64,000 nucleotides of DNA from Trichodelitschia bisporula (taxonomy: Eukaryota > Ascomycota > Dothideomycetes > Phaeotrichales > Phaeotrichaceae): contig ML996695.1 in NCBI GenBank assembly GCA_010356995.1, positions 567,061-631,060 on the forward strand. The letters are read 5' to 3'. The notes beneath the pieces were generated by a model. The model saw only the letters and a program-made list of their open reading frames with translations, was not told where the DNA came from and searched no databases. Below, piece by piece: positions 1 to 64,000 of this stretch. How positions within the stretch are numbered: position 1 is the first letter of the stretch; each line of letters starts with the position of its first letter. The translations under genes and the position numbers were made by a program.

Positions 1-321
1 TAGTACCGTTTCAAAGCTCAGGAAGGTAGAGGAGTTGGAATGGTGTCGAAGGCGAAGGCTTATCTCTTTGCCATAGCCGGAGTTCAAGCCTAACACTGTC
101 AGATGTGCCAGGTAGCCTCAGAACCGGAAAATACCTAGCAGTCCCGCTTCATCTGGATAGAACTCGCAGAGTTTGCCGACTTTCCATCCCCGCTTCCGCA
201 TGATCGGTTTCACGCATGACGCGATCTTCCGCAGAAACAGTAACGCCTCATCCGAGCGTGGTAAGCTGCGAAGATGGACATATTCGCCAAAGTGGTTTTC
301 GTGGTCTACGGCTGGTGCCAT
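1..321 (-). CDS. WLM-domain (Wss1/SPRTN-type) metalloprotease, 5' part only
   Basis: Two exons are visible, 321-135 and 89-1, joined across a 45-base GT-AG intron (90-134); the frame stays open to the left edge, so the rest lies outside. The start is the ATG at 319-321. The first exon reads EYVHLRSLPRSDEALLFLRK, then a V-K-P-I-M-R-K-R-G-W stretch and LCEFYPDEAGLLG; the second continues GLNSGYGKEISLRLR and ends in F-L-S-F-E-T-V. This matches the N-terminal half of the WLM domain. The zinc-binding HExxH motif, which normally follows shortly after, is not in the window. Wss1-type WLM proteases degrade DNA-protein crosslinks, often with SUMO; whether this copy belongs to the Wss1 branch or another WLM branch cannot be told from this fragment. 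The family call is secure. Confidence 0.8.
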
Positions 322-2814
322 GTTGAAAGTAGGATCGTACTGGTAGTTGATTTTGGGTGGAGGATCATAGTAACAGAGAAAGGCCTTGCGTAGTTTGCCC
401 AGTTTGGCGGTTTTGGGTGGTCACAATTAAATGTCCTGTGAATGGCCAAGGCGAAGAGTGAAGCAGACTCTTTGTATGAGTGGCAAGGAAGGTGAAAGAT
501 GGCGGTGAATGCAAGTAGAAGGAGGCCTTTGCAGCAGAGATCAGACAGATGTCGTGTACACACATGAGATGGAAGACTACCCCGCGGCGATAGTCCGCGG
601 CGGCGGCGAACGGACGCGTCAGCTGTGTCGAAATGATTAGCAAGCGAGGGCAGGAGGGCTTTCTCTCGCATTTAAGAACCTACAGAGGCCGGTACGACAG
701 AAGAGCTCTGCAGCAGCAGATAAGGCTACGGCTACTGTAGTCCAGCCTGATGCGCGATATTGATGAAGTGGGTCATGCAGCACCCCATGTGGCAGTTGCC
801 TGGTCCGATGCCCGATGGATCATCGATTTTCCGCTGAAGGACTGAGGCTTTGGTTCGCGGGTAACAGGATCCAGCCCGACCAAGGCGAACTCCAAAGAGC
901 CCCTTTGCTGACGACTCTACGTATCCCCATTGCATCGTTGAAGCACTGACGTTGCACATTCGTCATTGGCGGCAAGGCTCTCCGGTGACGTGAAAGGTCG
1001 TGGACGCTAAAAGCAGGGCAACCCGAACGGACGGGTCGCTATGGCTGATATCGATAAGAACTCAAAACACCTCTGCCTTCCCCGCAGTGGCACCGTCCCA
1101 ACGATTGGCCGTCAAACGCCCAAAACGTGATGCTGACCAATGGTGATAATCAGACTTGAACTTTGCGTTTTGAGTCAGACAATATTTGATCTCTGACTGG
1201 ACGACGATGGCGCAGACTTCCCCTACTATGGTATGAAGCTGCGTTTGAGCGCAAAGACTTTCCGATGTCGTTGAACAGCATCGCGTTTGAGTTCTCTCTG
1301 GCAGAGGTCATTCCGAGCAGCTAGACAATTTCCCGGTACCTTGTAGCTCTCGATAATTCTCAGTCACTACAGTACCGGTACGTGAAGGAGAACACGATTG
1401 TGTCGGGGATCGCCCCAATTCCTGCCGTGCCGTCAGAGCCTCTTTCGCCTCCATATCTTTGAGAGATTTGGCGTTGAAGAACGCGTATCACCGTGGGATG
1501 CGGACTTAAGCTCCTATCCTTCGGTGATATCGTGGTTCATCTGATTCCAAGGCGGGAAGCATCCGATTTGCTTGAACGAAGCCACCTCGTCTGTCCATGC
1601 CTATCTCTCAATGATGAGCTCTCCACAACTGCCATTATTACTTCTCAACCAATTATACAGGAAAGCCAAAAACCAAATGCCGGAAAAGAAGAAATACTAG
1701 AAGCATCTCCAAGCCGCTGAAGCCGCTGAAGCCGCGGGTGGCACACGCTCCATGGCGATCTTAGAGCTAACTTGGCGCTCGGGCGTTGCTGGGGTTTTGA
1801 GACTTCAGGTGCCTGGCAACACCGCCTGCGTTGTAAGGCTGAGTCCAATCATCGGAGACTTTGACCCTCGACAGGTCGTACAGCCATTCGCTCATCCGCC
1901 ATCTCGTAACTCGTTGCTGTCCCACCCCAGTTCTTCTCTCTTCCCTTCATCCTTTGCGACCAGCAGTTGCGTACAGCTTGCGCTGCCCCTTCTATGATCA
2001 TCGTTTGCATGTTTCCAACGTGAGATTTCAATTTGCACTACTACCATCTTTCTGCCAAGGCATTGGACTCTCCCCTCACCCAACCCTGTCGAATCGAGGC
2101 CGCGAAGACACAGGCACTTTGTACCTGTATGCCTGGAGCTCAAGTTTCGCGACGACCGCGCCCTCACCCGACCAGACGCGTCTGCCCGAGTCACAGCAAC
2201 GCCCTCTGCGCGCCGTTTCCCCCGCGACCGTTGCTCCTCTCTTAGCGATCGCCACGAGGCGACCCTCAAGATCCCTTTTCGAACGCGTTGAACACGGAAC
2301 AAAGTTCGGACGGAATACAGTTCTTGAACGAACATCAGACGATAGTCGCCTGGGAGCAGAGGCAGTGGGACAAGATCACCGAACGGTGCGGCACTTAGGT
2401 GTGCCGAAACTGGCTTGCCGGCGTGGAGATTCGGCATCACTGCTGGTGGCAAGTTGAGGACTTGAAGATACTGAGGCGGGGTGGCGGCTTAGAGATCAGA
2501 GTGGATGCGGGGAGACTCGGCGCTCAGGTCTGAGCAAAAGACCCATCCAGCATCTCGACAACTCAGCGTGGCGCGTTCCACGATCGCGGCTGTGATCAAA
2601 GCCGCAGCCTCTCGGCGTCAGATATCGCCGCGGAAACTATAGCATGCTGGTTGCTCTTGGAAACTACTTGACGTTATCTGAATCTCGCGGACCAACTCTC
2701 TCCTGTTTTCCACACCTGTCAGTCACTCCTTTTTCCTATTTTACGTACCTCACAACCATCATTCTCCTGGTGTTACCACGCTTCCTTCAACGTACGTGAG
2801 TGCGTGCTGAGCAA
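322..2814. other. Intergenic, divergent promoters of WLM gene and checkpoint kinase
   Basis: About 2.5 kb without a supportable gene. At 1861-2457 both strands stay open for almost 200 codons, but neither translation resembles a known fold and the composition is Arg/Ser/Pro-rich, so they were left out. A short 9-base tandem repeat (GCCGCTGAA, just over two copies) lies near 1713-1735. The last 130 bases before the kinase start are pyrimidine-rich, as expected for a fungal core promoter and leader. Confidence 0.5.
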
Positions 2815-5800
2815 ATGACAGACGCCATGGAGGACAATTCTACGCAGCCTGCAACGCAGCAGGTGCTCGATCCGCGCCGGCTGGGCATCACCACCTCTAG
2901 TCTCAGTCCGCGGGACATATCAAACATCATGGTCATTCTCCATCCTTGTTCTCCGGCCGCATATCGTGTCGTTATGACGACGGCACAGCATTCCCCGCAA
3001 CACGTCCATCCCAACCAGGGCCTGGTGACCTTTGCCGACAGTGGCGATGAAGAGCAAGATACATTCATTGTGAAGAAAGAGCTCCTTTCTGATGTCGAGG
3101 ACATAGCCTTGCGCTTCAGTTCGATCCCCATCGCCCCTGGATCGGGATTCTGCTTCGGCCGCAACCCGAGGACTTGCGACATTGTACTCGATAACGATTC
3201 GACAAAGCGGATCAGCAACCTCCATTTCCGTATTTACGTTACCAACACCGGTGTTGTGATGTTGACGGACGTGTCCACGAACGGCACGGTCGTGGATGAG
3301 AAGCTCCTCAAAGGCAAAGTTAATGGAGCGGAAGTGCCTCTTAGACTGTCTACTAGGATGTTGAATCACGGCTCCATCATCCAAATCCCTTCGCCCCAAC
3401 CCGAGGAGTCGATCAAGTTCATCGTGCGGATACCATCGCGGGAAGGTTATTTCTCGGATTACGAGCGCAATTTCGAGCGGTTCGTCCTGCGTATGGAGCA
3501 TGATCGAGCCCAGAACCCCAACAAGCAAGCGGGACAGCCAGTGGGACCGCCGCTAATTACGATGCGTCCACGCGCGATGCTTCCGGGAAACCCGTATGGC
3601 ATGCACTGGGATGGTGGCGATGAATACAACATTGTTGGCCAACTTGGCAAGGGGGCGTTTGCAACGGTCTATCGACTCGCCACCAAGATGGATGGGCAGT
3701 TCTATGCAGCAAAGGAACTTGAGAAGCGGCGGTTCATGAAGAACGGGAGACTCGACCTAAAGCTTCATAACGAGATGGAGATCATGAAGTCCATTCGTCA
3801 CAACAACATCGTCAATTTCGTCAGCTACCGAGAGTTCAAGGATCACCTCTACATCATCATGGAGTATGTGCCATGCGGCGACTTGCAGGGCTATTTGCAA
3901 AGGCACGGCGTGCTTCCGGAACCAGATGCCAAGCTCATGTCGCGTCAAATCTTCGATGCCCTGGCGTATCTTCACTCGAAAAAGATCACTCATCGAGACA
4001 TCAAGCCGGACAATATCCTCATCGCTTGCGATGATCCGTTTGTCGTGAAGCTGTCCGACTTCGGCCTTTCCAAGGTGGTGTCGAACAACGAGACGTTCCT
4101 CAAGACTTTTTGTGGAACGCTACTCTACTGTGCGCCCGAGGTCTTCCCGCATTATGAAGATCATTTGAAGAAGGGCACAAAGCGGCGGCGTTCGGGCTCA
4201 AACGGGCATCCTGGATTTCATTCCTACAGCCAGTCTGTCGACATCTGGTCTTACGCTGCCGTTCTATGGTATGCGCTTTGTGGTAAGCCGCCATTCGAGG
4301 GCGTTAGCGACCACACTGGACGTGGTATGTTTGAGAAGATCATGGGGACGAATCTCAGCATCGAACCGCTCCGCGCGCAAGGCGTATCAATGACTGCGGT
4401 GGCTCTCTTAGCCACTATGCTGAACACGGATCCCTCGAAGCGGCCGGGGCCCCGTCAGTGCCTGGAACATGACTGGCTGGCTACGCTTGAGAGTCGACCT
4501 TCCGTCGCGACGGGTCTTGGGTTGAGTGCTATTCCTGAAGGCAACGAGGACGAAGTTCATCGTGGTACGGATGCTCTTTCACAACTGAGTATCCGCGAAG
4601 AACCTGGAGATGAGTATGGCGATTTCGAGTGGGATTCCCAGGACTTGGACCTGCTGGTTGCGCCGCGCATGTCCAAGCGGTTCAAGCAAGAGCACTACCT
4701 TGCCCCTGATCAGATACGGGACCCTGAGCCCATTCCTTCATCCAGCCCGGACTCGGCGAGCCATGACGAGGCAAACGAGATGATTAATATGCACAAAACA
4801 CCTCGTCCTGCGCAACCAGCTCGACTGTTTGGGGAAATCGGTGTCTCCGCGCTTCAGAGCTCTGGCGTCCTTGGAGCGCACACCAATGTTGCTCTGAGGA
4901 TGTCTTCACAGATGCCAGAAAATAACCATCTTGCCGCCAAGGCCAAGGGTCACGACGACTTTGATAATGGCAACTTCTCTGCGCTCGAGCGGCGGCTCAC
5001 TAAGTTTGTCAACGGCCAAGAAGATTCCCAGGGAGGGGCCGCTTCCAGTTTGCTTGGGGCAGAATCGCTCGTCCGCGAGATGAACATGGAGTCACCACTT
5101 TCCGCTCCTTCCCCTGACGAAGTTGCACTCGAGCAACCCGGTCCGCACACGCCCCAACTAATTTCACAGGCTCCAGGTGCGCAGAACGCTGGCTCCGACC
5201 AACTTTCCCTCGATGCTACCCCGAAGCCCAAACCAAACCCCTTTGGCCGCTGCATCCAAGCGCCTTCGGGTAGCAGTTTCTTTAACCGTTTAATTGAACC
5301 TCCCACCGACGGCCTCGAGGAGGAAACCGGCACCATGGGCAACTACCTCTCACAGCACGTCCCTGAGACCAACCGTCCCGTTACCGAAGCATCCGAAGAT
5401 GACTTGCACGATCCTCCAACTGAAGAGGACAACATGGACAACCCCATTACTCCTCGCAACCGTACTACCATCGCCAATGGCATCCCCAACACTGCCTCCC
5501 ATTCTTGGCGGTCGGAAAACAGCAATAGGGTTCTGCTCGCTGAGCAGAGCATCCCTCCCGCTCTGAATGCGGACGCACTCGTCCCCATTTACGGTCGCCT
5601 CATGAGCACTCCGGATTCCTTCGTGAACATCACCATCAACATCACGAGCCGCGTGACAACCTGGGGTCGCGCCCGCAACAACACGGTCGTGTACCCCGAC
5701 GCCATGGACGTACGCATCTCGAAGATTGCCGTCGCCATCTTCCTCCACGCTCCGAACATCGAGGCCTACGAGGCTTCCGGCGGCGACTGGACCAAAATGC

Positions 5801-6075
5801 CCGGTCTGACCAGCTTTGTCAAGACCAAGGCGACAAACGGCATCTTCATCAACGGGATTCGTCTCAAGGATGTCGGCCCCGACGGCGAGGACCTCTGTGG
5901 GCGCATCTACACCGGTGACGAGATCACGGCGTACTCGAGCACGAGCAACCCCAACTGTGTCTTGCGCTTCCGGTGTGAGTTCTTCGTGGGTAGGGGCAGG
6001 GAACGGCGGCCTGGGCTCGAGCCCTTTGAAGTCATGCAAGCGATCAAGGCGGCGAATGAACCTGCTCTTTCCTAG
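2815..6075 (+). CDS. Rad53/Chk2-family checkpoint kinase with N- and C-terminal FHA domains
   Basis: Intronless, 1086 aa from the ATG at 2815; five open codons upstream have no ATG. The N-terminus carries TQ sites (STQ, ATQQ), possible ATM/ATR targets. FHA domain 1 spans about residues 107-205 with FGR (114-116), SNLHF (134-138) and STNGT (154-158). The kinase domain is about 273-500: glycine loop GKGAFA (278-283), catalytic lysine 300, HRD (393-395), DFG (415-417), APE (440-442), so it should be active. A second FHA-like domain lies near the end (about 935-1055) with WGR, RISK and TNGIFINGIRLK. FHA-kinase-FHA is the layout of yeast Rad53, the effector of the S-phase and DNA-damage checkpoint, which binds phosphothreonine partners through its FHA domains. 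The long middle region (about 505-930) is low-complexity. Family assignment is strong; orthology to Rad53/Cds1 rather than another FHA kinase is inferred. Confidence 0.88.
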   Translation: MTDAMEDNSTQPATQQVLDPRRLGITTSSLSPRDISNIMVILHPCSPAAYRVVMTTAQHSPQHVHPNQGLVTFADSGDEEQDTFIVKKELLSDVEDIALRFSSIPIAPGSGFCFGRNPRTCDIVLDNDSTKRISNLHFRIYVTNTGVVMLTDVSTNGTVVDEKLLKGKVNGAEVPLRLSTRMLNHGSIIQIPSPQPEESIKFIVRIPSREGYFSDYERNFERFVLRMEHDRAQNPNKQAGQPVGPPLITMRPRAMLPGNPYGMHWDGGDEYNIVGQLGKGAFATVYRLATKMDGQFYAAKELEKRRFMKNGRLDLKLHNEMEIMKSIRHNNIVNFVSYREFKDHLYIIMEYVPCGDLQGYLQRHGVLPEPDAKLMSRQIFDALAYLHSKKITHRDIKPDNILIACDDPFVVKLSDFGLSKVVSNNETFLKTFCGTLLYCAPEVFPHYEDHLKKGTKRRRSGSNGHPGFHSYSQSVDIWSYAAVLWYALCGKPPFEGVSDHTGRGMFEKIMGTNLSIEPLRAQGVSMTAVALLATMLNTDPSKRPGPRQCLEHDWLATLESRPSVATGLGLSAIPEGNEDEVHRGTDALSQLSIREEPGDEYGDFEWDSQDLDLLVAPRMSKRFKQEHYLAPDQIRDPEPIPSSSPDSASHDEANEMINMHKTPRPAQPARLFGEIGVSALQSSGVLGAHTNVALRMSSQMPENNHLAAKAKGHDDFDNGNFSALERRLTKFVNGQEDSQGGAASSLLGAESLVREMNMESPLSAPSPDEVALEQPGPHTPQLISQAPGAQNAGSDQLSLDATPKPKPNPFGRCIQAPSGSSFFNRLIEPPTDGLEEETGTMGNYLSQHVPETNRPVTEASEDDLHDPPTEEDNMDNPITPRNRTTIANGIPNTASHSWRSENSNRVLLAEQSIPPALNADALVPIYGRLMSTPDSFVNITINITSRVTTWGRARNNTVVYPDAMDVRISKIAVAIFLHAPNIEAYEASGGDWTKMPGLTSFVKTKATNGIFINGIRLKDVGPDGEDLCGRIYTGDEITAYSSTSNPNCVLRFRCEFFVGRGRERRPGLEPFEVMQAIKAANEPALS

Positions 6076-9000
6076 GGGTTGAAGAGCTGGATAGGCTGGG
6101 GGCGACTGTTTACTGCTGGATACCTCTTTGCGCGTGGAAAGGGGGGGGTGTGGCATGTTTGACATGGTGTTCTCTGGCATATGGGCTCGGCGCTGCTTGT
6201 TCTTTGATCTTCGGGTATGATGGCGATGGGGGTCTGTAGCTGCTGTTTGTATGTAGCAATGGACGATTCTCTCTCAACCCGGGGCGTGATGGCGACTGTG
6301 AGGTGTATCAACACTCTTTGTCCTGTGAGCACGTTTGGCAGTCGCGACTTGACCAAGGGTCCAGATGTCATCATCACCAACATAGGGGAAGGTAGGCCCT
6401 TGACTGACCTGAATCCCTTTAGATCAGCTACGACCGTTGTAATGCGTATCAAGCAGTCGCAACACCCTCACTGCCGCCGAATAACCCAATCAGGACCATA
6501 ACGATGCATCACGAGCGCTTGAAACCTTTCTCGTCCTCAACCGCCATCAACGAGCGTAATCCCCTCAGCCTGCAGTTCTATTTCATGCCGAACCGTGGAT
6601 CCACCGCCCAAAGTGGTGGCAAACGCCCCAATCACCATATTCACCATTGCCTCACGCCAGGTGATTGAAACAGCACTGGGCCTCAAATCTATCCTCACCT
6701 TCCTCCTCCCCGTCCGTCCATCTCAACATGAGCCATCTCGTAACGCCTTATTAACCACGGGAGATACATCTGCATGTACCTCCCTCGATCCGTCCCCCAG
6801 CAGCCCGATCCGTCTGCCAACACCAATCTCTCGGACGCATCGATCCTACCCCCCTGATTCCCGTTCCTCTAGCCCGGTCACCGGATTAACTGCACCATAA
6901 CATGGATGCATCTTTTATTCCCGCCTGGTTGGCGGATATACTGCATCGATACTCTGTTTCTAAGAATGTCGGGGCAGACACCATCACCGACAGGAAAGGG
7001 CACTATACACGGGCGTCACGTCGGCAGTGCAGCAGGAGGGGGTCTGGTGTGCGAAGGTGAGTGGTTGTGTAGGCGAGGCCGTTTCGATGGCAGACGTTGT
7101 GACGGGGCACAAGTTGTGTGATGGGGACGGGTGGCTGTGTGGACTGCCTCTAATGGAAGAGTGATGGGAGTGACTGTGTGATCTGCGTCAGCTGGAAGGT
7201 AAGTGATGGAGTGCTATCTAATCTGCGCCGCCGGCGAGTACTACAGTAACGTGGGATATCGTGGGGAGTTCCTCCGTCAGTGCAGGATGGGTGTATGGAT
7301 CAAGGTTGAATAGGAATGCACGACGTGTTTAGGCAGGATCCTGGACGTACAGTACAAGGGCCAAATGGACCGGGCGCTGTGGGACTTGAGGTACCTTCTG
7401 AGCCGGTTCGGAAGGGGAGGCTCTGCTCTGCTCATTCCCTCGAGCTGTGGTGCTGATTCCGTCGAAAATTGCCAGTCCGCTGAGTATCTGCTTTCTTGAT
7501 TGGGAACTGCTCTCAAGAGGTATGGCAATGTCTAGTTTGCTAACATATCGAAGTAATGGCAGGCTATGTTCACGACAGTATCATTCTATCAGCAAGCTGA
7601 GAAGGGGTTCAGTGTGATCCTCCATATGACGGCCCTGAGTTCAACTGATCTCCTATCATTCCCAGAACGGGGCCTTCCTCCCTCCCCAAACCCCCTTTCG
7701 CACCCCGAAGGCATCCAAGCCGCGGCCTACCCAACAACCAGGAACCAACAACATTCCGGCACGATGAAACAATTGAACCCATGTCCCACCCCGGAGACCG
7801 CAGTTCCTCAACCTAACGACCCGATCACTCACCGGTCTTTCCTCCCGGTCGCACACGCGAACTCCCCGTGGCGGAAGGATGCACATCGCGAACTGCGCCT
7901 CCCCCCCCCCCAGCAGATTATCTGCCCAGGACCGTGGATCCAGTCCCGGGGCCTCATATCTTACGCCCGGCAGCTCACACTGAAGGACACAGTGATTTGC
8001 AGTGCTTGTGCCCACTGCGGCCTCAACGCGCCAGCGATCCTGACATCGTACTGGACTCAAGAGCGGCATGTTATGCGTTTGCCTTACGGCGCTTGCGACT
8101 CGCTAACAGGTAGATACGAGTTGCGGCCAAGGCTTCTCGAAGGCCAGGGGGAGATCAGAACAGGCCGTGCTTTGGGCTAGTTCTAGTGGCTGGGGAAGCG
8201 TGAAACTAGCACGACGTGTTGCCATGCTGAGCCGCAACTCATCTTATCTTATCCTATCGTGGACGCAGTCGACGTGGTGCATCTGCGGTTTGGCCGCTCT
8301 GCTCTCCTTGCGCACTTGGCTTTCGATATCTTCCAGTAGAACGTGGCGTAGAAGCGTGCCCGCGAGTCAATCTGTGTTCTGCGGTGCGTGCGAACAAAGC
8401 CACTAACATGCCAATATCTCGCACTGCCGACAAACGCTCTATGCGCCATCGCCCATGACGCCCACAGCCTCCACTTCGATATTCACGATCAGTACGAGAG
8501 TATTGCCCAGCCACACAGCCCACATCATCGTAAAGACATGTCAGGCGCCTGCAGGCTGTCAACCACATCATGCATTATGGTATGGTACCCGACGGAACAC
8601 AGCAGCATAGCCTTCACCCACCTGCGGCGCCACACCACGCGCACCCCACGCCGGAGCAAAGAGCGGGGAAAGTCGGGCATCAACGCCAGGAAAATGTCTC
8701 TGATCAAAACTCCCGCTTAGCGACCACGGACCGCGAACCGCGCGGCGGAGGCAGCTATCCAGACCAAACAAAGGCAACCGTTAGCAATCCTCCGACTACC
8801 AGTAACGTTACAGTATCACACTCCGCGCCTGCATCCACATCGGCCATAACTCCCTCTTCATGACCAACCCCGCGATCGGCACCACTTGATTAAACCCGCG
8901 GCCTCAGCTAAGTACAATAGCAGGTACCGCTCCCTCGCCGATCCCAAAGAGATACAGATCCCGCGGCGGTAGCAGCAAGGCAGAACGAGGCAACCGCCCG

Positions 9001-9749
9001 ATCACGGGTTCCTGGCCCACTGGGAAGCCGTCCCGCGCCGTGGGATGCTCGGCACGGCCCCGCGTTTGTGTTGCAGGGGAGTGTTGTGGCCCGTTGCACT
9101 GGGGCTGGGGGGATGGGGGGCGGGCCGTGGGTTGCAGGGGTTTTGTGGGAGTATTGAATGACTACTGACTTGTGGGGGGGAAGCCTCGAGTCGCCTTGTT
9201 TTTGGTATGTTGGGGTAGCGGGTGAGGCAGTGGAGGATTTATTTTGATGGGGTACAGGGTGAGGCGGCGGCTTGCGCGCATCGTGGGTGCCGCCTAGTTG
9301 CCTCCTTTATGGAGTGCGCGGAGAGTGCGTTACGTGCGCTGGGTGGTTCTTCGAAAAGGGGTGTGGGCTGCTGTTTGCTGTGGGGCAGGGACGTATGATT
9401 TTTGTCGGACGGTCGAATGGCCTGCAGTATGGAGGGGGTGGTGGTACTGGCCGGACAGGAATCGGTGATACTGCTCGAGGTCTATGTCAAAGCACTCGGA
9501 CATACCATTGTATCAGGGGCTGAGAGCATTGAAAGTGCCGAAGCAACCAAAAAAATCGAGCGTTGTGAGCTGCATTAGAGTAAAGAAGAGTTTCCAAAGT
9601 CACCCTCCACCATGTGCTTCCTTGAAAACGGGTATCGGCCACCTGCTATCATCAAGTCGTCATTCATCGCAGGCCCGCCATATCATCCAGAACCCTTGTA
9701 ACCAAAATCGTTGGATGGTTCGCAGCATAGAACGTGCAAAACAGCGCCT
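6076..9749. other. Long gene-poor stretch between kinase and zinc-finger gene
   Basis: 3.7 kb with no supportable gene. A 204-codon ATG frame at 7566-8180 was considered and rejected: it is Pro/Ser/His-rich, runs over a poly-C tract near 7905-7915 and shows no domain. A G-rich stretch at 9101-9141 is listed separately. A GTACAGTAC motif is at 7347-7355. Confidence 0.5.
9101..9141 (+). other. Predicted G-quadruplex motif
   Basis: Six runs of three to six G within 41 bases on the plus strand, separated by spacers of 1-5 bases (GGGG CT GGGGGG AT GGGGGG C GGG CCGT GGG, then TTGCA and GGGG). This satisfies the usual G3+N1-7 rule several times over. It lies about 600 bp beyond the stop codon of the minus-strand zinc-finger gene. 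No function is implied by sequence alone. Confidence 0.6.
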
Positions 9750-11135
9750 CTAAGACAGATGCCTAAGCGGAATTCCATCGCCGATCTTCCACTCTCCATC
9801 CTCATTTTTGACAATGAGACCCTCCTCATACAGCCATCGCTCCAAAACGGGATCCACCTTGTCCTCCCTGTAGCTGCCCTTATTGGGATTTTTCTTCCTC
9901 TCCTCGTAATGTCCGCCGAGATGCTCCATCAGAGCGTCCCAGGTGTAATCATTGCCGAACCTCTGTTCGCACTGTGGACAGCGTGAGAACGGTGGGTTTG
10001 TCCTAAGATCTTCGTGGCAGCGCTCTTGGAGTTGAATGAGAACATCCTCGGGCACCTTCTGCAGGTCGCCGTTTGCAAGTGGAGGGTTTGGGTTGTGCAA
10101 GCGACGGACATGTTGCGTGAACAGATCCTTGCGATTGAAATCGTTGTAGACAGGGTTGAGATGGTCGGAACCTGGTGAGCAGAGATCGCAGCGCCATCTC
10201 TCGAGCTGGATGTGTTTGGTCCTGACGTGTCGCTTCCATTCGTTCTTGGAGGTGAACGTCATGAAGCAGCCATAGCGCGCAAGAACGCACGGAAACGGTT
10301 GTGCCTTTTCCTGCACGCTCAGCTTCTTGCTCTTGCTCTTCTTCACGCCATGTTGGCCCATGGTGCTGCTTCCCGTCGGGGCGGTGCGATTGCAGGGTAT
10401 AGCTGGGCGGCCAGCTGTTGGAGAGATGGGCTTGCGCTTGGATCGCTTGGCCGTGCCAGATGGCTTCCATTCCCTGTCCGACTCATCTTTCACCATCGGA
10501 GTAGGTGGAGAATTCTCATCATCGAGGGCCGAGTCACCAAGGCCTTCATCCTCGTGCGGGGGTGTTGGCGGGCGAGGAGGCCGGCAAAGGAGGTGTTGGT
10601 AGTCGAAGACGTGATTGCTCTCGGGTTCTGGCAACTCCTCTTTATAGCTCGGTTCTGGCTCCGCAAACTCCTGAACGTCGGATAGGGCAATGCAGTCACC
10701 TCCGGAACCATGGCCTGCCAGGTTCTGGTAAAGTTCCGGGCTCCACGTACCTCTCGAGATGGAGTGAGACGAGTAACCAGTTAGAAGGTACGAGCCTACT
10801 TCGTGCTGAGCTGCAGACTGGCTGTCAAGGCTGGATGCCGATTCCTCGGAAGGAGAAGGATGTCTCTGGAATCCATCTGGCATATCCAAGCCGAGCGGCT
10901 GTGGGAGGTAGAACTGGCCAAGCCCTCTGTCACCGTTCACATCGAGTGCATACTGGAGATCCGTCGGGGGAAGAAGGTGCTTGTCAAGGTCAATTTCCTG
11001 GATCAAAGGGTACAGTTCCGACGATGGGTGTTGGTAGGGCCAGCGCTGCTGACACCCTTCGTGAATACCAACTAGCTGATCGCCATCATACATCGTACTG
11101 TTGAAGCTGAGGCGCGTCATGGCACTTAAATCCAT
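9750..11135 (-). CDS. C2H2 zinc-finger protein, putative transcription factor (1 of 3)
   Basis: Single exon, 461 aa, starting at the ATG at 11133-11135; the 20 open codons upstream begin without an ATG. The first 280 residues are low-complexity (Ser, Pro, Glu), with a basic stretch around 228-272 that could act as a nuclear localisation signal. Finger 1 (about 283-307) is CVLARYGC followed by a KNEWKRHVRTKH arm. A WRC linker leads into finger 2 (about 316-347), CDLCS followed by FNRKDLFTQHVRRLH. A third finger (about 386-409) has CPQCEQRF and the MEHLGGHY arm. The first two fingers share spacing and residues with the two other zinc-finger genes nearby. A DNA-binding regulatory role is inferred; targets are unknown. 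An undetected upstream exon cannot be excluded. Confidence 0.8.
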   Translation of the reverse strand: MDLSAMTRLSFNSTMYDGDQLVGIHEGCQQRWPYQHPSSELYPLIQEIDLDKHLLPPTDLQYALDVNGDRGLGQFYLPQPLGLDMPDGFQRHPSPSEESASSLDSQSAAQHEVGSYLLTGYSSHSISRGTWSPELYQNLAGHGSGGDCIALSDVQEFAEPEPSYKEELPEPESNHVFDYQHLLCRPPRPPTPPHEDEGLGDSALDDENSPPTPMVKDESDREWKPSGTAKRSKRKPISPTAGRPAIPCNRTAPTGSSTMGQHGVKKSKSKKLSVQEKAQPFPCVLARYGCFMTFTSKNEWKRHVRTKHIQLERWRCDLCSPGSDHLNPVYNDFNRKDLFTQHVRRLHNPNPPLANGDLQKVPEDVLIQLQERCHEDLRTNPPFSRCPQCEQRFGNDYTWDALMEHLGGHYEERKKNPNKGSYREDKVDPVLERWLYEEGLIVKNEDGEWKIGDGIPLRHLS

Positions 11136-12898
11136 TGAGACGGTGAATAGAGCAGCTGAATGTTGGCTGGACAGGGCAGGAGTCTCCTGAGGCAAATTGA
11201 GAGGCCTTTCCAGGAAGTTTGACCAGAGGGGGGATAAGGCATCGACCGGGCGGAGGTGATGAAGCGTTCGTCGGTAAAGTTCAGGGCGATACGGTATACT
11301 GGATATATATGCGGATGAACCCAGAACGAGGTGCCAAGAGTGAGGTCGAATGGTACAAGGTGTGGTGTGTGGCAGGGCGGATTCGAAACGTAGGCGAAAA
11401 GATAGTGAGGGGTGCAGCCAGAAAATGGGACGCGTTTACACAGCCTCCAAGATCCTCATCTTGGCCATGGTGTGCGGGAGCATATTAAGTACTGGCTGTC
11501 CTCGAAGAGCCTCATCCCCAAAATCAGCCCTAGCCCTCCGCAAGTCTATTGGAGTTCTCGCGCGTCAAAAAACCCCTGCGTTATAGCCCCCCACGGACCA
11601 GTCATTCAAACCGAGTATGCAGGATCGAGAGGGCCTTAGACTCTCCAGCTCAAGGAACGGGTGGATGGTGTGCAGGAGTAAAAGCAATGCCAATGACACA
11701 CCATCATGGCCATCGACTTGGCTTCGATACGCCCCCTCGACATGGACAGAACATGGGGATGCGGACTACCGTGCGTTGTACAAAGCCACGCCGCCAGCAC
11801 AACCCGTTTGACGGAGAGAGCGGGTAAGTCGAACAATTGTGATCCGTACCATCCGTACATCCGTACATCATATCCGCTCGTTCCCATAACCTTCGCCTCC
11901 TGGTGGTTGCCAGAGAAAGGGTCTATCGTCCACTTTGCACGATCTTTTCCTTAAACGTTAACGGATGCTCGATACATTAGCACAAACCAAACTTTGTGAG
12001 AAGGAGCTACAAGCAAGTAGTCTGGAGGATGTGTGGAGAGGGAATGGCTGAGGAGGAGACAGGGATTGTGAGCTCACTGAAAGTTCACTTCATTGGAGGA
12101 TGCGAAGAGGTGGGGATAATCTCTCGAGGGAACTGAACTTCAGGCATCAAATATTTGACAGGGGACCCGCTGGCTGTGCGACAAGCCGAGCGATGTTAAC
12201 GAGCCAGAATAGGTCGACGCGTGATGGAGGCCGGAGTGCATGGTAAGATGGTGATGCTAGTCCCCTGCCAGTTTCCAGTGCGTTGAGTGGCTTAATCTCG
12301 AAAACAGATACCTTCTTAGACAATGCAATGCCTACCATGGTGGAGAGGCTTGTGCAGAACTTCTCGAGAGCCTGTTGGTTCGTGAGCCAGGTGGAGGTTT
12401 GTTGCCTTGTCTGCGTGCGCCACAGATCGTTTGGATTGGCTGGAGACTACAGCGTGAAGCGAATCTGGCTGAGAAGTCGACTGGGGTTGCGGAGAAGCTG
12501 AAAAAAACAAAAGTAGATGAGGCTCTGCTGCTTCAAAGAGTGAAATCAGGGCGGTACGGGCACAGCCGCCGCTGGCCGATGCATCCCGGTTGAATCTAGC
12601 GGCAGGATTGAGTCCACAGCACGTCTGCAGATATTACCATTCCGTAGGTAAATCGAAGGCAAGGGTTCGGAATTTCGGAGCTCTTGCGTGGTCCAATCTC
12701 TGTATTTACCTCATGCCGCAGTTTCGCATGTAATTCTGCCTCGCCAGCAGCTTGGTTAGCGTAATCCTACCCTGCACAGCCCTGGAACCGTCATGCCGTT
12801 GCGGACATCTCACACAAAACGGGGCTTCCAGGCGAACCGTATCACGTCACTAGGTGGGTGGACAGCATACGACGGCCAAAAATCTAAGACATTACTAG
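11136..12898. other. Intergenic, 5' side of zinc-finger gene and 3' side of EMC3
   Basis: 1.76 kb without a supportable gene; open frames here are short and mutually overlapping. It should contain the promoter and leader of the minus-strand zinc-finger gene and the 3' untranslated region of EMC3. A short tandem repeat is listed separately. Confidence 0.5.
11842..11868 (+). repeat. Short tandem repeat, unit ATCCGTAC
   Basis: Three consecutive 8-base units (ATCCGTAC, with one extra C between units 1 and 2) lie about 700 bp upstream of the zinc-finger gene start. They could be a microsatellite or a cluster of factor-binding sites; the sequence alone does not decide. Confidence 0.6.
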
Positions 12899-14004
12899 TT
12901 AGCCCAAGCTGGCCAACAGCCGCTCCTCTATCCCGTTGAGGATGTAGTCATGTTCGATGACCTCAAGATTCTCCGCTTCGCTCAAGAACAGTTTGTCGGG
13001 ATCATTGTTGGGTCCCATTGCCGCGCCTGGATTCATCTGGGCCATCTGCGCCGCGACCTGATTTGCGGCTACAAACCGTCAGGACATCGTTTGAGTGCCT
13101 GGGGACCACTCACAGTTGTCATTTCCGAGGATGAGATTATAGACAGGCTGCAATCCGAAGAGCGTGAGGAAGTACCAAGATAAACTCGACACCCAGCGCA
13201 CGTCCAGGTCACGAGTTCCTACTCCGGACTGAAGCATGGCCTTAAACTGCGGCGTCAGGGGGAAAGGTAGCTTCACTATGAGGCGAACCGGGTCAGCCAA
13301 CGAACACCAACCCCCCAGGTCAAAACGCAACAGCTAGCGGAGTACCAGTGGCAGTGCTAGCTCTTAAACTTGTTCCAGCAATTGGAAGCAAATCAGGCCC
13401 CAACACACCTCACAGCCGCTGGGGCCGCATTTGGGCAGCGGCGAGAATGGACTTACTGATCACGTATCCCGAAAAGAAGGCGTTGATCCAGCCCATGATC
13501 AAAGTCTGGGGGACCATCATGGCAACATTGCCCTTCATCATGCTCATCATGCCTTCCATCATGGCAGGATCCGACATGGGGTTCGCGGGAGGCTTTCCTC
13601 GGGCCTCCGGGTCCGCCAGGAAGGCTCCAGACTTGAAACCTGATACCAGGTACGACTTGCGAGCCTGGAAGGAGGTCGACGAGATGTGATTGGCATTCGT
13701 CCGCAAATTGACACCTTGCATGAGAGAGCGGTTCTCGCGAATCTTAGGGAGTGGCTGCTTCTTCGGTGTCGACTGTAGTAATACCGTCGCGTAGTGCCGG
13801 AGCACACCGGTAAGGATCTGGACACCCTATGAACGCCTATCGATGGTATTTTGGATGAGGGAGCATAGCTACCATGACCACCGTAATGGGTAGCAAGATC
13901 CAGTAGCTATCGGTCAAGGTCAGTTCGTGTCCAGCTTCGCAGCGGCAGAGGTCTCACAAGAGCGCCGGATCCCGATGGATCGTCTGGACGAGCGGTTGCG
14001 CCAT
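12899..14004 (-). CDS. EMC3: ER membrane protein complex subunit 3
   Basis: Five exons: 14004-13958, 13906-13873, 13826-13457, 13275-13114 and 13068-12899. All junctions are GT-AG, phases agree, and the product is 260 aa, the usual EMC3 length. Diagnostic segments are RDPALFYWILLPITVVM (first transmembrane helix), LTGVLRHYATVLL, the Met-rich MSDPAMMEGMMSMMKGNV, LIMGWINAFFSG, KLPFPLTPQFKAMLQSG and WVSSLSWYFLTLFGL (last helices), then an acidic cytosolic tail. EMC3 is the Oxa1/YidC-superfamily core of the EMC insertase, which places tail-anchored and multipass proteins into the ER membrane. Introns are 51, 46, 181 and 45 bases; the third is notably longer than the others. The gene diverges from SPC2, whose product also works on proteins entering the ER. 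Confidence 0.95.
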
Positions 14005-14268
14005 AATTGGCAGTGCTTCGCTTTGAGTTCGCTAAAGGGCTGTTCGCGTCGATCGTCGGTGGAAGACTGTTGAAGGGGGAGGTGTGATGACAACTTTTAG
14101 TCTGGAACTTGTGAGGCCTTGCGACGCGGTCGAGAGTGGCGGACCAATAGGAGAGAGCCTTGGCACCGTCCGTTGCTCTACACGCCTGGTGTTTGACATG
14201 AAGACACCTGTACACCATCCGTTCGGCGGGGACACTCCAAAGCAACCCTCATCCACAGTGCCGCAAGA
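14005..14268. promoter_or_regulatory. Bidirectional promoter region of EMC3 and SPC2
   Basis: Only 264 bases separate the two start codons, so both promoters and leaders must share this stretch. I see no convincing TATA box in either direction. Confidence 0.6.
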
Positions 14269-15024
14269 ATGGCCTCCAAGATATCGGTTTACTCCGTGCC
14301 TGGTACTGTACACTCATAACCTGTTCGTTCCCTGCTAATGCACACTAGACCTCAAGAATACCAGTGACGATGCGTTGCCAAACTATCTTACTTCGCTCAA
14401 GTTCAAGCAATCCCACATCTATACAGATGTACGCTTAGCCCTGGGATATACCGCTGTGGTCATATCCGGTGTTCTCTTCTACGCCGACTGGAAACTGGGC
14501 TGGGATAAGACAAAGTTCTGGACTCTCTGGGCAGTACTTGCGTACTTCGCCATCAACACGGCTCTGACATACTGGATCTGGTTCGTGGAGAACGGCATAA
14601 CATTCGTTGGAGAGAGGAACGGTGTCAAGGTTTGGATGTTGCAATTCATGATCAGGTGGTTGCTGATCGTTAACAGTTGGTCATTTCTACATCAACCAAG
14701 AAGCATGATCCCATATACAACGTCACCGCTCGCTATACCGTAAAGGACGGATCCAAGTTTGTAGAGAAGGAGGTCAAGGCCAAGGCGCCATTTACACGGT
14801 GGTTTACGGCGGACGGCTATTTCGTGGCGAAGCCTTTCCAACAATTTCTAGCCTCGGAAATCTCAGCCATCGGGGAAGCCGACCCTTCAAACGTCGTCGA
14901 AGAGATCGGACGGGGATCGTCGCATGAAGGTGGAGCCAAGGACATCGACGCTCAGCTTTACAAACTCGCGGGCTTCGTGGACCAACAGGGCCAGGGCGGG
15001 TCAAAAGTGCGACGGAGAGGGTAG
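14269..15024 (+). CDS. SPC2: Signal peptidase complex subunit 2 (SPC25 homologue)
   Basis: Three exons: 14269-14302, 14349-14629 and 14677-15024; GT-AG introns of 46 and 47 bases, consistent phases, 220 aa. The protein has a short N-terminal cytosolic part ending in LPNYLTSLKFKQSH, two transmembrane helices (LGYTAVVISGVLFYADW and FWTLWAVLAYFAINTALTY) and a C-terminal domain with TFVGERNGVK, STSTKKHDPIYN and the NTARYT-like VTARYTVKDG region. This is the layout of Spc2/SPCS2, a non-catalytic subunit of the ER signal peptidase complex that helps contact the translocon. The first intron begins with a GTACTGTAC motif. The C-terminus ends in a Gly/Gln/Arg-rich tail. Confidence 0.93.
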
Positions 15025-15283
15025 ATTTTACTGAGCTTCTAGAAGTACGTTCTTATGGGAGACGGGCGTTGCGGTGAAGCTTTAGACCCGGTTGGCAATG
15101 GGTTCAGCAAGCGTTCAACTGTGGCTTCTGACTCGACACATACCCGAATACATGACCCATTCCATCTTTTCTCCCTCCTCTCCCAATGAAAAGAAAACAA
15201 GCCCTCCGGTCTACGCCGTCGTGGAAACAATGTCCTCCTTGCAAAAATGCGATGCAGCAGGTGTGTATCGCGCCGAGCAGCTC

Positions 15284-16456
15284 TTACTCGTCAAGGTCCA
15301 TTATTGAAAGCAGCTCCAGCTCTGTCTTCACAATCCTTTCAAACTCCCCTCGCTGGATCCCGGCAGACCGCGCAAGTCTAAAAAGACTCTTGATATCGGT
15401 GCTGATGTGCTGCTTGATACCTACTTCAGCTTGTGACTGGTTCTCGGCTTGTCTTTCCAGCTGCTCTATCGAACTGGAAGAACTTGGGGAGGATGGACGG
15501 GGTTGGTGGATTTCGCCTGTCGCAGTTCCGTTTGTCTCGCCACCACCGTGCTGCAACAATTGAAGTTGGTCGGAGGTCACGCTGGGGTAGGCAGCATCAG
15601 ATACGCCTGATTCGTTTTGTGCGAAGGCCCCAGATGACAGGACGGTATCCCCGTTCAGGGTGGACTCTCCAGGTGCGAGTCCCTCTTCTGATGGATCATC
15701 AGGATCCAAAGCGGGTTGTACCTCTTCCATGTAGCGCGCAAAGTACTCCACTTCCGATCCGGTTGGAAGCTTCACCGAGCTATTCGCATTTTGTGACGGC
15801 GCAGGCGATTGCTTCAAGGGAGTACGTCCAGGCGTACGGTCGTACGCGGCCCAGTAACCATCGTCATCATCGTCGTCTTCGGTACTTTCCGGTCCAGCAG
15901 ACGGAACAGCCAAGCCTCCTGTGCCTCGCGTACCGTTGGAACTGACAGCCCTTTGACCTTCGTATTTCGCCTCCGCGTCCGCGAGACTGCCATGCCACTG
16001 CGCTTCGTCGTCATCCTGTGTTACCAGGCGCAAGTCGTGGAGCTTCCAGCCCTGGTTGTTGCTTTTACCATCCCCGGTACACCACAAATATATGGGCGAA
16101 AGTCCCAGTTCCTCCAACCGAAGTCGGCTGTGAAGAGTTTCCGGGTCAAAGCGGCGAAATTCGATGCGATCAGGCTCTGGGATCTCTATCTCGCCAGAGG
16201 CGGGGTGTGGCTCTAGTTGGATGTTCTCAACGATAGTTTGCAGCTTGGGGGCTTGCTCCCGGTCCCAAGTGAGGAGAGGTAGCCATGAATCCGATCCCAC
16301 TTCCGAAGTAAGGGCATGCAGTCGCTGCCGGAGGATGGGTGTGAGGAGCAGCGTAAGTGCAGGTGGCGGTCGAGGGGACGCGAAGGATGCGGGGAGACAA
16401 GCTAGCAGTGGGGGAAGGAGTTGTCTTGGGTCGGGAGGCTGAACGGGTTGGACCAT
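15284..16456 (-). CDS. Conserved-looking protein of unknown function
   Basis: Intronless, 390 aa, ATG at 16454-16456. I do not recognise the family. The first 40 residues are Pro/Leu-rich, then an ordered-looking region (about 45-170) contains WLPLLTWDREQAPKL, LQTIVENIQLEPHP, FDPETLHSRLRLEELGLSP and YLWCTGDGKSN. Next comes a disordered acidic stretch with DDDDDDD near residue 200. The C-terminus (about 345-390) looks helical: IKSLFRLARSAGIQRGEFER followed by IVKTELELLSIMDLDE. Sharp contrast between ordered ends and a low-complexity middle suggests a real gene, with two small interaction modules. There is no signal peptide or membrane segment. It is convergent with SPC2, with 260 bp between stop codons. 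Confidence 0.7.
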   Translation of the reverse strand: MVQPVQPPDPRQLLPPLLACLPASFASPRPPPALTLLLTPILRQRLHALTSEVGSDSWLPLLTWDREQAPKLQTIVENIQLEPHPASGEIEIPEPDRIEFRRFDPETLHSRLRLEELGLSPIYLWCTGDGKSNNQGWKLHDLRLVTQDDDEAQWHGSLADAEAKYEGQRAVSSNGTRGTGGLAVPSAGPESTEDDDDDDGYWAAYDRTPGRTPLKQSPAPSQNANSSVKLPTGSEVEYFARYMEEVQPALDPDDPSEEGLAPGESTLNGDTVLSSGAFAQNESGVSDAAYPSVTSDQLQLLQHGGGETNGTATGEIHQPRPSSPSSSSSIEQLERQAENQSQAEVGIKQHISTDIKSLFRLARSAGIQRGEFERIVKTELELLSIMDLDE

Positions 16457-18458
16457 GTTGGCTTTCTTCGTTGGCGATCAGAAAGTAAGAAAGCTGGTGT
16501 AACTTGGGTATAGAGAATGGGGTAGCGCTCCTTGAACGAAATGGAATAAGCGGATTCAAGAATGATGACGCTGAGCGCTGTTGTTTGAGGGGTACAAACT
16601 GGGGCGCTTGTGGTCACTGTCACATGGAAGTCCCTCGCGCTAGCTGCGGGGTCTGTGGAGGAGGGGGGGTCTGCGGGTCTGCGGGTCTTGGGAAAGGACT
16701 TGAAAACAGACGACAGAAGGAGAAGGTGAAGATGCGGACTTTCCAGTGCTAGAGAACAGTCGAGCTGACAAGTCGAGAGGGGGTGAGAGCAGCTGCGAAG
16801 CTGCCTCGAGGGCGCACCAGCGGCACCACATGCTGTAGGAGGTGCCGTTTGCGAGAAGGACAATTGGAGGCTTGGAGCTGGCCTGAAGTTCCTTTTCTCC
16901 GGCCATGAGACACCAAAGGGCCCAAAGACCCCCCCCTGGCCCCTCTCACTCTCTCTCTGGCTCACCCCGAGTACCCGTTCCCGGCCTACCAAATGTTCGG
17001 CGGAACGGCGAAACGGCGCTCTTGCCGGCCGACTGTGTTCCGAAGGAGCCCATCGAACAGGTCGTTCTAACTTCATCAACCGCCCAACATCTGGAAACCA
17101 CAAGATCAACTGGATATTGTGCTCAAAGAGCGGACCGTGAACGTCCATCCTACCAAAAAAGCCAGTTGACATGCCGCGCACGCTTCACAGCAAGGGAAAG
17201 TACTCCATGCCTCCACGTTCCTGGTTCTTGACTTCGCTTGCACGGAGCTTAATATCCATTCCGAACTCCTGACCTGCCGCTTGTTGACCGGTCGCCGTCA
17301 TGGCCGTCTCCATCGTTTACGCTCCACGGTCATTTGTGGGATATGCATACCAGCAGACTGAAATCACGCTGCAGAATATGTCATAGGATGCATGATGCTA
17401 CTAGCTGGCGAAACCACAAGCGCGATTCCAAGACTAATCCCAAGTCCAATCCCTCGTACTGTACGATACATCGGAGACTGGAAGTTCGAAGTGGCTTCGT
17501 CGCAAAAGATGAGGCCTCAGGAACGACGTGCCCTCTCAACCCTTCAAACTCACCGACGTGCACCTGCATCATAGGTCATTTAGCAAGCGGCATTTCATGC
17601 TCATGTCACTCCAGTAGGTTGGTACAGAGGCTGAGCTGCTCGTGAGGTTGTGCCTCTTCTCGACTGCGCCTCAACGCCCCCACTGGCTGTGCTGCATGTA
17701 TGTACCTTGGATGATTGGAGAGGCGGCGGTCCAATTCGACAATCTTATTGTCGGTCTGTCCCATCCGCACTCCGATTGTCGCGGGTTGCAAGCTTCGCAT
17801 AGAACCTCCAGTTGCCTCGCAAAGCTAGTTCTAGGGCGGTCGTTGACAAGCACAACAGCCTGGAGTCAGCCTCGGAGGGGGCTGGTGCGTGACCATGCCA
17901 ACATATTGAGAAATATGAGATATCCCCATGCCATATGTTCTGCTCTATCCTCCCTTACCTTGTCGCCTGCAAATTCTCTGTTCATAGTTTCAATTGCTGG
18001 CAAACTGCCGTCTCGCCTGAAGTCCTAATCCTATCTTTCGGGCATTTCGAACTCACCTTGCCCCTCTTCCAAAATCCATTGGCGGAGCGCGTTTGGTGGC
18101 TGCTCTTGCATCTTCGAACCTAAAACGCCCGCACGTACTGCGCGCTTATCCAACTTGAAAGCTTGTACCACAACCGAACACTGACGGCTCCTGCTAGCTC
18201 TTATTAACATATTTCGTCACTTGCGCACCTTGCTTCAACTTCCTCCGCACAGAGGTTGGTGATAACCTTTCAGCCTGTGCATGCGATTGTCGCGCGTCTA
18301 ACACATTCAGTAGAGACCATGTCCTGACACAAGATCACGAGATAACGCACTTGAATTGAGGACTCTTTCCACTTTCGACAACGACATAGGAACTTGCTAC
18401 CATATCACCAGTGGGGGTACATTGATCATTTGGCGCCTCACCGTCGTCGGAAGTTGTG
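16457..18458. other. Intergenic, divergent promoters of unknown gene and zinc-finger gene 2
   Basis: 2.0 kb with no supportable gene. A frame of 259 codons on the minus strand (16402-17181) overlaps the unknown gene and has no recognisable domain. A GTACTGTAC motif lies at 17456-17464. The last several hundred bases before 18459 are pyrimidine-rich with scattered CTTC/CTCC runs, consistent with a long leader. Confidence 0.5.
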
Positions 18459-21400
18459 ATGATGCCAACTGCGGGGTCCAGTCCAAACTACAAGGTGCCC
18501 TTCGAGCACCAGCAGCATGAGAACAACATGACGCAGACCCTCATTCCGGACCACAGAAACAACTCGTATTTCTCAAGCAATATGGAAATCAACTCAATGG
18601 ACCAAGCCGCTTACAACCAGACGACGGGACAGGTTGTTGCCGACACGTCGCCGTCCTCATTTGTCCCAGGATCAGAATTCCAAGCCCAGCTCCAATACGC
18701 CCAATATCAGGAGTCGAACTCGTACCTTCAGCCCACGAGTCTGGACGCTCCGTCAAGTGCGGCGGCGCTGGCTGGGAGCATGTCCCCATCTACGATGAAC
18801 GACTCCTACAGCCCTGCCTCCTACAACCAAGCCACGCACTACAATTCGCCAAACCCGGAGAGCTCGATTGCAGACACTCCATTTCCCTCGCTCATGGGGT
18901 TCTCCACCATGGATCCGTTCTCCATAAACCTTGAGCAGCCGCAGGAGCAGGACGCGATGTCCTACTTCTCACCCAACCCAATGGCTACAGCCGCCTTCCA
19001 ATCCACCTCACCTATCAATCAAATTAGGTCTAGCCCGGCCAACTCCCACAGCCCTGCAGTTCCTTATTCATATCCTATGACTGGAGATCAAATGTCCTCA
19101 AATGGGTTTACAAGTCCCGCGCCACAGCCTCCCCACCAAGCCCCACTCAGTTCCATCAGCAAGCAGGCGGGTGCTTCCCATTCCAAGATCTATGTTCAAA
19201 CGCAGCAACGCCCTAGTCCAGTTGTTAGGGTCGAGAACTACTCCGATGACGGACCTGAGGGGTTCCAAGGGACGAGCAAGAGAGGCCGAGTCACTTCGAG
19301 TGCCCACCTATCTCCTTTCCCACATGATGTGGAATCTTCCGATGAAGAAGATGAAGAAAGCCCTCGTGGTCACACTGCACCGAGCATTGGGCGCCACGCA
19401 GATGGGTCATGGAAAGGGGGGGTTGCACCAGGCGACCGCCACAGACTGGACAACCAAGAGATTCTGAGCGTGGATGAGCTGGACGAGAAGCGGCAAATCA
19501 ACGAGAGGAACTTTCAAGTTGCAGAGTGGCTTTCTCACAGCGAGGCTGAAGGCAAAAAGCCGCGTAAGAAGAGGGTCAAGAGCCGTCCGCGCGCCAAAAG
19601 CGCCAACGACATTCCGTTTTCGAATGCGCTCATGCTCAACTACGACAGCTCGGCCTTTAGGTTTGATGATTCTCTCATCCCCGGCCCTGGGGCATACATC
19701 AACGTGCCAAGTGAGCTTGATGAGTCCGACGTAGACGGCGATGGATCGGAGGCGGACACGGAGGCGGAAGTTGAAATACCTGAGGACGTCGACCCCAATT
19801 TGCGCTCTTTGCCGGACAACGTGGTGTCTGCAAGTCAAAGCAGCGCTTGGGAAACCCCAGCTTCCGGCGACTCCAACGCTGCAACTCACCCCCCGCCCCG
19901 AATGACCTCCAACCTCGCCATCGAGCGCTTCAGGGAACGAGCCAAGGAGATGGACAATACCTCGCTTGCGGCAACTGTTGGATCCCGGCGCCGTAGCGAG
20001 TCAGATCTTGGAAGTATTTATGCTGCTGCTGGGATTGCCAAACTACTGCTTGAACCAAGCGATAGGACACGCGTCGCGCATGTTCGCAGGAAGAGTAGCA
20101 ATATCCTCAGCAGCTTACTTCCGCACCGTAACAACAGCAACAAGCTCAAGCGGAAAGGGTCAGACGCAAATGCTCAGCAGGACTCTCCAGCTTCGCCTCA
20201 TTCGCCGGCAGAAGCTCAGACTTCCTCCGTTGTGCCCAAGCGCAACAGCAGCTTCGGGAAGCATAAAACGCCGAAGGTCCAGGTCAATACGAACGTCCCG
20301 CCGGCTTCGTCAGAAGGGCGATCGCCCATTTTCAATCATCTCAAGATTAAAATGTCGCGTTCCAGAAGTAAGAGTGATGTAAAATCACCCAAGTCTACTG
20401 GTCTCACGGCCCTATGGACCCAGGTTGGTGGACCGCCAATGCCGCTCTTGGCTTCTCCCTCCCAGGCTCGAGTCCATCCGCAGAGGACGTGCGCAAACGA
20501 TGCCGATGACGATAGCAGCGACGAAGCCACTGTCGGGCCTGACGGCGTCGTGATGGACCTCTCAGTGCGGACGGACATGCACATCGAGCCAACCATCGAA
20601 GGCTTCACACGCCAAGTCAAGGAGTTGAACCCACGCATCAAGGATTTCCTTCTCCAACGCATTGTTGAAGAGCAGGTGAAGCGCTATAAGCGACTTGTGG
20701 AGGCTAGGGCCAAGCATACAAATGCCGCAGCAAAGGGCAGATGTACGCACAAGAACCACTGCTTCAGTTCCGGGGGTACATCGAAGCCTCTATCTGCGCG
20801 GCCGAGCAATAAAGGTGCCGAAAATGCCCCGATCGGCTTCGTAATTGTTCCCCCTGGCACCACGCCGGGCGGTGCGGAGTTCCCGCCAGATGACCAGACA
20901 ACCATCGCGCACTTCCCTTCTGGTGTTCCTGTACCGCCAGTAAATCGACTACCAGCCGAGTTCGAATGCCAGATATGCTTTGTGGTCAAGAAGTTCTACA
21001 AGCCTTCGGACTGGACCAAGCACGTCCACGAGGATGTTCAGCCATTTACTTGCACGTTCCCCAACTGCACGGAGCCGAAATCATTCAAGCGGAAGGCCGA
21101 CTGGGTCCGACATGAAAACGAACGACATAGGCAACTGGAATACTGGCAGTGCAACAGGGGCGAGTGCTCTCACATTTGCTTCCGAAAGGATAACTTTGTC
21201 CAGCACTTGGTCCGTGAGCACAAAGTCCCGGATCCTCCCAAGGTCAGAATGCCTCGTAGTGGAGGGGCCAAGTCGCCAGAGACCCCAGCGCTCGATACCA
21301 TGGCAGCACCTGGGCAATGGAATTTCAGCTTTGGGCCTGCCATGACGCAGCGCGCCGAAGTGACGGGTGACGAAATTTGGGCGCTTGTCGACGAATGCCA

Positions 21401-22109
21401 TAAGGAAGCGCCAAAGTCGCCAAAGGACGAGCCCTGCAAATTTTGCGACAACATATGCCCCACGTGGAAGAAGCTCACAGTACATCTTGCTAAGCACATG
21501 GAGCAGATCAGCATGCCGGTGCTGGCCTTGGTCGATCAGACTCTGGGCTTCCCAATTGCTCCACGAACGCATGTCTCGGCGACCAAGCCGCCGAACGACG
21601 TTCCAACCTTCATCTATGATGAGCCAGGCGAGCTGAACTTCACTGGGATGGGCAGCAGCAATATGGCTGCGCCAGTCATGCATAGTTACCCGCCGCCCTC
21701 GGTGAATTTTCAGACGCAGATCTCACTACAGCAGTCGTCATTGACGCCCACAACCATGTCCTACGCTCAAGCGTACTTACCTGCACCGAGCTCGCGAGCC
21801 AGAGCGTCCTCATTCAACGACGTTGACCGGCTTCGCCAAGGGACAACGTACCCACCAGCGGTGCATCCGAGCCGTGTTGCGCAGTCATCCACCTCGATGG
21901 CTTACGATCAACAGCCTCAGATGTTTTTCCAATCAGCGACGAACTTCATGCAGGATCCTATGGGAGATATGAGTGCGGCGTTCCTGGTGTCAAGCAACGG
22001 AGGCAGTGGGGCTATGGGATACGTGTCGAAGGGCAATGTTCTACATGGCAATGGACAGCCGCACAGTGCAGGAGGCATGGGCATGGACCAGCAGAGGTAC
22101 AGGTTCTAG
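18459..22109 (+). CDS. Large C2H2 zinc-finger protein, putative transcription factor (2 of 3)
   Basis: Single exon, 1216 aa, from the first of two adjacent ATGs (18459 and 18462). The first 330 residues are Ser/Pro/Gln/Asn-rich, typical of fungal activation domains. Around 365-380 is a basic Lys/Arg block (KKPRKKRVKSRPRAKS), a likely nuclear localisation signal, followed by acidic stretches. The zinc-finger region is at about 834-930: CQICFVVKKFYKPSDWTKHV, then CTFPNCTEPKSFKRKADWVRH with WQCNRGEC, and FRKDNFVQHLVREH. A further CKFCDNICPTWKKLTVHLAKH finger is near 992-1020. The C-terminal 190 residues are again low-complexity. Long intronless genes of this kind are common for fungal regulators. 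DNA binding is inferred from the fingers; the regulated process is unknown. Confidence 0.85.
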   Translation: MMPTAGSSPNYKVPFEHQQHENNMTQTLIPDHRNNSYFSSNMEINSMDQAAYNQTTGQVVADTSPSSFVPGSEFQAQLQYAQYQESNSYLQPTSLDAPSSAAALAGSMSPSTMNDSYSPASYNQATHYNSPNPESSIADTPFPSLMGFSTMDPFSINLEQPQEQDAMSYFSPNPMATAAFQSTSPINQIRSSPANSHSPAVPYSYPMTGDQMSSNGFTSPAPQPPHQAPLSSISKQAGASHSKIYVQTQQRPSPVVRVENYSDDGPEGFQGTSKRGRVTSSAHLSPFPHDVESSDEEDEESPRGHTAPSIGRHADGSWKGGVAPGDRHRLDNQEILSVDELDEKRQINERNFQVAEWLSHSEAEGKKPRKKRVKSRPRAKSANDIPFSNALMLNYDSSAFRFDDSLIPGPGAYINVPSELDESDVDGDGSEADTEAEVEIPEDVDPNLRSLPDNVVSASQSSAWETPASGDSNAATHPPPRMTSNLAIERFRERAKEMDNTSLAATVGSRRRSESDLGSIYAAAGIAKLLLEPSDRTRVAHVRRKSSNILSSLLPHRNNSNKLKRKGSDANAQQDSPASPHSPAEAQTSSVVPKRNSSFGKHKTPKVQVNTNVPPASSEGRSPIFNHLKIKMSRSRSKSDVKSPKSTGLTALWTQVGGPPMPLLASPSQARVHPQRTCANDADDDSSDEATVGPDGVVMDLSVRTDMHIEPTIEGFTRQVKELNPRIKDFLLQRIVEEQVKRYKRLVEARAKHTNAAAKGRCTHKNHCFSSGGTSKPLSARPSNKGAENAPIGFVIVPPGTTPGGAEFPPDDQTTIAHFPSGVPVPPVNRLPAEFECQICFVVKKFYKPSDWTKHVHEDVQPFTCTFPNCTEPKSFKRKADWVRHENERHRQLEYWQCNRGECSHICFRKDNFVQHLVREHKVPDPPKVRMPRSGGAKSPETPALDTMAAPGQWNFSFGPAMTQRAEVTGDEIWALVDECHKEAPKSPKDEPCKFCDNICPTWKKLTVHLAKHMEQISMPVLALVDQTLGFPIAPRTHVSATKPPNDVPTFIYDEPGELNFTGMGSSNMAAPVMHSYPPPSVNFQTQISLQQSSLTPTTMSYAQAYLPAPSSRARASSFNDVDRLRQGTTYPPAVHPSRVAQSSTSMAYDQQPQMFFQSATNFMQDPMGDMSAAFLVSSNGGSGAMGYVSKGNVLHGNGQPHSAGGMGMDQQRYRF

Positions 22110-24013
22110 AGAATACGTGGCGAGACGGCTTTGGGAGTCCTGGGATAGTGCTTCTTTCACTGGACTGCGGCGTTCTGGATAGAGGGATCTCTTTTTTTTG
22201 GAAAGCTTTTCCGGACGGGTATTTGCGAGTTTGATGATCGATGTGTGATGCTTTACGATTTTAAATACCAAGCGTTGCCGGTGCGATAGATGTCTTTCAT
22301 GCTCATGGGGGAGGATGGCTTGGTTTATATACGTGCTGCCTCAGTAGACTTGCACAATTTTCAAGGTCGAAGATGGATTCGGCTGCTGAAGAATATTGAC
22401 AAAGGCCAAGGCACGGGATGGCCGGGAAGCCTCCGATAATAACATAGCCTTGAAGAAGTACAGTACCAAATGAGAAACTATCACAACCCCACATCGCCTC
22501 GCAGGAACGTTTGAGTTCCCTTTAACTCACCCTCAACCTCCTCCCGTGGAAATTAATTCTGCATCATGGCATCATCGGGGCATCGGGCTGGCGTGCATTC
22601 CAACATCCTGCAGTCCAGGTTCGTACTGACGAGAGGCCGTGGAGATGGGAGGAAGCAGTGCCATGTCTCGTACATTGAGATGACCGGAAGATGTGATGCT
22701 AGTATGTCGGTACTATCCGAGATCAACCACACGTCGTCTGGTGCTCTCGATGCTGATGCTGGCAGGGCCGAGACGCTCCCTTCCGCGCCACCTGGTGCCC
22801 CTCGTGGTGGTGGGGGAGAGGAAGAGGGGTCTGGGGCGTCGGGAGGCCGCACTCCTTGACAAGTGACGCAACTTGGCAGGCTGCCCGTCCTCATTGGATC
22901 ACCCGGTACCGGTATGTCCATCACGAGAGGGTATGTCACAGTAGACGACCGCTTACTTACGGTACTCGAGGACTTCATCCCTTTCTTATCACGACAGGGG
23001 ATCTTCGTGACCCTTTCGGGTACAGTCTACAGGTCCAGCGCTGGCGGTGCTATGCACAGCGGGTGTATGCTCCCTTTATGGGGAAGTTGTTCCTTCAGTG
23101 TTAGAGGTGGATTTTGACATGAGAAGAAAGAAGGCATCTAGGCAACTGGTGAGGTGTCCCAACATCGCGTATGCGATGCGCCAGTGCGGGGCTGACGAAA
23201 GATCTAGCCAATGGCGATTCATTCCGACCGCGTTGATCGTAGCGGGAGTGATCACCTTTGACGACTTCCTATCGCGACAAAGCTGGAGTGCAGGGATCAA
23301 AGAGGCCGCCGCCGTAACGAGAGATGGTTGCTGCGCGATCTTTATTCCGTGTTCCCAAAGGCCAATCGAAAACACCGCCACTTACTGTATGACCTCGTAG
23401 CCCTGCCTTGGGCGCAGGCAGCCGACATTGCCCAAGCCTCAAAAGGGTGCCTGTGCGCCGCAAAGCGGCCTCCCACTTTCAGTCCAACCGCACAACGATG
23501 AGTGCATGCGCGCGCAAAGTTGTGTGACCATTGTAAATAGCACTTGTATCTATCCTGCCTCTCTTCCGGATCCTCACCGGCAAAGCTGCCTGACTTTGGC
23601 CTTTCCTTGCTCCTTCGCCATCCCAAAACGTGCCCGCCAACTCACTGGGCTTCGCTTGGGCAGCCGTTTCCAAGGTACACCGGCCTCGGTGAAGGCAGAG
23701 TGGCCTCCTTGGGCATTACAAGTAAAGGCCGCGCCCGCCTGCTAGGCTTCCTGAACGTCTCGCTGTCGGTACTTTGAAATCCGTTTTCGCAGACCGCGAA
23801 CCACCGGCGCCATTCTTGGTATGTTGAACGACGCCTTCGAGTACTGTTGTTCTCTTTTGCTCGTGGTCATAACGTCCGGGATACTTTGGGCCTCAAAATC
23901 GCTCATATTTGGTTTTTGAACCTCAGCATCGACTAATAATGAAGATAGCATCATCCAGGGAGAGCTAGATAGTTACAGGAATACCGCGTTTTCATTGTGG
24001 ATATTCGTTCATT
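22110..24013. other. Intergenic between zinc-finger genes 2 and 3
   Basis: 1.9 kb with no supportable gene. Open frames on both strands around 22553-23117 mirror one another and have no domain. A GTACAGTAC motif is at 22458-22466. Confidence 0.5.
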
Positions 24014-26847
24014 ATGGCAAACAGCAGCGGGACCTCGGGCAGTGGACCAGCCTCTCGATATGTAAGTCAACAGTCTGTCAGGTGTTGTCTGTTGGCTAAA
24101 CCCCTAGTTCGACTTTTCGCTCGACCCTGAGCAGTATCCGTGGACCGGGTCATCTCCTGGAGAAAGGGAAGAAGTAAGGCTAACAGCTCCACGGTTGAGT
24201 ACCAATCAGTCTTTCAGCAATCTGGCCCAAAGTTCCTATCAGGCTGGCACCGCATCCGGCCCCTTCCCTCTGCCTTCCACTCCTTCTGGACCCCGCGGAT
24301 ATGAGCAACCCATGGTCAGGTTCATCCAAGACTCAGGCCCATTTACCCCAATACTACGTTATCAGAATGATAGCAATTTCGTCAACTTACCATCTGCGCC
24401 CGTGACGTCCAGAAGTAATGCCCCACGGTCTGACTCCGGATATGCCACACAGCCTCCGCACACTCCTTCCAGTACCGTCATCGGGTTGGGTGAAGGATCC
24501 AAAGATTTGTCGGATGCCCGTAGACCATGGCCCCAGGGTTATTATACCTCTGGACAGGCTGCTCCCATGCTGGTGAATACTCACGGGGAAGCTGCATCCA
24601 AGACATCCATTTTTCAAGGCTACAAAAAGATCTACAGATGTGCCCGTGCTGATTGTGATAAACAATGCCGGTCTCATTCGGAACTAACGTAAGCCACCAC
24701 GCAAAACTGCAGGATATGGTACTAAATGGGCACTTAGGAAACACAATATGAAGCATGAAAAGCCTTTCAAATGTACCGAACTCGGATGTGCGCGAGATAC
24801 AGGCTTTACCTCCAACAACGATCTCGACAGACACAAAAAGTCTGTTCATAAGATCGAAATACCAGGATCTTCGAGTTACAGATGCGCCTCGCTCAAATGC
24901 CCCAAGTCGAACCACATATGGCCACGGTTAGACAACTTCAAGGCGCACATCAAGCGCCTTCATCCCGATGAGAATCCGGAAACACTTGCCTTAAGGTGAG
25001 AAAGTCTTGGGTTTCGATGCATGCGGAGTGCGCTCGACTAAGCAGAATCAGGTCTATCATAATGGTCCCGCGCTCTCGCCGCGGCGATGAAGCCCTCCTG
25101 CTTGGAATGGATGCCTCTAAGTACTCGATGCCAAGCTCTGGTGATGCCCGACTGTTAACCGAAGCCTCGGGTTGGAGTAGTATTCGGGGAGTGAAGAGAA
25201 AGAATGACGAACCGCATGAGGGTTCGCGCGAAAAGCGGGTCCAGATAGCTGAGGGCGCGGAAAAGCCGACGGACAGGTAAGCATCAACCATGAAAGAGTG
25301 TGCAGGTCCTGGTTCTGAAACTATGAATCAGCTCCTCTTCCCAAGATGTTTCACTTCTGGACGAGGCCTATGATATGGACTTACCAGAAGCTCCAGCCTC
25401 TTGTAACCCGAATGAGCTCCTGACGAACCAGACTTGGACCACCTCGTTGTCTCCCACATTGACCCGGCAGAATCTGCCTCCAACGGTTACGGAGACAGAT
25501 CTTACTACCTCGAATGTGGAGACTCAACAGGAAGACCCGAACGTCCCAGGTCGACTCCAAAGGTCAGCAGTTGCCGACGCATCGCATACAAACGCGGAGA
25601 CTTCAGTTGCGCCTTCTACTACCCTGACTGAAAGCGCAGAACCGAACGAGCGCCTTTCCGATGACACAGAGGATTCCATGGGCACAACCGAGGCAATGGA
25701 AGCACCAGCAACCTTGGCTCAAGCCATGGCAAACTTGATCAGCGAAAATCGGCTCACGAACCCGGAGCATCTCGTTCAACAAGTCGCACAGTTCATCCAG
25801 CGAAGTGGGTTAGCGAGAAACGTCGTCGACAACGGTAGCAACGCAGCGACTCCCCGGCCTTCCAATATGGTAGCGGAGCTGGACAGCACGCGGAGCTTGC
25901 CTAGAAATCGGGACTCGTCGGGTACGTTTAAATGCCGGGACTGTGGGAAATTTTCGAATCGAGCATGCGATATGAAGTCAGTCTGCAAGACGTGTTTCAT
26001 CTGCTTTCAATACTGACTGTACTTCAGGAAGCACGAGAAGCGGCATTCTAGACCTTACGGATGCACCTTCACCGGATGCATGAAGACGCTCGGGAGCAAG
26101 GTAAACTCCCCTCTATCATAAAAAGTCACTCACCCACGCCTGCAGAACGACTGGAAGCGGCACGAAAACATCCAACATTTCCCCTCCGAATTTTGGCGAT
26201 GTCAAGAACCCGGCAGCGTATTCGACCATTGTGCGCACGTGGAATATCAAGAGGATGCTTTCAAGAAACACCTTGAGGAAAGTCACGAACTCAGCGACAG
26301 TGCCCTGACCGACGTACTAGAACAATACCACGCACCGCGCAACCATCAGAGGCGCTTCTGGTGTGGCTTTTGCCGCAAGTTGTGCAAGCTCGATAAGTTT
26401 GGCGTGCCGGCGTGGGACGAACGCTTCAATCATATCGATACACACTTCAAGCAGGGCGAAAGTATTGGCAATTGGCTCGATCCGTACGAACGCGTTCTCA
26501 AGTCTCAGATGCTCGAAAGACAGCTTTTCGCGGCTCCAGTTGCGCCCGACGTCGCGGCCGCTAGGAGGGCGAGGGGGCGTGGCGAGCAACCCTCTCCTGA
26601 GGGGAGGGTGGCAACACCACGGGTAGGGAAAAAGAAGAAGAAGCCGGACGACATGGCGCCTAGGAGCCAATCTTGGTACTGCGTAAGTTTCGATTTGTCC
26701 CTTCTTGGGAGCTTGTGCTAATGAGCGTCCTAGTGCGGATGCAACGCCGGGCCGAGTCTGAAGCAGCTGAATACTCGATGTCTTGGTTGCGAACACATCA
26801 TGTGTGATCGATGCACGACGATGGCCGGTGCGCCGGGGGAGACTTGA
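24014..26847 (+). CDS. Multi-exon C2H2 zinc-finger protein (3 of 3)
   Basis: Eight exons: 24014-24061, 24108-24688, 24738-24995, 25046-25276, 25332-25976, 26028-26100, 26146-26682, 26734-26847. All seven introns are GT-AG, 45-55 bases, and phases agree, giving 828 aa. Two finger clusters are present. The first (about 195-290) has YRCARADCDKQCRSHSELTK, CTELGCARDTGFTSNNDLDR and CASLKCPKSNHIWPRLDNFK. The second (about 570-660) has CRDCGKFSNRACDMKKHEKR, CTFTGCMKTLGSKNDWKRHE with a WRC linker, and FKKHLEESH. A Cys-rich tail (WYCCGCNAGPSLKQLNTRCL then GCEHIMCDRC) closes the protein and looks like a further zinc-binding module. Exon boundaries fall inside fingers, and each predicted junction restores a finger, which supports the model. 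Role unknown; nuclear regulator is the likeliest reading. Confidence 0.85.
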
Positions 26848-27399
26848 GCGAACTGATGCTGTGCTTTCAGGGCGGAGTTTTGCTATGAGGTGGTTGTCAA
26901 CTGGGCGTACCGGCTTCTAGGTTTCACTTGAGATATCCGATGCTTTCTTGTCACGTTTCTGATTGGGACCAAGCATTAGTCCCGTGGTGCAATGGTAGCA
27001 TATATGATTCCGGTCAACGAAGGATACTAGTCTCCAGGCTATTCGGTCACATCGGTTGGGGTTCAGTGCCATGTCTTTTTGACCTTTTCGACATTTTTTG
27101 CCTCGTAGCTCTGTGCCTGAGGGCGTTTGGTGGTTTGGGAGCGTTGAACTGTACTCTTATTTCCCTGGCCTGCTAACGATTCATGAATGACGCCGATCGG
27201 TACGCCCTCGGCTTGATGATGGGCTTGGGGGAGGCTGGTGGTGGAATCCGATCTGACAGAAGCGTTTTGAGACTTCCCATCATCATCATTCGTTCATGTT
27301 CAGAAGAGCTTTATTGATCTAGAATATGGTTAAACCTCAGTCTAACATCGACGCACCAAATAACTTCTCAACTCCGCACCATGACCTCTTGCCTCTGAA
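26848..27399. other. Convergent 3' intergenic region with a tRNA-like sequence
   Basis: Between the stop codons of zinc-finger gene 3 and the DUF3074-like gene. It should hold both 3' untranslated regions; the tRNA-like stretch is listed separately. Confidence 0.5.
26977..27046 (+). pseudogene. Decayed tRNA-like sequence (possibly tRNA-Arg derived)
   Basis: The 5' half looks like a tRNA: GTCCCG, then TGGTGCAATGG, which fits the internal A-box, with a four-pair D-stem (GTGC with GCAT) around the loop AATGGTA. An anticodon-like TTCCGG loop follows. The 3' half does not fold properly: the T-arm is not convincing and the acceptor strands do not pair. A possible degenerate B-box (GGTTCAGTGCC) and a T5 tract lie about 30-50 bases further on, so an intron-bearing or rearranged copy is an alternative. 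Most likely a decayed copy or a tRNA-derived fragment. Confidence 0.3.
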
Positions 27400-29415
27400 C
27401 TAAACTTCAACCTTCTCCTCACTCCCTTGAGTCGCCTCCGTTCTCATGGCGCCTTTCTTCTCCCTCCATTCGCGCAAACTCTCCGTACCCCCCAAGTCTC
27501 CCACCTTCTTCGCCAACCACGTATTCTCCCTCTGAAGCGTCTTCACCAGCTCCCTCAGCAATTCAACTTCGTCCTTCAATCCCCCAAGCTCCCGTTTAAC
27601 CTCATCCCGCTCCCTCTCCACTCTCAGCACCTCATCCTTCTCCACCGCCTTTCTCCTCTTCTCTTCAGCCCGCCTCTCCTCTCTCTCCCTCTTCTCCTCC
27701 AACCGCCTCAACTCCTTCGCATGTTTCTCTTCCCTCTTCCGAGTCTCTTTCTCCAGCCTAGCCTTCGCCCGCTCGGCATCCCGTTCGCTCTTCTTGGATG
27801 CCTCCGCCGCGCGCGTTTCGTGCCGCTGCCGCGTCTTCTCCATGGATTTGTCCAATGCCTGGCGCTTGGCCTCTAGCTTCGCAAGCTCTTTGTCAATTTT
27901 CCTGTTACTGGCCATTGTGCCTATCGTACCTGTCGTGCCTGTGGTGTTGTCGGAGTGTAGGCTGTCAGGACGGGATTTCAGGCTCAGGTTCAGGTCGGTA
28001 GACACAGGACTGAAGGGGTTCTGAGGGGTCTTGTCAACATGTGAAGGTTGAGTGTTGAACGATTTGAAGCTGGATGTTGAGGTGCTGTCAGAGGAGGAGA
28101 GGGACTCATTTTCGACAGATTGGCTCTCTGCAATGAGAGACGTGAGCCCGTTATGCACGAGATTGGGCGCATAGTTGTCGATGGCGAATTGGGCGGCATT
28201 GGCGAGATAATTGATGACTCCTGTTCGCGGAGGGAATAGTTCTTCGGCCGTTTTCTCCTGAGGAGTGACAAAATCTGAAGGTCCGTCATCCACATAAGAA
28301 CTTCGCCGACTGTCCAAGGCACTCTCCCGTTTCTCAAGGTAAGGCGACGGAGCGGCTTCCAAGTCTTCGTCCTCGGGGGGTATTTCTTCTAGGCTGCAGG
28401 CCCAGTTGAGAAACTTCCCCATACCATCTACGATGCTCGCCGGAGTGTTTCTCTCAACCATGAAGCGTGGGATACCACCTCCAGGATCGCTCCGGGTGAT
28501 CATGATCCACTGGACGGGGTTGGTCTCCGGATCGTCGTCCTCGGCATATTCGTACCGTCTCATACCCGCGAACTCGCTGTTGTTCTTCGAAGCTTTGGAG
28601 TTCGGTTTGTAAGGCGCAAGAGGTATCTCCCGAATCATCTCAACTGACTCATAGTAGCCCCGTACAAGGCCATCACGCGGTGGTGCACCAGGGTGTTCAG
28701 TTGGTATGGACACTGTCATGTAGTACCGTGCCGCAGGCTGGGGGTCATTCATCTCCCAGTCTTGAATCAGCAACAAGGTCAAGAACTCCCGTGGTGTGAC
28801 GGGGCCTGGGAATTGGGCAGACAGCTGGATCACTGCTCAGAATCAGTTCGGGAAATATCAAAACATAGAGCAGCCCTTACCTTCCAGCCTTCCAACTCCA
28901 TCCACAACCAAGCTCTCTAGCCTGTTATCGCAGCCCAAGCCCCGTACAGCTCCCTCTCCTGGTCCGCCCTTAACCTTTAAGCTCTCTGCATGCTCCCTCT
29001 CCATCGCCTTCTTCCACTTGGTGAACCCCATGCCTTCGTGCACACTCGTCCTGGCAAACCACGCTCCATGTCGGTCATGGCCTGCCATTTTATACATCGA
29101 AGCTCCGTAGTCTGTGTTCAGCCCAAGCTTAATAGGCTTTCCCCAGGCCTTCCGCATCGCCATGCAGTTCTCATCTGGCGGTGGTGGCCGGGCAGGAGAT
29201 GGTACCATGTCGGCAGCGCTAGCAGCACTGTTCACGCTGGTAAGAATACGGTGTGAGGAAGCGAAATCCATGCCCCCGGGCGGCGGAGGGACGGAGTCGA
29301 CAATGTTACGAGCATGGGAGAAGATGTCGCGAAGTAAGGTGTCGAGTGTGTCTATCGGAATTTCGGACCAGTCGCGCGGACGGAGAACCTGAAGGCTCTC
29401 GCGAAGGTCGGACAT
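27400..29415 (-). CDS. DUF3074-like (START-type) protein with coiled-coil tail
   Basis: Two exons, 29415-28881 and 28832-27400, with a 48-base GT-AG intron; 655 aa. The N-terminal 330 residues resemble the fungal DUF3074 family, assigned to the START-like lipid-binding superfamily. Segments include WFARTSVHEGMGFTKWKKAM, FPGPVTPREFLTLLL, YYESVEMIREIP, NPVQWIMITRSDPGGGIPRF and NTPASIVDGMGKFLNWACS. A disordered Ser/Thr-rich stretch follows. From about residue 490 comes a long charged coiled coil rich in Lys, Arg and Glu (repeated K-R-E-E and E-K-R patterns) ending near 640. A binding cavity for a hydrophobic ligand is inferred from the fold class; the ligand is unknown. No signal peptide or membrane helix is visible. 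Confidence 0.8.
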
Positions 29416-30472
29416 TGAGGTTGAGGTAAGCTTGCTTGTCTGTCGTGGTGGGGAAGGGGAGCTCTTGGAGGGCCAAACCAGGCTGTAAGTTGGAAGGAGC
29501 TCGATGGATGAGTTGCGTTCCCCTGAACAGCAGACAAATGGGGGTCGGATGGTTTGTCAGATCAGCAAGGAGTATAGATATGTTATGCAGGATCTGCCCG
29601 TGGTAACAGTGATGATGTATAAGGGAGGTTCGCTGTTCACAGGTAAAGGGCACGCGTTCCTTGATTGACGCTTGATGTCATTGGCTTTTTTTGGAAAACA
29701 AGTCGCGCCTTGGCAAATCATAGCAGATTTCTGGGACTCGCTCTTTCTCTTCTCTGCTTTATCTCTGCCCTCCTCTCCACTTCTATCCGCGGATCAGAAA
29801 GCTTAGCCTCACCCAGCCTACGGTAGAACTAGTACGCCTAGGCATACGGTGCTGATCACTCAGCAACGCTACGAGTACGCCTGCGTTACGCTGATGGCTG
29901 ACATCGTCAGCACGACCAACACAGCAACCACCTTCAGACCAGAACATCAGTGCTTTGGTACACCCCATTAATTCTCTTATGGCTACTCCGTAGAGCACCA
30001 GCGCTCTCAAGAGCCGCAATACTCTCCGTATTCCTCTATAGTGAATCCACGCGCGCCAATCACGGCATACCGCCTGCGATGCATCCTCGCGACAAAGATC
30101 CCCAAGCTGCGAACCCTAGGCCGAAGTTAAAGTCCGGCAGAGCAACCCTCAAGGTGCAACCGGTTTCGTACCGGCCACAGCCAACTCTCAAAGCCAAAAG
30201 GAAACTAGTTACAAGGCGAAAAGGAATGTGTCGGTTTCTACATGAGCATTTATCATAGGAAGCAATCGAAGATGGCTCAAGATTCGCAAACCGAGTAGTG
30301 TCGAATCGAGCCAAGTGTAGAAATGCTGCCACCGAAGTCGCTTGCGCGATATGAGACACTACCGGGCAAGAGGTGGACTGAACCCGCGAAAGCTCCAGAT
30401 GATGATCGCGCCAAAACGATGCTGCTGAATAACGAATGAGGTGATGGATACGTCCACGAGACTGTACATTTC
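29416..30472. other. Intergenic, promoter side of the DUF3074-like gene
   Basis: About 1.06 kb between the start of the DUF3074-like gene and the stop of the next minus-strand gene. No frame has a recognisable domain; the promoter of the DUF3074-like gene should lie in its left part. Confidence 0.5.
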
Positions 30473-31982
30473 TCAGAGAATCCGTGGCAAGTCCTCCGAG
30501 AACCGCGACCCGTGTGAATCGGTACTCGGAGGATTTCGTGCCAGCGCCCCTGCTGCGTTCGTACCAGGCCTGTGAGGCTGCGGCGCATTACGCTGAATAT
30601 GATACCGATGTTCCGGTGCAATCACGGGCACCGGTGGCGGAGGTCCGGGTTCGTAAGGCGAGGACTGAGGCCCACCACTGTGGAAAGTCGGAGTTCGCGC
30701 CGGGCCCGGTCGCACCGCCTCCTCATGAATTTCGTCAACATTCAGAGGAGGGCCCGACAAGCTAGGCTCAGTGCCTGCGCCCACGCCTACTGCAGGAGCA
30801 AAGAGAGGATGCGGCATCGGTCCACTTAAATGTCCACTCGCCGCAGCAGCAAAAAACGCTGCGCTGTCCCGGCCGTAGAAGGATGAAGATCCGGAAACCA
30901 CGCTTTGGTGGGTGTCGACCTCAGGCGTGCCCTTCTCGAAGTCTCTTGAGGTGGGACCCTCTTCCAACCCGGACGGGAACTGAGAAGGAAGCTTGCGACC
31001 ATGGATCTTCTGGAAGCTACGCTCACCTGCGCCTTGCGGAAGGGTCGGTGATGATGATCGGTTTTGGCGGCCGCCCGAAAGACGATTGATGAACCCGGCG
31101 GCGGCTGTAGGGAGGAAGCTTCGCCGCCGCGTAAACATGTCGGGAGTCGTGGACGTATTGCGGGGACGAAGTTCGGCCGAAGATCCGGTCTGGGATTCGT
31201 GATAGTCCAGTTCTCGAGTGTGGTGTCGCCACCAGCGCGATAAGATGACAACGACCAGGAGAATGACGGCCATGGCACCGACGCTGCCGACAACAGCGCC
31301 GGCGACGATGGGTGGGGAGGTTGTGTTCCCGCCAGACCCACTCGTTGCGTTCTTTCCGTGGCCAGTTGGTGCGCTTTCACTTCCGCCGCTTGTCCCACCG
31401 ATGAAAGGAGGCGGCAGCGCGGCGAAGCCTGTAGATGAAGGAAAGAGCGACGAGTCGTCACTTGTTGAAGATGAGCTGACTGAACTTGATGAAATGGTAG
31501 ATCTCAGGGACGAGATAGTCGAGCTCAACGTCGTAGAGTTGGAAACTGGGCGCGAGCTGAAGACCGTTGAAGCTGCAAATGGTTAGGAAGTTTATCACAA
31601 TTTTCACACGTGACCTACGGATTGTGGTGTTGCCAAAGCTGCTCGACAGCTGCGGCCCTGGAATGACGTTGAGATTAGAAGCGGTAGGTGAAAGAATGCT
31701 CGTTAACGTTGGCGAGCCACTGGCTATGAATGTGGATGATGATGTCGCTGATGGCAGGGTGGGTGCCGAAGAAGCGGGTGATGGGTTTATTACGGTGCTG
31801 GTTGCGATAGGTGTGCCGTTTTCGTCCACGTCGACGGCCACGACAACGGTCGTCGCTACGACCTCAACGCCATCCGAAACGAGAGTCTGACGACGATGTA
31901 AGCGGCGGTCTCCCCTCATCCATCTTCGCAACTGCGTCGGATCGTCAGAGAGCCGCTGACGCTTGACAGGATACGACTCCAT
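30473..31982 (-). CDS. Ser/Thr-rich single-pass membrane protein (Mid2/SKG6-like layout)
   Basis: Two exons, 31982-31619 and 31572-30473, separated by a 46-base GT-AG intron; 487 aa. The first ~50 residues are basic (KRQRLSDDPTQLRRW, RRLHRRQ). Next comes a Ser/Thr/Val-rich region starting with VVATTVVVAVDVDENGTPIA, likely heavily O-glycosylated. One transmembrane helix follows after a Gly/Thr stretch: PPIVAGAVVGSVGAMAVILL then VVVILSRWW, with small-xxx-small spacing. The cytosolic tail (about 230 aa) is Pro/Ser/Gly-rich with several basic patches. This layout matches fungal cell-wall stress sensors and SKG6-type proteins, but there is no clean N-terminal signal peptide, and sequence identity to a named family is not claimed. 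The gene is co-directional with the DUF3074-like gene. Confidence 0.72.
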
Positions 31983-34900
31983 GGTGGAGCCGACTCCTCG
32001 TGCTCCCCAAAAGTATATCCCAATCTCTTTCTCTCAAATACCGTTCGGTCTAGCTATGACTTCGAGTGTGCTTGCATGTGTTCCAGCGTCGGGCCGTTCT
32101 ACGACTGTACATTTGCGCAATGGATCAAATGGTAGCGAGAAGAGTAGCGAACGAGTAGCGTCGTAAATGAGCGGACGTCTTCACAGAAGCCAAGGATGAT
32201 CCAGTCGATGGATATGCGTATTGAAACGAGTGGACGCCAGAACACTTGGTCCGGCTGGTGAGAGATGCGACAAAGGTGCAATGCTGTGGGGATGATGAGC
32301 ACTTGAGGGAGGGAGAGTGACTGGGGAGGGGTTATTACGCTTTTAAGATCGCATCGACTTGAAGTCGAGGACGCCCACGCACCTTGGCAGATGAAAGCGA
32401 GTTAAAGGAAATTGAACGACAGGGACGAGTGCCAGACTTCTTTGGGGACCGCGGTGGATATCGGGACTGCGATGACGGTTGCGCCAGAGGTTGCACTTGG
32501 GTGCGCTGACCAAAGGACTGGAATCGGTCGTCGCACTCTTCCGAGAGGGCTGCGCACGCAACCTATGGACGACGTTGTGCCGGCTGCAGGATGCTGACTG
32601 GGAGTTGGCTCTGTGATTTGCTCCTTTCGCTCTCTTTCCCTTCCCCTCTTTCTGCGCGGGGGTGGGGAACGAGACGAGGCGCGCCGTTGGGTTATGCGCA
32701 GTTCGCAAACCCGGAGGGAGGGGTGGAGAAGAGACGGGGAAGAAAAAGCAGCGAAGCTTGTCCTCGTGGGTCTCTTTTGAGAATCAATTCAAAAAAGGAA
32801 TGGAAAGGGAAGATGAGGGATGGAGGGAAGGGATGGGGGAAAGAAAGGCGGCCGAGCGGGAACGGGACCCCAGTCGAAGATATCTAGGATGGCTTGGGTT
32901 GGAAAACTAGTTGGTCGGTAAGGAAGGTGTGAGAGTGAGAAAGAGTTGAAGAAAGACCAAGGAGACTCGGACGGGGGTATTGGGAGATATGGAGACAAGT
33001 CCATCGACTAGCGGAGTTTCTTTGTTAGTGTTATCCCTTTCTCATATTCTCATTGTCTGTTTCTCAATCTTCTCCGCTCTCCCTCTTTTCACCGATCAGC
33101 CTGCCTAACACCACGATGACCCCGTACTGTAGATGGAATACGAAGTACAACTTCTATCGCTCGCGCATCTCATGCAACAGGTGGAAGGCGGAGAGAAATG
33201 ACGGAAAGGAAACGCCAAGCTTCGTGAACCCGGCGCTAGTACCGTCTTGGGGGTTAATGGACTGGGGTCTACCCCAGTTTGCCGTCTAGTGCTCGTTTTA
33301 ATCTAGTGGACGCCCGCACGTCCGCGAATAGTAACGACGATGGCAACTTTGCGACGCAATCTCGCCCGGAGATTGAGAGATTGTCAACTTGCCAGCGAAA
33401 ACTCCACTCGGGCCTAAACGCTTGCTTTGACTTTGCAATTACCATGCTTCCCTTCCCGTCTCGTCTCGTGGAACCCATTCGAAGGATGGAAGATAAAGAT
33501 TGAGAAAGAAAAAAAGGCGCGCACGGACTGCTGCAAGGTTCGGGTATGTACATTGGGAGGGCCACTTGCGACCTCTAACGCACGTGAACGGAAGCGGAAG
33601 CTGTTCCACACCTGCAGGAACGGAGCGGTATCTGTCGAAAGCTGCAAGTAATTCTCCTTGGCCACCTCCCTGTGGAGATGACGAACACCAACGAGCAGAG
33701 ACCCTGCAACCCTACCTTACTGCACGACGAAGCCATCGTGGGCGTTTGGTGGATGTGCTGCTAGGAACGTAGATATCTGGCCGATGAGGCTTGTGGGCCA
33801 CTGTTTGGAGGCGTCGGGCGTTTTAGCTGAACGTTTGGCGCCCCCTTCTCTCGACGTTTAGAGATAAGCCCAGCGTTCATCCAGCCGTTTGCTCGCTTTC
33901 ATACATCGTCATGCACCTCTACGCGTACCATTGACTCGTACCGGCTACAGCATTGGATCCGGACTTTTGCCGCAGCTCATTGCAAGCCGCTCGGGTTTGC
34001 CGCTGCATAGTGGATCGGCTTGCATCAAAAAGGCCCTCTCAAACTGCGACGCTGGCCCAAAAACCTCAAATCAATCTATATACAACTGCTTACCACTTGG
34101 CCTCGGACCCGAGGACTGGATTATGATGTGCACCCTACCGCTCGTGAAACCCCAAAGCTGCGGCAGCTTCATGGTACGCCCGGTACCCGCCTCAAGGGAT
34201 ATTCCCCGTGACTGCACCATGCAAAAGGGCACACGGTCTGCAGCGCGGATGCCGTGCGACCTCTTCTGGTCACGACATATAGAATTGCCGGGCGACTGCC
34301 TCGCCCGATCTTCACATGAAGCGTTGCCATTCCGCTACTCTATCATCGTCTCTTGCATTTTCCCCGACCTCAAGCTTCGCATTGGCTTTTCGCCTAGCGT
34401 TCTGGAGCTGCCAGCGTTCAAGTCGATCTATCGAGCCTCTCGGGCCTGACTTAAGTTCCACGGGTATGAAGGAGTAAGCTTGGCAGCTGCGGGAGCTTCC
34501 TCTCTCAGTCAAGGGACAATGTCCCTGGAGCAACGGAAACCTTAAAGATTAGCTGACAGCTTGAAACTGACGTTCGGTAGGATATATCGGGCGAATTACG
34601 CCAACGAAGTAAAAAGTGGAGAAAGGCCAAGTAGAGTCGATAGGGGAAAGATGCAAGACATGCTTTCCTTGGTGGAAAAGGCATTGCTCGTGTGCGCACT
34701 TGCCGTCGTTGCTCAGACACCGTTACAGGTATATCGGTCGTGTATCAGCTCAGCATTGGGCCCAAGCTAAAGCTATGCTGTGCTTAATCGGTCACGGAGA
34801 CTGCAAGCAAGGTACTGTACAGTCGCTGTCAACATAGCGAATGTTCTGCGAGGTGTTATCCGTGAAGACGGGTCGCCTCACGGACCTCGTAGTTAGTTCT

Positions 34901-35271
34901 AGTCTCACCTGAACAGCAACGATAATAAGTAACTGAGGATGCCAAATTGCATGGCCACGCAGACGCTGGGTGCTGTTGAGTCTGCCAGGGACAGCTCCGT
35001 TAGATCAAAAGCGACCCACAAAAAGGGCATCAGATGCCAAGGCCCCCCACTCTTTCCCCTCTCTTCCCCCACTGCGCCCCATCGTTGCCCATCACGCCCA
35101 TCAACCGCTCACCAATTTGCTTCATTCATAAGGCACACCCCGAAGAGGCGCTGCCGTAGGGCTCACTTCGTATGTCGTCATCCCTCGCAAACTAGTGACA
35201 ACCCGACACGACGCCAATGTTTGGCCTCGGTTTCCCATGAATGTAGGAATACGACAACAACTCCTGCCCAG
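31983..35271. other. Long gene-poor stretch, divergent promoters
   Basis: 3.3 kb without a supportable gene. A 186-codon frame at 33889-34449 begins without an ATG, has no domain and was rejected. Purine-rich tracts occur around 32700-33000. A GTACTGTAC motif is at 34812-34820. The frame upstream of the lipase start is open from 34939, but its translation is not protein-like. Confidence 0.5.
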
Positions 35272-37530
35272 ATGCCGAGCGACGTCAACTCCGACTCCAC
35301 GAGTCCGGAATTGAGGGCCCGAGCCCCAGTCGGGCCTCCGCCACTGCCTCCGCGGACGTCTGTCGACTCGCTCGCACCTCCGCCATATGACAACCACAGC
35401 TATGGCCACAATCATCCTGCGGGGTCCGGGCCTTACTCAGCTTATGCAGCTGCGTCCCACGATCCGCGCTCGTCTTCGACGCAATCGCTAGTGCCTTCGC
35501 CGCATTCGGAGCGTCGTGGCCGACGGAGACTACTCCTGGTGTACATCCATGGGTTCATGGGCGACGAAACAAGCTTCAAGAGCTTTCCGGCACATGTCCA
35601 CAACATCGTGTCCATAACTCTTGCCGAAAGCCATGTTGTACACACTAAGATATATCCCAAGTATCGGTCGCGCCAGAACCTGCAAATCGTCAGTGAAGAT
35701 TTTAGCCGATGGTGAGCGTTCCGGTGTGGCGTCCACGACGTCCATATTAAAGTGAACGTCAGGTTTGCACCCCACGAATCACCGGATACCGACGTGATTC
35801 TTCTCGGACATTCTATGGGCGGCCTGTTAGCCGCTGAGATTGTCCTCTTACGTCCCTATGGCCAGACGACAGGCAGCGAGCTGCGCCACAGAATCATCGG
35901 CGTCATCAACTTCGACGTGCCTTTTCTTGGAATACATCCGGGTGTGATATCTAGCGGACTGGGAAGCTTGTTCAAGCCTGCACCTGAACCCCCAGGCCTC
36001 GACCCGCTGGCTCTGGGTGATTTGTCGTCCCCATCCATGACGACGCTGAGCAGCGCTGGCGAAAGTGTTTCTTCTCCTACGTCCTCAGTTGGTCGCCATG
36101 ATACCCTCTTCTCGCTCCCCTCAGATCCCAACTTCAACCCCCGCTTCTCGAATGATATCGCACTGCCAGTCCGAAAAGGTTGGCAGAGTGCCTTGCATTT
36201 CATGACCAAGCATTCGGACGGTCTACGCCAGGCTACTAAGAAGTACGTGCAATCGCACATCGAATTCGGGGGCGCCATGGCAGACTACCCCGGATTGAAG
36301 GCCCGATATCTTAAGATTCGAAAGCTGGAGGAGGAGGAAGCTGATTGGAGAAGAGGCGCCCTTGGCGATAATGATGTCCCCTCGCGGGTTCGCTTCCTGA
36401 ACTACTACACTGCATGCACTGGACGGCCGAAAAGGCCGAAACCCCCGGCACAGTCCGAGTTCGACTCTGGGGCGCACCAGCCGTCGGCACCGACGGTGGG
36501 TTTGGCGACTGAAGGCAACGTTGCTGCTACCTCATCTACGAGCCTCGTTGAGCCTACCTCGAAAAGTCCGAGAATATCGGTTGAAGAGTATAGAGACAAC
36601 GGCAGTATCGAGCCCAAAGAGCCAGAGGAAGAAGCAACAAGCCTCCGATCAGCGTCACCCAGGCCAATGGACGATGATGATTCGTCAGCCCCCGAACGTA
36701 TTGTGTCCAGGATACCCTCTGAAGATGGCATCCACAAGACATCTCCTCCCGATGTCGCCCCACAGCCATCACCACGGTATTCTCTCGTGCCCGAACCCTC
36801 CCTCTTACAAGATGTACAAATCACGCTTCCCACTCTCCCACCCATCCCTCCTGAGCCAACTCCACCCCCACCTCTCGACCTCTCGCCTTACCCAGACAAA
36901 GCCGCCCAAAAGATCGCTACCAAAGAACACGAACGGCTCGTCAAGGCCTGGAAACAAGCCCGCAAGGACCGGGAATCCGCAATCAAAGACAGGGCAAAAC
37001 TAGAGGAGAAGATGAAGAAAGCGGCTGCCAAGGAAAAGGCGCAAAAGGAAAAGGCGGAAGCGCTAGAGAAGACACGTGCCGAGGATAATGCGGCGAAGGT
37101 CAACGAACTGGCATCGAGTGCTGATGTCGCGCCTGTTTTGTCGCAGATGTCCGCCGGAGAGGCGGCTCGGGGAGAATCGGATCTGACGGCACCGGGGGAA
37201 CCAGGGAACAGTGGGCAGCAGGTGGGGCACGAAGAAACGCGTGCCAGGCCCGGGCTACCGTCTCCGCTTCCATCTTCACAAGGAGCAAGTCGGCCAGCTG
37301 ACCGCAAGCGAGATAAGAAGTTTTGCATGCTACCACCAAAGGACGCAGCGGGTAACCTCGATCAAACCTGGGTACGCGTGTTTATGGAAGGCGTGGATGA
37401 GGTCGGGGCGCACACTGGGCTCTTCTTCCTTAGTGACACTTATGAGCGGCTGGTTGGCGACGTGGCTGATAAGATCGAGGACTGGGTGATAGAGGATATG
37501 TCTCGGCGTTATATGGAAGAAATGGATTAA
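35272..37530 (+). CDS. DUF676/lipase-like alpha/beta hydrolase
   Basis: Two exons, 35272-35711 and 35763-37530, with a 51-base GT-AG intron; 735 aa from ATG 35272. After a Pro/Ser-rich head, the hydrolase domain begins with RRLLLVYIHGFMGDETSFKS (oxyanion HGFMG). It continues with VHTKIYPKYRSRQNL and, across the splice junction, VILLGHSMGGLLAAEIVLL; GHSMG holds the nucleophile, about residue 163. GVINFDVPFLGIHPGVISSG follows. The catalytic acid and histidine cannot be placed with confidence. Past residue 400 is a disordered Ser/Pro/Glu region and a Lys/Glu/Ala coiled coil (about 535-600). The last 75 residues (KFCMLPPKDAAG, WVRVFMEGVDEVGAHTGLFF) look folded again. Related fungal proteins are putative membrane-associated lipases; the substrate is unknown. 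It is convergent with the sterol acyltransferase gene, 105 bp between stop codons. Confidence 0.85.
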
Positions 37531-37635
37531 GGATGGCGCAGTTGGACATGATCTCTTCAAATTATCTGATACCCCCGGGATTGGTGTTTCTAACGGACAT
37601 TCTGGATCCGGCCGATTGAGCAGAGATCTCGCAGG

Positions 37636-39427
37636 TTATACTAGTACATACAAAGCACACATCTGGAAGGTTAGCCTGGTACGAAGAGAATGAAGTCGTG
37701 CTCTCACCATGGACAGCCCCAGGATCATCGACCACCAAAACAAGACGTTCTAACCTTGTCAGCGTCTTCCATTTAAGAAACGGCAGCACTCACATTCAAC
37801 AACTTCTTGCCCCGCATCCACTTGCTCCGCTGCACTGTTACGATGGGCATCTGCATCATCATCATGAAGAATCCGTAGCCCCGCAGCTTCTTGGTAATAC
37901 AGCCCATGACCAGCTCATGCAGGAGCGCGCTGATGAGGAACGTAATAACTGTAGCAACGGGCCGCGACAAGTGGCCCCGCGAGGCCGAGTAAACGTGCCG
38001 TCGGAACCAGTGGTGCACGGGAATATTCCACTCGCGCGAGAACTCGAGCCAGTCGCACGAGTTCCACCAATCCGCGTAGAAGTGGCGATCGGCGAAGCCT
38101 ATCTGGCGGTTAGGCGCAACAGGAGATGGTTGAGGGAGAACCTACAGGTTATTTCGGCGAAGGCTCCGAGCAGATACTCGAATATGACGAGGAAGACCAG
38201 AAGGAATGTGACCATGAAAGGGAAGAGGAGGCGACTGATGGTCTCTGCAAGGATAAGAGCACGGTCGACAAGCGCATGGGACGCCAGCATAGCGACGGCG
38301 GATTCGTCAAGCACAGGAATAATGAATTCCTCGCTAGTGATCGTGAGCAGAAAGATGCAGCCAAATACGGCAAGCGACTTCCAGAAGAGCTCAATATAAC
38401 GTCTATGTGCCGTCCGGGGATACTCAAGTTCGTAGCAGAGAGTGGGGCAGAAGAGGAAGTCGAGATAATTCGCGAAGGTAAGGTTTTGGGGGTAGGTCAC
38501 CCTTCCCAGGGGCGATGTCAGTTCACAGGCGAGATCGTCCCTGAGCTGCGATACATCCTCGTTCGACTGCTTGCTGCTTGCTCCATCTGATCCGTCATCT
38601 TCAAGCTCCTGGATCCGGGTATGTGGGCTGGGATAGCGAGTCGCTGCAGCTTTTGAGGCGGTTTCTGGTTTGTCGAGGTCATTGAGGCGACGATAGGTCT
38701 CGGAGAGGTGTCCATTATAGAAGCTTATTCGCAATGAGCACATGTTAAGAGCATATGGAAAACACCTACGCATAGGAGTGCATCTTCATGGCCAAAGAAA
38801 GGAGGTGGAGAGTAAAAAACACCTGAGCAGTCCAGGTCCATGTACGGACAAATGGCCATCTATCACCACTCAGCAACAGACTTCCAGCCGCAGGATCACT
38901 TACGCCAGCCAATGGGAGAGCCATGCGGCCTGAAAGAGAATCTGCACAAGCATACCTCCTCGCTTCCAGCGGAAAAGGCTTGAATTCATGTAGAGCCTAT
39001 GAAGCGGTAAGGAAAGGGACGTGCTCGCAGCCATCAACAGATCGCTCAAAGCCAGCTCATAAATGTTTTCGGTGAGAACACTCCACTGGCTTAGCACAAG
39101 CGGTAAACCTGTCTCTCTGTAGCTTCGGAGCATAGCCGTGATGACCATAATGGTTAGGCTGATCCAGAAGAGAACAAAGAAGCCGCGAAAGTCGCGATAG
39201 TCACTGTTCGGATCGAAATGAGATACTCTTGCAGCATATTGGATGGTCGGGAACAGGCGCTTTTGCTGTGCTCGAATTTGTCGTCGAGCAGTTGAAGTTG
39301 CCTTAACTGACGGTGGTGCATCCGTGGGAATGGGGGTAACCGTTCCACTTTCCCTAGTTAGCGTGTTCGCAAAAGGGGTGAGTGAATGCCTGCCTTGAAA
39401 TTCCAGAGGCAGATTGGAGGTGCTCAT
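37636..39427 (-). CDS. ARE2: Sterol O-acyltransferase (ACAT/ARE, MBOAT family)
   Basis: Six exons: 39427-38904, 38859-38770, 38723-38146, 38098-37794, 37749-37708, 37662-37636. All introns are GT-AG with matching phase, giving 521 aa. It transfers a fatty acyl group from acyl-CoA to ergosterol in the ER membrane, making steryl esters for lipid droplets. Diagnostic segments: FPTIQYAARVSHFDPNSDYR then DFRGFFVLFWISL; MKMHSYAFYNGHLSE; FLFCPTLCYELEYPRT; FYADWWNSCDWLEFSREWN (the FYxDWWN signature); ALLHELVMG with the active-site histidine. Many hydrophobic helices run through the protein. The last two exons are only 42 and 27 bases but restore LFWWSMILGLSM and MCALYVLV, the expected C-terminal helix. 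The N-terminal start is less certain: an overlapping upstream frame exists (listed next). Symbol by homology; ARE1 versus ARE2 is not separable here. Confidence 0.92.
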
Positions 39428-39536
39428 CAGGTTTTAAGCCTTCATCTTGGATCTTCCTAATCAATTGAGATTTTACTGGTCGCCTGGCGCGGGGTTGAAG
39501 GAGTCCTGAAGAGACTCCATTACTGAAATCATCCAT
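39354..39536 (-). other. Upstream reading frame overlapping the sterol acyltransferase start
   Basis: A 60-codon frame with its own ATG (39534-39536) reads MDDFSNGVSSGLLQPRARRP and overlaps the first 74 bases of the acyltransferase in another frame. It looks like a natural protein N-terminus, yet I found no GT-AG intron joining it in phase to the main frame. It may be a regulatory upstream ORF, or the real N-terminus displaced by an assembly error. Confidence 0.4.
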
Positions 39537-40226
39537 AGTGACAGATGCCGACGTGATGTGAACCAAGGATCAAGGATGGTAGATATGGAAGTCGGTTCTC
39601 AGAGAATTGAAGTTGAAAGGGCCCAATTGCACATGTTTATAAACAGCCTTGCCTTCCCTAGCCAAGATTGGGACTCCGCTGTGGGGTTATGGAGCTGAGG
39701 CTTTATTTTTGATGACGCCACTGATCTTCTTGACCATATGTTTGCGTATCCGCTAAGTTTGGAACGCGACCGGGAAGAGGAATCAGCCTACGACGACTGA
39801 CACGAGGGAGGTAGACAACGAGGTATGGGTGATCCAACAAATAGGGCACTTTAAGTTGATGCGTAGCACTCGATAGACTCGAAGTACATAGGAACGGAGT
39901 GTTGACAGCTGAAACTTGGAGGGACTATCAGTACCTATATCGTCCATCGTTTGACTTGGTCCATCCAAGCGCCACGCTAGACGCCGTAAGCGCTGCCGCG
40001 GCACCACCCTAGCCACGTACGCCACGTTCCCCGGAAGAACATCAATCCAGGCTCCGAACATCCAGTGCAGCGATGCCCGGTAGAGGTGCATGCATCCCGA
40101 AATCGCTTCTGCCACTCTAGCAAGACGACGACATGCCAGACCTGCGCTCAACTGGAGAATAGTTGTTGAAACTCTTGCCAACGTAGCCTTGAGCCCTGGG
40201 CCTCGACCTCGCCCACGACCGCCACG
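39537..40226. promoter_or_regulatory. Divergent promoter region of sterol acyltransferase and AP-1 gamma
   Basis: About 690 bases between the upstream frame of the acyltransferase and the gamma-adaptin start. A 179-codon minus-strand frame (39783-40322) overlaps the gamma-adaptin start and has no domain, so it is treated as a shadow. Confidence 0.5.
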
Positions 40227-43015
40227 ATGACTTCTTGTACGCTTACTCGCACCGCGTTCAGGCCGCAGCTGATGAATTACAGTAAAGCAATTCATTCGCA
40301 ATGTCCGAGCTGCGAAAACCATTGCCGATGAGCGGGCTGTCGTCCAAAAGGAAAGCGCCGCGATTCGGTCCAGCTTCCGGGAGGAGAGTCACGACTCAAA
40401 CGTTCGGTATTGCGACCGCGCACCTTGACAATCGTGTGCTTATAGAGTGCGCAGGAGGAACAACGTCGCAAAGCTACTCTATCTCTTCACCCTCGGAGAG
40501 CGAACCCACTTCGGACAGATAGAATGCTTGAAGCTACTCGCCTCCCCACGCTTCGCGGACAAGCGGTTGGGATACCTGGGGACCATGTTGCTGCTGGATG
40601 AGAACCAGGAAGTCCTGACTTTAGTTACAAACTCGCTCAAAAAGTCGGCCCTCCCACCTACTACCGCTGTGCTAGCTGACCATATCAGTGACTTGAATCA
40701 CTCAAACCAGTACATTGTCGGCCTAGCTCTCGTAACGCTCGGCAACATTGCGTCCGTAGAGATGTCCCGCGATCTGTTCCCCGAAGTTGAAACCATCATA
40801 TCTGCTTCCAACCCATACATAAAGCGGAAGGCGGCTCTTTGCGCTATGCGGATATGTCGAAAGGTGCCGGATTTGCAGGAGCACTTCCTCGAAAAGGCGA
40901 AACTGCTTCTGTCTGACCGGAACCACGGTGTCTTGCTCTGCGGGCTGACGCTAGTGACGGGTCTCTGTGAGGCCGACGAAGCCGAGGGTGGAGAGCAGGG
41001 CGTCGTGGAGATGTTTAGACCACTGGTCCCTGCACTGGTGAAGGTGCTGAAGAGTCTCGCGAGCTCTGGATACGCGCCAGAGCATGACGTCAATGGAATC
41101 ACGGACCCCTTTTTACAAGTCAAGATTTTAAGGCTGTTTCGCGTGTTGGCGAGAGGTGATGCGCAAACTAGCGAACAGATCAATGACATTCTGGCGCAGG
41201 GAGGTGCCCGAAGACTATAGGCTAATCGATTCTAACCGAGTTCAGGTTGCGACAAACACCGATGCGTCCAAGAACGTCGGCAACTCAATCCTTTACGAGG
41301 CCGTTCTCACCATCCTCGAGATCGAAGCAGATTCGGGCTTGAGAGTCCTGGGTGTTAACATTCTCGGCAAGTTCCTCTCAAACAAGGACAACAACATCCG
41401 CTATGTCGCCCTTAACACCCTCATCAAAGTGGTTGCAATTGAGCCAACAGCCGTGCAAAGACACAGAAACACCATCCTCGAATGCTTGCGGGATGCTGAT
41501 GTGAGCATCCGTCGGCGAGCGCTGGATCTCAGTTTCACCCTGATTAATGAGGGCAACGTTCGGGTACTTGTTCGAGAGCTTCTTTCCTTTTTGGAAATTG
41601 CCGACAACGAATTCAAGCCTGTCATGACAACTCAGATTGGCCTTGCTGCTGATCGGTTTGCACCAAATAAGAGGTGGCACATTGATACGATGCTACGGGT
41701 GCTTAAACTGGTAAGTTAGGTACGGTTACGTATGATGTTTTCCTTACCAGCGTCTCAGGCCGGCAGCTTTACCAAGGAGCAGATTCTGGCTTCCTTCGTG
41801 CGGCTTGTCGCCACCTCTCCGGAGTTGCAGCGGTACACTGCACAAAAGCTCTTCGCCGCTCTGAAGGAGGACATCACTCAAGATGGGCTCACTCTCGCGG
41901 CGACCTGGGTGATTGGTGAATTTGGCGACTCGCTCCTTCGTGGAGGGCAGTACGAAGAGGAGGAGCTGGTGAAGGAGGTCAAGGAGAGCGATATCGTTGA
42001 CCTTTTTTTCACTATCTTAAGCAGCGGATATTCCGGCCAGATTGTCACTCAGTATATCGTTACTGCAGCCATAAAGCTCACCACTCGGCTTTCCGAACCC
42101 GCACAGATTGAACGGATACGAAGGCTGCTTCAGTCGTATCAAACCAATCTGGACGTGGACATCCAGCAGCGCGGAGTGGAGTACAGCAACCTCTTCGCGT
42201 ACGACCAAATCCGGAAGGGTGTTCTAGAGAAGATGCCTCCGCCAGAAGCCCGCGAGGATCCGCAGCTGCTGGGTGACGCGCCTAAGAAGCACGCCAAAGT
42301 ATCTGGAGGAGGTAAGAAGAAGGCGACCAAGATGACAGAGGAGGATTCTCTCCTTGACCTCATGGGGGGCTCCGATCTTCCTGCTCCAGCTGTCACCTCT
42401 TCCACCAATGGCTCACATGGCTTGGACCTCCTCGACATGATCGGCGGTAGCACCTCACCTCCGCCGCAAGGCGCCTCCACCGCCCCCCCTCGGTCCAATG
42501 TTGACTCCATCATGGACCTCTTCGGCACCACTTCTCCTCCACCCGCAGTCCCGCAATCCACAACTACCTCTGCCTCCCTCCTTGGTGGTCTTGCCTCGCC
42601 ACCTCCGCAGCCTGTCAGCCCCTCTAACGCTCCTCACGACGTCTACACGAAAAACGGTCTACACATCGCGCTCCAGGTGCAACGCAATGCGCAAACTGCG
42701 AACGTACTCGCACACTTCCGGAACATAGCGAGCACTCACCTCACCGGGGTGTCGTTGTTAGCCGCCGTGCCGAAAAGCCAGCGGCTTGCCATGGCGTCGA
42801 TTAGCGCGACGGAGCTGGGGCCGGGAGCGAGCGCGACGCAGGGAATGCGGGTGCAGAGCGTCAATGGGGTAGGTCCACTGAATTTTTGTGCCTGTAGGAC
42901 TGGGCTAATATCTCTACAGGCACCGCCAGCGAAGCTGAAGCTCAGACTGAAGGTCGGATTTCAAGTTGATGGCCGTCCTATTCAAGATCAGGTTGACTGG
43001 TCGGAGCCGGTCTAG
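40227..43015 (+). CDS. APL4: AP-1 complex subunit gamma (gamma-adaptin)
   Basis: Six exons: 40227-40236, 40283-40406, 40455-41203, 41241-41710, 41759-42868, 42920-43015; 852 aa. The large subunit of the clathrin adaptor AP-1 at the trans-Golgi/endosome. The first exon is only ten bases (MTS plus one base) and joins to [20 protein letters not shown]. The trunk includes [60 protein letters not shown] and [20 protein letters not shown]. The hinge (about 610-720) has clathrin-box-like LLDLMGG and LLDMIGG. The C-terminal ear starts at [20 protein letters not shown]. The third intron (41204-41240) is only 37 bases and leaves three unusual residues (GVQ) before VATNTD; this junction is the weak point. 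The last intron is 51 bases with no stop, so retention would insert 17 residues in the ear. Confidence 0.93.
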
Positions 43016-45730
43016 GTGTAAGGTTGGACATGGTTTGAATCTCATTCGGGATGAGGATCGTTGTAGCGTAAGCGGTAAAGAGGTAGTTACTACGTAGATT
43101 GAGGTAGTTGAATGAACGGGGCATGATGGGACGACGCATGCACGGCAAAGGATGCGTTGGGCCCACAACTGAAATTTACTCTATCCTACGCCTCGCATGG
43201 CACAAGACGTTGTGATCAGTCTCTGCGGCACAGGAGTAAGGGCAGAGCAGCATGTCTCAAGGCGGAAGCATGGAAGCCGAAGGCGTCGAATCACGTCGAA
43301 ATGGGAGAGTTTCCTGATCTAATACTTATGCAATTGCGTTCCTGGCGTCAGGAGAGGCAGAGGTGTGGGAAAGCTTGGGGACCCGGAGAGGAGTTACATG
43401 CTGCAGACGTTGGCGATACTTTGCCGTTCTTGGTATGACGCGGCCCGGGAATGCATGACAGCATTTTTTGGTGCGGTTCGCTGGCGGGGTAGATGCCGAC
43501 GATTCTGCGGGGCGTTGTGGAACGACGGAGGGATGTTGTAGATGTGAGGGGGGCATGCAAATTGCCCAGGTCCAGGGCAAACGACGAGACGCTTGCCGGT
43601 CGTCAATAAAGACGGAGGTGGAAGACGAGGGCACGGCGTAGGCGTGAGAAGAGACTTTTTGGCTCCGCATCTGGGCACGCGCCGAGCCATCAGCCAGTGG
43701 AACGGCGTTCCCCGCAAATACAGTAGACTATAGTTTAAGGAACGAGGCTCTAGCGGGCCTGGAAGGTTGCAAAAAGGGCGGCGTCGGATGCGGGGATAGC
43801 GAGCCGCATTGGGGTTGAGCAAGGACAACGACGTATGCATCGTCGTATGAAGGTACAAAGAGGGGTCGTGTGAATGCAGGAGGATATTGGGTGTTGATGG
43901 CGTAGGATGGCAGCATGGTGATGCAATATGGATTACGAGATGAATTTCCTAGTGTGTAGCAGATGAGACGAGAGCTGCCATAAGACTGTCGTGGAGCAAG
44001 AAATTCATCAGACGTATGAGAGATGAAGTCATACCAGGACTCGGTGCAGCATATCCATACCTCTCGGCGCGGCCGATGCATCTCCGAGGAGGTGTTGAGG
44101 GCAAGTACGGTACTGGAACAGCTTCACAGTTCAGTCACAGCTTCATAGCTCAACTGCAACCTTTCTCTCCTTGTCTCGCAGCTTCTCCTCAGCTGCTGTA
44201 CCGTACCGTACTCCGGTGCTCAGCTGCCTCGAGACTCGGTCGGGACTCGGGAGTTACTTTGCGCCAGGCCAAACGGAAGACGAGAAGGCCGGGCCGGAAC
44301 CAAAGCACAGATCAGTCACCTGCACCTCTGACCACGTGAACGATACTCCATCAGCCAAGGTACTGTACGCCTTCTGTCCGTCACAGCGCGCCCGAAAGGA
44401 GACCTGTGCGGCGAAAGAGGCGACGAAGGAGGAAACAAAGACGCGTTAGAGATGCTAGATTGGCGCCCTCGAAAGAAATCCTGTGATCTCTTTCTCGCTT
44501 GCTGTTGACAAGACCAATCCCCGTGGGCAGCCGCCCGAAGCCGAGAGGTTGGTTATGCACGGTTGGTCATGGGCCACACGGAGGCTCTGCCACGCGCATT
44601 TGCATGTAGGTAGCCGAATGTACTCCAAACTTTCTGACCACGGTAAAGGGAATGCGTCCATCAGGGTCCGATCGAGCAGAAGAGAGACGATCAAGCATCA
44701 GCAGAATGAATGAAAAAATTTACCCCATCCCTGCTGAGTGACCATTCGTCAAAGTCGGTTTTGCTTGCTCCGCCCAGCTCTCCCGGTCTCTCGGCAGCCT
44801 TGGAGGGGCAGAGAGGGAAGCGCCAGGGCGGTCACAAGAGGTGCAAAGCATCAGTGGCCAACCAGGGGTCAGGTAGTTTCTCGGGGGTAATAGTTTGCTT
44901 TGTTTAGGAAACTATTACACATCTAGTCATCGACAACGACGTGCAAGCGGTGCAGAGACGTGCAACGTGATGAGAAGAGACGCTACCGATGACCTATTGC
45001 TTGGATCTCCTCAGTAACGTTCAACGCTCGTCTCTTACTGCATGGCAACCGGACGTTGCTGTCGCTGCATCAATGGCTGGCTGGTGGAGCCTTGCCTCGC
45101 GATGACCTGATGGTACGCGTTGGTCCGACTTCCATCAGAAATTCCATCTCTATCTACACCATCTCTTTCCTACAATTGACCATTCACAATGGCAGGAGCG
45201 AACTGCGCGTACGTACTGCGTACTACGCTCCTTCTCTTTCACTCGGCCACGATGCCCCTAGCAGCGAATTGTTCAAACGCCCCGTTCCCATTATTCCCCT
45301 AAAGTCAGCGTCTCCAGTGAGAACATGTCACCTCCTCTTCCTCTAACCGCTCCACATCGATCACGACCACCATGCCCGAGCTTTGATTTCCCCGCCAAAT
45401 CCTGACAAACCGTTCCATCAGCCTGGATCCCCCAGATTTTTTTGCTCGTCCGTCTCCACAGTCTGTGGGTCCGTGGCTCAGCTGTCCGGTGCTCCCATTG
45501 TTTGCCATCACCCATCCAGTCATTCTCGCCCTCCACCTTGGTCTTGGTACATCCATGCCTCGTCAACCGTATAAGACTGGATAATCCCCCAGGACTCCAG
45601 ATTCATTGCCACCACGATCCAAGTATATAATTATCCTCCCTCCGGCTTTTATCTTTGATTAATCGATCCATTATCGCAGAACATTGACGCATCAACACTC
45701 ATCACTGCCGAGCTACACCACACCACATCT
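43016..45730. other. Intergenic between AP-1 gamma and F-box-like gene
   Basis: 2.7 kb with no supportable gene. Frames of up to 154 codons at 43394-43858 (minus) lack domains and cross one another. A short ATG frame at 45189 (MAGANCAY) is followed by a GTACGT donor-like sequence, but no second exon could be found. A GTACTGTAC motif is at 44360-44368. Confidence 0.5.
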
Positions 45731-47424
45731 ATGACAAAGGCAATGGACCTCAACAGGTTCCCTAATGAGATTCTCTTCCAGATTCTCGAGACTACGGCCG
45801 AACTCAACCAGAAAGAGGGCGTCTCATACACCTTCGGTCTAACACAAACCGGTTACCCCGTTCAAAACGCGCCTCAACGCTATGTTCGCGGTCCTGTGCC
45901 TCCAGCCTTGCTGAAATGGGATGCTGCGTCTGCCCTTCGAATGGTCTGCCGGAGATGGCACGAATGGGGTATTCACTACGCCATGAAGAACGTTTACGTC
46001 AAAGCCTGGCGCGGGTCTGAGCGTTGGTGCGATTTGTCCATTCAACGAGGTGAGCATTTCTTGTCCATTCAAGACCCTTGGTTTTTTGTCGCTGGTGCGG
46101 GCTTTGGTACCGACGTCGTTCGAGCCTCGCCGGACCCTTGTCCGGCCTGGTCTTGAGGTGATGTCGACATTCCCGGGGTGTTTTCTGAGCTTTTTTCCTC
46201 CGACCCACAGTACACGTGACTAACAGCTTCGCAGACAAGTACAAGCTTTACGAATTGATCGAGAAGCCGCGGGGTATGTTACCCTTGGATCCATCAATTG
46301 TGGGGCTATGACTAACCTTCGCAGGCGAGCGCGTCTACCGTGACCCATGGCTCACTCTCCGCCGCACCAAGAACCTCTTCACCAAATGGCCTCTCGTTGC
46401 GCAGCAAGTCCGCCGGCTCTGGTTTGACGGACTGTATAATCCCGAAACTGATACTCAGATCATCGAAACCATCAAGAGCTGCACTAATCTCACCTCCGTC
46501 AGCCTGCCCTGGACGGTGCTGCGGCATGGGTCGGCACAGGACTGGGCTGGCATTCTCGGAACGCGACGCGAGTTCCCCCTGCGGTCGCTAGAGCTGCTTG
46601 CTGTGAACTTGTCTGATAAGCAAATGGAAGCTGCACAGAGCGTTGAGGATCAGCATCCGCTCGACTCCGCCGTGGTCAACTTTAGTCAGCTTCGACGGCT
46701 CAAGCTCTTTGGCGACACAGCTTACAGTGCCATTAATGACGATGACTTGAAGGCTATTGCACGCACGGCGACAAACTTGCAGGAATTCCATATCACCTGC
46801 ATGTCGACGGTCTCGATCGAAGGTGTCATGGCCATCGTCAAAGCGTCGAAGAAGACAATTCGGGTGCTCGAGCATTCCCCCCGGTCGCAAGATGGCTTTT
46901 ACCACCCGGACCCGGGCTCGCTGTCGGAGAATGAGCACATCTGCCATGTTCTCACCAGCTGCCCCAAGCTCGAGGATCTGTCCATCTCGCTGCCATCCAT
47001 GTGTTCTGAGCTCTTTGCCAACGAACGGGTGCAGTGGAAGGGGGATTGCCAGGTGCGCGCGTTGCGCCTGTGTGGCCACGAGGAGCCGGGGTCTCGTGCC
47101 GCCTCTGGTGATGCGCTGCGGAAGCTGCTGCGCCAGGCACGGAACCTGATCTCCAAGCGCGCAACCAGCAGCATTCCCGCCGAGCTAAGGATCGAGCTTT
47201 TCTTCGCCGACTTCATCTTTGACCCGCATATCAAAGCTGTACACGGCGACTTTGAAACTGCCGAGCTGTTTGCGCCTGGGTCGTGGCCTGCTCACAAGGA
47301 GAGGTCGCGCAAGGGGCCATATGGCAGCACTGGGCTTTACGGGAAGGATGAAGAGTACACTTTCGAGAAGTTGAACGAGGACGAGTTTTTCCGCGGCCTC
47401 GATATGGGCGTCCTTCGACTTTAA
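45731..47424 (+). CDS. F-box/LRR-like protein
   Basis: Three exons: 45731-46049, 46235-46273 and 46325-47424; GT-AG introns of 185 and 51 bases, 485 aa. The N-terminus MDLNRFPNEILFQILETTAE resembles a degenerate F-box, and ASALRMVCRRWHEWG fits its second half. The body reads like irregular leucine-rich repeats: PLVAQQVRRLWFDGLYN, IIETIKSCTNLTSVSLPWTV, FSQLRRLKLFGDTAYS, DDDLKAIARTATNLQEFHIT and VLTSCPKLEDLSISLPSM. Such proteins usually act as substrate receptors of SCF ubiquitin ligases; the F-box here is weak, so that role is inferred. The middle exon is just 39 bases and its junctions are supported only by phase and splice consensus. Fungal genomes carry many divergent members of this type. 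Confidence 0.75.
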
Positions 47425-48150
47425 AGGACATGACCGTTACGACTTGATTTTGCATTACACGTTCAGCATTGCAGCAGCCAGTTGAGCCCCGGAGTTTTTG
47501 TATCTATTTGCGGGCTGGGATTCATCTTGTCGATTTTCAGCATGGCGCTGGTGTGTTTACTTGCAATTCGGAGCCAGGTTGATTGTATGCGACATGTGGG
47601 ATGCATACTTTACCGGAGTTTGAATGCGGACAAAAAAAGGTTATTTGAAGGAAGTTTTATGGCTTGACGAAGGGTTTCATGGCGTTCTGATCATTGTATT
47701 TTTTGAGCTCTGTCTGAACATGCTGAGCGCGATACCTATCCATCATACTAATTTCAATTGTCTAAACACGCCTTTGACTATGACTTTATTGTTCGTGATG
47801 CTCGTAATGTGGTGTTAAAGACCGATCGTGGGTGATCGACGATTGACGTCAAAGATGATCTCCAGCCTTGCAAGCCACTGACGTCAGACGCCACCGCCAC
47901 CCCTTGACTTCTGCACCCCACCAAGCACATCGACGCCGAAATCCGTCCGCACCAAGCCCCACCGTCAAGTGTTTGTGCATATTTGACAGCATCACCACGG
48001 CAGTGTGAATCGGGCCTTGCGCCGTGTCGTCATTGGCCTGTCCACGCCAGATCACCCTGAGCGATTTAACCTGGAGACTCGTCGTGGAGCCGACGTTTCA
48101 ATTACATCGCACCGTACCGAATTCACTCTTTTCAGTCCCATGTACCAGCA
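47425..48150. other. Intergenic between F-box-like gene and lipase
   Basis: About 730 bases, tandem orientation: 3' untranslated region of the F-box-like gene (T-rich near 47480-47810) and promoter of the lipase gene. No gene is supported. Confidence 0.5.
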
Positions 48151-50295
48151 ATGCCCGGCATCAAGTTACCTCCCCGGCCCGACCCTCCACCCCACCCTCC
48201 CTCAATCGCGCCGCCGTCAACCCCGCCTCCCGTGCCCTCGGCAAACTCCTCCAAAGCTGGCCCTGCCCTCGCCTTTGCCGCGCAGGCGGAGCGCTTAGGG
48301 CTATATACGCGCACACAGGAAGAGGAAGAAACCGGTCTTGTGGGCCACACGCAAGCAGTCGCGGCGAAGTTTGTGACGGCGCAAGACCCGGTGGTGCAAA
48401 CAGCAGAAGGGGGTCGGCTGCCTGCAGTGCCCTTGGAGGAAGCGCTTGTGTTAAATGCGCTGCGCGGGGAGGTTGAGGGAGAAGCGCGCCGTGAAGAGAA
48501 AGTGCCGATTGGGGCTGTGAGGGAAGGGAGGGATGGAGCTCTACATGGCATTGGGTTTGGTGGACTTGGAGAAGAGAAGGGAGGTGGACGTACAGATGCG
48601 TCGCTTGGGGATCAAGCCCCGGTTACCCATACCAACCCACTGTTCCCGCAGCTGCCGATGTACGGCCCGCCTACGAGGATGAGGAACTTGGAGTGTAAAG
48701 TCTTTGCGGGTTCGTCGGCTGTAGGGTCCTTCTGCTTTCTCATGGTCATTGTGCTAGGAGCCTTGTTCACAAGTGTGCCAGATGCGATAAGAAGGATTCT
48801 CAAGGGAAAGAGACTGGAGGAGAGACCGCTTTGGGAACTTGAAAGGAAGTGTGCAGAGCGGAGAGAAGAAGCTGAGCGGGAGTGGAAAAGCCGAAGCGAA
48901 AAAGGGTTGGGAGGTCAGGCGGGATTCGGGGACGATAAAGACGATGGACGGGAGAGATTCGTACCTACGGAAGGCGGACCCGATCCCCTCGTCTGTGACG
49001 TTGGCTACTACGCCCGTCGCGTCGGTCTTGACTCCGAGAAGTTCCTCGTCCAGACTGAAGACGGTTTCATTATCGAACTCTGGCACCTCTACAACCCCCT
49101 CATCTACAAGCCTCGTCCACCCAACGAACGCGGGCCCCTCACCCCAGATGTCTTTACCACCTTCAACAACCAAACCTCTCCGCCCGATGGCACGGCAAAG
49201 TATCCCGTCCTTCTCATCCCTGGCCTCCTTCAGTCCGCTGGAACCTACTGTAGCACCGACTATAACTCCCTCGCCTTCTTCCTGGCTCACTCTGGCCTCG
49301 ATGTCTGGCTCGGCAATAACCGCTGTGGCTCCTTACCACGTCATGCACTTCTAAAGCCCGATGACCCGCGCATGTGGGCCTGGAACATCCGACAGATGGG
49401 CGTGCTAGACCTGCCCGCCCTGATATCGCGCGTGCTTCGTGAAACACGTTTCAAGAAGCTTGCGCTTGTCGCACACTCACAAGGAACCGCGGAAGTCATG
49501 GTCGCGCTGGCTAAGGAACAGCGGCCCGAGATCGGGGACTGTATATCGGTGGTGTGTCTGCTTGCACCGGCGGCTTATGCGGGCCCGCTGATCGGCAAGA
49601 TGTACTTCAAGTTCATGAAAGTCATCAGTCCTGGCATGTTTCGCGTCATGTTCGGAATTCGCTCGTTTATCTCTCTCATGCTGTCGATGCGGGGATTATT
49701 GCCGCCGCGGATATATGGTTTTCTGGGGTACCGCGTGTTCAGCTTCCTGTTTGACTGGACGGATGAGCGGTGGGACAATGAGTTGCGGAATCGGTGCTTC
49801 CAATTTGCCCCGGTGTACGTCAGCGCGGAGAGTATGAGGTGGTGGCTAGGCCGGGAGTGCTTCGCGCGGCACAAATGCATTCTGAGTACGCGAGAGGAGA
49901 TGCACATGGAAAACCAGGAAGATTCGGATGACGAGGCGGTCGAGGACGCGGCTGACGAGAAGGCGGAGGACCGTGGACGCTATGCATGGTACGATGAACA
50001 TGTGCCACCGATGGCTATCTGGGTTGCTGGGCGGGACGACTTGGTGGATGGACAGCGGCTGCTGCGGCGGTTCGAGCGCGGTCGCGAGCCGTTCGTGGAG
50101 GTGGTGCGGAGCAAGGTGATTGATGGATACTCACATTTAGACGTCCTCTGGGCCGTGGACTCGGTTGAGCAAGTTGGACGGGAGGTGTTGGAGTCGATAT
50201 GGAAGACGGCCCCGAAGGCTGAGCGGGCCAGGTGTCGGATACCTGTCGGGTGTGAGAAGCTGGAAGTGTTCAAGGGCAGGAGAGGAGACACATAG
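48151..50295 (+). CDS. Steryl ester hydrolase-like / acidic lipase-family lipase
   Basis: Intronless, 714 aa, ATG 48151. After a Pro-rich cytosolic head of about 185 residues, one transmembrane helix (FAGSSAVGSFCFLMVIVLGA, about 188-210) anchors the protein. The abhydro_lipase region begins at DVGYYARRVGLDSEKFLVQT, with EDGFIIELWHLYNP. The core has VLLIPGLLQSAGTYCSTDYN, GLDVWLGNNRCG, and the nucleophile elbow LALVAHSQGTAE with Ser443. The likely acid lies in VAGRDDLVDG and the histidine in YSHLDVLW. This membrane-anchored architecture matches yeast Yeh1/Yeh2 and Tgl1, which release sterol and fatty acid from steryl esters on lipid droplets or the plasma membrane. The specific orthologue is not assigned. 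The sterol acyltransferase that makes the presumed substrate lies about 9 kb away. Confidence 0.88.
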   Translation: MPGIKLPPRPDPPPHPPSIAPPSTPPPVPSANSSKAGPALAFAAQAERLGLYTRTQEEEETGLVGHTQAVAAKFVTAQDPVVQTAEGGRLPAVPLEEALVLNALRGEVEGEARREEKVPIGAVREGRDGALHGIGFGGLGEEKGGGRTDASLGDQAPVTHTNPLFPQLPMYGPPTRMRNLECKVFAGSSAVGSFCFLMVIVLGALFTSVPDAIRRILKGKRLEERPLWELERKCAERREEAEREWKSRSEKGLGGQAGFGDDKDDGRERFVPTEGGPDPLVCDVGYYARRVGLDSEKFLVQTEDGFIIELWHLYNPLIYKPRPPNERGPLTPDVFTTFNNQTSPPDGTAKYPVLLIPGLLQSAGTYCSTDYNSLAFFLAHSGLDVWLGNNRCGSLPRHALLKPDDPRMWAWNIRQMGVLDLPALISRVLRETRFKKLALVAHSQGTAEVMVALAKEQRPEIGDCISVVCLLAPAAYAGPLIGKMYFKFMKVISPGMFRVMFGIRSFISLMLSMRGLLPPRIYGFLGYRVFSFLFDWTDERWDNELRNRCFQFAPVYVSAESMRWWLGRECFARHKCILSTREEMHMENQEDSDDEAVEDAADEKAEDRGRYAWYDEHVPPMAIWVAGRDDLVDGQRLLRRFERGREPFVEVVRSKVIDGYSHLDVLWAVDSVEQVGREVLESIWKTAPKAERARCRIPVGCEKLEVFKGRRGDT

Positions 50296-50484
50296 AGACC
50301 TAGATTATAGAAATACAGAATCGAACCTAATTGTACTCGCCAACTGGAATATCACTTGGACAGCGGTCGTCCTGTAGGGCTATAGCAGATCAATATCGCA
50401 GCTTGATAAGGCTGACAAGTTATCGGCATCCAGCCCGGCCCTTATCGATACTGTGCCGCCTTCCGAAATCGGCAACCCGACTAC
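50296..50484. other. 3' flank of lipase gene, left flank of MITE
   Basis: About 190 bases between the lipase stop codon and the left target-site duplication of the transposon. It should contain the lipase polyadenylation region; no other feature is seen. Confidence 0.5.
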
Positions 50485-50492
50485 CATCACGC
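50485..50492 (+). repeat. Left target-site duplication of the MITE
   Basis: CATCACGC directly abuts the left inverted repeat and matches 7 of 8 bases of the right copy. Confidence 0.75.
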
Positions 50493-50513
50493 CAGAGATG
50501 CCAATAATCGATC
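50493..50513 (+). repeat. Left terminal inverted repeat of the MITE
   Basis: 21 bases beginning CAGAGATGCC; the reverse complement occurs perfectly at 50938-50958. Confidence 0.85.
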
Positions 50514-50937
50514 GATTATCGTTTAGAATCGAAAAATCGATGGATTGATCAAGTAATATCGATCCGATCAGAGTGAAAACATCGATCGAATAATCGAGTA
50601 ATCGATACCCAAAAGGGTAATGATATTTCCTCAACGGGAAGGAAGCCGTGACTTACATAATCCACGTAAGTATTATTAGCTGGCCTATTATATCAGGTGT
50701 AAAGCATTCCAGGTGTTCCTCCACCCTAATTTATTAGGCATCAATAAGGCATCGAGGCTGTAAGGTATCAGCCGCGGGCGAGTAGGCAGTCAGGTGACAC
50801 TTGTATGTAACTAGCTAGTCCCGATTATATGTATATTACCTGATGGGGATTTCTTAATGATAATCGTTATGATCGCGATCCAACGATCGATAACCGTTTT
50901 CTTAACGATCAATCCAATCAAGGTCTGAAAATCGATT

Positions 50938-50958
50938 GATCGATTATTGGCATCTCTG
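50938..50958 (-). repeat. Right terminal inverted repeat of the MITE
   Basis: Reads GATCGATTATTGGCATCTCT plus G on the plus strand, the exact reverse complement of the left repeat. Confidence 0.85.
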
Positions 50959-50966
50959 CATCATGC
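50959..50966 (+). repeat. Right target-site duplication of the MITE
   Basis: CATCATGC, one transition away from the left copy. It contains an ATG (50963-50965) that opens a 133-codon frame overlapping the threonine aldolase start out of frame. Confidence 0.75.
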
Positions 50967-51233
50967 GGAGCGCGTCTGTTTCCTCGCCCATCTCAACTCC
51001 AATGGTTAGCGCAACTCCCCGCCTTCTTCGCCTGGCGTTCCGCCACCCAGCAACCTTATCTCGTCGTAAGCCCGCGCCCCGCAATCGCGCCCTACGCATG
51101 TTACCCCGCATACTCACTCAACCCCGCAGTCCATCGCGTCCTACACCCCGCACATCATATCTCGCCCCTTCCCCGCGCCCTCTCCACATCCCCCACTCTC
51201 CTCTCAAACAACCCCTCTACGCCACCTACAACA

Positions 51234-52304
51234 ATGGCCGCCCTCCCCACCACCACCGCCTGGTCAACTCCCGGCCCTGCAACCCACGACTTCCGCTCCG
51301 ACGTCGTAACAACGCCGACAGCCTCCATGCTGTCCGCCATCGCCGAAACCACCCTCGGTGACGACGTCTTCCACGAAGACGCCACGACCGCCAATCTGGA
51401 GGCCCACATCGCCGACCTGACCGGCCACGAAGCCGGCCTCTTGGTCATGAGCGGCACAATGGGCAACCAGATCGCCTTGCGCACACACCTAGGCGGGCCG
51501 CCTCACAGCGTGCTCTGCGACGCGCGGTCCCACGTGCTATGCTACGAGGCCGGCGGGGCGGCGAGCCTGTGCGGTGCGCTGGTCGTGGGTGTCGAGCCGA
51601 AGAACGGGATGTGGCTTACGCTGGAGGAGATTCGGGATAAGGCGGTGTTGGACGGGGATGTGCATGGGTGTCCGACGCGGGTTGTTAGTTTAGAGAATAC
51701 GCTGAATGGGGTGCCGATGCCGCTGGGGGAGACGAGGCGGATTGTGGAGTGGGCGCGTGGGGAGGGGATTGTGTGCCATTTGGATGGGGCGAGAGTGTGG
51801 GAGGCGGCGGTGGCGGGGGCGGGGAGCTTGCGGGAGCTGTGTGGGGGGTTTGATAGTGTGAGTTTGTGCTTTAGTAAGGGGTTGGGGGCGCCGATTGGGA
51901 GCGTGTTGGTTGGGAGGAGGGAGTTTATTGCGAAGGCTAGGTGGGTGCGGAAGATGCTTGGGGGAGGACTGAGGCAGGCTGGTGTCATTGCTGCGCCGAT
52001 GATGGTGGCGGTTCAGGAGACGTTCGTGGGTGGGAAGTTGAAGGCGAGCCACGAGATGGCGAAGCGGGTGGAGAAGCTGTGGGTGAGCTTGGGAGGAAGG
52101 GTGAAGTTGCCGGTGGAGACGAATATTGTGTGGTTGGATCTCGAGGCATGTGGATGGGATTATCCGCGGTTCATTGAGCTGGCGAAGAAGCACGGCGTTA
52201 AGATTAGTGGGGCTAGACTCGTGGTGCATTATCAAATTTCGGATGAGGGTGTTAAGGCGTTAGAGGGGATTATGAAGGAGATGCTCCTGGGGGAGACGGC
52301 ATAG
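51234..52304 (+). CDS. GLY1: Low-specificity L-threonine aldolase
   Basis: Intronless, 356 aa, ATG 51234. A PLP enzyme that cleaves L-threonine (and allo-threonine) to glycine and acetaldehyde. Recognisable parts: HDFRSDVVTTPTASMLSAIA at the N-terminus, GDDVFHEDATTANLEAHIAD, the phosphate-binding SGTMGNQIALRTHL, SLENTLNGVPMPL, CHLDGARVWEAAV (aspartate facing the PLP ring) and the Schiff-base lysine, Lys215, in LCFSKGLGAPIGSV. The length is typical of the fungal enzyme. No clear in-frame targeting sequence precedes the ATG, so it is probably cytosolic. Codon choice changes strikingly along the gene: mostly C-ending codons before about 51480, then mostly G- or T-ending codons. The 466-bp MITE ends 275 bases upstream and may lie in its promoter or leader. 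Confidence 0.95.
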   Translation: MAALPTTTAWSTPGPATHDFRSDVVTTPTASMLSAIAETTLGDDVFHEDATTANLEAHIADLTGHEAGLLVMSGTMGNQIALRTHLGGPPHSVLCDARSHVLCYEAGGAASLCGALVVGVEPKNGMWLTLEEIRDKAVLDGDVHGCPTRVVSLENTLNGVPMPLGETRRIVEWARGEGIVCHLDGARVWEAAVAGAGSLRELCGGFDSVSLCFSKGLGAPIGSVLVGRREFIAKARWVRKMLGGGLRQAGVIAAPMMVAVQETFVGGKLKASHEMAKRVEKLWVSLGGRVKLPVETNIVWLDLEACGWDYPRFIELAKKHGVKISGARLVVHYQISDEGVKALEGIMKEMLLGETA

Positions 52305-53162
52305 TGGCTTACAGTAAGGTGGCTTCATTATCGTAGCTTCCTGGTCTCTTCAACGCTTGACAAGGAAATTAAGCATTCGAAACCAGCATCACCGAGTCCA
52401 CGGCTCAGAATAAATGACCTCCGACGCGGGCACAGCTTCCAGTCTAAGGTTTACGCCTCGAGTTTGTCTGCTATGGCTTTACCTACGACTCCGAACCCCA
52501 ATACTCAGCGGCCGAAGCAGCCGAAACCGCTGCCTCCGAGGCGGTCCCCGCCGAAGCCGAGGCCGAATATCTAGGGGGGGTTGGAATGGCTCTATTCGGG
52601 TTGAGTAGCAATGGGTAGATAAGACAAGCCTCGTAAGCGTCATGATGGGATGACTGCTTCCTTCATTGGCTAGCTAGTATTGAGATCTTTCTGATTGCCG
52701 ACTTCCTACGTGCTTTGTGATATTAGCTCATTGCCCGTGATACGTTCAGGCAGTTTTGAAAATGGAGAAGGGGTTGACGACACCATAGCAAGGTTGCAGC
52801 TACAATGGAAATGTGCTCTTCTTTTAAGGTCGGTTCGAACATACGCACACGGAGCGATCAGAAGCCGATTCTTGTCGATGCTGAATTTGTGAAGATCGTC
52901 GGGGCGAAGCCTCGTTGTATTCGACCTCAATTTGCAGCCCTTCTATCAAAGATATACGTTCTGATTGATAAAACATGGGGGGCTATTGAAGACGTTGTGG
53001 TAGTTTGGAAACACAGCTTCCAGCCGCGAAGTTGTGTGGGCTTTCCCCTCGGTCACGCATGTCGTCAGCTCAAGCAGCGCCGCCAAGACTCAGCCCAGAC
53101 CACCGCCGGCGCAACGACAACTGAAGCTCCTCCTCGTCCACCAACTCACCGAAACCGACACC
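52305..53162. other. Intergenic between threonine aldolase and complex I gene
   Basis: 860 bases. A frame at about 52447-52618 encodes an Ala/Glu-rich stretch (YSAAEAAETAASEAVPAEAE) that looks protein-like, but no ATG or linked exon was found. The rest is presumably promoter. Confidence 0.45.
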
Positions 53163-53821
53163 ATGCCAATGCCGCGGAGAGCTGCCATTCAAGCGGCACG
53201 GAGCCTGCTGCGCCAGCAGCCGCGGCGGTACGCCAGCCACGAGGCGCACGGCGCGCACGCTGAAGCCGCCACGGAGTCGTTCGGCGTAAGGAAGCCTCAC
53301 AAGGTCGTCTCTCGCATTGCGAAGCTAACACCCGGGTGCGCTGTGTAGAAAGGCTTCTATCTTACGCTTGCTGCCATTCCAGCGTCGTACTTCGTGTATG
53401 CGGCGTCCCGCGGCGACACGTGGTTCACGGACTACCTCCGGTCCTACGAGAGCTGGAACAAGACGTGGGAGGAGCGTAACGCGCTGCATACGACTATGGT
53501 TGAGCAGGCGGGTGCGGATCGACTGCTCTTCTTGAACTCTAAGGGTGCTGAGGCGAATCGCTGGGTGGACTTGCATTTCGAAGAGTGGGTGCTTCCGCAG
53601 CAGCAATATGCCGCTATTTGCAGCACTGACACCGTAATAGGGCCCTCAACTCTGGTTCCCCCTTCAATGTGCCTGCTGGCCACTACGCCAACGTTGACAA
53701 GGTCGTCGCCCATTACAGGAAGCAGAATGAGGAGGAGGACCAGGCCCGCATCGAGCGTACAAGCAAGAACCGGCCTATTGACCCCAAGCTTGCCAGTGTG
53801 GGTTACACATCCGGTGTTTGA
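53163..53821 (+). CDS. NADH:ubiquinone oxidoreductase 17.8 kDa-type subunit (complex I accessory)
   Basis: Three exons, 53163-53285, 53349-53584 and 53641-53821; GT-AG introns of 63 and 56 bases, phases agree, 179 aa. The N-terminus MPMPRRAAIQAARSLLRQQP then RRYASHEAH is an Arg-rich mitochondrial presequence. The mature part has ESFGKGFYLTLAAIPASYFV (a probable membrane helix), then SYESWNKTWEERNALHTTMV and EQAGADRLLF. NSGSPFNVPAGHYANVDKVV and YRKQNEEEDQARIERTSKN follow. This matches my recollection of the fungal 17.8 kDa accessory subunit of respiratory complex I in the inner mitochondrial membrane, which has no catalytic cofactor. Recognition rests on the ESFG, LHT.M.EQA and N.GSP.NVPAG motifs. 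Confidence 0.85.
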
Positions 53822-54628
53822 GCCAACTATTTTTGCTAGATGTACATAACGAGGTATTGAGGCGCCTTGCTCAAACATGTGCTTTTGGGAGTCGGCGATT
53901 CTTCGCTTCCTTGAATCGATGGTTTTCTTAAAAGCCGGCCACACTCCTACCGACATTTTGGAGTCGTGCAAAATTCGAAACATTCTACAGCGATAAGCCG
54001 AGACGAATTTTGTGAGCCGCCAGTGAGCCATGGCGATGCATACTGGGCAGCTAAATGGCAGCATCACCGCGGCACGAGTGCATGATTAAGAGTAAAACGA
54101 AAGGCAAAGAACAAGAAAAGGTGAGTGGCGGGACCGCTCATAGCTACTACCTATTCCTTCCAGGAAGACGAATGCTCCTTCCTTGGTGCACATCAGTGGT
54201 GAAGATATAAATATTCGAAAGCCGAACTCACTACCGCTATTTCCATGCCATCGATAACATCCCGTATGGTTGTGGAATGCCTCTTGCCTTTCCACGGTCT
54301 CTAGCTGCTCAATCCTTACTTTGTCCGTCGGAGCAAGTACTGTCAACATCCTCATTTTAGAACGGGTTCGTGGTCATCTACAGAGCCTTATTCATGTCCG
54401 CTCGCTAAGTCTATCCTCTACCCAATATGTCTCGCTGCAAGGGCTGAATCTAGCGTTTACAGAGGGCCGTATGCATCATGTCCAGCAGTCACAGCTTGAC
54501 GCAGCATCTTCAGACCTCAACCTCATCAGCATCCAAGACATATCCCAGACTGTCGCAGCCTGCAGCCGCGTGTCCTTAAGATTACCACCACGTAAACCAC
54601 TCAGTCCCAAGCACAGCAATCCTCCACC
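53822..54628. other. Convergent intergenic region, complex I gene and permease
   Basis: About 800 bases between two stop codons. A 120-codon frame at 54270-54632 has no domain and runs into the permease 3' end; it was not accepted. Confidence 0.5.
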
Positions 54629-56448
54629 CTAACGGACCGCATCTGTGGGGCCGTGCCTGCTGTGGGGCCTGCACTCCAACTCATCCCAGCGTCCAGTATC
54701 CTCCACAACCCCCCGTGCCACCCCATCCACAGCCAGCCTATCCTCATCCCCAAGCGGCTCCCTCACCACCCTGTCCGCCGGCGAAAACCATGCCCACCGG
54801 GCACTAGCCCACCAACACCCCTCCCCAAGAACCAACCCCCCCACCAGCACCACAGGCGCCCAATTCAACTCCGCAACCCAACCCCCCCACCGCCCCACCG
54901 GCCTTGCAGGAAAGCACACCACCACAACCGCAACCGCGAGTCCCACCGCCACCGCCCCGTAAACCACACCTTTTACCGACGACGTCAACGCCCAGCGGCT
55001 CCGATCCGCCGGCGCGCGCACCGCCGCCATCCCAGCAGGCGCCAGATAACTCAGCAGCAGCGCCAGGGCGCCGAACTGCGCCGTCGCGGCGTAGGGAACG
55101 GTTGAAGTGGTGTTGGCGATGCACAGCCCGCTCGTCAGGACGCATGTTATCGCGAGCGCGGCGATTGGGATACGCGACCCGGCGACGCGGTCCACCTGCA
55201 TGCGTTAGAACTAGGTCAAGGGTTAGGGTTACCGGGGGGTGGGGGCCATACCGTCTGTGCGCCGTGCAACCACGCCAGTCCGCCGTCCCGCGCAAAGGCC
55301 CAGAGAACGCGGCTCGCGACCGTGGCGCGGGCAACCGCACTCCCGATACTGAGCCCGATCATCATTACGCTCAAAAAAATCGTCGCGGTCCGCCCGCTCA
55401 CCGCGCTAAACAGCGCTACGTAACTCGCCGCTGGCGCGGGCGGCGTCCTCGGCAGGGGCTGCAGCGAAAGCATGACCGCCATCCCGAGGCCGAGGAGCGC
55501 ATTTCCCAGTACGGAGATGTAGATCGCGCGCGGCGACGTTACGGAACTGTCCCGCGTTTCCTCTGCCATGTGCGCTGCGGCATCGGCGCCTGTGATGTCA
55601 GCGCGCGGGTTAGGTGAGGAAGAAGAGGGTATACGCACCAAGGTATGCGGCCATAGCCGGGCCGACTCCAAGCAGCGCTGCGCCCCACGGACTCGTCCAA
55701 GGCCCGGCTTCGATGCGCGGGAACGCCTTCACGCCACCGGGCTTTATTCCGCCGGACAGCGCCCAGCCCACACTTATAGCAGCACCGATGTGCATACCCG
55801 CCCACCCAGCACTGAGCCTGGGAAGCACGCGGTAGAAGCGCGTGTTCGCCAACACGGCAACGACGGCGATGCACGTGCCGAAGATAGCGGCGTGCCAGGT
55901 TATGAACCGGTCCGGCGCGTTCGCGTTGCATGCTGCCAGCGTTTCGATTTCTGTGGCTGCGGCGAAGGTGGAGCTCGCGGCTAGCGCTTGCCAGGCGAGC
56001 ACGGCGAGGAACCCGACGTGGTAGCTGGCTTTTTGCGCGTGGGTGCGGGGCGCAAGGCGCGAGAGCCAGGCTGCCTGCCCGGCGGATGAGGGGGTGGTGC
56101 GGGTGAGGTGGGCGAGGGGGAGGGTGGTTAGGCTTATGAGCGAGGCGGCGGCGATGTTGGCTATCAGCATACCACCTGGGCCGGAGGTGGCGAGCTGGGT
56201 GTGTGCGGTGCTAAGGGGGAGGTTAGTGGCTGGTTTATTAGGAGTAAAGTTGGGGGGGCAAACCGGAGGAGCGCCTCCCAGGTGCTCATTGCTACTATCG
56301 CGAAACTGACGGCGGTGGTTAGTACCCATCTGCGATAGAAGGCTTCAGGGTAGTTCATTTGGCGCATGGCGATTTCATTGGCGTGCGTCCCTTCACGTTG
56401 GAGGGACCCAGGCTCGGAGGACATATCGAAAGGAGAGGGGAGTGACAT
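54629..56448 (-). CDS. APC-superfamily amino acid/choline-type permease
   Basis: Four exons, 56448-56264, 56210-55639, 55589-55252 and 55195-54629; GT-AG introns of 53, 49 and 56 bases, 553 aa. The N-terminal tail leads into WVLTTAVSFAIVAMSTWEAL, the first helix with the conserved S-x-W-E. Then come GPGGMLIANIAAASLISLTT, GFLAVLAWQALAAS, the GADAAAHMAEETRD motif (characteristic of the fungal GABA/choline-permease branch), NALLGLGMAVMLSL, FLSVMMIGLSIGSAVARATV followed by SRVLWAFARDGG, and several further helices, about twelve in all. This family imports amino acids, GABA, choline or related amines by proton symport at the plasma membrane; the substrate cannot be read from sequence. The third intron contains two telomere-like TTAGGG units. 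The C-terminal exon is unusually G-rich on the sense strand. Confidence 0.88.
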
Positions 56449-57235
56449 TTTGGGTGGAGATGTGGATGTGGTGAGGAAGAGGTGTGGAGGCGGAGAGTTT
56501 TGTAGAGAGAGGAGAGTTTTGTAGGGAGATGGTGTTAGATAGTGAGAACGGTTGGAAAGTAGTGCGAGTTGGGGAGAACGAGGTGGAACTTTAGTGGAAG
56601 TGGGCGCATCTGAAGAACCATCGGTAAACAGAGCGGCGGTGTTGGCGACGCGGACTGCGGGCGGCGCGACGGTGTTGCCATTGTTGTTCGTTGACAGACA
56701 GATTCCATATGGTTCGGTCGGATGAATGATCGAAGGACGCGTCTCGTCTTCAGTGAGTTCAGCTGAGTACCAGTATCGATATAGACTCAAGGGATGGAGG
56801 ACCTAAGATGGGATGCCATCTTAACCTTTTAGCAGATGGGACAACAGAGGAAGGGAACGATATCAGAATATTACGACACGCAGCACATGATGCTGCATGA
56901 TCATTGAGCATGAAGGGGTTGGTGAGTATAATGGTACCCCTAAAGGCCAACCATATACAAGGCAGATTTTCTGAAGTTCCGTAGTCCAGGACCAACGTCG
57001 GAAACAGATCAGGAGCTCGAAATGGGGTAAACAGCCAGCATATATTCGACCCGGAGGGGCGGATCACAGCAAATGCCCATCGGCGCCATATAGCAAGTAC
57101 AACTGCCAGAGTCAGTAGTGCTCAGACTACCGTAGCTCAAGGTGATATACTCAAGCTGCATCCAAGTCACGCCTCGACTCCTTACTCCCCAACCCTCGTC
57201 CCTCCAGCTGATATGGTACAGTCCAACACCCACGC
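56449..57235. other. Intergenic between permease and SNU114
   Basis: About 790 bases holding the permease promoter and the SNU114 3' untranslated region; both genes are on the minus strand. No further gene is supported. Confidence 0.5.
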
Positions 57236-60200
57236 CTAACCGTCCAAAATCCCACTCTCCTTCAGATTCTTGAACAGCTCCGGCTCCAGGAACTTGCTAA
57301 TCGTAATGTCCTCCGCCAACCCCTTCCGCCTCCTCGTCTTAAGCACAAAATCGCGCGCCGTCGCCTGCGCACTCGCGGGCTCCAGCGGCCGTAGCTTGAC
57401 GTCGCGATCTAGCGGGTCGCCAGGGACGATGCTCCAGCGGTCGAACACCAGGGACACGGTTGCTTGGCCTTGAGTGTGGATCTGCACGCCAAAAATCAGT
57501 CATTGCGCGATACCGCGGAAACGCAAAACTTACCCGCAGGTCCGTCTCAAACCCAAAAGAATCAATCACAGGAATCAACCCCTTGACCTGATACAGCGGC
57601 GTCCCCGCAATCGGCCCATCCTGCAGTACATGCCCCCTGCGCCGCGCAAGCACCGTATACACACTGCTCACCGCGTCCGCGGGCCCGGTCATACTGCACG
57701 AATACACGGGCTCCATGAGCCGCGGACTCGCCATCAGGAAACTGCTGTAGCACGCGCGGCGCGCGGTGGGGATGATCTGCCCGCCGCCGCGGAAGATGGC
57801 TTCGGGCGCGAGGTCGATGTCGGTGAGGCGGAACTTGGTGTTGCGAATCGGTTCCTCGCACAGCGGGCCTTCGCGCGTGGCCCAGCTGAAGCCCTGCCGC
57901 ACGGTATCGCGGACGGCGCGCAGGGTCTTCTGGTCGACGTCCGAGGGCAACGTGTCGTTTTGCAGGATATTGGGCCCCATGTCGTCGGGGCCAAAGGCCC
58001 AGATGTTACGGCTCGCAAGCAAGTCGTACCCGTAAGTTTCCTCGAAGAACTTACCCACCACGCGGGCCGGGTCCTTGATGTTCACGCGCCCGGCCTCGAT
58101 GTCCTCGGCGATACCCGGGTCGAGGGGCTCGGCGACCATGGTGAGTTTGTTTTTCTTGTTGGGGGTGACGGCGAAGCATTTTATGGCGGAGGTTTCGACG
58201 ACGGTTTCGCAGAAACGGGTTACTGGGTCGGAGACTTTGACTTCCATGTCGGCGTAGAGGCGGCGCAGGTCGTGCAGGACGCAGTCCATGTAGAGCTCGC
58301 CGGTGCCGAGGATGATGTGCTCGCCTGACTCTTCGACTTTGGTGGTGACTAGAGGGAAGCTCTTGTTGACCTTGCGCAGGCCGTCTAACATCTTCGGCAG
58401 CTCCGATGGGTTGATGGGCTCGACGGCGACCTTGAAGACGGACTCGAAGAAGTGTCGGATGGGTTTGAAGATGTATGCGTCTTCGTTGTCCGGGAGCTTC
58501 GTGTCGACGATGGTGGCAGTCTTGACGATGGAGTTGTCCACGCCGCTCAGGAGCACCCAGTTACCCGCCGGAACGCCGGAGGTCGGGATATTGTAGCGGG
58601 ACTCAGCGATCCAGGTGTCTTTGATGGTGGCCGTCACCATGTCTTCTTCATCATCGATGGTGTATCCCTCACCGAGGACACGGACCTGCTGTCCCGGCTT
58701 TGCCGTGCCGCTGACAACCCTCGCAAACGCGTTGAAGCTCTGAGCATCAACGGTATTGAACAACTTGGTGACGTGCATCACCAGTGGTCCATCCTGATCG
58801 CAGGACTCCATGGCAGCGGCCGTCTTAGTGTCAAGGGGTCCGGTGTAGTAGCGGCTGAGGAAGCGCTTCGCCGCCTCCTTCGGCGAGGGAACATGCTCCA
58901 CAACCATATCGACAAAGCCATGCGCCGGTCCAAAGAACTGCTCACAGACGAGCTTCAGCAGTACTTTGGCATCCGTCTTGTACTGCGACGGCTTCAGTTC
59001 AATGCCCAGCGTGGCAAGAGTGTCGGCCAGATCTTCGGGGTTCTCGCTTATGGTGTGTGAGAAAAGCTTGTAGATGGGTTCGAGCACAAAGTTGACAAAG
59101 GAGCGCTTCGACCGCTCCTCCATTCCTTTGCGGGTGAACTTTCTGCTGCGCGGGTTGAAGAAGATGTCGCCCCATAAGCGCCTGGCGAACTCTGAGGGAT
59201 CCACACCGGGATATTGCTCCGCATACATCTTCGCAAACGACCGCAGCGTGAAGCACCAGCCCATGCTCGTACAGGCAAATGCGACATTGCCCTTCTCGGG
59301 ACTCAGTCGCCGCTTTTCGCCCTGGCCGGGTAGTGTGTTCTCGATGACGGTATTGACCTCCTCAACGACGTGCTTCAGCTTGAAGTACGCGTCCGCAGGC
59401 GGCAGCTTAAGCTCCAAGATGAGACGATCCACCTTGTTGATGACAAGGACCATGGGTAAATCCTCCATGACGGCGTGCTTGATGATGAGCTCCGTATGTG
59501 TTTGGACGCCTTCTACAACATCGACCACCAGGACCACGCCGTCTGCTATTCTCAACGACGCCGCCACCTCGTCGGCAAAGTTGACATGCCCCGGCGTGTC
59601 GATGATATTGACCAGATGTGACTTCCCCTTGCTCGTTGTAAGCACCAGGCTCATGGGCGAAGCCTTGATGGACACGCCACGCTCCCGCTCCAATTCCTGT
59701 GTGTCCGTATAGCGCAACTGTTCCTCTCTCTTTCTACCCCGCTTCTTGTCCAATCGGTCCTGGATGTCATGTGTCTCCATCACCAACATGTCCACAAAGG
59801 CCGTCTTCCCGTGGTGCAGATGGCCAGCGATTGCGACATTGCGAATATCTTCGGGATAGTTCATCAAGTCGGTCAGGTACTCGCGGGAGAAGTAGACGGG
59901 CGGCAAGTCAGCCTCCTCAATCGAAAACTTCTTCTGGACAATAGGCGCAATGATGGGCTGAGCGAGTGACTGCGTGTCCTCCTCTTGCACCAGGGTTTCG
60001 ACATCGGCGCCGTAGACTTGTTGCGCCGTCGGGTAGTATTGCTTGTCTTCGTGGAGGATCACAGCGTTGGACGGTCCCTCGTCAACCTCCATAAGCTGTT
60101 GGTCGTTGACCACCTCCTCATCCTCGGCTTCCTCATCGTGAATGTACGCGTCGGCCGCCTGGTCGCCCTGGTCGGAAGCCTCGTCGGAGTCGGCATCGCC

Positions 60201-60282
60201 GAGATAATTGCCAAACCTGCAGGGTGTTAGGAAGGGTGAGATTGGGAGGAATAGGGACCTACTCGTCGTAAGCCTCATCCAT
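57236..60282 (-). CDS. SNU114: U5 snRNP GTPase Snu114 (Cwf10/EFTUD2)
   Basis: Three exons: 60282-60263 (20 bases), 60216-57534 and 57481-57236; GT-AG introns of 46 and 52 bases, 982 aa. It is the EF-2-like GTPase of the U5 snRNP that governs spliceosome activation and disassembly with Brr2 and Prp8. The N-terminus starts MDEAYDEFGNYLGDADSDE, an acidic tail typical of the family. G1 is AGHLHHGKT (137-145), G2 region LERERGVSIKASPMS, G3 DTPGH (213-217), G4 NKVD (267-270). Later EF-2-like domains include HIILGTGELYMDCVLHDLRR, then SDPVTRFCETVV. The second intron junction joins FETDLR to IHTQGQATVSLVFDRW, as in EFTUD2. Its own transcript is thus spliced at two sites. It diverges from ERG10. Confidence 0.96.
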
Positions 60283-60941
60283 GGTGGGCTAGATTGGATT
60301 AGGTTGAGAAGGAGGTGCTTGAGGTAGCTTGCTTCGATGCGCATCACTCTTCCAGAAATTCACGACGCGCCTCTGATGGCGTCGGCGAAATAGCTCCTCC
60401 AGCCTCCGGAGGCCGCGGGGGTCACTGTGGCTAGTGGCTTGTCGATCATGTGCACGGACCATCAGGGTATTCGGGTTATGCCCCGCCACGCCCCGCCACA
60501 TCTCACCTCACCGCTGGTGTTGCTTGCTATCGATAACGCAGAAAAAAAGAGACGAGATCTGAAGAATATGAATATATTGTACGATAGTCGGGTTGGTTTG
60601 TCCACTCCTGTGTTTCTAAAGACAAGAAGGGAAATGGACGAGGATGTGGCTTCGTTGTGATTAGTTATGACCAGCCTCATCCTGCACCCCGCAGCGCTGA
60701 AAAGGGACATCAGCGGTGGCGGGGCCGCGGAGAGGGGGAGAAGTGTTGGGCAGTGGGGAACGCCATGGCTTGTTGGTCCCCTGCGGGAACGAACGACAAG
60801 CTCCAACAGATATTTTAGTTCTTAAGCTGTGCCTGTTGACTACTCCCATCTCCACACCCTTCCTCTATCCCCTCATACGTCTTCGTGGTATCTTCTCTCC
60901 TCCACTCCCTTCGCGATATCCTACTCTCCTCATCCTCCAAA
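60283..60941. promoter_or_regulatory. Bidirectional promoter region of SNU114 and ERG10
   Basis: 659 bases between divergent start codons, with pyrimidine-rich stretches (CTTCCTC, CTCCTCATCCTCC) immediately before the ERG10 ATG. No further gene is supported. Confidence 0.6.
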
Positions 60942-62296
<1,355 letters not shown>

Positions 62297-62430
62297 ATAC
62301 CGGCATGGGACACAAAAGTAGTCTGGCTGGGGTGATATCACGAGGCTAGACAATGTGATCTGACTCTAATGAACTGATGCATCGCAAGTCCACGATATCC
62401 CCGAGCTCGACAATACGATCTGCCTCTTAA
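62297..62430. other. Short convergent gap between ERG10 and TEL2
   Basis: 134 bases must hold both polyadenylation regions, so the transcripts may overlap. Confidence 0.5.
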
Positions 62431-64000
62431 TCACATATCCACCATATCTCCCAGCATAATCCTCTGCCACTTCTCCACTACCTCATGACACCTCACCACC
62501 ACCGCAGCCGCTAACATCCTCACCCGCTCCCCCTCCTCATCCCCTCCGGCCCTCCCCTCCAACACCCCCTTAGCCCACTCCTGCGTCTCCAGCAACTCCC
62601 TCGCATGCTCCCGCGCCAACCTCTCCTTATCCTCATTAACCTCCAGCAACGTCAGGAAGGCGAACAACAGCCCCTCCAAAACCCCGACATCACCGCTACT
62701 CACCGCTGGCCCCCGCACCGACAGGAGCAGCTCCCACATCTCGCGCGTCATCTCCGGCAACATAACCGTGCTCGGGCCGGAGGCATGGATTAGCAGCGCC
62801 AGCGTGCGCAGGTAGGCGGGCAGCAGGTGCGGGGAGAAATACATCGACGCCGTGCCATGGGCCTGCACATTCGCCCACCACCCGCCCGTAAGCGGGAAAA
62901 AGAAATCGCGCGCCACGACGCGGGCCAGCGCGTTGGGAATCGGCTTCTTGCGCTTCTTCTCCACTTCCATGCGGCTGCTGAAGGTGCGCACTTTCAGCAC
63001 GTTCGGGCCGGACATTTGATCTGCGGCGTTGAGGGCGAGGGGCTCGACCATGAGCTTCTCTAATTTGGCAGTCACGCGGTCGACCGGCTTGCTGTCGCTG
63101 TATAACTTCTCCAGATGCGCCGGGAGACGCTTGCTCGGGAACGCCGGCGCTGCAGGCGCGCCCTCCTCCTTATCCGTAAAGCCGGCGAGTTCGCGCGCGC
63201 CCAGGCCCAGCGCTGCGAGGATGGCGTTGCGCTGCTGGAGACTGTAATCGCCGCCGAAGAACGAGCGCACGAGGTACGGGCCCACGATATCCGGCAGCGC
63301 CACGACGAGGGCTACCAGAGCCGCCTGGCGCAGCTTGGCGAAATCGGGGAGGTCGAAGACGTCGTGCAGGCCGACGAGGAGGCTGGTGAGCTCTTCGGCG
63401 TGATCGCTGATTTCCTTGCCGAAGCCGGTTTTGCGCCGGATGAGGGGGGCGGCGGTGGAGAGGGAGAGGTAGTGCCGGTCGTAGGATTCGGAGTCGCGGA
63501 GGCCGGCGAGCAAGTCCCGGATATATACTAGAGCGCGGGGCTTGTTGCGTTGGATCATGGTGGGGTCGTCGTCTGAGTCTTCGGGGTCGGAATCGGGCTT
63601 GTCGTACGGCACCAGATCGTCGTCTGAGTCTTCATCGACTATCTCGATGATTCTCGGCCCCGTAATCTGAGTACTTGATTTCGGCTGTTTGGACTGCTGT
63701 TTGGGCGCTACCGGTGGAGCGCGCTTCTTGGGGGTCACTTTTGGGACAGTGGGCTCAACACGAGCTTTTCGGATGTTGTCGATGCTTCCCGGCTTGTCGT
63801 CCACTTGAGCCAGTGCCTGGTACCACTCTGCCTCGGGCGTCTCCAAGGACTCGTCTGTGAACACCAGCCTGGCATCCGGCTTGTCGACCATTTCGGATAT
63901 TTTCATCGCGACAATCATCCCGAGCCAGCGCGCCCGAGGAGATCCAGCCGACAGCCGATTCGAGACTCCATGGGTGTGCATGCTCGACTTCACCAACGTA
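62431..64000 (-). CDS. TEL2: Telomere length regulation protein Tel2, C-terminal part
   Basis: The frame is open to the right edge, so the N-terminal part lies outside; about 523 residues are visible with no intron. The visible part begins with HTHGVSNRLSAGSPRARWLG and MVDKPDARLVF. Then comes a disordered linker with an acidic patch (IIEIVDEDSDDDLVPYDKPD), which in yeast and human Tel2 carries CK2 sites that recruit R2TP/Hsp90. The C-terminal TELO2 domain includes PRALVYIRDLLAGLRDSESY, LTSLLVGLHDVFDLPDF and YSLQQRNAILAALGLGAREL. Tel2 with Tti1 and Tti2 forms the TTT complex, which stabilises PIKK kinases (ATM, ATR, TOR). A Lys-rich KKKRKKP-like cluster (EVEKKRKKPIPNA) lies before the last helical block. 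Confidence 0.9.
   Translation of the reverse strand, partial: TLVKSSMHTHGVSNRLSAGSPRARWLGMIVAMKISEMVDKPDARLVFTDESLETPEAEWYQALAQVDDKPGSIDNIRKARVEPTVPKVTPKKRAPPVAPKQQSKQPKSSTQITGPRIIEIVDEDSDDDLVPYDKPDSDPEDSDDDPTMIQRNKPRALVYIRDLLAGLRDSESYDRHYLSLSTAAPLIRRKTGFGKEISDHAEELTSLLVGLHDVFDLPDFAKLRQAALVALVVALPDIVGPYLVRSFFGGDYSLQQRNAILAALGLGARELAGFTDKEEGAPAAPAFPSKRLPAHLEKLYSDSKPVDRVTAKLEKLMVEPLALNAADQMSGPNVLKVRTFSSRMEVEKKRKKPIPNALARVVARDFFFPLTGGWWANVQAHGTASMYFSPHLLPAYLRTLALLIHASGPSTVMLPEMTREMWELLLSVRGPAVSSGDVGVLEGLLFAFLTLLEVNEDKERLAREHARELLETQEWAKGVLEGRAGGDEEGERVRMLAAAVVVRCHEVVEKWQRIMLGDMVDM

Follow-up and report, generated by a model that had tools for sequence, protein, structure and literature searches.

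A short non-autonomous element, very probably of the hAT superfamily, upstream of a threonine aldolase frame in Trichodelitschia bisporula

Transposons of the hAT superfamily, among them hobo, Ac, Tam3, Hermes and fungal hAT elements, have short inverted ends, which often start with CAG, together with clustered subterminal repeats and flanking 8-bp duplications. The Hermes transposase is described as binding short subterminal repeats through its BED domains (PMC10368747). The Kat1/MAT-switching element of Kluyveromyces lactis, a domesticated and active system, combines inverted ends with the subterminal hexamer TGAATT; the abstract of that study names terminal and subterminal repeats as important for cleavage, and its results section calls an enhancing role of the hexamer repeats speculation (PMC4763223). 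Short, non-coding hAT-derived MITEs with inverted ends include mar in Drosophila (PMC3517528) and BniHAT in Brassica, the latter described as high-copy (PMC7385995). In Pyrenophora tritici-repentis, hAT elements that carry a histone H3-like gene occur both as full-length copies and in a recombined short form, which keeps the dimerisation domain between inverted ends (PMC3538342).

The element analysed here, e1, shares with the hAT superfamily its 8-bp duplication, short inverted ends and clustered subterminal repeats, and it has a sister element, e3, carrying a fragment of a hAT dimerisation domain. It differs from the superfamily's coding members in lacking a coding sequence of its own, and the assembly yielded no intact transposase to partner it. 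Like mar and BniHAT it is short and non-coding with inverted ends, but we found two diverged copies instead of a high-copy family. Its subterminal hexamer is ATYRAT where Kat1 has TGAATT, and e1 shows no sign of domestication. The Pyrenophora short form retains the dimerisation domain, of which e3 keeps part. The Pyrenophora elements differ in carrying a histone H3-like gene and in being accompanied by full-length copies, none of which was found here.

We examined e1 in a 64-kb window (the whole stretch of 64,000 nucleotides, contig 9, 567061-631060) and searched the 25.65-Mb assembly of 30 contigs. The element spans positions 50493..50958 (+). Its left and right terminal inverted repeats (50493..50513, +, and 50938..50958, -) are perfect over 21 bp, as first described, and match at 23/24 positions over 24 bp, with one mismatch. 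The 8-bp target-site duplications, CATCACGC on the left (50485..50492) and CATCATGC on the right (50959..50966), agree at 7/8 positions; the single C/T difference that had been noted between them was found on direct reading. The preliminary description gave 466 bp as the length of a non-coding interior. The non-coding character holds, with a longest stop-free run of 53 codons on either strand, but 466 bp is the length of the whole element, and the interior between the 21-bp ends measures 424 bp. A scan of the window returned 28 perfect 12-bp inverted pairs at most 3 kb apart, a count in which each register of one repeat is separate and several are registers of e1. Among these pairs, e1 alone has flanks matching at 7/8 or better, the next best reaching 4/8.

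The GC content of e1 is 40%, compared with 55% in the window. Repeat-induced point mutation was considered as the source of this low GC and set aside: the two indices for e1 (0.67 and 1.24) are near the window's values of 0.63 and 1.22, and a clear signature is absent in such short sequences. The corresponding values are 0.73 and 1.00 for e2 and 0.66 and 1.32 for e3, the two related elements described below. The predicted RNA fold of e1 is strong (z -6.8 against 100 shuffles); we do not take this as evidence for an RNA, because long inverted ends alone give such folding. No Rfam family matched at gathering scores in the window.

Searches of the genome with e1, with its 20-bp end and with e2 yielded a single further close element, e2 (C14:713826-714283, 458 bp), which is flanked on both sides by GGACGGAC, a perfect 8/8 duplication. 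All four ends of these two elements begin with the same 10 bp, CAGAGATGCC. Across the gap-free aligned columns, 300 of 422 are identical (71%), and the alignment scores 296, where 100 mononucleotide shuffles reached 89 at most. BLAST confines the similarity to e1's first 170 bp and its last 87 bp. When the middles were aligned permissively, 110/170 positions matched with a score of 34 (shuffle mean 16, maximum 38.5 in 300); as this score lies below the shuffle maximum, the middles are hardly related.

These searches bear on the label MITE, under which the element was first described. Its shortness, lack of coding sequence, inverted ends and 7/8 duplication fit the label; membership of a high-copy, homogeneous family does not. 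The 20-bp end of e1, with up to three mismatches, matched four places in the genome, all in e1 and e2 (reversed-pattern control, one). A looser end pattern matched seven, four in e1 and e2 and three elsewhere, the latter equal to the control count of three. None of the three extra places has a partner end with a duplication within 1.5 kb: the best partner reached 13/22, while e1 and e2 reach 21/22 in the same scan. We therefore consider it very unlikely that e1 belongs to a classical MITE family of many near-identical, recently amplified copies, even though its length, non-coding interior, low GC and intact ends would suit one, given the one further copy in 25.65 Mb at 71% identity over aligned columns. 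The expectation of many copies sharing these ends was not borne out, and a many-copy MITE family was rejected on these searches, whose copy counts are lower bounds, in an assembly that may be incomplete. Between e1 and e2, 29% of aligned columns are different, but the two copies of the duplication differ by only one base in e1 and by none in e2, which argues against one recent burst. With n = 2, the sequences of e1 and e2 probably parted well before their present insertions.

The connection to a hAT transposase comes from e3, present as two copies that are 99.6% identical (C23:91619-92831 and C26:67530-68740; 1213 and 1211 bp). Both end in perfect 20-bp inverted repeats, CAGACCGGTCAATAATCAAT. 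The C23 copy is flanked by a perfect 8-bp duplication, TCTAGTTC; the flanks of the C26 copy, TCGTGACT and GCCTGTGG, do not match, and no duplication was found there. An 8-bp duplication therefore accompanies three of the four elements (e1, 7/8; e2, 8/8; e3 on C23, 8/8; e3 on C26, none). A 73-residue peptide of e3 matches PF05699 (Dimer_Tnp_hAT) at 9.5e-12 and represents a fragment of the C-terminal hAT dimerisation domain. The same peptide gave four PDB matches at E ≤ 1 (E 0.0065-0.0087), two labelled Hermes transposase and two labelled transposase, which we take to be Hermes as well.

The ends of e3 are related to those of e1 and e2. The pattern CAGANNNGNCRATAATCRAT, with one mismatch allowed, has eight matches in the genome, namely both ends of e1, of e2 and of the two e3 copies, with none in the control; as the ends themselves served to build the pattern, their recovery is by construction, and the information lies in nothing else matching. 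For the right 90-bp end of e1 compared with the left and right ends of e3, 0/300 shuffles reached the observed score. The left end of e1 does not resemble the e3 ends beyond shuffles (59/300 and 77/300 reached the score). The four pairings of e2 and e3 ends were reached by 4, 39, 62 and 1 of 300 shuffles, two near the limit and two not. On the resemblance of their sequences, e1 and e2 are two diverged members of a close subfamily, and the two e3 copies form its sister subfamily.

Two further observations concern the e3 copy on C23. Nested at e3 positions 589-796 (L015 4708-4915, G000:C23) is a dispersed repeat, about 208 bp long, whose ends read TGTCAC...GTGACA. Leaving out the e3 copies and self-matches of the e3 ends, 27 further rows match this repeat at 85-99%; in 19 of these the match covers almost the full repeat, and several copies lie less than 10 kb from a contig end. 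It may be a solo LTR or another small transposon. Separately, an open frame near e3 (L015 2765-3664, -, G000:C23) has, judged by eye, the look of a pogo/Tc1-type DDE transposase.

We conclude that e1 is very probably a short hAT element of the non-autonomous kind. The original hAT call is upheld on a firmer basis, the perfect 8-bp duplication of e2 together with related ends that bound a hAT dimerisation-domain fragment in e3. It is this linkage to a hAT coding fragment, and not duplication length alone, that supports the call. Duplication length alone does not exclude Mutator/MULE, P or Merlin elements, and a duplication of about 8 bp would be compatible with a non-autonomous member of any of these. 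We regard such an origin as most improbable: a search of the genome for the MULE domain gave one match below cut-off (E 0.06), with matches in 4/14 control genomes, and it is hAT dimerisation-domain fragments that sit within elements with related ends.

The subterminal regions of e1 are rich in short motifs. The left region (50493..50622, +) contains seven ATYRAT hexamers, six of them ATCGAT, together with TGGATTGATC, and the right region (50829..50958, -) contains five, of which three are ATCGAT. The clusters of ATCGAT pointed out in the preliminary description are thus present, with six copies in the left 130 bp, three in the right 130 bp and none in the interior. Counted per 130-bp end, ATYRAT sites number 7 + 5 in e1, 4 + 5 in e2 and 5 + 5 in e3 (range 4-7 over six ends), whereas the background in the window as a whole is about 0.11 sites per 130 bp. 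The interiors hold one site in e1 and none in e2. The right end of e1 also contains a 16-bp motif, TTGATTGGATTGATCG (50906..50921, -; G000:C9:617966-617981), whose other genomic occurrences are confined to the left ends of the two e3 copies. With one mismatch allowed, TTGRTTGGATTGATCG, a pattern derived from e1 and e3 themselves, has three genome matches, one in e1 at its right end and one at the left end of each e3 copy, and none in the control. By analogy with Kat1 and Hermes, the clustered ATYRAT sites are putative binding sites of the transposase.

We searched the assembly for an autonomous partner, in searches that score the best candidates only. The PF05699 profile returned five matches, two of them within the e3 copies. 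The match on C29 (G000:C29:23709-23954; L013 4709-4954) scores 60.4 bits and has one internal stop; the locus is a hAT transposase relic of another family. The match on C19 is borderline against the cut-off of 21.4 bits, scoring 21.0 bits, or 21.6 together with its neighbours, and one on C1 lies below the cut-off (19.6 bits). The 10 kb surrounding each of the C29, C19 and C1 matches yielded no CAGAGATG end, nor any pair of CAG-starting ends with a duplication that spans the match. A protein search with the e3 fragment recovered only the two e3 copies and the C29 locus (35% identity). The BED zinc finger gave one match below cut-off; 3/14 control genomes had matches too, all likewise below cut-off. 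The hAT-like RNase-H domain PF14372 had no match here or in any of the 14 control genomes, and this search is hence uninformative.

The genome search thus returned no autonomous hAT transposase with the same ends, the partner that the preliminary description had looked to; the PF05699, e3-peptide and end-pair searches found no complete transposase with e1-type ends in the assembly. Related ends and the 16-mer link e1 to e3, which carries the dimerisation-domain fragment only and no full transposase. As no transposase with such ends was found, the pairing of enzyme and ends is drawn only from the resemblance of the ends.

A plausible course of events would begin with a hAT transposase supplied in trans from elsewhere. 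The enzyme would have bound to the 21-bp ends and to the ATYRAT/TTGGATTGATC motifs clustered in the subterminal regions. It would then have excised e1 from a donor site and, through a cut staggered by 8 bp, placed it in the interval that separates the lipase stop from the aldolase start; the stagger would have left the 8-bp duplication at the insertion site. Since a complete transposase with such ends was not found, e1 is probably stranded, and the same lack suggests that it is probably immobile at present in this genome.

The insertion lies between two open frames, as had been reported. Upstream is a lipase-type frame (48151-50295; PF04083, E 2.2e-10), and downstream a threonine aldolase-type beta-eliminating lyase (51234-52304; PF01212, E 4.4e-83), whose ATG at 51234 is 275 bp from the end of e1. 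The right duplication does supply an upstream ATG, at 50963, consistent with the first reading of the locus. This ATG opens a frame of 132 codons (50963-51361, +) that is out of frame with the aldolase ATG. The frame has a high content of R, P and S and no Pfam match. Further ATGs in the same frame, at 51002 and 51098, lie outside e1 and its duplication, so the overlapping frame is independent of the insertion.

This arrangement raises the question of co-option, in which e1 would affect threonine aldolase expression as a promoter or via the upstream open frame. Proximity to the aldolase ATG and the overlap of the 132-codon frame with the aldolase start speak for it. So does the position of e2, which, like e1, follows the stop of one open frame and precedes the next frame on the same strand, here between a glycosyl hydrolase (PF11790) and an Rsc7/Swp82-type chromatin subunit (PF08624). 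Two copies are, however, too few for a positional bias, such positions are likely by chance among dense genes, and the overlapping frame would exist without the insertion. We judge co-option very unlikely, and the position of e1 beside the aldolase offers no more than a pointer to possible expression differences among strains.

Reading e1 as a non-autonomous hAT element, we tentatively consider a more specific possibility: that e1 and e2 represent a hAT subfamily of low copy number whose ends are conserved while the middle may vary freely, the ends preserving the end-recognition code of a lost fungal transposase. This possibility, which we hold with less than even confidence, draws on the retention of CAGAGATGCC and ATYRAT-rich ends in e1 and e2 while their middles hardly match, and on the separate e3 subfamily, whose ends are built alike but have different outer bases. 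In the open-access literature consulted on hAT MITEs of plants and animals and on fungal hAT elements, no description of these ends was met, which only weakly suggests that none exists. The elements form a small, cleanly bounded fungal hAT family whose substrates remain and whose working enzyme was not found in the assembly; otherwise, this is ordinary transposon biology. The family also yields a prediction of the subterminal motif to which the missing transposase would have bound. If the ends have been kept in this way, a transposase's end-recognition code would be readable from its orphaned substrates after the enzyme has gone from the genome.
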